Below, piece after piece: positions 1-44,567 of a stretch of DNA of 44,567 nt. The number at the start of each line of letters is the position of its first letter. Position 1 is the stretch's first letter. This stretch comes from a virus. Made by a program: the position numbers and the translations under genes. Where the stretch lies: the IMG/VR virus record IMGVR_UViG_3300020411_000832, positions 1 through 44,567 of that record; one strand, written 5' to 3'. The notes beneath the pieces were generated by a model. The model ran no database searches and was not told where the DNA came from. It saw only the letters and a program-made list of their open reading frames with translations.

Positions 1-402
1 CCCTAGACGCTCATCAAAATCTTGAATATTTTCTGATCCACCTACAGAGAATGGATTGTACTTAGAAGTTGCAATTTTATACATCTTCTCATGAATTGTT
101 TCTTCTTTCTCTTCAGTTGGACCTTCATAATCCAACCCATCTTCTTCATCAGTAAACCAGTTTGCTACTTCTTCTTCTGCTCTTGGTGTCTCTTCTTCAA
201 CTGCATTCATCGCAAGCATTTCAGCGTCTAACTCCGCTCTACGTTCAGGTGGTGCATACTTATTATCATTAGTTGCTATTGGCATAGAATCCAATGGATT
301 TGCCAATTCGTTAATCACACGATTTAACCATGTTGTACTATCTTCTTCTTCGTGTGATTTAGTCATAAAAGAAAACCAGTTAGATGGATTTAGTGAGGTC
401 AT
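1..402 (-). CDS. Acidic protein after the portal gene, partial (C-terminus off window)
   Basis: An open frame starts with ATG at 402, two bases after the portal stop codon, and continues without a stop for 134 codons to the left edge, so only the N-terminal part is present. The sequence begins MTSLNPSNWFSFMTKSHEEE and is strongly acidic, with several Glu clusters around residues 17-21, 73-83 and 88-105, and has few hydrophobic stretches, so no membrane segment or signal peptide is seen. In T4 the genes between portal gp20 and protease gp21 are the small prohead core proteins gp67 and gp68, so a role in the scaffold core is possible from position alone. I do not recognise the family. The tight spacing suggests it is co-transcribed with the portal gene. 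Confidence 0.75.
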   Translation of the reverse strand, partial: MTSLNPSNWFSFMTKSHEEEDSTTWLNRVINELANPLDSMPIATNDNKYAPPERRAELDAEMLAMNAVEEETPRAEEEVANWFTDEEDGLDYEGPTEEKEETIHEKMYKIATSKYNPFSVGGSENIQDFDERLG

Positions 403-404
403 AA

Positions 405-2060
405 TTAGGTAAGTGTTGGTGCTTCAGGATCTAGAGGGGTTTTACCAGATGCTCCGTTAGTATTATCTGGAGACATACCGCCCATAGGTTCCATTGGTAA
501 TCCTGTCTCAGGATCAATAGGAGCCATTGGGTCTGGTATTATACCCTGTTCTATCTCTTTTGCAATCTGCTTATCCTGTTCGATTATCTCTTCATCAGTC
601 TGACGAATAATCTTACGACGAACCCAATCTTGTGAGTAGTACTTACCAACATAAGGTTCTGCAGTAGCAGCAATGTTCAATCTCTCTGTCATTAGTTCTG
701 CTTCCTTCAGTTCAGAGAAGTGATTATCATATAAGAAGTCATATTGAATATGCTCTTCCATCTTCTCCCAATCTTCAGGGGATACTAAGTTCTTAAGTAA
801 ACATTGAGTCTTCAACATATCGTTGAACATTCTTGAGAATCTCTTACGCAGTCTACCTACAAACTTAGTAAACTTAAGTTCATCTCTAAGGATCTCTGAA
901 GACCTTCCAAGGTTAAAACCACCTTCACCACCCTGTCTTGACTCAGGTACGTTTAATGATCTATATAACTTGCTTTGGAAGTATTTGATATCTGATAGTT
1001 CACCTAAGTTTTGTCCACCTGGTAAAGTAGTAATCTCAGTTCCTCTACCACCTTCTCTACGTGGTAACCAGAAGTCCTCCAACATGGACATAAACTTCTT
1101 ATCATCACGGATCTCACCAGTGCTGGCATCATATACCAACTTGTTACGATAACGCATCATAACATCACGTAGGTATTGCTCTGCCTTCATCTTAGGAAGA
1201 TTACCAACATCAATGTAGAATATTCTTCTCTCAGGTGCTCTTGACAGTCTGTAGATAACAAGAGAGTCCTCAATCATTCTTAATTGGTTGAGTGACTTAA
1301 TTGCTTTGTGTAGATAAGATAATGTTGTTCCCTTGTTCCTATCAACTAATCCAGATGTACAGTATGAGATTGCATCTTTTGCAAACTTAACTCCACCACC
1401 AGATCCTTTGCCTGGTTGTCCACCATAAGGTGCTACATTCTGTTTTGGATTATATACAAAATACTCTTTAATATTTGGGAACGGTGAGCTCATTGGATTG
1501 TCACGTCCATCCTGTGTCTGAACACCACCACCTTTATCTTTTTTAGTTATTGATTCACGAACATAACGCATCTTCAGTGCATCAATATATCTCAACTCTT
1601 GAATCCCATCATGAGGATTCTTTAAGTCGATTACTTTATGGTAATATAATCTTCCATCAACATACCAATTCCTATAAATCTCATGACACTTCTTATCAAA
1701 GTCTAGAAGTTCAAGAACAGTTTTAAATTCTTCTCTTATTTTTTTCTTTAAACTATCTCCAGCATTTAGATTATCTAAGTCTATCTGAACAGGACTGTCG
1801 TTTAAATCACTTACGATTGCTTCATTGACGATATCTTCAATAGCACCATCACATTCTGGATGGAGTGCCATCTCTCTATATCTCTTAATGAGATCATATT
1901 CGGTTTTATAGACCCCTTCTATATCTACATACGAACCAAAAAATCCACTGGTAAGATAGTGATCAACCCCATCCTCGTTTGATTGAGGTATGGGGGATAC
2001 TACGCCAGGGGATTTCTTACTTTCGTTATCCTCAATAGAAAAGCCGAATAACTTAGCCAT
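405..2060 (-). CDS. 20: Portal vertex protein gp20
   Basis: This 551-aa protein is the T4-type portal, the dodecameric ring at one head vertex through which DNA is packaged and to which the neck attaches. T4 gp20 is about 524 aa, so the length fits. Characteristic stretches are visible: the early helix DGAIEDIVNEAIVSD at residues 71-85, and the region RAPERRIFYIDVGNLPKMKA at about residues 272-292, followed by a charged helix. The C-terminal tail from about residue 505 is rich in Pro, Gly and Met and is probably disordered. The start codon lies 30 bases downstream of the tail tube stop, behind a late-promoter-like AATAAATA. No strong Shine-Dalgarno sequence is visible. The position after gp17, gp18 and gp19 is the standard T4 order. 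Confidence 0.96.
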   Translation of the reverse strand: MAKLFGFSIEDNESKKSPGVVSPIPQSNEDGVDHYLTSGFFGSYVDIEGVYKTEYDLIKRYREMALHPECDGAIEDIVNEAIVSDLNDSPVQIDLDNLNAGDSLKKKIREEFKTVLELLDFDKKCHEIYRNWYVDGRLYYHKVIDLKNPHDGIQELRYIDALKMRYVRESITKKDKGGGVQTQDGRDNPMSSPFPNIKEYFVYNPKQNVAPYGGQPGKGSGGGVKFAKDAISYCTSGLVDRNKGTTLSYLHKAIKSLNQLRMIEDSLVIYRLSRAPERRIFYIDVGNLPKMKAEQYLRDVMMRYRNKLVYDASTGEIRDDKKFMSMLEDFWLPRREGGRGTEITTLPGGQNLGELSDIKYFQSKLYRSLNVPESRQGGEGGFNLGRSSEILRDELKFTKFVGRLRKRFSRMFNDMLKTQCLLKNLVSPEDWEKMEEHIQYDFLYDNHFSELKEAELMTERLNIAATAEPYVGKYYSQDWVRRKIIRQTDEEIIEQDKQIAKEIEQGIIPDPMAPIDPETGLPMEPMGGMSPDNTNGASGKTPLDPEAPTLT

Positions 2061-2084
2061 TATATTGTCTTAATACTGTGTATC

Positions 2085-2092
2085 TATTTATT
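2085..2092 (-). promoter_or_regulatory. T4-type late promoter motif (AATAAATA) before gp20
   Basis: The minus strand reads AATAAATA, one base from the T4 late consensus TATAAATA. It lies 24 bases upstream of the portal ATG and shares two bases with the gp19 stop codon TAA (2093-2091). T4 late promoters consist essentially of this -10-like octamer, recognised by the phage sigma factor gp55. Activity is inferred. Confidence 0.6.
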
Positions 2093-2690
2093 ATACCACA
2101 GCAATACCAGTTTGGTCAGTAGCCTCTGCTTGCCAGTACTGTACTTGGAATTCAACTGTATATTCCTCAATGGTATCAGAAGTATCGTATGATAGATCTA
2201 TCTGAGATACATTGGTTGGGAATATATCGAAGAACTTATAAGTCCTTAGAGGTTGTACGCTATCTGCATCAGCGTTTTCTGTAGAGAATCTTGATTGTCC
2301 TCTACCTAACTGATACACGTAAGCATCGGTCATGTATGAAGAAGGGTTAGTAGCACCAGTGTTGTTATCCAACTTACTGATCTGATTCATCCACTGCTCA
2401 AATGATGTTCTTAGTTTGAAGTCCTCATCATTAATGATGGTTGTAGTCCAAGTATCGAAGGTTCTGTCTCCAGCAACCTTTAGAATACGACCTCTAAACG
2501 GAACGTCAATTTGTGCAATATTAGAAGCAGGTAATGCTGCTGCCTTACACAAAAAACTGAAGGTATCATCATCCCATCCAGATACGAATGATGGGAATGT
2601 TGGAATTGATACTTCAAATAAATTTGGTCTTGCTGCACCGCCTAAAAGTTTTGCCTTAAAGTCGGTGATAGTCCTGATTTCTCTTGCCAT
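2091..2690 (-). CDS. 19: Tail tube protein gp19
   Basis: This 199-aa protein is the T4-type tail tube subunit, which stacks in hexameric rings inside the sheath to form the DNA channel. T4 gp19 is 163 aa, so this copy is somewhat longer. The N-terminus MAREIRTITDFKAKLLGGAA, followed by RPNLFEVSIPTFPSF, is a typical start for cyanophage tube proteins, and a beta-rich body ends in EYTVEFQVQYW near residue 185. It lies directly after the sheath gene as in T4. A strong Shine-Dalgarno AAGGAGG sits at 2703-2709, 12 bases upstream of the ATG, and a weaker late-promoter-like ATTAAATA lies at 2713-2720. The strong ribosome site fits a protein needed in well over a hundred copies per virion. Confidence 0.95.
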   Translation of the reverse strand: MAREIRTITDFKAKLLGGAARPNLFEVSIPTFPSFVSGWDDDTFSFLCKAAALPASNIAQIDVPFRGRILKVAGDRTFDTWTTTIINDEDFKLRTSFEQWMNQISKLDNNTGATNPSSYMTDAYVYQLGRGQSRFSTENADADSVQPLRTYKFFDIFPTNVSQIDLSYDTSDTIEEYTVEFQVQYWQAEATDQTGIAVV

Positions 2691-2729
2691 TTTGGTTAGA
2701 ATCCTCCTTAGTTATTTAATCAATCAGTA

Positions 2730-5525
2730 TCAAACTCTACCAGCGACTTCTTCAAAGCTAACACCAGTACGTGTAGCAACGAAGGTCAGGGTGATGTAGT
2801 TGATCGACTTCGCAGGCTTCAGGAAGATGTCTGCTCGGAATTCATTATTATCAATTATGTCTGGAGTGTTGTTTGTCTCATCACAAATAACCAGATAATC
2901 GTAAATACCACGTTTTGCTTGAACATCACGTAGGTATGGTTCAACGATGTTAACGAAGTTTGCCCTCGTTACCTGATCGTTAAACTCGAAGAGTTGTGCC
3001 TGTGCTGCTCTTTCAAGTGCTTGCTCAACTGTCAAGAATAAACGACGAACGTTAATTCTATCAAATGCGGAAGCATATGCTAATGCAGTCTTATCACCGA
3101 AGAGAATAATTCCAGTTCCAGGTGTATTAATTATTGAGTTAATACGTGAGGAGTAAAGAATGTCTCTTTGTGCTTTCGTTGGGTTGTATGCAAGTTTAAT
3201 TGCATTCTTAATTACACCACGCTGCTGTCCAGCAGGTGAGAACCAAGGATAAGCAACTAGGTTTGTACGACACATCAATCCAGCAATATCTGGGTTGCAT
3301 GGAAGGTAACGGAACTTGTTATTGAACCTATCGTAAGTATACTTGTAACCACTGTCAAAGATTGCATAAGAAGAAGAACTTAGTGGTCCAAAGAACTCAA
3401 CTATGTTACTAGTTTGAACGATTGGGTCAGTAATGTTAACTACTGTTCCTTTGTGTGGTGAGATAACAGTCACACAATCTTTTCTAGACTCAGCAATACC
3501 AATTAGTTTGTTTGCTTTTGCCTGAGTATCATTGAGAGAATTACAGGAAGGTCCCATCAATAGGTAATCAACCTGAACCTCATCTTTATTATCGAAGAGG
3601 TTATAAGCAGTAATTAGATCTCCCAATTCTGCCTTAAGTCCACCAGCAGAAGTGTAATTCTCACCGTTTGTTAGTGAGTATGTTACCTGACCAACAGAAC
3701 TAAATGTATTATCTTTAGCAACTCTGTTCCAGCGTGTGGAGTTTTGAGTTAGTGCATACCATACAGTTGGTTGATCCGAATCCCCATAAACTAATGCTCC
3801 ACTAGACTTATTAAAGTAAGTTCCAGTAGGGAATGTATTATGGAAGGTATCGTTACCTTGTCCTTGGTTAGCACCTGCATAGATGTAATTCGAGAAGTTG
3901 GCAAGATAAGACTTGTACCATGTCTTCTGTGGTGCATTTGCTTCAGATACAGCATCAGTTGCCTTAGATAGGTTCAGATGCTTCTCTAGAATATTACCTC
4001 GGATACCAGTTAGAGTACCAGCATCATCAACAATAACAACGTGAAGTTCATCGTTCCTACCACCTCGCTGTGCTGTGTAGTTTGAGGTTCCAGGTTTAGG
4101 AGCAATACTTCGCCAGAATACTTTAGAGTTATCTAATCCAAGGGTTTGGTTATTGTACCAATCATCAACACCAGCAACTAATACTCTGGAGTTTGTTCCT
4201 TCAACAGAAACAACAACCTTATCATCTCTAAGAGATACTGTGTTTAGTTTGATGTCGTCAGTAATTGATGTACCACCAATTCCTGCACCGTTAATGGTAA
4301 TGGTTGTTCCAACACCATATGCTTCGCCAGGATTTGTTAATGATACAGTTCCAATACCACCAGTTGCATCTCGGAATACTGTAAAGACTGCTCCTGTACC
4401 TTCAGCACTTGTACCTGTTAGGTTAGTGTAAGTACCACTAGAAGCAGATGGAACAGTAGTTGAAGATGTAAGTCCAACTGTATTAATCTTACCTTGATTT
4501 AGATCATAACCACCAACGTATGTACCAGCAATGGAGACTGTATCAGTTACAGTGTATCCAACACCAGCATTTACAATAACTGCAGAAGCAACACCACCAT
4601 CTGTACTGTTTCTTGTAATAGTGAATGTAGCATCAGCACCACCGCCGTTAGTAGTACCACCAACTCCAATATAAGATTGGTCTTGCTGACCATTAATCTG
4701 AGATGAAGTGGTTATTCCAATACTTTGAATCGAGTCTTCGGGTGACATTACATCGCCGTCAGAGTCAAGAATCGTTAATCTTTGGTCTTTTAAGAACGAA
4801 GCATATGCACTATTTTCTGCATAGTTTACATATGTTTCCTTTCCAGGTTCCGTGCCACCAGTAGATACCCTGGATCGTATTTTGACCGTTAATGAACTAA
4901 ATGACGTTTCTGGAGCGTTAACTATTTGAGTGATAACACCCTTAAGATAACCTTGGAAGACAGAAGTGCTTCCTGCACCAGGAATTATTTGACCACTAAT
5001 GTCAACCGTTACACCGTATCCAACTTGAGCACCCATATCGGTTACTGAAGTTGTTGCAATACCAATGATCTGGTCTCCTAAGTCATCAATATAACAAACC
5101 TTTAGAGAATTTCCCCACCGTCCTGGGTTTTTTGCTGCATATAGGAAGTTCGACGCTGCATCTATGTAATTAGTGTTATAGTCGTCAAAGTTCTTAATCT
5201 TTGTACCTGCTATAGAAGAAGTACCTACACCAACGTTTGAGTTTGCGAGGTTATCGTCATCGGTACGTATTACCTTAAGCACACCACCATAGGAGAGGTA
5301 TTGTGATGCTGACATCCAGTACTCATACTGGGCATCGTCATCATAAGGCTTACCGAATGTGGTTATCAGATCCTGCTCTGTAGCAATATTGATCGGTTCT
5401 AATACGGGACCAATTTCAAAAGGTCCAGCAATACCTCCAATATTGTCAAGAACGTTTTCCGCTCTACCTACCGTTAAGTCAACTTCTCTAGTCAGTACAC
5501 CAGGAGATAATTGAGGAGTGGCCAT
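2730..5525 (-). CDS. 18: Contractile tail sheath protein gp18 with inserted repeats
   Basis: This 931-aa protein is the sheath subunit that contracts to drive the tail tube into the host. The N-terminus MATPQLSPGVLTREVDLT and the C-terminal domain (about residues 790-925, including ILFGDKTALAYASAFDRINV and the RRLF helix region) are the conserved parts of the T4-type sheath family. T4 gp18 is 659 aa. Much of the extra length lies in the middle, where about residues 285-425 are Gly/Thr-rich and carry two units of the type VNAGVGYTVTDTVSIAG that also occur in other virion proteins here. Such mid-protein insertions are expected to face outward on the sheath surface. A late promoter at 5565-5572 lies 39 bases upstream, and a GGAGA ribosome site precedes the ATG. 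Confidence 0.96.
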   Translation of the reverse strand: MATPQLSPGVLTREVDLTVGRAENVLDNIGGIAGPFEIGPVLEPINIATEQDLITTFGKPYDDDAQYEYWMSASQYLSYGGVLKVIRTDDDNLANSNVGVGTSSIAGTKIKNFDDYNTNYIDAASNFLYAAKNPGRWGNSLKVCYIDDLGDQIIGIATTSVTDMGAQVGYGVTVDISGQIIPGAGSTSVFQGYLKGVITQIVNAPETSFSSLTVKIRSRVSTGGTEPGKETYVNYAENSAYASFLKDQRLTILDSDGDVMSPEDSIQSIGITTSSQINGQQDQSYIGVGGTTNGGGADATFTITRNSTDGGVASAVIVNAGVGYTVTDTVSIAGTYVGGYDLNQGKINTVGLTSSTTVPSASSGTYTNLTGTSAEGTGAVFTVFRDATGGIGTVSLTNPGEAYGVGTTITINGAGIGGTSITDDIKLNTVSLRDDKVVVSVEGTNSRVLVAGVDDWYNNQTLGLDNSKVFWRSIAPKPGTSNYTAQRGGRNDELHVVIVDDAGTLTGIRGNILEKHLNLSKATDAVSEANAPQKTWYKSYLANFSNYIYAGANQGQGNDTFHNTFPTGTYFNKSSGALVYGDSDQPTVWYALTQNSTRWNRVAKDNTFSSVGQVTYSLTNGENYTSAGGLKAELGDLITAYNLFDNKDEVQVDYLLMGPSCNSLNDTQAKANKLIGIAESRKDCVTVISPHKGTVVNITDPIVQTSNIVEFFGPLSSSSYAIFDSGYKYTYDRFNNKFRYLPCNPDIAGLMCRTNLVAYPWFSPAGQQRGVIKNAIKLAYNPTKAQRDILYSSRINSIINTPGTGIILFGDKTALAYASAFDRINVRRLFLTVEQALERAAQAQLFEFNDQVTRANFVNIVEPYLRDVQAKRGIYDYLVICDETNNTPDIIDNNEFRADIFLKPAKSINYITLTFVATRTGVSFEEVAGRV

Positions 5526-5564
5526 GTTCTATGTCTCCAAAAATTCTCAGTTTTGTTCTAGAGA

Positions 5565-5572
5565 TATTTATT
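5565..5572 (-). promoter_or_regulatory. T4-type late promoter motif (AATAAATA) before gp18
   Basis: The minus strand reads AATAAATA in the 71-base gap between the gp17 stop and the gp18 ATG, 39 bases upstream of the start. This is one of the few late motifs here in a true intergenic space. It would give strong late transcription of sheath and tube genes independent of the terminase. No terminator hairpin was seen in this gap, so read-through from gp17 is also likely. Confidence 0.6.
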
Positions 5573-5596
5573 AAAATATAACTTTAGAAGGGGTTC

Positions 5597-7243
5597 CTAC
5601 CTATATTCCCACATGTATGACATATCACCATACTCATCAGTGAACCATCTGTCTCCAGTAGAGTCTACAAAACTATCTTCATCTAACCCATTCTCAATAA
5701 AACCAAATGGAGCCATATCCTGTTCTATTTGATTCTTTTGCTCTTCATATAACCTTCTACGCACATCCTGATCTGTAATCTCTTTAAAATAATCTTGTTC
5801 GACTAACCATGCATATATGACAAGACACATTGCTAAGTCATCATTACATCCATCCTCTGCTTCAAATGAATTTCTTTTCTCAATAAAAGTAGTTAATTCA
5901 CTAATAATCTCATAATCCTTGAATATTATTTTATCCGATTCTATTAAAGTCTTTAAGTTTAAACACCCAACCTTTTTAACCGTCTTGGACATCTTAACTC
6001 CAAGTTGAGTCTTTTTACCAGAGAATCCCTGACCTACAACTTGACCTGCTCTACCTCTCATAGAACACATAAGAACATTCTCATATTCCAAATCGTAATT
6101 AAGAATAGAAGCAACTTGATCTCCTACATCATTAACCTCACACAAGATATATGCCATATTATAATTTCTAGCAATATCGTGGATTATTGAGGGGAACAGC
6201 ATAGGTTTAATTTCATTATTCCTATACTTTGCCACCAATTGATGTGGGAAGGTTGTTATATCAACAACAGTAAATGCAGAGTAATCATTACCTACACCAC
6301 GAGCAACATCAACAGTAATAACATAATTATGATCTGGTTTAACATCCTCATATACATCCAATCCTTTACTACTTATCTTAGGTGCTTCATAAACCAAATT
6401 CCTTAATTTATTAGGACTAATCAAAGTATCAACAGATCCTAAGAATTCGCATTCAAACTCAACACGGAATTGTTGTTCCGAAGTGTTTGCAATAGTTTGT
6501 TCCTTCCAAACCTCGTCTCGACCTGGAACATCCCACCAATTAACCTCTGTAGGAATATATTCGTTCTTCTCTCGTTCAGCATCATGCCAAAGTTTATAGA
6601 AGTGATTCATCCCGTGAGGGGTAGAAACAATTATAACTTTGGTTTTTTGACCAGATGAAATAGTAGGATAAACCGAACTAAAGAACTGATCTGCTAAATG
6701 GTTTGCAACGAACGCAAACTCGTCTAGGAATATAATGTTGTAAGATCCACCACGAACCGCAGAAGCAGATGTAGATGCAGCAATAATTTTGGAACCATTC
6801 TCTAATTCAAGAGATGCTTTGTTCCAAGTTAAAACTCCCTGTTGCAACCACCTAGGCAAGTTTTCGTATGCAGTTTGAAGTCTATCTAATAAATCTTTTG
6901 CAGTTGATGCTTTGTTAGCAAGAATTGCTATATTAATATTATCATTAAAAATTGCATAATGAAGTAGATATGATACTACGATTGTAGACTTACCAGACTG
7001 TCTAGGTAACTTACAAATATTAAATCTATGATTATGAAATCTATCCAGCATCGTCTCCTGGAAAGAATATGGTTTAAACGGTTGTAAACCATAGTCCAAA
7101 GTAACAATGTTTATATACTTCTTCGCAAAATATATCGGATCATCTATACATTTAGAAAATTCAAGGACATGCTCCTCAGTAAATTCTTGAGCAGTATTGG
7201 CCTTTTTTAATAAGGGATTACCAAGATAATGATCAACAGCCAT
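5597..7243 (-). CDS. 17: Terminase large subunit gp17 (packaging ATPase and nuclease)
   Basis: This 548-aa protein is the motor that docks on the portal, hydrolyses ATP to pump DNA into the prohead, and cuts the concatemer. The Walker A motif KLPRQSGKST is at residues 78-87 and Walker B IIFLDE at 170-175, followed by the coupling motif IIVSTPHG at about 204-211. The C-terminal RNase H-fold nuclease shows acidic residues in VDVARG (Asp312), CEVNDVGDQ (Glu369 and neighbours) and NDDLAMC (Asp468-Asp469). T4 gp17 is 610 aa, so the length fits the family and all key motifs are present. The ATG follows the preceding 89-aa gene's stop by 4 bases, so it is probably translated from the same message. 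Confidence 0.97.
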   Translation of the reverse strand: MAVDHYLGNPLLKKANTAQEFTEEHVLEFSKCIDDPIYFAKKYINIVTLDYGLQPFKPYSFQETMLDRFHNHRFNICKLPRQSGKSTIVVSYLLHYAIFNDNINIAILANKASTAKDLLDRLQTAYENLPRWLQQGVLTWNKASLELENGSKIIAASTSASAVRGGSYNIIFLDEFAFVANHLADQFFSSVYPTISSGQKTKVIIVSTPHGMNHFYKLWHDAEREKNEYIPTEVNWWDVPGRDEVWKEQTIANTSEQQFRVEFECEFLGSVDTLISPNKLRNLVYEAPKISSKGLDVYEDVKPDHNYVITVDVARGVGNDYSAFTVVDITTFPHQLVAKYRNNEIKPMLFPSIIHDIARNYNMAYILCEVNDVGDQVASILNYDLEYENVLMCSMRGRAGQVVGQGFSGKKTQLGVKMSKTVKKVGCLNLKTLIESDKIIFKDYEIISELTTFIEKRNSFEAEDGCNDDLAMCLVIYAWLVEQDYFKEITDQDVRRRLYEEQKNQIEQDMAPFGFIENGLDEDSFVDSTGDRWFTDEYGDMSYMWEYR

Positions 7244-7247
7244 CTAA

Positions 7248-7517
7248 TTAGTTTGCAAATCCTACAGCAGCACCTAAAACACTAGCATCTGCTGCATAAA
7301 TTGCCTCAGTTGATTTTTTTCCAACAATTTCAGTTGTATTACCTAGCATTGTAAAGGTTCCAATTGTTGTAGATCCTCCAACAGAATCAATGACGGTTAT
7401 TACTCTAGCAGTAGAAGTAGTATTGACAAGACGAACTGCTGAAGCACCACCGAAGAGAGATGCACCTGCTGCATCAGTGCCACATGCTGCTTGAGTTCCT
7501 TTAATTAAAGTGATCAT
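7248..7517 (-). CDS. Small beta-rich protein of unknown function next to gp17
   Basis: This 89-aa protein starts MITLIKGTQAACGTDAAGAS and is rich in Ala, Gly, Thr and Val with alternating hydrophobic residues (RVITVIDSVGGSTTIGTFTM), as expected of a small beta-sandwich. It has no signal peptide, membrane segment or recognisable catalytic motif. A late promoter (AATAAATA, 7541-7548) lies 23 bases upstream of its ATG, which suggests strong late expression. It sits between the two parts of the terminase operon, 4 bases before gp17. The combination of a small beta-type fold and late expression would suit a minor virion or head decoration protein, but this is inference. I do not recognise a named family. 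Confidence 0.8.
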   Translation of the reverse strand: MITLIKGTQAACGTDAAGASLFGGASAVRLVNTTSTARVITVIDSVGGSTTIGTFTMLGNTTEIVGKKSTEAIYAADASVLGAAVGFAN

Positions 7518-7540
7518 GATTTTTTAGTGTCCCGTAGTTC

Positions 7541-7548
7541 TATTTATT
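7541..7548 (-). promoter_or_regulatory. T4-type late promoter motif (AATAAATA) before the 89-aa gene
   Basis: The minus strand reads TAATAAATAG here: the stop codon of the 540-aa gene (TAA at 7549-7547) runs straight into the AATAAATA octamer. The ATG of the 89-aa gene is 23 bases downstream, a normal late-promoter distance. Confidence 0.6.
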
Positions 7549-9169
7549 AAGCACTGTCTTGTGCTTTCTTCTCGTCATCACGAACTTTCTTAGTAGCCTT
7601 TAAGAATTTTTCGAGATTCTTTTGTGACTTCTCATCACTTGCCTTCAACCTTTCAAGGTTTGCTCTCATGGCATCAGCAATTTTACCTTCACCCATAAAA
7701 CTTTTTAAAGACTTCTTCTCTTCATACTGAGGATGTCCTTTGATCTTGTCATATCCACCATGCTTTTTAGCAAGAGCAGCCTTCTTCTTTGCATAATCAG
7801 GTGACTTTGTATTGTCATACTTTGCCTTTGCTTCTGTTACTGGAGCACAATCACAGTCATCATCACATTCTTGATGAGATTCATGTGTATCACAACCACA
7901 GTCTTTACTTTCCTTAGTTACCTTGATGATTGGATTACTGTCGTTATCCCACTGGGCTTCTTGACTTGCAAGTTCATACTTATCAAACCACTGAACTCTT
8001 CCACCAGGATATACTTTAACAATCTCATCCTGAACATCAGACCTAGTTGGCATTTTTGCCTGAGGGAAGAACATTTTGAGGTTATACATTTTACCTCTCC
8101 AGTTCACACCAACCATAACGATGTTACCGAATTCTGATGGTAGCCTTACTGCTTCATCAACTGTCATTTGGAGTTCCTCCTTCTTAGTTTTCTTCTCAGG
8201 TAAACCTTTGTGCTTTGTAGATGCAAAATCTTTTACATCTTTAGTCTTCATACTACCAGCAGCTTTTGCAACCTCTGGTGTAGATGCTTCACCAGTTCTT
8301 TTCGCATGAAGAACTGCACCCATAAACCTTTGCTGTTTTTTAGAGACTGCTTCTTCTGATTGAGTAGCAGCAGCAACTTTTCTATCTATCTCTCTAGATA
8401 AATTTTCTCTGTCTTTTGCTTTTTGTTTTGCCTTTGCAACTGCTTGAGCACGTCTAGCAAATGTTTGACGAACAGAATCTTGTGACTTTTGAGCAGATGC
8501 AACTGTCTGGGCAGACTGTTGCTTTTGTTTTTGAACGTTTGCTCTTCTTTTATCATCAAGATTTTCATTTACATCTACATTACCTTTGGTATTTGTAGAC
8601 TTATGAATAGTGTTATGTCTGTGATCTCTTGCTGATTTAGTTGCTTTGAGTTCCTTTTTTGCCTGAGCATAAGAATCCTCTTCATTAACCCATTGATCAG
8701 CAGCCTTCATTTTAGGCATAACATCTTCAGGTCTAATAAGATCAATAATTTCAGCAAACTTCTTACCATCAGCGGTATGAAGTACTACGTTCTCACCCAT
8801 TCCACCTGGATCAATTGCTTGATCTCCACCATCCTCTTGATCATCATTATCATCATTATCTGGTACAAGACGACCTTTAGAATTCATATGTGATCCTTTA
8901 GGAATCTTCTTGCATTTTTTATCAGTATAACAATAATATTCACCCTTCCCACATGTTTTATTCATGTGAGCTTCTTCAATTTCAGTAATGATTAAGTCTA
9001 CTATTCTCAACCCTTCAATCTGTGGATTTGGTGGAAGTTCGATTTTAGACTTCAATTTACGCTTTGCTACAGCAACTTCATTAGGATTTGACGATTTGGT
9101 CATATTCCTAATCTTAGCCTGTTTAGAGGCATCTTTATGAGATTTTTTATCAATAGCAAAACTCGTCAT
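7547..9169 (-). CDS. Lysine/alanine-rich protein of unknown function with cysteine clusters
   Basis: This 540-aa protein lies between the small and large terminase genes. Residues 1-55 are basic. Around residues 71-88 there is a short three-cysteine segment containing CGKGEYYCYTDKKCKKIPKG. A long charged region (about 150-340), rich in Lys, Ala and Gln, is probably helical coiled coil. Near residues 345-400 a folded segment contains VNWRGKMYNLKMFFPQAKMP and a YPGG motif, which I believe recurs in other cyanophage structural proteins. Just after it, a cluster with CGCDTHESHQECDDDCDCAP could bind metal. The C-terminus is again Lys-rich. No enzyme motif is seen. A late promoter (GATAAATA, 9189-9196) precedes it, and its place in the packaging block suggests a head-associated or packaging role. 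I cannot assign a function. Confidence 0.85.
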   Translation of the reverse strand: MTSFAIDKKSHKDASKQAKIRNMTKSSNPNEVAVAKRKLKSKIELPPNPQIEGLRIVDLIITEIEEAHMNKTCGKGEYYCYTDKKCKKIPKGSHMNSKGRLVPDNDDNDDQEDGGDQAIDPGGMGENVVLHTADGKKFAEIIDLIRPEDVMPKMKAADQWVNEEDSYAQAKKELKATKSARDHRHNTIHKSTNTKGNVDVNENLDDKRRANVQKQKQQSAQTVASAQKSQDSVRQTFARRAQAVAKAKQKAKDRENLSREIDRKVAAATQSEEAVSKKQQRFMGAVLHAKRTGEASTPEVAKAAGSMKTKDVKDFASTKHKGLPEKKTKKEELQMTVDEAVRLPSEFGNIVMVGVNWRGKMYNLKMFFPQAKMPTRSDVQDEIVKVYPGGRVQWFDKYELASQEAQWDNDSNPIIKVTKESKDCGCDTHESHQECDDDCDCAPVTEAKAKYDNTKSPDYAKKKAALAKKHGGYDKIKGHPQYEEKKSLKSFMGEGKIADAMRANLERLKASDEKSQKNLEKFLKATKKVRDDEKKAQDSA

Positions 9170-9187
9170 TTTAAACGCAGTTTTTTT

Positions 9188-9610
9188 CTATTTATCTTCT
9201 TTCTCAGTTCTATTCTTCTTTAATAATTTAGATAGTTCTGCTGTAGAACCAAAAAACATTGCATTAGTGACGTTAGTTGGTCCTTTTGTATTGTCTTCTT
9301 CTACTTCTTTAATCTTCTTTTGTAGATCCATTAATTTATCTGTGGTATCCGAAACAGATTTAATAAGTTGACCAACAACCTCAAATGCTCTTGCATTACC
9401 TTGATCTACAGCAATCTCTAACGCACTATCAAGTGCTTCTTGTCCCTTCTCTATAATACTGTAAAGATTACCACGAGTATACTCATAATCTTTATCAATA
9501 TCAATCTCTTTTGACTTAGAAACTTTATCAGGTTTCTTAGGTTTTACTACTTCAGATTCTACTGGGGTAATATCAAAAGTATCATTTAGATCTTCAAATT
9601 TGTCTTTCAT
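9188..9610 (-). CDS. 16: Terminase small subunit gp16
   Basis: This 140-aa protein is the T4-type small terminase, which forms a ring, recognises concatemeric DNA and regulates gp17. T4 gp16 is 164 aa. The central helical region (about residues 45-105) with YTRGNLYSIIEKGQEALDSA and GNARAFEVVGQLIKSVSDT forms the expected antiparallel coiled-coil hairpin. The N-terminal 40 residues are charged and probably flexible, and the tail is Lys/Glu-rich. The ATG follows gp15 by 2 bases. Unlike in T4, where gp17 follows at once, two unassigned genes separate gp16 from gp17. The stop codon TAG lies within the late promoter for the next gene. Confidence 0.93.
   Translation of the reverse strand: MKDKFEDLNDTFDITPVESEVVKPKKPDKVSKSKEIDIDKDYEYTRGNLYSIIEKGQEALDSALEIAVDQGNARAFEVVGQLIKSVSDTTDKLMDLQKKIKEVEEDNTKGPTNVTNAMFFGSTAELSKLLKKNRTEKEDK
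9189..9196 (-). promoter_or_regulatory. T4-type late promoter motif (GATAAATA) before the 540-aa gene
   Basis: The minus strand reads GATAAATA. Its last two bases are the first two of the gp16 stop codon TAG (9190-9188). The motif ends 19 bases before the ATG of the 540-aa protein. It differs from the T4 consensus only at the first base. Confidence 0.5.
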
Positions 9611-9612
9611 GA

Positions 9613-10611
9613 CTATCCACTAAAACCAAAATCATCACCTGCTTCTATAAGTGCATTATCAGCAGATGTTATTCCTTTAACATCACTACCACGAACATGT
9701 TCAATAGCAGTTGTATTATAAGAAGCACGTTTTACATTCAACTTATTATCTGTAATAGATTCAATGTACATTGTCTCATTATTAATATCAATGAAGGTAT
9801 TTGCTTCTAATCCTGCAGGATCATCTACTGGTATAACAGTAGCACCTGCAAGAACATCTTCTGCTAGATTCGCAATAACATCTCCAGTATAATTCTTCGT
9901 AGCAACTGGTGTAGCATATGTAATCTGACGACCAGAACCATATGCTGCACTTCTTTCTCCAGGTGTAATACCAACAGATACCTTCTTGATAAGATCTTTT
10001 GGAGCAACTGGAACTGGACCGAATAGGTATGTCTTAGCAACAAAGTTTAATGTATAAAGCAAAACTCTTCTTTGTGTATAATCACCTTCATAGTTGTCTT
10101 CAAAAGAAACATTCTCTAAAGTAATTGGTATATCTTTCTTCTCTCCAATACTCTCTACTAAGTCAATAGTAACTGTATAATTTGGTTGGAAATATGGAAG
10201 TATCTGTTCAACGATCTGTAAAGCATCATCATTTAGAAGGGTCATTATATTTAATTCAAATGCCATATTATAGGGAACTGGCATGTAAACCTTACGAACA
10301 TCCTTCTTATCAGTTTTAATAGCAGTAGTAAATGTTTGAGTCGCACCTAATTTTCTACTAGTATCATATTCAATACCAGTAAACTCAAATGACATTCTAG
10401 GCAAACTCATAGATACTGGTTTATTCAGTTCTGGTTGTTGCTCTATTCTTGCTAAAAACTTTTGAGTTGGTCCATATGCCAACGGAACTTTAATAATAGC
10501 AGATGGATCATCAAGAGCAGCACCATCTCTATGGATAGTGATCCCATTGAACAAAGTTCCAAATGCGATTACAGTCTTTCTAAAAATTTGATGGTAAAAA
10601 TGATCAAACAT
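9613..10611 (-). CDS. 15: Tail sheath stabiliser / tail completion protein gp15
   Basis: This 332-aa protein is the T4-type gp15, a hexameric ring that caps the tail and joins it to the neck. The start MFDHFYHQIFRKTVIAFGTL and the signature DDALQIVEQILPYFQPNYTV (about residues 128-147) match the family; T4 gp15 carries almost the same QIVEQILPYFQP stretch. T4 gp15 is 272 aa, and the additional part here is C-terminal. About residues 240-315 hold a unit of the form FIDINNETMYIES ... VKRASYNTTAIEH, which also occurs in two other virion proteins of this window. The gene is 2 bases from both neighbours, consistent with one message for gp13 to gp16. Confidence 0.95.
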   Translation of the reverse strand: MFDHFYHQIFRKTVIAFGTLFNGITIHRDGAALDDPSAIIKVPLAYGPTQKFLARIEQQPELNKPVSMSLPRMSFEFTGIEYDTSRKLGATQTFTTAIKTDKKDVRKVYMPVPYNMAFELNIMTLLNDDALQIVEQILPYFQPNYTVTIDLVESIGEKKDIPITLENVSFEDNYEGDYTQRRVLLYTLNFVAKTYLFGPVPVAPKDLIKKVSVGITPGERSAAYGSGRQITYATPVATKNYTGDVIANLAEDVLAGATVIPVDDPAGLEANTFIDINNETMYIESITDNKLNVKRASYNTTAIEHVRGSDVKGITSADNALIEAGDDFGFSG

Positions 10612-10613
10612 AA

Positions 10614-12023
10614 TTATACATTTCCAAATGGGTTACTTTCACTAAAGTCTAAAATATTATCTGCTTCAGACTCTATAGTAGTATTTTGGGCATATCCAGA
10701 ATCTGGATTATCGTCACTATTTAGATCACTTATAGCAAACTTTGTTCCAGTCTCTTGTCCGACAACGTATTCACCTTTTACAAAGGTTCCAACAATTTGA
10801 CCTACTCGCAACTCTCTAGTTACAGCATTCCAAGTCTTAACGTTTGCAGTTGCACTACTTGCCGTACCAACTATATCTTCTCCTCTATTAAATGAACCAG
10901 TTCCTCCAGTCTGTACTGGTGGTGCAATTAATATCTCTGGTGTATCAGTGTACCATCCACCACAAGATTCGTAAACAAGTGCAGTAACTGAACCTGCAGC
11001 AGATACAACAGCATGCACTACCGCTGGTATAGTTGTACTACCGATACCACTATATCCATCAGGTGCAAATGCTACTGTCGGTATTCCAATATATCCACCA
11101 CCACCATTAGTGATAGTAATAATACCACAAACACCGTCAGCAATATTTGCCACACCATATGCACCACTTCCAGTATCGGTCATAAAACCAATTCTAGGTG
11201 CAACAGTATATCCAGAACCTGGATTTGTTAGATTAACTGCTTGAACTCTAGACATATCTGGATCAGGTTCACAGAAATCTACAAGTCCTGTAATCATTGA
11301 TGCAATACCAACTGCTGTTTGTCCTCCTATAGGAGCAGACGAAAATGCAACTTGAGGTGGTTGAGTATATCCAGAACCTCTTCTAGATACCATAATATTA
11401 CGAACACCACCATCAACTAAAGTTGTTACTGCAGTTGCTTGTGTTGCTATTCCAGCAAGAGTAAAGGATTGAATATAACCCTCTTCTTCCACATTATCAT
11501 CAATAAAGTCTATTCCAGTATCTACCTCTTCATCGTTGTATATGAATAGTTCACATCTCAATTCATACACATAATTCTTCTGTAATTGATAGAATGGTTT
11601 TTCATGCTCAACATACTTAATTTCAAACAATCTATCACCTAATGGGAAGTATATTAAATCTCCTTCTTTTGGTCTAGATGCTAACTTAACACCCTTTAAT
11701 GGTTCTATACGTTTTTGTATCTCTTCCTCATATCTCTCTTTAGATATGATCAATGTCAAATCATCTAACTCTTGAACACCAAACTTAGATAGAAGTGTTC
11801 CTGCTCCAGAGTATCCATCAAAAGTCTCAACATATCCCTCTATAGGAATAGCATTTGCGAAGTTTGATCTAGAAACTTCTTCCATAACAGATTTTTCATT
11901 ACCAAAAATTCTTGGTATGTAATAAACTTCTACACCAAACATCTTCAGTTGTTCATTCACTAAGTCCTGAACAAGATTCTGTTCACCTTTAGATCCGTGT
12001 AGGAAAAATGGGTTAAGTGCCAT
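10614..12023 (-). CDS. 14: Neck protein gp14 with a large internal insertion
   Basis: This 469-aa protein is the T4-type neck protein gp14, which with gp13 closes the filled head and accepts the tail. The N-terminus MALNPFFLHGSKGEQNLVQD and KMFGVEVYYIPR at about residues 27-38 are family hallmarks. T4 gp14 is about 256 aa. Here about residues 185-430 form an insertion made of 'GSGY' beta units, for example VNLTNPGSGYTVAPRIGF and ITNGGGGYIGIPTVAF, before a short family-type C-terminus ending in LDFSESNPFGNV. The insertion would hang off the neck ring and might form a collar-like appendage. The gene follows gp13 by 4 bases. Confidence 0.94.
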   Translation of the reverse strand: MALNPFFLHGSKGEQNLVQDLVNEQLKMFGVEVYYIPRIFGNEKSVMEEVSRSNFANAIPIEGYVETFDGYSGAGTLLSKFGVQELDDLTLIISKERYEEEIQKRIEPLKGVKLASRPKEGDLIYFPLGDRLFEIKYVEHEKPFYQLQKNYVYELRCELFIYNDEEVDTGIDFIDDNVEEEGYIQSFTLAGIATQATAVTTLVDGGVRNIMVSRRGSGYTQPPQVAFSSAPIGGQTAVGIASMITGLVDFCEPDPDMSRVQAVNLTNPGSGYTVAPRIGFMTDTGSGAYGVANIADGVCGIITITNGGGGYIGIPTVAFAPDGYSGIGSTTIPAVVHAVVSAAGSVTALVYESCGGWYTDTPEILIAPPVQTGGTGSFNRGEDIVGTASSATANVKTWNAVTRELRVGQIVGTFVKGEYVVGQETGTKFAISDLNSDDNPDSGYAQNTTIESEADNILDFSESNPFGNV

Positions 12024-12027
12024 GATC

Positions 12028-12882
12028 TTAACCTATCATATCTAGAGGTGGCAATTCGTATGTAGAAGACATCTTCTCAATGATGGCATCCATCTCTCTT
12101 TGACCATCATCCTGTATTTGTCTTCCATTCATCTCAATACCACCAGGTAACTTGACTCCTTGGAATTTACTTAAATTAATACCCCATTGACGCTTAATTA
12201 ATGCAGTTAAATATGGTTTTAAGAATCTATCATTCCAAATCTGATCAGATGTAGCAGGATCAAGTGCTCTATAGCAATCTAAAATTAAATATTGTCCTGG
12301 ACTCTGACTTCTCCAATCAATATCAAGATATAATTTATCTTCTCTTTGATTGTATCTTATTTGTTTTTGTGTTGATAGCAACCAATCCAAATCCTCAAGA
12401 TAACTCTTGGTCATTGAATATGTTAATAATTCGGTTGATCCCAAATAATAAATGTCATTCAAGAACAACTGATATTTAATACTGAACATTCCAGCAGAAA
12501 GTCCACCACCACCTTCAAATTTAAATACTTTTGATACACCCATAACTGAGGGTGGAACTTTTATATAATTACTATTTTCATACCAATTAAATGTAACATT
12601 TCCTTGATTAGGAATGTTGTCAGTTACAGAGGTAGAAGCAATTCCTACTTTACCTCCTTCATGTGGATATTCAACAGTGCCTCTATCAATATCCTCTTGT
12701 GTTATTTGATACTTCAAGAATGCTTGAGTAGTACCATCAAAATGACGTTCGTGGAATAATTGAATAGCATCATCCACCAGATCATCAATCTGCTCGTCAG
12801 CAACGTTGATCTCCAATACAGGAGCACCTAATTGCCTCTTACAATAATCTATTAGTCCTTGGCGACTTGATGGTTTTGCCAT
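12028..12882 (-). CDS. 13: Neck protein gp13 (head completion)
   Basis: This 284-aa protein is the T4-type gp13, which binds the portal after packaging and forms the neck with gp14. T4 gp13 is about 309 aa. The N-terminal helix MAKPSSRQGLIDYCKRQLGA followed by PVLEINVADEQIDDLVDDAI is characteristic of the head-tail connector fold in this family. The C-terminal helical part (about residues 215-284) includes LTALIKRQWGINLSKFQGV. The gene begins 1 base after the stop of the small coiled-coil protein, so it is probably translationally linked to it. No odd features are visible. Confidence 0.95.
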   Translation of the reverse strand: MAKPSSRQGLIDYCKRQLGAPVLEINVADEQIDDLVDDAIQLFHERHFDGTTQAFLKYQITQEDIDRGTVEYPHEGGKVGIASTSVTDNIPNQGNVTFNWYENSNYIKVPPSVMGVSKVFKFEGGGGLSAGMFSIKYQLFLNDIYYLGSTELLTYSMTKSYLEDLDWLLSTQKQIRYNQREDKLYLDIDWRSQSPGQYLILDCYRALDPATSDQIWNDRFLKPYLTALIKRQWGINLSKFQGVKLPGGIEMNGRQIQDDGQREMDAIIEKMSSTYELPPLDMIG

Positions 12883-12883
12883 T

Positions 12884-13114
12884 TTACTTATCTAACAGTT
12901 GTCCTAACATAGATTTAATATCACCTAGATCAGACTTGAGCCCTTGAACATCATCTTCAAGAGCTTTAACTCTGTCTATATCTTTTTGTTTTGCTCTCTT
13001 CAGGGCAAGGTATTGGTCATGTCCTTTTTTATCGGTATTAACAATGGCATTGGTCGTAGTATCTCTTACGAGATAACTATGACCTTCAACCTTTAAAAAA
13101 CGTGGATTGTACAT
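12884..13114 (-). CDS. Small protein with C-terminal coiled coil
   Basis: This 76-aa protein starts MYNPRFLKVEGHSYLVRDTT. A short beta-type N-terminal part (residues 1-30) is followed by a helix. From about residue 40 to the end, heptads with Leu, Val and Ile (VKALEDDVQGLKSDLGDIKS) predict a parallel coiled coil, probably a trimer or dimer. The gene sits 2 bases after the 2,560-aa tail protein and 1 base before gp13, so it is part of the same message. Small coiled-coil proteins occur at this place in cyanophage genomes as far as I recall, but I know of no assigned function. A structural linker or chaperone role is possible. Confidence 0.85.
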   Translation of the reverse strand: MYNPRFLKVEGHSYLVRDTTTNAIVNTDKKGHDQYLALKRAKQKDIDRVKALEDDVQGLKSDLGDIKSMLGQLLDK

Positions 13115-13116
13115 AA

Positions 13117-16100
13117 TTACGCTAATGCAATTGCCCTTAAATCACGTATCCTTGGAGGATATGCCTGGTTTGTACCAGTTCCAACAATCTTAATACTGAA
13201 GTATCTAAATTCAGGAAGATCATCAATACTAAATTCATAATCAGTGAATGGAAGATCATCACTACCATGAGCAAGAACATCAGTCTTAGGAATCCTCTTA
13301 TCAGGAAGTCCACTATTCTTAGCGATATCAACGATAGCACCATTAACATCCAAATTAGGATATCCAGGGAATGGATAGTAAATTGGATCAGATTCTAAAT
13401 CATTTGATATTGAATAGAAGCATCTAAGATCACTTTGAGTGTTCATATATGCTGCCATTAAGACCTTAATTGAAGTAGCAGAATTCTCTAATGTAATTGG
13501 TTTATTAGCATAGATAAATGCCGTTGGATCTTCAGTAATTGTAGATGCTCTAGAATCACCTGCGTAATCCGTAATTGGAGCATTAACTCTATTACTAATA
13601 AGAACCATACCAACTCTATCCAAGTCAATGACTGGAGAGATTTCACTATCTGAAGAAGATAACGTGAATGTTACTTCCATAGACTTGTTACCAGGACGAC
13701 TATCTAAACGTTCAAGTTCATTGACTCGTGAAGCAATCATTCTTGGAGATTCGAGGTATGTATCATCTTCAATATTGATTGGAGTTGCTTCAGTCTCAAC
13801 AAAGGACTGTTCACCACCATCAATACTTGTGGCAGTAGTATTCTTCATCTCTGCCTTGATACTGGTATTTGGTAATACCATTGTCTGAACAACAGGTCTT
13901 ACTCCTTCAAACTGGATGTTCTGAGTTGCGTGAATCTCTTCACCACCAGCAGACTTGGATTCATTGATGAACAATTTAGGGAATCCAATTCCAGTGCTAC
14001 GATCTGTTCCATCTAAAGATGGATTGACCTTAATGTAGTAAGAATCAAGAGTAATAGATCTTTGAGGAGTAGCATCTTGAAGATCATGTGTCTTATTGAT
14101 ACGTCTCAAGGAGATTCCATTAATTTCATACTTCTCAACTGGTGTCTTAGCAGGATAAGTAAATGGAGTTGTTTGATCAACAGATCTAGTAATTCCAGTT
14201 AACTGACCAGCAGCAATTCCAGTGTAAGAGATAATTTCATCATTAATCCTAACATATCCAGGGTTAGTAGCAGCAACACCAACATTCTCAAAGGTTTCAA
14301 AATCTGAAGTATTAGCAATACCAATAGCAGCAGAACTAGAGTTTGAATACTCTGCTGATAGAGTAGTTAACTTAGTATCAGACTGTACATCACTAATAAT
14401 CACTTTGTTGATGTCTTGATGCATACCGTGGTTCTTATGGTTCACTTTAATATGCATACCATCTTCTTCTAAACTGTTTAGTGCATAATCACTAATGTTT
14501 ACATCAGAACCAAATCCAACTGATACCATAGTGGTAATTCCAGTAGAAGGACTGATAAATTGAAGTGGTTTTGTAGTGCTAATTTCAAAATCACCTTGAA
14601 CATCATCAAGAACTAATTCATTAATTCCAGTAACTGATCCCAATGATAGTTGCATATTTCTACCCAACTCATTGTTACCAATTGTAGGTACTGTTAAAAC
14701 ATCACCAACTTGGTATCCAGATCCACCACCATTAATGGTTGCAGCAATAGCGACACCATTTGTACCGCTCTGTGTACCAATTGTAATGTCTGCTGTTGCG
14801 TTTTTACCAATTCCACTAAACGAATTTAAAGCAACACCAGTGAAGGTGAATTGAGATCCGTCTGTAGGTGTGTATCCAATACCAGCATTAATAATACTTA
14901 GATCACCAGTTGCAGAACCACCAGCACCAACATAATTTGCTGTTGCATCGGTATCTTTTTGAATAACTGTATTTCCAAGAACTAAACCACTTGTGTTTAC
15001 AAGATCATCCGTAGTAACAATAAGTTTCTTAGAATTAAATTCTAGAGAATCTTTAACCAAATTAGCGATTTGATTGTTACCTCTTCCCAATTCTGGGTTA
15101 TAGAATGAAATGGTTCCAGAATTCTCAACAAAGTCAGCAGTGTATAGAGTGAACTTAAGATCTTCATACTGACTTGGGTTCCATGTTGAACCATTCTGCG
15201 ACTTGAATAGAGATCCAAGACTTGGTTGTGCTGAGACAACAACTTGTCTAGATTCTGGTTGCAGAAGGGTTGTAATATCAACTTCACCCATTCTGGAGAT
15301 CCAAACTGTATACTCGTTAGACTGTGATAGTAAAACGATAGCATGGTCTGTTTTTGGTTCTAAGTAAACAGGTGATGGGAATACAACCGTAGTAGGTGTT
15401 CCAGCATCTGCTGACTCAAAAATATCCTTAGATTCTAAAATAACTTCACCGAAAGGATACACCTCTTCTGAAGGAACGCCAGCAACCATCGGTCTCAACT
15501 GTACCGTTACAGGTAGCAGCGGATCTTTTGTTCTGAAGAAAATGTCTACTTCGGTTACAAAGAAACCAGCATCATTTTGAACAGAGAATGATTGTGCGAG
15601 CGGATCTTTACCGCCTCTAGCGGGCCTCGGTGGCGGTGTAGGTGGCCTTGGAGGTGTAGGTCTAGGAGGTGGTGGAGGTGGAGGTGGCACTGGCCTCGGT
15701 GGCCTTGGTGGCCTTGGAGGATTAGGTGTTGGCCTCGGTGGGGGCGGCACAGGTGGCCTTGGGGGAGGACTTGGAGGTGGTGGTGGGGGTGGAGGAGGAG
15801 GTGGTAATGGGACTCTCGTTGTCTCACTACTTGTAGTCACCCTTTGAGTAGAAGTAACATCTGTTGCAGCACGAGATTCAGAAGTTGCTTGGATATCAAA
15901 TCTAGGTCTTCTAGTAGATCTGATAGTCTCCTGCATATTATTAATTGTACCTTGAGCGAAGTATTGCTCTTCACCCATTGTTCCAGTCATTCCACCAATA
16001 GTACTATTCGTAGAATTACTTGTTAATCTGAATAACTTAATTCCAACCTCAAATGATGGATTGGATGTAATATTTGGATTAGGAATAAAGAATGATCCAA

Positions 16101-19100
16101 GAACTGTTCCTATACTGTCACTGAATAATCTTATATTAGTAACTTCTGCTTCACCAGTAGCACTTCTAAGTCTCATTCCAGTTCTTATAAAACCACTATA
16201 AAGAGCCTGTGTCTGATCTGCTAATGATACAGTATCTACGTTAAGTAGAATTGAAGAACTTGAGTAACTTTCTGGAACTGTATATGTGTCATCATAAGGA
16301 CTTGTTGTAAATACATCAGTTGGTGCAGCAATTGGTCCAATTTTATGATTGGATTGTGCAACTCTAAATGATATCCTAGGTGTTGCTGCATTAGTTGCTG
16401 TAACTGTACCTGCAGCCATTGTTCCATTAACAATCTGACCTACAGTAAATGTACCACTAATCATTCTTACTTCGACTAGTTTTGGTACAATAAATGCATT
16501 TACATCTTGACCATCAAAGAATCCATAGAGTCTTGTTAATGGTTTAAATTTACGTCCAGTAAATTCAATATTTCTAGACCTCATAAATGCGATGACAGAG
16601 GTACTTACTACCTTATCACCTTCATTTACAACATCAGTTTGCTCACTAACTCTTAGTCTCTCACCAGCTCTAGTTGAAGTACCAGTTCTGGTAGTAGTTG
16701 TAGTAGTTGTAGTCTGGAATGTATTTGTAGTTACAATCTGACTTCCATTATTCCTAGAAGTAGATCCTGTCTGTACCCTAGCAGAAGTATCAACTGAACT
16801 AGATCCAGTCCATGTAGTATTCCATGCACCCCATCTAACAGGTCCTAAACCAGTTTGTGGGTCATATCCATCAAATTCTAACTGTCTACGGGTTTGAGTA
16901 TAGTTGTCAACCTCAATTCTTTGTGGTTGGAGTCTAACTTGGTCAATCCATATATCAGATGATGGGAATAATACAATATTACCTGTATAGGTAGTTACAA
17001 GGTATGGAGTAACATTCTCAACCCTAGTAGCAAATCCTTGTCTAATTCTAGACGCAGATTCATAATCAAGAGTTAATAATTGACCTGTTCTCTTAATACC
17101 ATTACCAATCAAATCAGTAACAAATCTAGGATCAGCAGTTGGATTAGCAGTTGTTCCTATACCTATCAATGACCTAGAACCTATCAACATATCAACTTCA
17201 GTTGTGAAGTGTGTAGGTCTTAGTTCAAGATTTGCAGGGTCAACACTATTAGTTACCTTACCAAGTTTTAACTGAGTTGATGTTCCTGAGAAATTATCAA
17301 CGTAAATACCAGATTTAAATCTTGTTAAACCAGCATTATCAGGAATAAACAGACTTTCTGTATTAGATTCCAGAAGAGAAAGTGCAGTATAGTACTCTAA
17401 ATTCTGAATTCTATCTTCCAATAATGCAATATCTTGCATCCTATATCTCTTATGAGACTTGAGTCTAACCTCTATATTCTCAGTATTACAGATATAAGGT
17501 GGTAAACTGCACATTGCAACTTCCAATGCATCCTCAATAGGAATAGGTGGAACTGGTGTGTCAGCAGGAATACCCTTAATTAATTGGAATTCACCATTCT
17601 TAGTTAAATAAATTCTATCAATTCTTGGTTGATAGTAAGAATATTGTATATTAATTGCTTCATCAGACGCTAAAATATTCTTCGCAGAGTTTGTAGCATC
17701 AGAGAATACCCTTGCATCAAATTCAAATGGAGATACTGCAGTTGAGTCTAAATTAAAATTGGTTACTCTTGGTCTAATATCAATAATATCACTTAATCTA
17801 ATATTCTCTTTAACATCAGGTAATACACAATAATCAATCTGATCATATGAAGAAACAGTTGTTATATCTCCATCATCAGTAGAAGCGTACTCTGCAGATT
17901 CAAAAATAACTCTTATTTTCTTTCTAGGATCTTTACTATTAGGTTTTCTAATAATACGAGAATAATCACAAATAGTCTCTCTTTGCCCACTATCTAAAGA
18001 GAATCTATCCATAATATTATTATCACCTGGATCAAAATCATTAATAGTAGCAGTTATACCACTCTCAATGAATTCAATCTGCTCATTTAATTCAAATCTT
18101 AAATCACTTAAATAAACAAATCCTGCTTTAGCACTATTAATTCGTTCAATATACAAACCAATAGCACCTGTTGTTTTACCAACAAATTCTTCACCAGCAA
18201 TTAAGTCATCAACACGTCCAGTTGGACCATTCATGTTGAATACAGTAATTGATGGGATTAATGGATCTGCAATACCACCAGATTCAAATACACCATAAAC
18301 CTTGGTTACATCTGGTTCTCCCAAACAGATATCAGTATCCTGAACCCTTAATCCATAACCATAGTTACCATATGTCAATCCATCATTTAATGATGTTGTA
18401 CCAACACCAGAAGTTACTAATTTTGACTTATTAACAATAATCGAATTGGTTCGTATTCTATTCTTAACTTTGTTCTTAACATTAATTTTATTAAGAGTAG
18501 CAACCAATCTTGCAGATCCTGCAGTAGCAGACAATCCAAAGATTCTTAACTCTCTACCACCATTAGTAAAACGCAGTTTATCTGGGGTTAATTCTTCAGT
18601 AACACCTGCATCATTAGTTAAAACGTATCTTTCTTCATCATATGGCAAGAATGTCTCATCTTGACCTGCCTGTATAGTATTAGTAGCATTAGCAGTGATA
18701 ACTACATCATATTCTTTTCTAATTGTGATGTTAGACTCTGTTAAATCAACATCAGAAACCCATTTCTTAGGTAATGGTGTATAGAGACTATTATCTGTAG
18801 ATGACTGGTATTTAGATCCTATTAACTGGAAGTCAACTGGTTGTGCTGCTGCGGAAGGAAGACCACCATCACAAACACCTGCAACTGTAGTTACACCTGC
18901 AATAATAATATTACTATCGTCAGTATAACTCTCAACTACAGCAAATGTCTTAACTGTTGTTCCACCTAATAAAGGATTAGTAAATGATACTAAATCACCT
19001 GCTTTTACTTTATTTCTAAAACCACCACCAGGAACTGTGACTGTTGATATTCCAGGTGCTGTTCCAGACTTAGGAGTAATGTTTACATTACCGTAAGCAA

Positions 19101-20799
19101 TCTTTGTAAATGGTTTAACATCAGCATTAAATGTACCAACACCAACTGAACTATGAATAGACTCAACTGCACCTATAGAGTGTGCTGTTATTCCTATGGC
19201 AATTCTATTGTTATCTACACCATTAAAGATTAATTTTTCACCTGGTGTAAATGCACCAATTGAGTTATATGCAGTTATAATTCCAGTAGTAGTCCCAAAC
19301 CTTAAGTGTGCCGTTGCACCACTAGATTTACCTTTGATGTAAGTAGGTACAGTTAAAGTTATTGCTTGGTTTACTGTTAACTCAGTGTATGGTTGAATAT
19401 CGTATAATGTGACATCAAATTCATTAGTTGCTGGAAGTGCAGATGAATATGATCCAGACTCTAATGCATAATCATATACTCTTGCAACACCAATCTCTTT
19501 ACCTGCTGCAACATGAGCATTAGCACCAATTCTAGAATCTCTAAGACTAATACTAGAAGTTGTTGTAAATCCTATTCTAGGACAACCATATGCTCTATTA
19601 ACAGTTAAAGTTGGACCTGTATAGTAATTTACTGCTTGATTTTTTAATACTTTCTTTGTTCTTGTCTTCTCAAAATCTAGATATACAACATTTCTAACAG
19701 GAACTTCAAATCCCTTAATAAATGCTTTACCTGGAGAGATCTTATATGTACCTAAATCTTGACTTGGTGTGTTATTACCATAAGTTAATTGATTTGCACC
19801 AAATACGCCGTTATTTCCCTTATTATCGTTTAATGATTCCTTTGCTGATATTGTAAATGGTTTTACATAGAAGTCACCAGCATGACTATATGTTCTTCTT
19901 GCTAATTCATCTCCAAGTTCATTATACTTAATCTTATCATCAATATGGGCAACTGAACCACCGTTGATGACCATCAACTCAACGAAGTTCTCATTCTTCT
20001 CAGATTCTAAAGATCTCTTTCCTAATTTTACACTAATCTTTAATCTATCTGCACCTGGAGCAGCAAAATTATTAAATCCTTTAGCATTATCAGTCAAAGA
20101 CTGATCCTTACTTGAAGTAACTATTTCTTCAGTTATTTCTAAACCAACTCTATATGTTGGGTTTTCATCATGAGGATCAAGAATTAATGTCTCATCATTA
20201 ACTCTTACAAATTGACCTCTTATAAAATATACACCTTCTGATATGAATACTGCAGATCCAACTGATGTAGCGTTAGTTGGAGCACTTTTAGCACAACCTT
20301 GACCTGCTTGTAAAGTCAATTGTGCATCTTGAGATACTACATTTTGCTGAAGTAGTAAAGTCTCATCATCATCAAAAACATCTTTATCATTAACACCAGA
20401 ACCAAGATAACTGACAAACATTGTCATGTATCCTCTTGGTGAGAATTCTATAGGCAAAAAGTCTATAATTTTTGCTTTTACTTTAGAATTTGATCCAGTA
20501 ACTACCTCATTAATTAAATCATATCCATAACCTTCTACATCATTACCTAAAAAATTTGGCTCGACTTCAACAGCAAACATATTGTTGTTAAAGTTTATTT
20601 GTCCTGGAATAACACAAGATCCTTCCTTGAACAGGTGAGTTCCTACTTGCTCTACCTGATTTTGGAGGATCGACTGTAATGTTGTTAATTCTCTAGCCTG
20701 AATTGGTAATCCTGGCTTAAACAATACCTTATGAAAATCCTTACTCGCATCAAAATCGTCAAAATAAGGCGATACATTGAGATTAGTTTCTTGTGCCAT
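13117..20799 (-). CDS. Large DUF4815-type tail/baseplate protein with polyproline linker
   Basis: This 2,560-aa protein begins with the DUF4815 signature (SPYFDDFDASKDFHKVLFKP, then GLPIQARELTTLQSILQNQV). This family region appears to run to about residue 1150, ending near HKRYRMQDIALLEDRIQNLE. A Thr-rich stretch lies around residues 1360-1380. Residues about 1662-1730 are a linker made almost only of Pro and Arg, followed by DPLAQSFSV at about residue 1733 and a second beta-rich half with 'GSGY' units and an 'INDEIISYTG' unit. In T4 this position holds gp9, gp10, gp11 and gp12, the peripheral baseplate proteins, none of which is recognisable here. The protein probably replaces them as a fibre connector or host-contacting part. 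Similar cyanophage proteins are sometimes labelled VrlC; I am not certain that applies. Confidence 0.88.
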   Translation of the reverse strand: MAQETNLNVSPYFDDFDASKDFHKVLFKPGLPIQARELTTLQSILQNQVEQVGTHLFKEGSCVIPGQINFNNNMFAVEVEPNFLGNDVEGYGYDLINEVVTGSNSKVKAKIIDFLPIEFSPRGYMTMFVSYLGSGVNDKDVFDDDETLLLQQNVVSQDAQLTLQAGQGCAKSAPTNATSVGSAVFISEGVYFIRGQFVRVNDETLILDPHDENPTYRVGLEITEEIVTSSKDQSLTDNAKGFNNFAAPGADRLKISVKLGKRSLESEKNENFVELMVINGGSVAHIDDKIKYNELGDELARRTYSHAGDFYVKPFTISAKESLNDNKGNNGVFGANQLTYGNNTPSQDLGTYKISPGKAFIKGFEVPVRNVVYLDFEKTRTKKVLKNQAVNYYTGPTLTVNRAYGCPRIGFTTTSSISLRDSRIGANAHVAAGKEIGVARVYDYALESGSYSSALPATNEFDVTLYDIQPYTELTVNQAITLTVPTYIKGKSSGATAHLRFGTTTGIITAYNSIGAFTPGEKLIFNGVDNNRIAIGITAHSIGAVESIHSSVGVGTFNADVKPFTKIAYGNVNITPKSGTAPGISTVTVPGGGFRNKVKAGDLVSFTNPLLGGTTVKTFAVVESYTDDSNIIIAGVTTVAGVCDGGLPSAAAQPVDFQLIGSKYQSSTDNSLYTPLPKKWVSDVDLTESNITIRKEYDVVITANATNTIQAGQDETFLPYDEERYVLTNDAGVTEELTPDKLRFTNGGRELRIFGLSATAGSARLVATLNKINVKNKVKNRIRTNSIIVNKSKLVTSGVGTTSLNDGLTYGNYGYGLRVQDTDICLGEPDVTKVYGVFESGGIADPLIPSITVFNMNGPTGRVDDLIAGEEFVGKTTGAIGLYIERINSAKAGFVYLSDLRFELNEQIEFIESGITATINDFDPGDNNIMDRFSLDSGQRETICDYSRIIRKPNSKDPRKKIRVIFESAEYASTDDGDITTVSSYDQIDYCVLPDVKENIRLSDIIDIRPRVTNFNLDSTAVSPFEFDARVFSDATNSAKNILASDEAINIQYSYYQPRIDRIYLTKNGEFQLIKGIPADTPVPPIPIEDALEVAMCSLPPYICNTENIEVRLKSHKRYRMQDIALLEDRIQNLEYYTALSLLESNTESLFIPDNAGLTRFKSGIYVDNFSGTSTQLKLGKVTNSVDPANLELRPTHFTTEVDMLIGSRSLIGIGTTANPTADPRFVTDLIGNGIKRTGQLLTLDYESASRIRQGFATRVENVTPYLVTTYTGNIVLFPSSDIWIDQVRLQPQRIEVDNYTQTRRQLEFDGYDPQTGLGPVRWGAWNTTWTGSSSVDTSARVQTGSTSRNNGSQIVTTNTFQTTTTTTTTRTGTSTRAGERLRVSEQTDVVNEGDKVVSTSVIAFMRSRNIEFTGRKFKPLTRLYGFFDGQDVNAFIVPKLVEVRMISGTFTVGQIVNGTMAAGTVTATNAATPRISFRVAQSNHKIGPIAAPTDVFTTSPYDDTYTVPESYSSSSILLNVDTVSLADQTQALYSGFIRTGMRLRSATGEAEVTNIRLFSDSIGTVLGSFFIPNPNITSNPSFEVGIKLFRLTSNSTNSTIGGMTGTMGEEQYFAQGTINNMQETIRSTRRPRFDIQATSESRAATDVTSTQRVTTSSETTRVPLPPPPPPPPPPPSPPPRPPVPPPPRPTPNPPRPPRPPRPVPPPPPPPPRPTPPRPPTPPPRPARGGKDPLAQSFSVQNDAGFFVTEVDIFFRTKDPLLPVTVQLRPMVAGVPSEEVYPFGEVILESKDIFESADAGTPTTVVFPSPVYLEPKTDHAIVLLSQSNEYTVWISRMGEVDITTLLQPESRQVVVSAQPSLGSLFKSQNGSTWNPSQYEDLKFTLYTADFVENSGTISFYNPELGRGNNQIANLVKDSLEFNSKKLIVTTDDLVNTSGLVLGNTVIQKDTDATANYVGAGGSATGDLSIINAGIGYTPTDGSQFTFTGVALNSFSGIGKNATADITIGTQSGTNGVAIAATINGGGSGYQVGDVLTVPTIGNNELGRNMQLSLGSVTGINELVLDDVQGDFEISTTKPLQFISPSTGITTMVSVGFGSDVNISDYALNSLEEDGMHIKVNHKNHGMHQDINKVIISDVQSDTKLTTLSAEYSNSSSAAIGIANTSDFETFENVGVAATNPGYVRINDEIISYTGIAAGQLTGITRSVDQTTPFTYPAKTPVEKYEINGISLRRINKTHDLQDATPQRSITLDSYYIKVNPSLDGTDRSTGIGFPKLFINESKSAGGEEIHATQNIQFEGVRPVVQTMVLPNTSIKAEMKNTTATSIDGGEQSFVETEATPINIEDDTYLESPRMIASRVNELERLDSRPGNKSMEVTFTLSSSDSEISPVIDLDRVGMVLISNRVNAPITDYAGDSRASTITEDPTAFIYANKPITLENSATSIKVLMAAYMNTQSDLRCFYSISNDLESDPIYYPFPGYPNLDVNGAIVDIAKNSGLPDKRIPKTDVLAHGSDDLPFTDYEFSIDDLPEFRYFSIKIVGTGTNQAYPPRIRDLRAIALA
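15605..15815 (-). repeat. Pro/Arg-rich linker coding repeat
   Basis: The minus strand encodes about 68 residues that are nearly all Pro, with Arg, Thr and a few Val or Ala residues, in runs such as PPPPPPPPSPPPRPPVPPPP. The DNA is locally GC-rich and purely C-rich on the coding strand, unlike the surrounding AT-rich sequence. It joins the two halves of the DUF4815-type protein. Runs like this usually form an extended polyproline II rod. The repeat is prone to length change by slippage. Confidence 0.85.
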
Positions 20800-20817
20800 A
20801 TCTGTTAAGTTATTACC

Positions 20818-22401
20818 TTAGAATTGCAAAATGACTTTAATGTCTTCTCGCTGGTTAGCAGACCTAGTAATTGAAGGTCTATTGTCAACGTAGAGTATAG
20901 TACCACTGTACTTTTCAATTTCTGGATTTGCTACACCTTTAATAAAGGTTTGCCCCAAATAATATGTTTTATTATTTATCACGGTACTTATACCTGGATT
21001 ACTGACCGATCCAAATCCGTTGTCTATATATAAGTCTTTCGTGCCACCTACAATTTTCAAAGTACCACCAGAAGCGGTAGTCCCTGTAAAACTGTTTAAT
21101 CCATAACCATATGTAGGATTGCTCTTTTGAGTACCATCAGTATTAAATCCAACTAAAGACCTATCTTGCCAGTACCTAAGAACACCAGTAGTTTTATCAT
21201 ATGAGATAACTCTTCCAACAGCAGTTTGTCCTGTTCCTACCTGTTGAGTAACATAAGAATTCGCTTCAAAAGAAGTAGTCTTATAGTCATCATCATTTGG
21301 AGATAATCCCTTTAAAATTATCCCATTAATAGCACTTGCTCTATCATCTGTAATAGTAGAAGTAGATTCATATGCTTTTGGATTTTCAACAATTCCAATC
21401 CTAGCAACCTTTGTTCCTGTAACAAAGTCAGGGTTTGAATCATCATTTTCAATTCTTGAGAAGATTAGTACGTTTGATGCACCTAATTCTCTATAAATGT
21501 CAAATCCATGACCCCCTGATGGAGGAATAACGACATTAAAGATTGGTGTAGTATTACCAACAGGAACATTACCTGCCACTAAGTCAACTGATCCATAAGT
21601 ATACCCACTACCACCATTTGATATGGTAATTGATTCTACCTTAGAATCATTATTAATAACAATAGTACATTCTGCACCAGTTCCATCACCTTTTATTGGG
21701 ACTCTAGTATAAGTTTGGTTAGCAGGACCAACAAGATATCCCCTATTAGCAATGGTAGCAACCTTTATCTGACCACTTGTTTTAGCATTATTCCTAATTG
21801 GCGTATAATCATTATTAGTCTCCCAATCTACAGGAAGAGGAATAAAGTTAAGACTATCAAACTTGATGATATCTGAAGGACTGATAGTATAAAGATACTT
21901 CCAGATATAACCATCACCACTGGTCCCAGCAACTCTTGGTTCCAAATCTGTAAATTTAGGTTCATCAAGCGAAGGTTTGCCATTTGGGTTCTCTGGGTCA
22001 ATACCGTTATGTAAGCAAATGTAGACTCTAAATTCACTATTTACAACATAAAAATTGGAAGAATATAAACTGGTCTTATTTGAAGAATCTGATAGATTAT
22101 TCCTGTTTATGTCATGTCTATACATGTCATAAATTGTTGCGGATGCCCAAGACAACTTCCGAACAACAGGTCTAATATCATCAGCAGAGATCTTCTTCAT
22201 TGCGATCATTGTATCCCAATAGAAGTTCTCATCATCAAAACAATCCCTAGGAGCAGGAGGACTTGTGTCCCAATCTGACTTGCTTTCTACAGCATTTGGG
22301 AGACCAATAAAAGTATAGTAAGAATCCGCAGAGGAACGAATCTTATCTATAAACGTCCTCGCATTCTTAATCCTCAACTGATCAGTTATAATCGCAGCCA
22401 T
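20818..22401 (-). CDS. 8: Baseplate wedge protein gp8
   Basis: This 527-aa protein is the T4-type baseplate wedge gp8, a dimer that holds the arms of gp7 and gp10 in each wedge. T4 gp8 is 334 aa. The conserved C-terminus GTILYVDNRPSITRSANQRE, then DIKVILQF, closely resembles the end of T4 gp8 (YMENRPPI ... EEINILF). The middle motif DGYIWKYLYTISPSDIIKF (about residues 170-188) also fits the family (GYVWEYLFEIP in T4). An extra segment around residues 210-300 carries a 'GSGY' unit (ESITISNGGSGYTYGSVDLV). The gene lies between the giant wedge protein and the DUF4815 protein. A late promoter overlaps the stop of the previous gene, 27 bases upstream. Confidence 0.93.
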   Translation of the reverse strand: MAAIITDQLRIKNARTFIDKIRSSADSYYTFIGLPNAVESKSDWDTSPPAPRDCFDDENFYWDTMIAMKKISADDIRPVVRKLSWASATIYDMYRHDINRNNLSDSSNKTSLYSSNFYVVNSEFRVYICLHNGIDPENPNGKPSLDEPKFTDLEPRVAGTSGDGYIWKYLYTISPSDIIKFDSLNFIPLPVDWETNNDYTPIRNNAKTSGQIKVATIANRGYLVGPANQTYTRVPIKGDGTGAECTIVINNDSKVESITISNGGSGYTYGSVDLVAGNVPVGNTTPIFNVVIPPSGGHGFDIYRELGASNVLIFSRIENDDSNPDFVTGTKVARIGIVENPKAYESTSTITDDRASAINGIILKGLSPNDDDYKTTSFEANSYVTQQVGTGQTAVGRVISYDKTTGVLRYWQDRSLVGFNTDGTQKSNPTYGYGLNSFTGTTASGGTLKIVGGTKDLYIDNGFGSVSNPGISTVINNKTYYLGQTFIKGVANPEIEKYSGTILYVDNRPSITRSANQREDIKVILQF

Positions 22402-22428
22402 TTTTAGAATTTAAGATTTGCTATGTTT

Positions 22429-22436
22429 TATTTATT
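22429..22436 (-). promoter_or_regulatory. T4-type late promoter motif (AATAAATA) before gp8
   Basis: The minus strand reads TAATAAATAA: the stop codon of the giant gene (TAA at 22437-22435) enters the AATAAATA octamer. The gp8 ATG is 27 bases downstream. A promoter here would free gp8 and downstream neck genes from dependence on the 17.7-kb transcript of the giant gene. Confidence 0.6.
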
Positions 22437-25400
22437 ATGAAATAATATAACCCTTATAGCGTAGTGGATTTTTTCTCCTAATCACTGGGTTAGATCCAAT
22501 ACCAGACTGACTGGTTCCATGAACAGCTTCAAATGTTTGTTTTGTTCCTAATCTAATGGATAAGTTAACTTTACCCCAAGTATAATCACCATAATTTGCA
22601 GTTGTACCATATCCAACTACATTTGTAAAGTTAGCAATCTTCGCAACAACAGTTGTAACCGTAGTTGCAATACCAACAGAATTTCCACTTATTTCGGGTG
22701 GAATGAACCTTGTATTATGTGTGTAATGTGCAACCTCAAAAGTTGCATCCATACATGTAGTACCAATTCCAAGAACAGAATTATCTGCACGTAATGTAGT
22801 AACTGGACCATTAACACCTGTTCCTGTAACATTAAACAGATATCCAGTCTCAATTCCACTTTGTACTAAAGAGAATCCAGATTTTAATTTAGAGTCCTGA
22901 GGTATATAGAAGTCAAATGTTATTCCAGTCGATGCAACACCAACAATAGTAGTTGTACCAATACCAACAATTATTCCGTAATCACCTTCAATAGTTGTCT
23001 TAGGTACTTCTTCAAGTTTTCTTGAAGGAGGAGCAACCATAACTTCTGGTGAACCAATAGCACCAACATTAAACTTAATTGGAGTTGTAAGTGCCCATCT
23101 TCTATTTGTAGTGCCCAATCCAACATTATCATATACTTCAACTGCTAATTGATCACCTGGTTGATAACCAGTACCGCCTTCTACAATCGCTACAGAAGAT
23201 ACCTCATAGTTTAAAGTACTAATTTCAATATTAGCAGTAGCACCCCTACCAGATCCAGTATATGTTATTAATTTAGCATTACTCATTGTATTAAGTCCAC
23301 TCTCTAAGAATGGGAATCCAATACCATTTTGAGCAACAGTAAGAGAAGTTAATGGTCCATATATGTAACCAGTTCCACCCATACCAACAGCAATACCAGT
23401 GATACTTCCATTACTATCAATAGATGCAGTAGCTGTAGCAGCAGTTGCAACTCCTACAACATCAAATGGTTTTTGAACAGTAACTTCAGGTGCAACAGTA
23501 TATCCAAAACCTGGATTAGTAACTGTAATTGCATTAACAGCACCATTAGAAATGGTACATGATGCAGTTGCATTAACCAATGGTTCTTGAGTAATAATCT
23601 GCATCTTCTCTCTATCACCAACTAACATTGCTTCTTTAGGATCATCGAATAGAGATCTTAAAGAGTATACAAATACAGAAGTAGAATTAACCCCAACAGT
23701 CTCAAGAATATTGGTTTGTGGATTAATTACTGGTTCATAATAAACTCTATCTTTACCAACAATGTTAGTATCAATAATCTTGTCAACATCCTGCTTAGTC
23801 CAAGAGATTGGTCTTTGAAGAAGTTCATTAGGTGTAACACCCTGACCAGCATAGTTATTAGTTGTAATAGTGTCTGCTGACTTAACATCCATAACAAGAC
23901 GCTCATCTTGGTTAAATGTAACATCTACATCACTGTAAAGTTGAACATCATCACCAACTTTGAGTGTAGGTAGAACATCAACTTCTCTAACATCAATAGT
24001 CTGTGTACCAGTGTACATCAACAGTTTACACTTATCTCCAAGTGTAGTAAATCCTGCTACACCACCCTTAGGTGCTTCTGAGAATCTAAGAGTACTACCT
24101 CCAGTAAAGGTATAACCCTCACCAGGAGTCTGTAATATATCATTAACAAATACTAGTAAGTTAGATTGTAAATTAATACCTGCATTTGCTCTTGCAAAGA
24201 AGGATATTCTGTCACCATTACTTGCTAATGGGAATAGTCTTCTGATTCCATTAAAGTAAGGAGTAATATCATCAAGAACTAAGAAGTCACCAACATTCCA
24301 ACCAGAGAATTTAGATGCATAAGTCTCATCAACAGTTAACTGGAATTCTCTGTAAGATCCAACACCTACAAACTGGTGAGCATATCTCTTACCAACAGGA
24401 GCCATACCAACATTCATCTTAATTGTTGTTGGAGTTGTAGATGCAATACCAACACCACCATAAATTGGATCAGTTTGTCTTGGATATGGGTTTATAGAAC
24501 CATAATCATCACTAGAACAAGTAAAGAGTAAAGATTCATTTGCAAGTCTAACTCTTTCTCCTGTATGTAAACTATGCTGTCCTACAGTTAAAGTCAACCA
24601 TCCTGTAAATCCATTATAATCAGCATCAATGACTTTAAATCTACGTTCTGCAGGTGCTTTACCGATATTAACACTAATTGTATTCTCAGTTGTTGATCCA
24701 ATTGATACAGCGTTATTATGATAAGGATCAGCAGTACTAATACCAGACTTACCAACATTAATTGTAATACTAGTTGGAGTAGTTGCTGCAATACCTATTG
24801 TTGCATTATGTGCAGGATCAGTTGTACGTGGATAAGAATGCTCAGTACGATGATCATCCAAATCACAAGTAAATGTCATTGATTCAGTAATAATACCAAC
24901 AGTATTAGAACCTGCAACTAACTTATGATAAGAAGTCCCAACATTAACTGTAATAGTATCTAAAGTAGTTGCTGCAATTGCTACATTACTCAATCCATGA
25001 ATAGGATCTTTTGCACGAGGATAAGATTGAACACTACCATAATTATCTCTAGAACATGTAAATGCTAAAGATCCAGTAGCAATACCAATTGTATTAGATG
25101 TTGTTAAGTTATGGTTAGACTTACCAACAAGAACCTTGAATGTTTTTGCTGTTGTTGATGCAATCGCAACTGTTGATAAATTGTGGATTGGATCAGTTGT
25201 GCGTGGATATGTCTTACTTGTAGCATAATCATCTCTAGCACACTTGAACGCTAATGAATTAGTAGCAATACCAATTGTATTAGCAGTTGTAAGATTATGA
25301 TCTGCAACAAATGTTAATTCTAATTCTCCACTCAAAGGATCATATGTTGCAAAATTAGGACTTAATTTAGTACCACCAGTCCAAACACCAACAGTAACAG

Positions 25401-28400
25401 CATTTGTTAAAGTACTTCCTGCTGCATCAAATGTATGTGCATAATTGTTATTAAAGTTTAATACTAAATCACCGCTAACTGGGTTATATTGAGCATCTCT
25501 TGGAGTTAACTTATCTCCACCTGTCCAAACGCCGACAGTAACAGCATCATCTAAATTACTAGATCCTGCTACAAATTTATGTCCATAGTTGAAGTCAAAG
25601 TCTAATACAAGATTACCATCAACACCATTGTAAGATGCTCCTGTAGGTTTAAGAGCATTACCAGTGTTAGGAACAATAGAATCCTCAAGTGCTCTTACAA
25701 ACTTATGTACATTCTTAGTAGCACGAGGATAACTATGCTCAGATGCATAATCATCCATCTCACACTTGAAGGTAAGTCCATTATCACTTAATCTAACAGA
25801 TTCACCTGCTTTACGTAAACCATTTGTGGTTGCAGATACAAACGTATGTGTGTAATTACCACCAGTTCTTACTGCATTTGTTGCACTGCTAAGTCCAGCA
25901 ACAAATCTATGATCAGAATCAGTTCCAATACCAACAAAGAGTGTAATTGTAGTGTTACCTACACCAGTAATAGGTGTACCAACTCCAGCAATAGGATCAG
26001 TTCCTGGACGAGGATATTGATGAGTGGTTGTGTAGTTGTCCTGAGAGCACTGGAAGTTAATACTATTAGGTGCAATCACGACAGGTTCTCCTGCCTTCTG
26101 TAGACCGTTCTGATAGGCAGAGACGAAGGTATGTGGATTGTTTATACCTAAAGTAGCAGTACCAACGCCAACATTGAAGGTATCATCAGTAACACCAGAG
26201 ATAACAATGAATTTTCCAGAAATTGGGTCTGTAATTGTAGAACCAATAGAAGCAGAACGAGGATAAGACTTTGTACCACCACTACCATAATTGCAGCTGA
26301 ATGATATTGATCCATCTTCAAACTTAACTCTGTCACCATTAGAGAATCCATGTGAAGGAACCGTACATGTCATTATACCAGCCATTGGGTCATATATGGC
26401 GTTAGTTACGGTATGGTTACTTGGTCCTGTAAGATCATGTTCTCCAATAGCAAGAGTCATGTATCCAGTGATTGAATTATAATCAGCACCAACAGGTGTA
26501 TAGTAAACAGTGCCAGATGCACCAACCATAACTTCAATATTTGAAGTTGTAACACCAACAACAGGTAACCACTTATTGCTGCTAGGATCAGTTGCTCTTG
26601 GATAAGAATGGGTAGTTGAATTACCATCCATTGCACAAGTAAAGCTTACTGAATTATCGTCAAATCTAACTCTATCACCAACATTAAGTGCATTAAGTGT
26701 TGTAATTCCAGATAGCGTTAATGTCATGCCACCAGTACCAGCATTATACAATGCATGAGTCACTGTATAGTCCTCAGAACCCTTCAATCCATGATTAGGG
26801 ATCGTAAGTACCATTTCACCAGTTTCAGGGGTATATGTAGCGTTATTAACACTATGACCGACAGTAGCAGATGCACCAACATTAACAGTAATTGTATTTG
26901 TATCCTTTGCAGTAATTGCAGTTACACCATAACCAAGAACAGGATCACCAGGTCTTGGATAAGAATGGAGAGTTGCCTGACCATCCATCATACAATTAAA
27001 TGTAATTGCACCAGTTGCAAATCCAACAGTTTGACTAGTTGTATATGGATGACCTGCAATGGTTAGAACCATATCACCAGTTGTTGGATTATAAGTTGCA
27101 TCAGTAGGTGTAAAGTTTCCAACACCTGTTACTGATACTCCATTAGTAAGAGAACTTACCCATGTATGATCATATCCACCACCACTTATAACAGCACTAT
27201 TTGCAGCACCAACAAATGTATGTGGGTAACGACCACCAGAGACTACTGGAACAAGAGCGTTTGTTGTCTTAGTAGCAAACGTTGGAATACCAACAGTACC
27301 ACCAATAGCAACAGTTAAAACATCATCTGAACCATACGCATATCCAAATCTATTAACTTCAAAATTAGCAACACCAGTTACATTACTTACTTCAATATCA
27401 ACAGATGCACCAGTTCCTAATCCAACTGAGTCATTATCATCAGAATAAATTAAAGGTATATCCTCATATCCAAGAGGAGAATCAAATCTAACATCGACTT
27501 GTTTAGTAACTTCACCTGCTCTCTTATAAAAATGTAGATATGGAGAAGTACCAGAATCACATTCAAATGAATATTCGTCAAGAATATTAGTTACTGCTGT
27601 TCCATCAAATCCAACATCCTGACTGGATGGCATATTATTAACTGCCCTAGGTGCAAGAATAATTTCTTCAAGATATCCACCAGACTTATAATATGTTGGG
27701 ACATTAGAAACACCAACATTAATTTCAAACTCAGTATTAGAATTAATCCTTGTTACCTTAGTTCCAGCATAAATTGGATCACCTGCTCTTGGATAACGAT
27801 GTTTAGTAGTATCGCTATCTTGAGAACATGTGAATACTAGTGAGTTTGTAGCAACTTTAACAGTAGTTCCTTTACTTAGATTATGTGAACCAACATTTAA
27901 TACTAAAGCACCCGATGCAGGATCATAAGACGCAGCAGATACACCATAAGGGATTATAGTTGATATACCAACATCAACAGTAATAGTATCAGAAGTTGTT
28001 GATGCAACACCAATAGTCTTTCTATAAATTGGATCAGTTCTACGTGGATAAACATGCTCACTACCATGCTTGTCCATATCACAAGACAACTTGATAGATT
28101 CTGTTGCAATTCCAATGGTATTTTGTGCAATCATAATACCATTAGCAGCAGCACCTTGGAAGGTATGAATTGAAGTGTTTGTAGAAGGAATAGATTCTAA
28201 TACTTGAACTTCAAAAGTTGTTCCAGAAGTTACGTTTGCCTGTAACCAATTAGTTCCTGCTGGATCATGTGGTCTTGGATAAGTATGATTTTTACTGTAA
28301 CTATCCAATGCACACTTAAAGGTTAATGAGTTATCTACAAACTTAATCCACTGTCCACTGGTTATATTATGACCACCAGATACTGTACAAGTAAGAATAC

Positions 28401-31400
28401 CAACATTACCGTCATATTGTGCTCCTGTTGCAGTAGTAGTTGCTGCACCAGATAGATTGTGTCCTGGAATTGTTAATACTAAATTACCATTAGAAGCAGT
28501 GTACTCTGCATTAGTTGGAGTATACTTCGTATTTGTTCCACCAACACTAATAGCATCTTCTTCAGCACTTACGAATAGATGATTATAAACACCACCAGTA
28601 TGTACAACAGATCTACTTATTCCACCAGTTGTAGCAGATACGAAGGTATGAACACCAACGTTTGTAGAAGGAATAGTATCTAAAACTTGTACATCAAATG
28701 TATCTGTAGTGATATTGCTAACAGGAATCCACTTATCATAAATTGGATCAGTTGCTCTTGGATAAGCATGATTGCCACTACCAGCAGTACATGTGAATGT
28801 TAATGCACTTTGAGCAATTCCAACATAATCACCTGCTTGGAATGGATGATTAGCAATAGTAAGTGTCATTACACCCGTATTAGGGTTATATGCTGCTGCA
28901 GTAGGTGTAAATGTGTCTGTACCTTCAAATGTATGAGAGAACTGGTGCTTAGGACCAGAAGGACCAACATCTAAGGTAATTGTATTATTATTGTGAGTTA
29001 AACCATTAGTTGTAGCAGATACAAATGTATGTGCATCTACATTAGTAGACGGAATAGTCTCTAATACCTGTATCTTAAGGGTATTAACTGTTGTATTAGC
29101 AATTCCTACCCACTGACCATAAATCGGATCATTCTTTCTAGGATAAGAATGTGTTGAAGCATGATTATTTTTAGCACATGTAAATGTTAATGATTTCTCA
29201 GCAAGTTTAACTTTATCACCAACATGGAATCCATGATTGTTGATAGTTAAGGTCATAATACCCGTTGTTGGGTTATATGCTGCGTTAGTTACTGTATGGT
29301 CTGTTCCATCTGCAATAATCTCAACCGAAGTATCAGTAATTGTATCTCTATTTCTAGGATAAGTGTGAACTTCTGTACTCATACCACAGGTCATTCCCAA
29401 TCCAGTTAATGCAATATCAGTACCAACTTTAAGTTTGTGACCAAGAATTACTTCACCACCACTTACATAAGAATGAGGAATAGTAGAGATTCCTGCTTGG
29501 AATGTAAGAGTGTACATATCTGGAGCAGATATGCAAGCAAAGGTATCTCCAGTTGGTGAGTTTTGAGCATTGCCTGGGAATATGCTAGTGGTAATACCAA
29601 CTTGAACAACACCACCATTGTTCCATGTATGTCTTATACTTGATATACCAACATTAGCAGTAAATGATGTTGCTGCTACCCCAATAGTTTTAAATGAATA
29701 TCCCTGTGATCCATCTGGGAATACAGATGTAGTAATACCAGCATTAACTGTACCACCAGACACATAAGTGTGTGGAAGAGTTGAAACACCAGCATTAAAT
29801 GTGAACTGATTTGATGTTGGAACAGTAAGTACACTGAATGTATATCCTTGACTACCGTCTGGATATAATGAGTTACCATAAGCACAGTTAAGACCAATAT
29901 TATCCAATCTAACTTCACTACCAACACCGATAACACCACTAATAGATGTTGCAGTAGTTACTGTACATAAACCAGTTAAATTATCATATGTAAATCCATT
30001 AATACCAAATTGTTGACCATATCCTTCAGCACCACCAACAGGACATGTAAAGTTAAGTTCTCTTAGTTTAACATCATCTGTAGCAGTTAAACCATGATTA
30101 CCTACAGTAAAGAAGGTAGCAAGACCTGTTGTATGATCATATTGGGCACTATGTACTGCAAATGTTTGACCATAACCCACACAAGTTAAAGCAATTCCAG
30201 ATAGAGCAAAAGTTCTACCAATTGCAGTCTGCTTAACAAGATTATGTGGTGTTGCAGTAGTAATAGTTGCAATACCAGTAGTATTTGTATAAACAAAATC
30301 ACTAATCGCTACAGAAGTTGTGGCGACAGATACAGTCATAATACCAGTAGTATTATTGTATATTGCATTGGTAAGATCAACAGAGTTATAGTAATCACAA
30401 GTAAATGCTGCACCAACAATCTGAACCTCATCACCCAATTCTAATTGATGTTTTTGAGTCGTTCTTACTGTTGTAATACCCGTAACAGAACTATATCCAA
30501 CGTGAATAATATTCCGTGGTTTGTAGAATCTTGCAACTTTATCAACAGTTACGTCAGTAACATGTCCATCAGTTACAGTTGCATTGCCAACATAAGTAAT
30601 ACTTGCTATTCCCAAACTCTTAGTTTGAACTGCAACACCAACTGTTTGTAATCCAGATCTATATCCAGAACCAGTATTACCAATAGCAATGCTAGTAATT
30701 GTACCAGCACTTGATACAACTGCAGTACCACCAGCAGCAACTAATGGTTGGAATCCATATCCATCAGTCGAACCAACACTAACTATAATTCCACCTCTCG
30801 GAACATTGTTAGCATTAATATCCTTATTAGAACTATAATCAGATACCTTACCATTAAACCCTAGAAGAGTCTGTGTATTGCCATTATGCTGTTCAATTTT
30901 ATAATCACCTTCTATAGTAGTTATTTCATTACCAAGTCTTTGTGGTCCTTGGAAGATGTCATTTATAAGAATAATTGCATTACCTGCAGTAATGGTATCA
31001 ATATCATTACCCTTATTCTGTAATATAAAGGAAGTTGATATTCCATTAAATTTGCTGGATAAATCATCAAATACAAAGTTATTATCGTATGCCTTAACAA
31101 AACTAGTTGTAAATGCTTCGTTAATTGCAGATCTTAGGAATACTCTACCACTAAATCTACTGCTAGTTGTAAGTCCTGTATAGTCAATATTATTACTTGT
31201 ACCAGTTGTTCCCATTCCAACTGGAATATCACCCCACATCGCTTCAGAGAAGTGGATATCATTGTTTACGACACTAAAGTTACCAACTAATTTTGTAACC
31301 GTTGAGAATCCAGTATGAGTTGCCTCAGTAGAACCCATCCACCCTCTTCTTACAGTCAATAAATTATTGGGTTTATCAACACCAGCAACCAACATGGTTT

Positions 31401-34400
31401 CATCATTAACTTTGACTAAATCACCACTAAAGACAGATGAGATACCAGTTATACCAAATATAGTAGTACCAATACCAACACTAGTTGAACCAACAGCAAA
31501 AGTATTAGCAGTTGATACGACAGGTGATTGAATAGTACCATTAACAGTTATAAGCAATCTATTATTTGGATCTACTCCTCTAAACTTATGTTGTGTTCCA
31601 ATACCAACACTATTGATACCAACATATACAGGATTAAATCTAAGTGAGTCAGTAGCAGATACTGCAACTTGAATCTTCTGATTATCAAGTTTAATTACAT
31701 GGAATGATCCTGGAAGTTTTGTAGTCGTTCCAATTCCTGGTCCAAAGTCTGTAGGATCAATATTAATTGCATTAGCAAAGTCATTTCCATGTGGAATATA
31801 TTCAATCTTTTCACCAGATACAAAGTAGTGATTAAAAAGATTAAAAGACTGTTCATTGACATCTACAATAGATGTATCACTACCATCAAATGTTTGCTCA
31901 AAGATTGGATCACCTGCACAGAATAAACCAAAATCTCTCTTTGTACCATCAAAATCAACACTAAAATCATCAATAGGAAGAACCCTATTACCAATGAATT
32001 CTTGATATTTTGCTAAGAATGGTAATCCAAAGAGAATCTCATTAGATACTAGTTTATTGTTTACTGTAATTGCTTTTTCTCTTGCAGTGTCAAAGTCCTT
32101 AATCATATTAAGGTCAACAACACTAGTTAAGTCAGATACTGCAATAAATGCATTTAAATCCTGTCCTGTACCCATACCAACGATAGCTGGGTCATATGAA
32201 TCTGCTAATAACTCACCAAACTTCTTATAACCAGTTGTGTGGTTAAGATTACTTACATAAGCATTCCATTTCTCGAATGATATAGGAGATCTTACAGCAT
32301 ATGAGAAGTACTGATAATAATCATTGTCATGCATTCTCTGGAAGAATCTATTCAATTTACCAGTATCTTTTAAGAATCCCTTCTTAGTAACACTATTAGA
32401 ATTAATGGAATATGTACCCCTAACTCCATCAACAGAAGATATTAATCCTTGGTTTTGGGTAGATTGACCAATGATAACATCACCCTTATTAAATTGATCT
32501 TGAGATCTTACCTTTAAGAACTCATTCTTATTGTCATATTCTTGAACTACACCACTATTGTCAAGTTGGTTGGTAATAAACTCACCTCTTGCAAATGAAT
32601 CCTTCTCAAGGAATACTTCAAATGTTGGGAAGTACGATTCAGGTGTTACAGTTCCAAATGATTCAAAGTTATCAAAATCACCAGGTTGTTCACCAGGATT
32701 TAACAGTCCAGTTAAATTATATTTGAGTGTTGGGAAGTCACCACCAATATTAGCATCTGCTGCCGTAATAGTGAATAATTTATAATCATAAGCAGCAGAA
32801 TTATATCCTCTACCAACATCATTAAGAGTGTTAGTATTTTCAACAAGTATTCTACCACCAACTTCAAATGGATAAGATTCTGCAGATGAGAATGTTACAG
32901 CAAACGCAACAGTAACATCCAAAGTAGTAGAATCAAAAACAATACTATCAATCCTTGTACCGTTAGGATTATTAGTTGGCATCAAAACTGGAGTAACATT
33001 ATACAAACCAGTTGTATTTCTAACAATTTCTACTTCAGTATCACCAACGTCATATCTTAAGAATGCTTCAGTATTAACACGACCAGTAAATCCATCAACA
33101 ACAACTATATCAGGTGTTAAGAAGTAATTAACCCCAGGATCTTGAATCTTAACTTTTTTAAACTTAGATAAAGGTTCAATCTTATATGTTGCTGGAAGTG
33201 ATGCAGCAGGTCTTAATGTATTATCTGCAGGATAATCAAATCCAATATCAGTTAATACAACTTCGTTAAGTTTACCAATACTAGTACTTCTAGGAAGGAA
33301 TAATGCACCTGTTCCAGCAGCACTAACAACTTTAGAGACATATGGAAGACTCTTATATCCTGAACCACCAGAATCTAATGCAATATCACCAACAGGTCCT
33401 GTAGCACTCTTAGATGTTGTCTGATAAACAACAGTTGCTTCAGTTGCATCATAAGAAGGTTTTTCTGGAGTCTGATACAAAGTATAATTGAATGTATTAG
33501 TAGTTAAACCACTAACAGTTATTTTTGCATCATACTTACTATCAACTATAGACAACCTATTTGGGTTTGTAATCTGGAAGTTATCACTAAGCATCTCAGT
33601 CTTAGATGCAGCAGCACCAGAACTCTTAATTGGTTCTAAGTTATAATAAAGATTATTTGGTGTACTCTTATCAATAACTAAAGTTAGATTTGCATTTTGT
33701 TGTCCAATTACACCATTTTTCTTTACATGGAAGTCTAAAACAAGAGTCGATATACCTGCATTTGCTTCAGAGGTAAAATACAAGTCACTAAAATCAGAAT
33801 CCCTATAAATGTTAAAATCAAAAGCAGATAATCCACTGTTCGATAATGAAGAATCTGATAGATCAAATACAATCGTATTATTACGATATGCCTTAATTTC
33901 TGGATTAATTGGACTAAATGTACCAAAAGATGCAGAAGTTATACCAACGATTTGAATTTCATCATCAGAAGTTATCTTACTATAGTAATTGTCAGATAAT
34001 TTAACCGTATTCTCATCAATAACAATTATATAATAAATTTGAGAATTGTTAATTCCTCCAGTAGGAGTAGATGAATTGTGAAGAATCTTATCTCCTGTTC
34101 TCCATCCGTGATTTGCAATAGTAAACCTATTATTATCTTCATCAACATCACCTGCAAGGAATCCTCTTGGATTAACCAACATTCTTCTATTACCATCATC
34201 ATACTTAATGGTAACAGTTGTTTGTATTCCAGAAATAACCTTTAAATCTATGTAATCACCATCAGTTAGATAGTGAGAAGTACCAGTACTAACTGTAGCA
34301 GTTTTCTTTAAAATATCAGCACTAATAACATTATTATAAGAAGTTTTAAAACTATGTAATCTTCCACTTCCTGGTGTATCAATAGTCAATAATCCAGCAG

Positions 34401-37400
34401 TAGCAGTACTACCAATACCTACAAAATTACCTGTAGTACCTATACCAATTTTATTTGTTGAAATACCAACAAAGTTTTCATCATGAACTGCTGCATATAA
34501 TGTTGTATTATCAGTTAACCAATAACTTGTTCCTGCTGCACTTACATTTGGACCACTACTTCCAGCACCAACATTATAGATAATTTTTTCACCAGTTCTT
34601 AATCCATGTCCAGGAATATAGAAGGTATCCTTTATTGGACTAATCTTATCAATACCTGCACCTGGATTTTGTAGATAGGTCTTACCTACTTTCTTTGCAG
34701 AAGCTAAAACTTGAGTGTCATAAGTTGCAACATAAGGAGTCATAAACTCACTCTGCTCTACCTGTACACCTGCAACATAGAATGTAGGTCTAGCATTTAA
34801 AGTTGCTCTAATAGTAGTTCCTGACCCTACAGCAACACCATTAGCACCAAACTGTGCTCTATGAGGGTTAGCATTAGTAAGGGTTGTGAGTTTGAATCTC
34901 TGCCATTCTCTAGTAAGAGTTACTTTTTGATGATAGTAAACATTAACTGCAGTGTCCTGCAGTATCATCCAAACTTCTTCTCCACCCTGATCACCCTTTA
35001 AGAATGCAGAGAATGTATGAACATTACCTGAAAGTGTAAAATTACCATTTTGAAGTACAACGGTATCAGTAGCAGAAGTTGTTGTGGCAATTCCAACTTT
35101 AGCAGCAGCAATGTTACCATCTGGAGTCTTAGAATGATAGAATGTTACTGTTCCTATTCCATTACCCGCAGTTGCTTTGGTCCATGTACCACCAGTAAGA
35201 GAAGGAGATACAGCATCTGAATAAAGGACTAAATTCTCACTTATAAGTCCTGTTACCTCTTCAGGTTCAAAATAAAGTGTTCTATCAATTTGGTATTGAG
35301 TTGTAGTCTGGAATCCAGTATTAATGGTAAACCTTCTTGGATTTTCACTTAAAATATCACCACTCTGATGAGCAAAAGCAGTTGCAACTCCAGCAATATC
35401 TCTTCTTACTCTAATTCTCTTAGATACAGTATCAATATTCAATATTTGAATAATTTCAGAATTAATAGTATAAAAATCATCTACAACAGTAGTTGGGAAG
35501 GTTAAATCACCATCTACATTAAAGTAGGTTGTAATACCAGTAGAATTGGCAGTACCAACATTACCCCTTAGAACAAGTGTATTTGTAGTAACACCAACAG
35601 TATAATTCTTTGATAATTCAGTAGATAATAGATTCAAATTTTGTAAATCTACAATATCTCCAGAATTAAACTCATGAGCAGTTGTTCCAAATCCAACAAA
35701 TCTACCTTTACCTAAAGTTGGAGTAAATTGAATATTACTTAATTTTTTAGTATTATAAGCAATATTAGTTACTGAAGGACCTAAGATTTGTGATATACGT
35801 GCATATGCACCACCACCTTGAGTTCCTTCATCATTAAAGAAGATATTATCCGCAATATTATACTTATCACCTGGTGCAATAATATTAAGTGAGTCAACTG
35901 ATCCTGGCGATACTGCTACAACTTCAGTAAACCCTTCACTGAATACGTTAGGTTGAATAAATCCTTTATACCTAGATTTTTTACCTCTAATACCATATCG
36001 ACTAGTATACCGAGTATAATTCCCATCATTAAGATCAACAAACCTCAAAGTAGAGAATTGACTGAAATTATATGTTTGTGGCAATCCTTTATACTGAGGA
36101 CCAATAACATATGGGAATACTGGTTTTAGATACCCCGCAAATGGTCCTGCAACCTCTGCAGAAGCGTCTACAGTCAAGAAGTATGCATATGTACCATTAG
36201 GGAATTCAGGGGTCTTACAGAAGCGTCCATTGAACTCATCTAGGTCTCCTTTACCAACATACTTATAATCCTCACAGAACATACCAGAACCATAAGATGG
36301 TGGTCTGATACCAGACACATCGACTCTTAATTCATAACTGGTTTCCAACCTCTTGACAGCACCACCTTCTCTATCAGCATATCCATAAGGACCATAGATT
36401 GGGAACCCATCAAATGCCCATCCTATGATAGGAGAATGATATTTGTTTGTATTAGTTTCGTTTAATATATCTGCTCTATAAATTATACTTCCATCAATAT
36501 CAACTGAAGTTGCAAGAACTTTTCTTCTAAGCTCTCTAGGAGCAAATGCATGAGTATACTCAATTTCATTACTGGAATCTAACGAAAGTGCTAATACACC
36601 ATCATCTTGAGGAACTTCACCCGTCAACATTAACTTTTGTACTAAGTTAATAGTCCAAGATTTAATTTTTGCATTAAATTTAGCACCACTACCAGTTGCT
36701 ACAACATTTAAGAAAGTATTGGTATTTTTATAACCAAATCCATTATTAATAATCTTTACATCAACAAGTTTACCTTCAACAATAATAGGATTTAAAATTG
36801 CACCATTACCATCACCTTCAATTTCGATAATTGGTGGTGAATTGTATCCAGAACCCTGATTATTGATAATAATATCAATAATTTTACCTTCCGATGATAC
36901 AAGAGGACTTACCTGTGCATTTTCACCGTTTATAAGGGTTATTACTGGTTGTCTATTATAATTCAGAATTTCATTATCACCATAATTTTCGCCATGAGCA
37001 CTTAATGAGATAGATTCAATATCTCCAGTAAATACTGGATTAATTTTTGCTCTAAAGTCTTGTCCCGCAAATGTACCAACCCCAATAGGACCTTCAATCT
37101 TTACTTCAATTGGAGTATATACTAATTTGTGAATTCCCGTTCCATTATCTTCAAAATCTAGGAATCTGTTGTTGATATAGTTGTAATCTTCACTAATACT
37201 ATCACCAGTACTTACAATTCTTCTTTCAGCAAGTCTAACACTATTTTCATCTACTACACTTACATAATATTGAGTAGTTGATGCAACACCAACAGGGAAT
37301 GCACCACCTTCATTGATAAATTGTACAACTTCTCTATCTTTAAGTTTATGATTATCAATATTGAGTTTATTGTCAAATATATCTACTTTACTTGGTTGGA

Positions 37401-40116
37401 AGTATAGTGTTTTATTCCTATAATCATAACCAGCGTTAACAACTTCAATAGAAGATATTACCTTCTTCTTTTCAAATGCTTCTATGGTCTGTAGACCAGA
37501 TCCATATGTACTTAATCCTACAGTATTAACTCCAGCAATAGCATCATCTAATGTGCTGTGAAGTTTAATTGAAAATTCATCAACAAGATTAGCAAAGTAG
37601 ATTGATTGATTAACTAATCCACCAATTACAGTTTGACCTTCGGATTTGTATATTACTTCCTCTTGTGGTCTTAATTTATGATATGTACTAAATCCAATTT
37701 TATTATTGGCAAGATCTATATCAATATATTCTGCACCTGCGTTAAAAGTAACTCTATGAGTAACATTAGATACACTACACTGAGCCTCTGCACCTGTACC
37801 CTGTCCACCAGTAATAGTTACTTTAGGTATAATCGTATAGTCAAAACCAGTTTCAATAACATCAATTCTCTTTAAAGAACCATTAATATTGCAAACACCT
37901 GTAGCACCAACACCAACATTGGTAGTTCCTGCCCCAACACCATCTTCAATGTGCAATGCTGGTGGATTAATTACGTCATAATTGGAATCACCAGATGAAG
38001 TAACCTCAATCTCGTCAATTTGACCATAATATACCAAATCACTAGATTTATAGTTTGTTAGTTCAACTCCATTGACAAACATACCAGTTTGCCCAGAAGT
38101 TGTATCAACTGGTCTACCACCTAACTTCGGTTTAGTGAATTTTCTAACAAGATCCTGTCTTTTAAGTGATTTTCCTCTAAAATCAAGTAATTCTAACTTA
38201 TTATTTGTTACTGTACCAAAAACTCTTACAAAAATACCATTTCTAATATTTGATTTACTAGTAGCAAGACTAATTGTACTTGCATTAACCTTTTTTATGA
38301 AATATTGACCTTCAGGTATGCTAAGTGGGATATTATTATTAGCACTATACCAAACAGGATCACCAGTAAAGAATGGGTTTGATCCAATCGCCATCTGATA
38401 CCCATTAAACTGCCCACTAAACAACATTGAAAGTGGTTTTGGATCTATTGGGGTATTAAAGTAATCTGGTAAAGACGGTGATACTGCATATGTGTTTTTA
38501 CTGTCATCAATATACATATTCTGCATATTTGCAGACATATTTGCCAACTCTGGAAGATTAACCGCAGCAACTTTTGATATTCCTCTTCTAACAATATAAG
38601 ATACGTTTATAAGAGGAATATTGGCAGGTAAGTTAACATCAAAACTCTTATTATCTGCAACACCAAGAACACTAACATCATAAACAGTGCCATCATTAGC
38701 AGTTAAAGTACCAATATCTCCCAAAGTAAATATATGGTCATCAAATGTAGTTAATCTATATTGAGCAGCACCGTTAATTGCATTTGTTAATTTTACTATT
38801 CCTGCAATATCATATTCTGGTGTAATATTCAAAATCCAACTCTTAAGAATCTGATCTTGTGAATCATGACCAAGAGAAACAATCTCTACTTGATCTCCCT
38901 CTTGATAGTAGTTAGATGCTTGTCTATCAAAAGTTAAAGTACCAAGAACACCACTTATTTTTACTCTTATTTCCTCTCCAGCAGAATTAATGGCATATGC
39001 AAAATCTGGTGTCTCAACATTAGTCTCAACAGGAATAGGAATTGGAGAACTTAGACCAAAGAACTGAGTAGATGACTTAGATGTATATTCAATTTCATAA
39101 TCAACCCCATCTACAGTTACTGTTAAAACACCACTATCAGGGAAACTAATAGTAGAATCAACATCTATCCAAACTTGATTTAAACCAACTGCTTCGGTAA
39201 TCCTAGTTTTAGGATGTACTGAAAATTTGAATTGTTCGAGATCTGGATTATAGTCTAAACTTAATCTAAAGTAAGACATTCCATCTTTAATTATTTCCTC
39301 TACTGCAGTAATAGAACCAGTAGCTTTTACAATATGTTCTGTTTCATCTTGGAAAAGAGTTCTATTTACTAGATCGTTTGGATCTCCTTGTAATTGCTTA
39401 ACAACTAAATCTCTAACAATCCTATAATCTGCATCTGATGCTTGCAGTAAAAAGTCCCTTGGTTTGACAATTGATACGTCAACACCAAAGATTACCTTAA
39501 AAAGTATATCAAAAGATGATGTAGAACCTTTAGCAGAATAAAAATCCTTTAATCTGGATACAATATTCTTCTCATTTACTGCATCAAAGAATTTAACCTC
39601 TTCAAAACCAGGGGTATATTGCCTCTTAAACTTCCTGTATAATTCAAATAGGAATAATGCATGTAAATTATAAACAACCGTGCTAGAGGCGTGTGTAGAC
39701 ACCCCTGTTTGACTAAAAATAAGACTATCGTCTTCTTGTCCCTTATAAGAGGTTATTCCACTAAATCCTCTTGAACAATTAACAAAAGAGACAGGAGTTT
39801 TTGATTCATAGGTGATAATTTCACTATCAATCTGAATTAAACCATTATTATCAGGAAAACCTTGTGTATTTTCTACTTCTATTGTATCAGAGAACAAATC
39901 ACTATCAGAAGTAGTAGTTGTTGAGTATACTAATTCAGATAAATTCTCTAATTTTACATATTGATCAATATTATTAAGAATATCAGTCGGACCACCAGGA
40001 GATTCTAGAGATCCATAATAAGACCTAAGAAATCCCTGAAATTCAGGAAAATTCTCTTTTACAAAATTAGGAAGGTGGTCCTGTACTAAATGACGGACCT
40101 TTACTCTATTATGCAT
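22435..40116 (-). CDS. Giant 5,893-residue modular baseplate/tail protein (gp7 position)
   Basis: One uninterrupted frame encodes a protein of roughly 620 kDa between gp6 and gp8, where T4 has wedge protein gp7 (about 1,032 aa). The N-terminus (MHNRVKVRHLVQDHLPNFVK, then FPEFQGFLRSYYGSLES) and the first 400 residues probably dock in the wedge; identity with gp7 is inferred from position. Further on are 'GSGY' beta units (about 720-1150), a YHYH domain (about 1185-1345, with YHSPIIGWAFDGFPIYGPYG), a jelly-roll carbohydrate-binding-like module (about 1620-1800), and an array of about fifteen F-x-C/Y-P-R repeats (about 3580-5215). The last 500 residues return to 'GSGY' units. No signal peptide or membrane segment is seen. 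It is 5 bases from gp6. It probably forms long peripheral structures that contact the host or its polysaccharides. Confidence 0.9.
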   Translation of the reverse strand: MHNRVKVRHLVQDHLPNFVKENFPEFQGFLRSYYGSLESPGGPTDILNNIDQYVKLENLSELVYSTTTTSDSDLFSDTIEVENTQGFPDNNGLIQIDSEIITYESKTPVSFVNCSRGFSGITSYKGQEDDSLIFSQTGVSTHASSTVVYNLHALFLFELYRKFKRQYTPGFEEVKFFDAVNEKNIVSRLKDFYSAKGSTSSFDILFKVIFGVDVSIVKPRDFLLQASDADYRIVRDLVVKQLQGDPNDLVNRTLFQDETEHIVKATGSITAVEEIIKDGMSYFRLSLDYNPDLEQFKFSVHPKTRITEAVGLNQVWIDVDSTISFPDSGVLTVTVDGVDYEIEYTSKSSTQFFGLSSPIPIPVETNVETPDFAYAINSAGEEIRVKISGVLGTLTFDRQASNYYQEGDQVEIVSLGHDSQDQILKSWILNITPEYDIAGIVKLTNAINGAAQYRLTTFDDHIFTLGDIGTLTANDGTVYDVSVLGVADNKSFDVNLPANIPLINVSYIVRRGISKVAAVNLPELANMSANMQNMYIDDSKNTYAVSPSLPDYFNTPIDPKPLSMLFSGQFNGYQMAIGSNPFFTGDPVWYSANNNIPLSIPEGQYFIKKVNASTISLATSKSNIRNGIFVRVFGTVTNNKLELLDFRGKSLKRQDLVRKFTKPKLGGRPVDTTSGQTGMFVNGVELTNYKSSDLVYYGQIDEIEVTSSGDSNYDVINPPALHIEDGVGAGTTNVGVGATGVCNINGSLKRIDVIETGFDYTIIPKVTITGGQGTGAEAQCSVSNVTHRVTFNAGAEYIDIDLANNKIGFSTYHKLRPQEEVIYKSEGQTVIGGLVNQSIYFANLVDEFSIKLHSTLDDAIAGVNTVGLSTYGSGLQTIEAFEKKKVISSIEVVNAGYDYRNKTLYFQPSKVDIFDNKLNIDNHKLKDREVVQFINEGGAFPVGVASTTQYYVSVVDENSVRLAERRIVSTGDSISEDYNYINNRFLDFEDNGTGIHKLVYTPIEVKIEGPIGVGTFAGQDFRAKINPVFTGDIESISLSAHGENYGDNEILNYNRQPVITLINGENAQVSPLVSSEGKIIDIIINNQGSGYNSPPIIEIEGDGNGAILNPIIVEGKLVDVKIINNGFGYKNTNTFLNVVATGSGAKFNAKIKSWTINLVQKLMLTGEVPQDDGVLALSLDSSNEIEYTHAFAPRELRRKVLATSVDIDGSIIYRADILNETNTNKYHSPIIGWAFDGFPIYGPYGYADREGGAVKRLETSYELRVDVSGIRPPSYGSGMFCEDYKYVGKGDLDEFNGRFCKTPEFPNGTYAYFLTVDASAEVAGPFAGYLKPVFPYVIGPQYKGLPQTYNFSQFSTLRFVDLNDGNYTRYTSRYGIRGKKSRYKGFIQPNVFSEGFTEVVAVSPGSVDSLNIIAPGDKYNIADNIFFNDEGTQGGGAYARISQILGPSVTNIAYNTKKLSNIQFTPTLGKGRFVGFGTTAHEFNSGDIVDLQNLNLLSTELSKNYTVGVTTNTLVLRGNVGTANSTGITTYFNVDGDLTFPTTVVDDFYTINSEIIQILNIDTVSKRIRVRRDIAGVATAFAHQSGDILSENPRRFTINTGFQTTTQYQIDRTLYFEPEEVTGLISENLVLYSDAVSPSLTGGTWTKATAGNGIGTVTFYHSKTPDGNIAAAKVGIATTTSATDTVVLQNGNFTLSGNVHTFSAFLKGDQGGEEVWMILQDTAVNVYYHQKVTLTREWQRFKLTTLTNANPHRAQFGANGVAVGSGTTIRATLNARPTFYVAGVQVEQSEFMTPYVATYDTQVLASAKKVGKTYLQNPGAGIDKISPIKDTFYIPGHGLRTGEKIIYNVGAGSSGPNVSAAGTSYWLTDNTTLYAAVHDENFVGISTNKIGIGTTGNFVGIGSTATAGLLTIDTPGSGRLHSFKTSYNNVISADILKKTATVSTGTSHYLTDGDYIDLKVISGIQTTVTIKYDDGNRRMLVNPRGFLAGDVDEDNNRFTIANHGWRTGDKILHNSSTPTGGINNSQIYYIIVIDENTVKLSDNYYSKITSDDEIQIVGITSASFGTFSPINPEIKAYRNNTIVFDLSDSSLSNSGLSAFDFNIYRDSDFSDLYFTSEANAGISTLVLDFHVKKNGVIGQQNANLTLVIDKSTPNNLYYNLEPIKSSGAAASKTEMLSDNFQITNPNRLSIVDSKYDAKITVSGLTTNTFNYTLYQTPEKPSYDATEATVVYQTTSKSATGPVGDIALDSGGSGYKSLPYVSKVVSAAGTGALFLPRSTSIGKLNEVVLTDIGFDYPADNTLRPAASLPATYKIEPLSKFKKVKIQDPGVNYFLTPDIVVVDGFTGRVNTEAFLRYDVGDTEVEIVRNTTGLYNVTPVLMPTNNPNGTRIDSIVFDSTTLDVTVAFAVTFSSAESYPFEVGGRILVENTNTLNDVGRGYNSAAYDYKLFTITAADANIGGDFPTLKYNLTGLLNPGEQPGDFDNFESFGTVTPESYFPTFEVFLEKDSFARGEFITNQLDNSGVVQEYDNKNEFLKVRSQDQFNKGDVIIGQSTQNQGLISSVDGVRGTYSINSNSVTKKGFLKDTGKLNRFFQRMHDNDYYQYFSYAVRSPISFEKWNAYVSNLNHTTGYKKFGELLADSYDPAIVGMGTGQDLNAFIAVSDLTSVVDLNMIKDFDTAREKAITVNNKLVSNEILFGLPFLAKYQEFIGNRVLPIDDFSVDFDGTKRDFGLFCAGDPIFEQTFDGSDTSIVDVNEQSFNLFNHYFVSGEKIEYIPHGNDFANAINIDPTDFGPGIGTTTKLPGSFHVIKLDNQKIQVAVSATDSLRFNPVYVGINSVGIGTQHKFRGVDPNNRLLITVNGTIQSPVVSTANTFAVGSTSVGIGTTIFGITGISSVFSGDLVKVNDETMLVAGVDKPNNLLTVRRGWMGSTEATHTGFSTVTKLVGNFSVVNNDIHFSEAMWGDIPVGMGTTGTSNNIDYTGLTTSSRFSGRVFLRSAINEAFTTSFVKAYDNNFVFDDLSSKFNGISTSFILQNKGNDIDTITAGNAIILINDIFQGPQRLGNEITTIEGDYKIEQHNGNTQTLLGFNGKVSDYSSNKDINANNVPRGGIIVSVGSTDGYGFQPLVAAGGTAVVSSAGTITSIAIGNTGSGYRSGLQTVGVAVQTKSLGIASITYVGNATVTDGHVTDVTVDKVARFYKPRNIIHVGYSSVTGITTVRTTQKHQLELGDEVQIVGAAFTCDYYNSVDLTNAIYNNTTGIMTVSVATTSVAISDFVYTNTTGIATITTATPHNLVKQTAIGRTFALSGIALTCVGYGQTFAVHSAQYDHTTGLATFFTVGNHGLTATDDVKLRELNFTCPVGGAEGYGQQFGINGFTYDNLTGLCTVTTATSISGVIGVGSEVRLDNIGLNCAYGNSLYPDGSQGYTFSVLTVPTSNQFTFNAGVSTLPHTYVSGGTVNAGITTSVFPDGSQGYSFKTIGVAATSFTANVGISSIRHTWNNGGVVQVGITTSIFPGNAQNSPTGDTFACISAPDMYTLTFQAGISTIPHSYVSGGEVILGHKLKVGTDIALTGLGMTCGMSTEVHTYPRNRDTITDTSVEIIADGTDHTVTNAAYNPTTGIMTLTINNHGFHVGDKVKLAEKSLTFTCAKNNHASTHSYPRKNDPIYGQWVGIANTTVNTLKIQVLETIPSTNVDAHTFVSATTNGLTHNNNTITLDVGPSGPKHQFSHTFEGTDTFTPTAAAYNPNTGVMTLTIANHPFQAGDYVGIAQSALTFTCTAGSGNHAYPRATDPIYDKWIPVSNITTDTFDVQVLDTIPSTNVGVHTFVSATTGGISRSVVHTGGVYNHLFVSAEEDAISVGGTNTKYTPTNAEYTASNGNLVLTIPGHNLSGAATTTATGAQYDGNVGILTCTVSGGHNITSGQWIKFVDNSLTFKCALDSYSKNHTYPRPHDPAGTNWLQANVTSGTTFEVQVLESIPSTNTSIHTFQGAAANGIMIAQNTIGIATESIKLSCDMDKHGSEHVYPRRTDPIYRKTIGVASTTSDTITVDVGISTIIPYGVSAASYDPASGALVLNVGSHNLSKGTTVKVATNSLVFTCSQDSDTTKHRYPRAGDPIYAGTKVTRINSNTEFEINVGVSNVPTYYKSGGYLEEIILAPRAVNNMPSSQDVGFDGTAVTNILDEYSFECDSGTSPYLHFYKRAGEVTKQVDVRFDSPLGYEDIPLIYSDDNDSVGLGTGASVDIEVSNVTGVANFEVNRFGYAYGSDDVLTVAIGGTVGIPTFATKTTNALVPVVSGGRYPHTFVGAANSAVISGGGYDHTWVSSLTNGVSVTGVGNFTPTDATYNPTTGDMVLTIAGHPYTTSQTVGFATGAITFNCMMDGQATLHSYPRPGDPVLGYGVTAITAKDTNTITVNVGASATVGHSVNNATYTPETGEMVLTIPNHGLKGSEDYTVTHALYNAGTGGMTLTLSGITTLNALNVGDRVRFDDNSVSFTCAMDGNSTTHSYPRATDPSSNKWLPVVGVTTSNIEVMVGASGTVYYTPVGADYNSITGYMTLAIGEHDLTGPSNHTVTNAIYDPMAGIMTCTVPSHGFSNGDRVKFEDGSISFSCNYGSGGTKSYPRSASIGSTITDPISGKFIVISGVTDDTFNVGVGTATLGINNPHTFVSAYQNGLQKAGEPVVIAPNSINFQCSQDNYTTTHQYPRPGTDPIAGVGTPITGVGNTTITLFVGIGTDSDHRFVAGLSSATNAVRTGGNYTHTFVSATTNGLRKAGESVRLSDNGLTFKCEMDDYASEHSYPRATKNVHKFVRALEDSIVPNTGNALKPTGASYNGVDGNLVLDFDFNYGHKFVAGSSNLDDAVTVGVWTGGDKLTPRDAQYNPVSGDLVLNFNNNYAHTFDAAGSTLTNAVTVGVWTGGTKLSPNFATYDPLSGELELTFVADHNLTTANTIGIATNSLAFKCARDDYATSKTYPRTTDPIHNLSTVAIASTTAKTFKVLVGKSNHNLTTSNTIGIATGSLAFTCSRDNYGSVQSYPRAKDPIHGLSNVAIAATTLDTITVNVGTSYHKLVAGSNTVGIITESMTFTCDLDDHRTEHSYPRTTDPAHNATIGIAATTPTSITINVGKSGISTADPYHNNAVSIGSTTENTISVNIGKAPAERRFKVIDADYNGFTGWLTLTVGQHSLHTGERVRLANESLLFTCSSDDYGSINPYPRQTDPIYGGVGIASTTPTTIKMNVGMAPVGKRYAHQFVGVGSYREFQLTVDETYASKFSGWNVGDFLVLDDITPYFNGIRRLFPLASNGDRISFFARANAGINLQSNLLVFVNDILQTPGEGYTFTGGSTLRFSEAPKGGVAGFTTLGDKCKLLMYTGTQTIDVREVDVLPTLKVGDDVQLYSDVDVTFNQDERLVMDVKSADTITTNNYAGQGVTPNELLQRPISWTKQDVDKIIDTNIVGKDRVYYEPVINPQTNILETVGVNSTSVFVYSLRSLFDDPKEAMLVGDREKMQIITQEPLVNATASCTISNGAVNAITVTNPGFGYTVAPEVTVQKPFDVVGVATAATATASIDSNGSITGIAVGMGGTGYIYGPLTSLTVAQNGIGFPFLESGLNTMSNAKLITYTGSGRGATANIEISTLNYEVSSVAIVEGGTGYQPGDQLAVEVYDNVGLGTTNRRWALTTPIKFNVGAIGSPEVMVAPPSRKLEEVPKTTIEGDYGIIVGIGTTTIVGVASTGITFDFYIPQDSKLKSGFSLVQSGIETGYLFNVTGTGVNGPVTTLRADNSVLGIGTTCMDATFEVAHYTHNTRFIPPEISGNSVGIATTVTTVVAKIANFTNVVGYGTTANYGDYTWGKVNLSIRLGTKQTFEAVHGTSQSGIGSNPVIRRKNPLRYKGYIIS
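24370..30500 (-). repeat. Degenerate protein-coding repeat array (F-x-C / Y-P-R units)
   Basis: This part of the giant gene encodes about fifteen copies of a unit with the pattern Y-[ND]-x-x-[TS]-G ... L-x-[IV]-x-x-H ... [TS]-F-x-C ... Y-P-R-x-x-D-P, followed by an [IV]-x-V-G strand. The Tyr-Pro-Arg codons fall near 24480, 24830, 25018, 25205, 25725, 26011, 26259, 26600, 26958, 27791, 28044, 28277, 28758, 29139 and 29356. The shortest spacing is about 62 residues (24830 to 25205); longer spacings include additional beta units such as HTFVSATTNGL. Toward 29500-30500 related units with PDGSQGYSF appear. The copies have diverged in sequence, so most are old, but some neighbours are still very close. 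Confidence 0.85.
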
Positions 40117-40120
40117 ATTC

Positions 40121-42028
40121 CTATAGTCTTACGTAATCCCCATTAAGGTAGCTAGACGATACTATATATCCCGATCCTGAGAGTTCTGCTCCAGAAGCAA
40201 TTGAATCGGAAACCATTGTCAATGATGAAGATCCTGAACTTAACTGTAAGTACAAATCTTGCTTTCCAATGATGTCATTAGATTTTGGTAGAGCAGAAAA
40301 CTCAATAATCTCATCTCCAGATACTTTTTTGGAGGTAGATATGATATTAACTGCGTTAATTAGTATTTCACCCTTTTGATAATCAATAGTACCTACATTT
40401 TTTCTTACAACTACAGGTTGTTGTTTAGCATCAAGTCTAATCATAACCATATCCCCTGTTAGCATGTCTTTATTAGGAACATCACTAAAGTAAACTGTAC
40501 CAGTTACACCACTAATGCCAACACCAGAGGTCTTAACATTGTATCCAGCAGTATTCTTGATGTGAAATTCATTACCAAAACAAACTTCATATTCTGCAAA
40601 CTGGTTCATTAAGACTCTAAGATCCCTCCTCATTTGTACATTTGTGATGTTTGAGGTTATTGAACTACCAGAATCATCAATCAATTTAAGGAATTTACTA
40701 TATTTGAACCTTGAACCATACTTATTCAGGTCTGTAGACTTACTATACTTCTCAATATTAGAAGCAACTGTCTGTTTTAATGACGCTGCATCACCAGTAT
40801 TGGCATTATAATAGACAGCAGACTCATATTCGATGTAAAGATACTTCAAATCAATGAATTCTGGGATAATTCCTGCAACTGCATACTTTTTAAGAGCAAT
40901 TTTTAGGTTATCTTTGATGTTATTTGGTAAATATGTACCATTTTTAGGTTTAACAGTAATGTAAACCTTACCAAATTGAGGAGGAACTAACTCTTCACCA
41001 CCAAAAACAGATACAGATTCAGTCTCTGGGAAGATTTGGGGTAAAATGGTCTCATAATCAGTAGCAGTTACCGCTCTATTTTGAGAAGCATAGACTCTAG
41101 GAGCAAACTTCTTAATAGAAGAGATGGTTTCAATCGCAGTACCACCACCAGATGCCTCATCAGCAGTCACAATAGGTGAAGATACCTTAATAGAGTTGCC
41201 ATTATTGTCAAATAATCGCCCTACAAAGGTAAAATCAGACACTCCATTAGCATCTTGTGCTGCTGTAGTGATATAAGAACAAATAATGTAGTTACCATCC
41301 TGTAATTTACGTCCAAAAACACCATCACCAAAGAAAATTTCATATTTTTGGTCTTCAATTTCGTTCAAAAAGAAGACATCTTGAGTTGCGTCAACTTCAG
41401 TGATGTTATTGACGTACTTATACTTCCTACTAATGGAACTTGTCTTCGATTCTCTTACATCTATTCTCAATAAGGTGGTATCTATAGCATTGTTATTGAG
41501 AATAAACCTTTGATCCTTGTTTAAACTGTCATAGGTAAAGGATTCAGTAAGATATATGCCCTCATAAATGTCAATTCCTGAAAAAGTAGCAATTCCACCC
41601 GATACAGGGACTGTTATGTCCTCTGGGATGGAGAAAGTAAAGGATTGAGTACCAAAATTAGACGAACTAGTACATACAATACCCTTTCTAAGAGTTAAAG
41701 TAATAGGATTAGTACCTATATTTGCTGTAGATACAAAAAATGATATTTTTGCTTTAGCAGATATAGGTGATCTGGGTATATAACCAACATTTCTTGCTAA
41801 TGATACAACATTTTCTCTTAAAGTTGCCGCATCAATAAACACCTCATTCGCTAACATGTTAGCATTATAAGAAGAGATGTATGTATTGTATGCTAAGGTG
41901 TCCAGAAGGATAGAAAAGTTCGATCCATCAAAATCAAAGTCCGTAAAGTCACTATTTGTTCGTAGATAACTCTTAATTTGACTTTTTATCTGGTCAAAAT
42001 CTAAATTTGAAAAATTTACTAACGCCAT
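40121..42028 (-). CDS. 6: Baseplate wedge protein gp6
   Basis: This 635-aa protein is the T4-type wedge protein gp6, whose dimers form the continuous ring of the baseplate. T4 gp6 is 660 aa. The N-terminal part (residues about 15-90) contains the baseplate J-like region with DFDGSNFSILLDTLAYNTYI followed by NANMLANEVFIDAATLRENV and GYIPRSPISAKAKISFF. Around residues 305-350, NRAVTATDYETILPQIFPET and FGKVYITVKPK match the J/gp6 core. The C-terminus is Ser-rich. The gene is 3 bases after gp25 and 4 bases before the giant gene, so the three are probably translated from one message, the usual order gp25-gp6-gp7 position. Confidence 0.95.
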   Translation of the reverse strand: MALVNFSNLDFDQIKSQIKSYLRTNSDFTDFDFDGSNFSILLDTLAYNTYISSYNANMLANEVFIDAATLRENVVSLARNVGYIPRSPISAKAKISFFVSTANIGTNPITLTLRKGIVCTSSSNFGTQSFTFSIPEDITVPVSGGIATFSGIDIYEGIYLTESFTYDSLNKDQRFILNNNAIDTTLLRIDVRESKTSSISRKYKYVNNITEVDATQDVFFLNEIEDQKYEIFFGDGVFGRKLQDGNYIICSYITTAAQDANGVSDFTFVGRLFDNNGNSIKVSSPIVTADEASGGGTAIETISSIKKFAPRVYASQNRAVTATDYETILPQIFPETESVSVFGGEELVPPQFGKVYITVKPKNGTYLPNNIKDNLKIALKKYAVAGIIPEFIDLKYLYIEYESAVYYNANTGDAASLKQTVASNIEKYSKSTDLNKYGSRFKYSKFLKLIDDSGSSITSNITNVQMRRDLRVLMNQFAEYEVCFGNEFHIKNTAGYNVKTSGVGISGVTGTVYFSDVPNKDMLTGDMVMIRLDAKQQPVVVRKNVGTIDYQKGEILINAVNIISTSKKVSGDEIIEFSALPKSNDIIGKQDLYLQLSSGSSSLTMVSDSIASGAELSGSGYIVSSSYLNGDYVRL

Positions 42029-42031
42029 TAT

Positions 42032-42433
42032 TTACCTAGTAGGAAGCAACACGAATTCTAACTGTTGCGGTTGTGCATCAATTCCAACTATAAGGTAGAT
42101 TAGGGTTACATTCATTGCATTACCTAAAAAATCGGGTTCTACAGTGACTGTATCTACTTCTACTCGTGGTTCATAATTTTCTATTACAGTTTCAATCTCT
42201 CTTCTTAAGTTATCTGCCGTAAAGGTGTCAATTGTCTCAAAAAGGAGTCTATTAACTGCACAACCAAGATCAGGATCAAATATTTTTTCACCTTGTATAG
42301 TTAATACAAGATTCTGAACGGAACGTGCAATGGCAGATTCATTCTTAAGCACCAAAAGGTCTTTAGTAATGGGATTCCTTTTTAAAGACAAACTAATATC
42401 TTTAAATCCAACGCTGGACCGCTCTAGAGGCAT
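42032..42433 (-). CDS. 25: Baseplate wedge protein gp25
   Basis: This 133-aa protein belongs to the gp25/GPW baseplate family; T4 gp25 is 132 aa. It forms part of the wedge core next to the sheath and helps nucleate sheath assembly with gp6 and gp53. The motif NLVLTIQGEKIFDPDLGCAV (about residues 42-61) followed by a Leu/Phe helix is the family core, and the beta-rich end EFVLLPTR is also typical. Two late-promoter-like AATAAATA octamers lie just upstream (42436-42443 and 42453-42460). Only the farther one is at a plausible distance from the ATG. Confidence 0.95.
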   Translation of the reverse strand: MPLERSSVGFKDISLSLKRNPITKDLLVLKNESAIARSVQNLVLTIQGEKIFDPDLGCAVNRLLFETIDTFTADNLRREIETVIENYEPRVEVDTVTVEPDFLGNAMNVTLIYLIVGIDAQPQQLEFVLLPTR

Positions 42434-42452
42434 GATATTTATTAAGTATTAA

Positions 42453-42460
42453 TATTTATT
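42453..42460 (-). promoter_or_regulatory. T4-type late promoter motif (AATAAATA) before gp25
   Basis: The minus strand reads AATAAATA, 19 bases upstream of the gp25 ATG, with the stop codon of the 55-aa gene (TAA at 42458-42456) wholly inside it. A second identical octamer at 42436-42443 ends only 2 bases before the ATG; it is too close to be the normal promoter and may be chance in AT-rich DNA. Confidence 0.6.
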
Positions 42461-42623
42461 TAGCGACTTCCCAATCAGTTCCTACTTCAGAGGGATCATA
42501 CAACTCCTCCTTACGTAAGTTTCGATTGCGTTTAGCAATCTTATCCAAATACTTGTCTGAATCTGTTTCAGTTAATAGACCACTATCTTTAGCGGTATAA
42601 TCAGGGTTTACCCAAACATCCAT
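42456..42623 (-). CDS. Small charged protein upstream of gp25 (55 aa)
   Basis: A short frame begins with ATG at 42623 and encodes MDVWVNPDYTAKDSGLLTET followed by a Lys/Arg/Asp-rich segment and the end TDWEVAK. It is hydrophilic, with a predicted helix from about residue 20 to 42, and no known motif. Its support comes from position: the gap between its neighbours is filled almost exactly, and a perfect late promoter TATAAATA (42649-42656) lies 25 bases upstream. No clear Shine-Dalgarno sequence is seen. Function is unknown; late expression with the baseplate genes hints at a virion or assembly role. Confidence 0.7.
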   Translation of the reverse strand: MDVWVNPDYTAKDSGLLTETDSDKYLDKIAKRNRNLRKEELYDPSEVGTDWEVAK

Positions 42624-42648
42624 GTTTTCGAGGGGGTAGGTCGTACTA

Positions 42649-42656
42649 TATTTATA
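42649..42656 (-). promoter_or_regulatory. Perfect T4 late promoter octamer (TATAAATA)
   Basis: The minus strand reads exactly TATAAATA, the T4 late consensus, 25 bases upstream of the 55-aa gene and about 215 bases upstream of gp25. The stop codon of the 64-aa gene (TAA at 42654-42652) lies within it. It is the best late promoter in the window and probably starts the baseplate transcript. Confidence 0.7.
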
Positions 42657-42846
42657 CGGTTTCCGACCAATACCCTTTTCTTAACTTCCAGTCAGCATAC
42701 ATTTGACCAAAGACCATACCTTCGTGTGACTTTAGTTCAGCACCATCTAATATTTCCAACTGCCTTTTAGACAACTTCCCCTTTTGCATCTCTTTATATT
42801 CCTCTGGGAATCGAGCGATTGCGGCGGTTATGTCTTCTGGGTTCAT
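42652..42846 (-). CDS. Small protein of unknown function (64 aa)
   Basis: The protein starts MNPEDITAAIARFPEEYKEM and is mostly helical and charged, with KLSKRQLEILDGAELKSHEG in the middle and the aromatic end YADWKLRKGYWSETV. The ATG overlaps the stop of the 50-aa gene (ATGA, 42846-42843), which implies translational coupling. I do not recognise the family, although small proteins of this style are common upstream of gp25 in cyanophages as far as I recall. No membrane segment or catalytic motif is seen. Confidence 0.8.
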   Translation of the reverse strand: MNPEDITAAIARFPEEYKEMQKGKLSKRQLEILDGAELKSHEGMVFGQMYADWKLRKGYWSETV

Positions 42847-42995
42847 TTGCCCTGACCTTTATATCTTTTAGGGGCGTGATTCCGAGACGTTGCGGCATAT
42901 TTTGTATGCTTGCCTCTTCCTTGACGAGTTTTTTTCGGGGTAGTCTCTGATACTTGAACAGATCCGAATTGTCCTTGTTTAGTTCTGACGGGCAT
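42843..42995 (-). CDS. Small strongly basic protein (50 aa)
   Basis: A short frame begins with ATG at 42995 and encodes MPVRTKQGQFGSVQVSETTP followed by a segment rich in Lys, Arg, Gly and His (KKTRQGRGKHTKYAATSRNH) and the end KRYKGQGK. There are about fifteen Lys or Arg residues in 50, so nucleic acid binding is possible. It lacks hydrophobic core residues and may be disordered. Its stop overlaps the next ATG (ATGA), and its start is 2 bases after the stop of the 56-aa gene. Those tight joins at both ends are the main evidence that it is real. Function is unknown. Confidence 0.75.
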   Translation of the reverse strand: MPVRTKQGQFGSVQVSETTPKKTRQGRGKHTKYAATSRNHAPKRYKGQGK

Positions 42996-42997
42996 TA

Positions 42998-43168
42998 CTA
43001 TCTCCGTTGTGGTTGTACATCAATTTTATCTGGGTCAATATTATTCTCACTATCCGAGAAAAAGCGGTCAGCATAATCTTGCAGAACCTCTCCTAGTTCC
43101 TCTTCAGTGAGGCACTTGTAAAGTACCTCATTATTATACAAAAGGTTATAAAGAGTTCCGTAAGACAT
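42998..43168 (-). CDS. Small acidic protein (56 aa), coupled to the gene before it
   Basis: The protein starts MSYGTLYNLLYNNEVLYKCL and continues with an acidic helical part (TEEELGEVLQDYADRFF) and the end DKIDVQPQRR. A longer frame opens at 43219, but I prefer the ATG at 43168 because it overlaps the stop of the glycosyltransferase-like gene as TAATG, a typical coupling junction, and because the extra 17 residues lie wholly within that gene. It has no known motif. The context is a cotranscribed cluster of small genes in front of the baseplate block. Confidence 0.75.
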   Translation of the reverse strand: MSYGTLYNLLYNNEVLYKCLTEEELGEVLQDYADRFFSDSENNIDPDKIDVQPQRR

Positions 43169-43956
43169 TAGATCACCCTTGTCTTCTCGTGACCGACTCT
43201 GATACGAGGATCGCACCAAGTCTCAACGTCTGCTTCTTTGGCATCTAGACAGAATGAGACATCTTCGCCACACATGTCCTGAACATTACCAGACTCAAAG
43301 ACTTGCATCTTAGGAGCAAACCAAGGATATTCGAGACGTTCAAAAACACCCTTACGAATCATAACCCAACCAAATCCTGTGTAATCGACAGTAAAAGGTT
43401 TGCGTCTCTTGCTCATAGACTCTACAGTCTCATGATTCATAACACCACCGTTCTTACGGAAGTCATCTTCGTCTAACCAATGAGCAACTGAGGTAGTATG
43501 CCCATCTTCAGTAGCATACCAACCAGCGACAATCTCCTTCTCAGGTTGAGCAACTCCGTCCTTGTCTGGTCCAGGTACTGCAAGATCGCATAATTGCCAG
43601 AACTTATTAGTGTCAAATACTATATCACTATCAATCCATAACTGATAGTCATACTTAAGTTTACCATCCCAAGGTATCTGCTTAGGACCACGTAATACAT
43701 TTGCTCCAAGACACTTGCAACGTGCAAAGTTAACCATAGAAGAGTAATCTTGAGAGATTTGAATACTCATCTGATTTTGCACAAGGTCAAAGCAGAGTTG
43801 TACAAAACTCTTTAAGAACTGATACGAGCAACCTCTACCAGGTAGGCAAAAGACTATTGCTTTACCTCGCATTCTTGCTTTAATCTCATCGTAATTCCAA
43901 TCTTCTACTGCTTTTTTCTTCGGTGCAGCAGCCTTCACCGTAAAACCTTTTGCCAT
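43168..43956 (-). CDS. Glycosyltransferase-like protein (GT-A fold)
   Basis: This 262-aa protein has features of GT-A glycosyltransferases. After a basic N-terminus, IVFCLPGRGCSYQFLKSFVQ (about residues 34-53) looks like the first nucleotide-sugar-binding strand and helix. KYDYQLWIDSDIVFDTNKFW (about 100-119) contains a D-x-D motif for metal and sugar-nucleotide binding. The C-terminal part has GFGWVMIRKGVFERLEYPWF and then CGEDVSFC near residue 230, ending with a His-Glu-Lys (RVGHEKTR), all common in family 2-like enzymes. It could modify phage proteins or glycans, but donor and acceptor are unknown. The gene ends in a TAATG overlap with the next small gene. The 48 bases upstream contain GAAGG, a usable ribosome site. 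Confidence 0.75.
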   Translation of the reverse strand: MAKGFTVKAAAPKKKAVEDWNYDEIKARMRGKAIVFCLPGRGCSYQFLKSFVQLCFDLVQNQMSIQISQDYSSMVNFARCKCLGANVLRGPKQIPWDGKLKYDYQLWIDSDIVFDTNKFWQLCDLAVPGPDKDGVAQPEKEIVAGWYATEDGHTTSVAHWLDEDDFRKNGGVMNHETVESMSKRRKPFTVDYTGFGWVMIRKGVFERLEYPWFAPKMQVFESGNVQDMCGEDVSFCLDAKEADVETWCDPRIRVGHEKTRVI

Positions 43957-44004
43957 TGTGGATAATTACCTTCAAGTCAATTTTAACTGTATAATTCTTA
44001 TTTG

Positions 44005-44178
44005 TCAATAAGAACCTTCTGACATGTCCTTGTCTAATAAGTCATCGAATTCCTCATAATCTAACTTATCTGGATGCTCATCTATTTTTTCCTTCCAATG
44101 TTTATGGAAGGACTCTTCAGTAACGCAGGGGGCGATACATGTTTCTTTATCGTAGATATGATAGATTTTTTCAGGCAT
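44005..44178 (-). CDS. Small acidic protein (57 aa), first gene after the promoter
   Basis: A short frame begins with ATG at 44178 and encodes MPEKIYHIYDKETCIAPCVT followed by an acidic segment rich in Asp, Glu, His and Lys, ending DKDMSEGSY. It has two cysteines in its N-terminal third (residues 13 and 17, C-x3-C). The sequence AGGA lies about 11 bases upstream as a ribosome site, and an extended -10 promoter lies about 87 bases upstream. The gap to the glycosyltransferase-like gene is 48 bases. The reading is supported by its fit between promoter and next gene and by a protein-like composition. The family is not recognised. Confidence 0.7.
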   Translation of the reverse strand: MPEKIYHIYDKETCIAPCVTEESFHKHWKEKIDEHPDKLDYEEFDDLLDKDMSEGSY

Positions 44179-44264
44179 AAGAATGTCCTAGTAATATCTC
44201 AGAACACATAGTATATATTCGACCTTTTTGGGCGAATTTTTTTCCTGAGAATTTTTTCATATAC

Positions 44265-44273
44265 ATTATAACA
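44265..44273 (-). promoter_or_regulatory. Extended -10 sigma-70-type promoter
   Basis: The minus strand reads TGTTATAAT, that is TGn followed by the perfect -10 hexamer TATAAT (44270-44265). A -35-like GTGACA lies at 44290-44285, but with a spacer of only 14 bases, so the extended -10 is the stronger evidence. Such a site would be used by the host RNA polymerase with its own housekeeping sigma factor and not by the late sigma factor. It would drive the 57-aa and glycosyltransferase-like genes with a leader of about 80 bases. Confidence 0.5.
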
Positions 44274-44280
44274 CACTCTC

Positions 44281-44460
44281 GAATTGTCACCTCTGTAGGT
44301 TAGGGTCTCTATCCCTTTTTAAACGACCCTTCACGGCCGCTTCGCTAATCGGCACACGGTCACGAATCACTGCCGCACACGTCTACTGTCTAGAGGCGAT
44401 GTCGCACGAATGACTATAACGACTCGCCGTTGCCATCACCCATCGCAACGCCTACCAAAA
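44281..44460 (-). other. GC-rich non-coding stretch with inverted repeats (candidate RNA)
   Basis: The interval between the terminator and the -10 promoter has no convincing gene on either strand and is clearly richer in G and C than the coding DNA around it. Three inverted repeats are visible: GCGATG (44396-44401) with CATCGC (44441-44446), CGGCA (44350-44354) with TGCCG (44371-44375), and AGGGTC (44302-44307) with GACCCT (44325-44330). No tRNA T-loop or anticodon arm pattern was found. It may be a structured RNA, a protein-binding region or a remnant of an eroded gene. The strand is assigned only because all neighbours are on minus. Confidence 0.35.
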
Positions 44461-44469
44461 ATTAGACAT

Positions 44470-44495
44470 AAAAAAAACCCCACCTTACGGCGGGG
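44470..44495 (-). terminator. Rho-independent terminator
   Basis: The minus strand reads CCCCGCC-GTAA-GGTGGGG followed by eight T residues. The stem has seven pairs (one G-U) with a four-base loop. It lies about 20 bases after the stop codon of the partial upstream gene, so it should end the preceding transcript and insulate the structural block. Confidence 0.88.
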
Positions 44496-44515
44496 CGGTT
44501 GCACTCATGCGGTGC

Positions 44516-44567
44516 TTATGCCATAACCAGAGAGGCGAGGCGATCACGTTTTCTGATTTGGTTAATT
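44516..44567 (-). CDS. C-terminal end of an upstream gene, partial
   Basis: The last 16 codons of a minus-strand frame enter from the right edge and read INQIRKRDRLASLVMA before a TAA stop (44518-44516). The sequence looks like an amphipathic, basic C-terminal helix. The strong terminator 20 bases downstream supports a real gene end here. Too little is present to name the product. The other two minus-strand frames in this interval give no better ending. Confidence 0.45.
   Translation of the reverse strand, partial: INQIRKRDRLASLVMA

Follow-up and report, generated by a model that had tools for sequence, protein, structure and literature searches.

Late promoters are numerous and have no conserved upstream box. 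In the T4-like cyanophages, from which motA and asiA are absent, both the switch from early to later expression, made without MotA, AsiA, Alt or Mod, and the start of replication are open questions, one theta origin having been predicted in Syn9 (PMC2984593). The locus considered here lies at 44281-44460 of the window, by which is meant the whole 44,567-nucleotide stretch that was analysed (IMG/VR record IMGVR_UViG_3300020411_000832), and had been described in a first-pass annotation as a GC-rich, gene-free block bearing three inverted repeats between a terminator and a promoter. The reading favoured below, held with a confidence that falls just short of even, is that it belongs to a family-wide composite promoter in which a putative protein on a near-invariant core takes the place of the -35 element.

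The GC content of the block is 52.8%, against 36.1% for the whole window, and in a scan of the latter only 0.66% of 180-base windows were equally GC-rich. The sole stronger GC outlier of the window is a polyproline-coding stretch near 15.6 kb (15500-15800, minus strand), where GC peaks at up to 68% within a 2560-aa ORF occupying 13117-20799. A protein encoded in the block was rejected, as the local ORFs gave no match to any PHROGs or Pfam family, and no tRNA or tmRNA was found in the window. Read on the minus strand, which is that of the surrounding genes, the block opens right after the strong intrinsic terminator of the upstream gene (44469-44496, with the stem at 44496-44477 and the U-tract at 44476-44469) and closes at a perfect extended -10, TGTTATAAT (44265-44273, minus strand). 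The composition, the lack of genes and both flanks had thus been correctly described. The inverted repeats did not hold up: exact stems are of 6 bp at most (AGGGTC/GACCCT, CGTTGC/GCAACG), their number was matched by 9-17% of dinucleotide-preserving shuffles, which is chance level, and the fold energy of the block is unremarkable on both strands (z of -1.34 and -1.17). A scan for a 14-base GC-rich pattern was unspecific and was not used. The block is not a single unit. Its lowest 25 or so bases (44281-44306) are part of an ultraconserved element and the remainder, which extends to about 44465, forms the variable arm upstream of a conserved site. The DNA of this arm (44324-44465, minus strand) is kept in close kin only, the block being alignable with just two relatives, L110 (79%) and L030 (67.5%), each with the terminator at the same place, and the block proper (44306-44475) gave no meaningful blastn match among named phages.

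The ultraconserved element, ACCCTAACCTACAGAGGTGACAATTCGA, is 28 bp long (44279-44306, minus strand) and encloses a 16-bp family-wide core, CCTAACCTACARAGGT (44289-44304, minus strand). When the junction was compared by blastn with named phages, S-SM2 and Bellamy matched all 28 bp perfectly and SynMITS9220M01 and S-SCSM1 gave long junction matches, the adjacent coding DNA of these phages being only about 75% identical. The exact 28-mer occurs in at least 119 IMG/VR stretches and the CCTAACCTACAAAGGT variant in at least 120 additional ones, and a 55-base version was located by blastn at 297 places in 296 phage records, all of cyanophage type (about 294) except for two chance matches to Bacillus phages. 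Between 16 and 28 letters of the site are nearly unchanged across hundreds of cyanobacterial ocean viruses. By way of comparison, 373 'Synechococcus' and 61 'Cyanophage' records contain a gp6-like gene, and as these outnumber the records with the element some cyanophages have no copy detectable by blastn. The first-pass annotation was right that the space is retained for a reason, and a site for protein binding, which it also proposed, is likely.

The core is nearly always single-copy, occurring exactly once in each of 13 whole records, with no occurrence of the reversed pattern used as a control. At E 1e-9 or better, a sequence-only model found one site each in Syn9 (at 53505), S-SM2 (58851), Bellamy (73827), ACG-2014b and the window. 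It also gave a diverged site in ACG-2014f (E 0.002) and two sites in S-B43 (E 5e-10 and 8e-7), but no site in T4 or S-PM2. In the equivalent gap ahead of gp25, S-PM2 does have a candidate at 25139, CCTAAGCTATAAACGTTTCCCAG, whose sequence taken by itself does not rise above chance. The second S-B43 copy (140264-140368, minus strand, E 8e-7) is diverged, stands ahead of a cluster that includes a PAAR-type protein and carries a perfect GATAAATA of late type in the matching position, and it makes the single copy a rule rather than a law. The PAAR-motif protein that ends this cluster is annotated as a 'helicase' and is probably misnamed. Host origin of the core was rejected, no Synechococcus or Prochlorococcus genome having a match; the only matches of this kind were on five metagenome-assembled genome (MAG) contigs, four of them with the full element context (cyanophage-type gp6 also being present in three of those four MAGs), and a fifth that is without it and looks like a chance match. 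Cyanophage-type contigs with the element (L170, L171, L172 and L174) sit in MAGs labelled Gammaproteobacteria, Woesearchaeota and Euryarchaeota, probably through contamination. No match was found among plasmids. Small hypothetical ORFs deposited for P-TIM68 (58296-58565) and S-ShM2 (54052-54126) overlap the element and are probably over-predictions. In the literature the core string occurred in unrelated papers only, and reports on the Syn9 transcriptome or genome may already describe a transcript start or a predicted origin here.

The arrangement of the site was read from an alignment, anchored at the core, of 140 de-duplicated loci, with the first core base as 0; these loci are still related, so that counts are not independent events, and they were picked by exact core match, so that invariance of the core inside the set is partly by construction and the independent evidence for it is the number of exact 28-mer matches together with the blastn searches. 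The order of parts is fixed: a CAGT box, a GC-rich, A-poor tract, an A-tract 11 bases before the core, the core itself and a TATAAT-like hexamer 18 bases after it, with the core and the two AT boxes at fixed distances. AAAA occupies -15 to -12 in 91-97% of loci, ACTAC precedes the core, C is found at +18 and G at +24 in 98% each, and ATAT at +33 to +36 in 83-92%. In the window the A-tract box, TTTAAAAA (family consensus TATAAAAA), is at 44316-44323 on the minus strand, or -19 to -12 from the core, and the CAGT box at 44369-44372 on the same strand, 68 bases upstream of the core; across 44 aligned relatives its conservation is 90% or more. Both CAGT and TTCGT are enriched as words, but only CAGT is positional, near -40 to -72, and iteron-like repeats were rejected on this account. 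Between the CAGT box and the A-tract the GC content reaches 75% at -30 to -21; in 93% of loci the tract is richer in GC than its own contig, and on the RNA-like strand G predominates on average, with a mean skew of +0.13 that is positive in 72%, its length and sequence varying between lineages.

Two promoter motifs are associated with the core. The TATAAT score peaks sharply at +34, which is also the hexamer start in the window; 74 of the 140 loci match at least five of six letters exactly there, and with the allowed offsets a TATAAT-like hexamer is present in 67% of loci as against 8% when shuffled. This is the constrained position expected of a sigma-70-type -10. A TTGACA 16-18 bases upstream of the -10 is absent, the core letters RAGGT standing there and GTGACA 13-14 bases away. 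A clear -10 is missing from some lineages, such as those in which GTGAGTGATTTCGAG follows the core. The second motif is a near-consensus sigma-70 promoter further upstream on the same strand, found in 102 of the 140 loci (73%, 48 of them perfect) and on the opposite strand in only 8. It was not found in the other 38, including the window and its close kin L030, and a separate, earlier scan gave none in L110. Where it is missing the -10 matches are weaker, not stronger, so that the two promoters are not simple substitutes. By inspection the core contains neither a Pho box (CTTA-N7-CTTA) nor an NtcA site (GTA-N8-TAC), as defined in PMC3037559.

The strand of the element is constant, and baseplate genes 25-6 follow it downstream at a distance of about 1-4 kb. 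In the window, where all the following are on the minus strand, it is succeeded by a gene for 57 aa (44005-44178; PHROG 2626, function unknown), a gene for 262 aa (43168-43956; PHROG 1574, function unknown, with a weak glycosyltransferase match), a gene 25-like baseplate wedge subunit (42032-42433), which is the first structural gene downstream and was named from relatives sharing the gene order, and a gene 6-like wedge subunit (40121-42028; 56% identity to S-SM2 gp6 by tblastn). A second promoter, TTGACA-17-TAAAAT (11/12), is present immediately before the 262-aa gene (43980-44008, minus strand). In S-SM2, Bellamy, SynMITS9220M01 and S-SCSM1 the element has variable small genes on one side and genes 25 and 6 on the other, and in Syn9, ACG-2014b and Syn30 it is followed by small genes of gp91 type and a gene for the baseplate wedge. 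At least one of five marker genes lies downstream in 93 of 99 contigs with enough flank and upstream in 0 of 24, and a gp25 match on the same strand is downstream in 72 of the 99. Which genes come first downstream depends on lineage, yet their strand never changes and gp25/gp6 follow them. The idea of an exchange point between modules survives to the extent that the site divides a variable small-gene cluster from the gene 25-6 baseplate cluster, but it is highly conserved and not hypervariable. The small genes downstream of the element in S-SCSM1 include an annotated tryptophan halogenase gene (3512-4678).

Conservation at the level of DNA, fixed spacing to the -10, a constant strand and a constant downstream cluster argue for a promoter in which the core replaces the -35 element, and from them, with the near-single copy and both promoter motifs, we infer protein binding, promoter activity and the genes controlled. 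The region would be a composite promoter, with the block as its upstream arm, and would govern entry into the gene 25-gene 6 baseplate cluster. A putative sequence-specific protein, encoded by phage or host, would bind the invariant core over the -35 region and recruit host-type RNA polymerase to the hexamer 18 bases downstream, and the A-tract, about 60 bases before the expected start site, may assist in the manner of an UP or bending element. In most relatives the second strong sigma-70 promoter would read through the GC-rich tract from further upstream; in the window, where it is missing, the terminator parts the site from the upstream gene. The strong bias of the upstream promoter to one strand favours this reading, as does the core being conserved as DNA and not as RNA pairs, and the second copy in S-B43 fits a promoter, as the site is evidently able to precede another gene cluster. 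Against it, a promoter would not usually be kept in nearly a single copy, nor with 16 bp or more almost invariant, given that activator sites as a rule differ in sequence, and the -10 is weaker where the upstream promoter is absent and unclear in some lineages.

The main rival to the promoter reading, rather unlikely in our estimation, is that T4-like cyanophages have their main replication origin at this site, with a mechanism like that of T4 oriF: RNA begun at the upstream promoter would stay paired with its template over the G-rich tract as an R-loop, the AT boxes would open and the core would bind an initiator or a loader of the helicase. A site so extremely conserved and nearly always in single copy is what might be expected of such an origin, as is a tract that is on average G-rich and followed by AT-rich DNA, and the theta origin predicted for Syn9 is likewise single (PMC2984593). 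A promoter upstream of the region to be unwound, a feature of R-loop origins, is present in the same 102 loci, but the window lacks it, several relatives have C-rich rather than G-rich tracts and S-B43 has a second copy. The annotated T4 oriF adjoins gene 25, although on its other side relative to transcription. In four genomes neither GC skew nor third-position skew showed a replication-type switch at the element, a result that is uninformative on the origin because nearly all genes are on one strand and coding skew dominates.

It is improbable that the core is instead an RNA signal in a leader transcript, for antitermination or processing, which would ready the polymerase for the long structural cluster in the manner of lambda nut or HK022 put. 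The upstream promoter would put the core some 75-135 bases into the transcript in most loci, one copy stands ahead of the long structural cluster, a weak 4-bp hairpin (ACCU-loop-AGGU) can form and the segment from -20 to +50 folds slightly better than shuffles (mean z -0.87). The hairpin, however, never covaries and would lose one pair in the ACG-2014f copy and two pairs in the candidate from S-PM2; no upstream promoter can be recognised within 250 bases in the window or in 37 other loci, and this reading offers no account of the downstream -10 hexamer. A small structured non-coding RNA encoded by the block, the leading idea of the first-pass annotation, is very improbable: the block is gene-free and GC-rich with a promoter-like neighbour in most relatives, but Rfam gave only sub-threshold chance matches, tract-covering segments of the 140 loci are no more stable than their composition predicts (mean z -0.28 and -0.15), RNAalifold on 44 diverse aligned sequences gave a covariation term of 0 with four invariant hairpin pairs only, both the sequence and the length of the tract change from lineage to lineage and in the window the block has no promoter of its own. 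A recombination, homing or packaging target under selection unrelated to transcription would suit a site at the edge between variable small genes and structural genes, and an HNH endonuclease gene (59209-59823) does adjoin the diverged ACG-2014f copy, but with promoter-like fixed spacing, constant orientation and no adjoining endonuclease gene in most annotated relatives examined it is scarcely to be expected.

It is possible, though we would not put it higher, that the T4-like cyanophages share one cis-acting master site marking the boundary between variable small genes and structural genes, either the long-sought replication origin or a one-per-genome switch with a putative DNA-binding reader. 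A near-invariant site in nearly single copy at one junction in hundreds of genomes is a small target for the questions of expression switch and origin; a short probe could fish out the putative binding protein, and existing RNA-seq or read-depth data from infections can be checked at one coordinate per genome.

Among known systems, the cyanophage RNA families wcaG, manA, glnA, PhotoRC-II and CfrI are likewise conserved non-coding elements of cyanophages, but those in Rfam gave no match and the element has no supported RNA structure. The T4 late promoter (TATAAATA; NATAAATA in S-PM2) is also an AT-rich box upstream of structural genes, and the likeness extends to the late-type GATAAATA that both the S-PM2 candidate and the second S-B43 copy have in the corresponding position; an exact NATAAATA near +30 is however found in only 1% of the 140 loci, too few for a T4-like late promoter, and A stands at -13 in 97% where the late consensus has T. 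T4 oriF (ori uvsY) also combines a promoter with downstream AT-rich DNA near gene 25, but differs in its side of that gene, and T4 has no sequence match. In the T4 middle promoter, a MotA box plus a -10, a phage-specific box similarly replaces the -35 element at a set spacing from a sigma-70 -10; by inspection the core has no MotA box sequence, and there is one site here where T4 has dozens. Class II-activated sigma-70 promoters share with the element a -10 at a fixed distance from a conserved box at -35 and an A-tract upstream, whereas the cyanophage element, whose activator is putative, has a box that is near-invariant and present at about one site per genome across a phage family.
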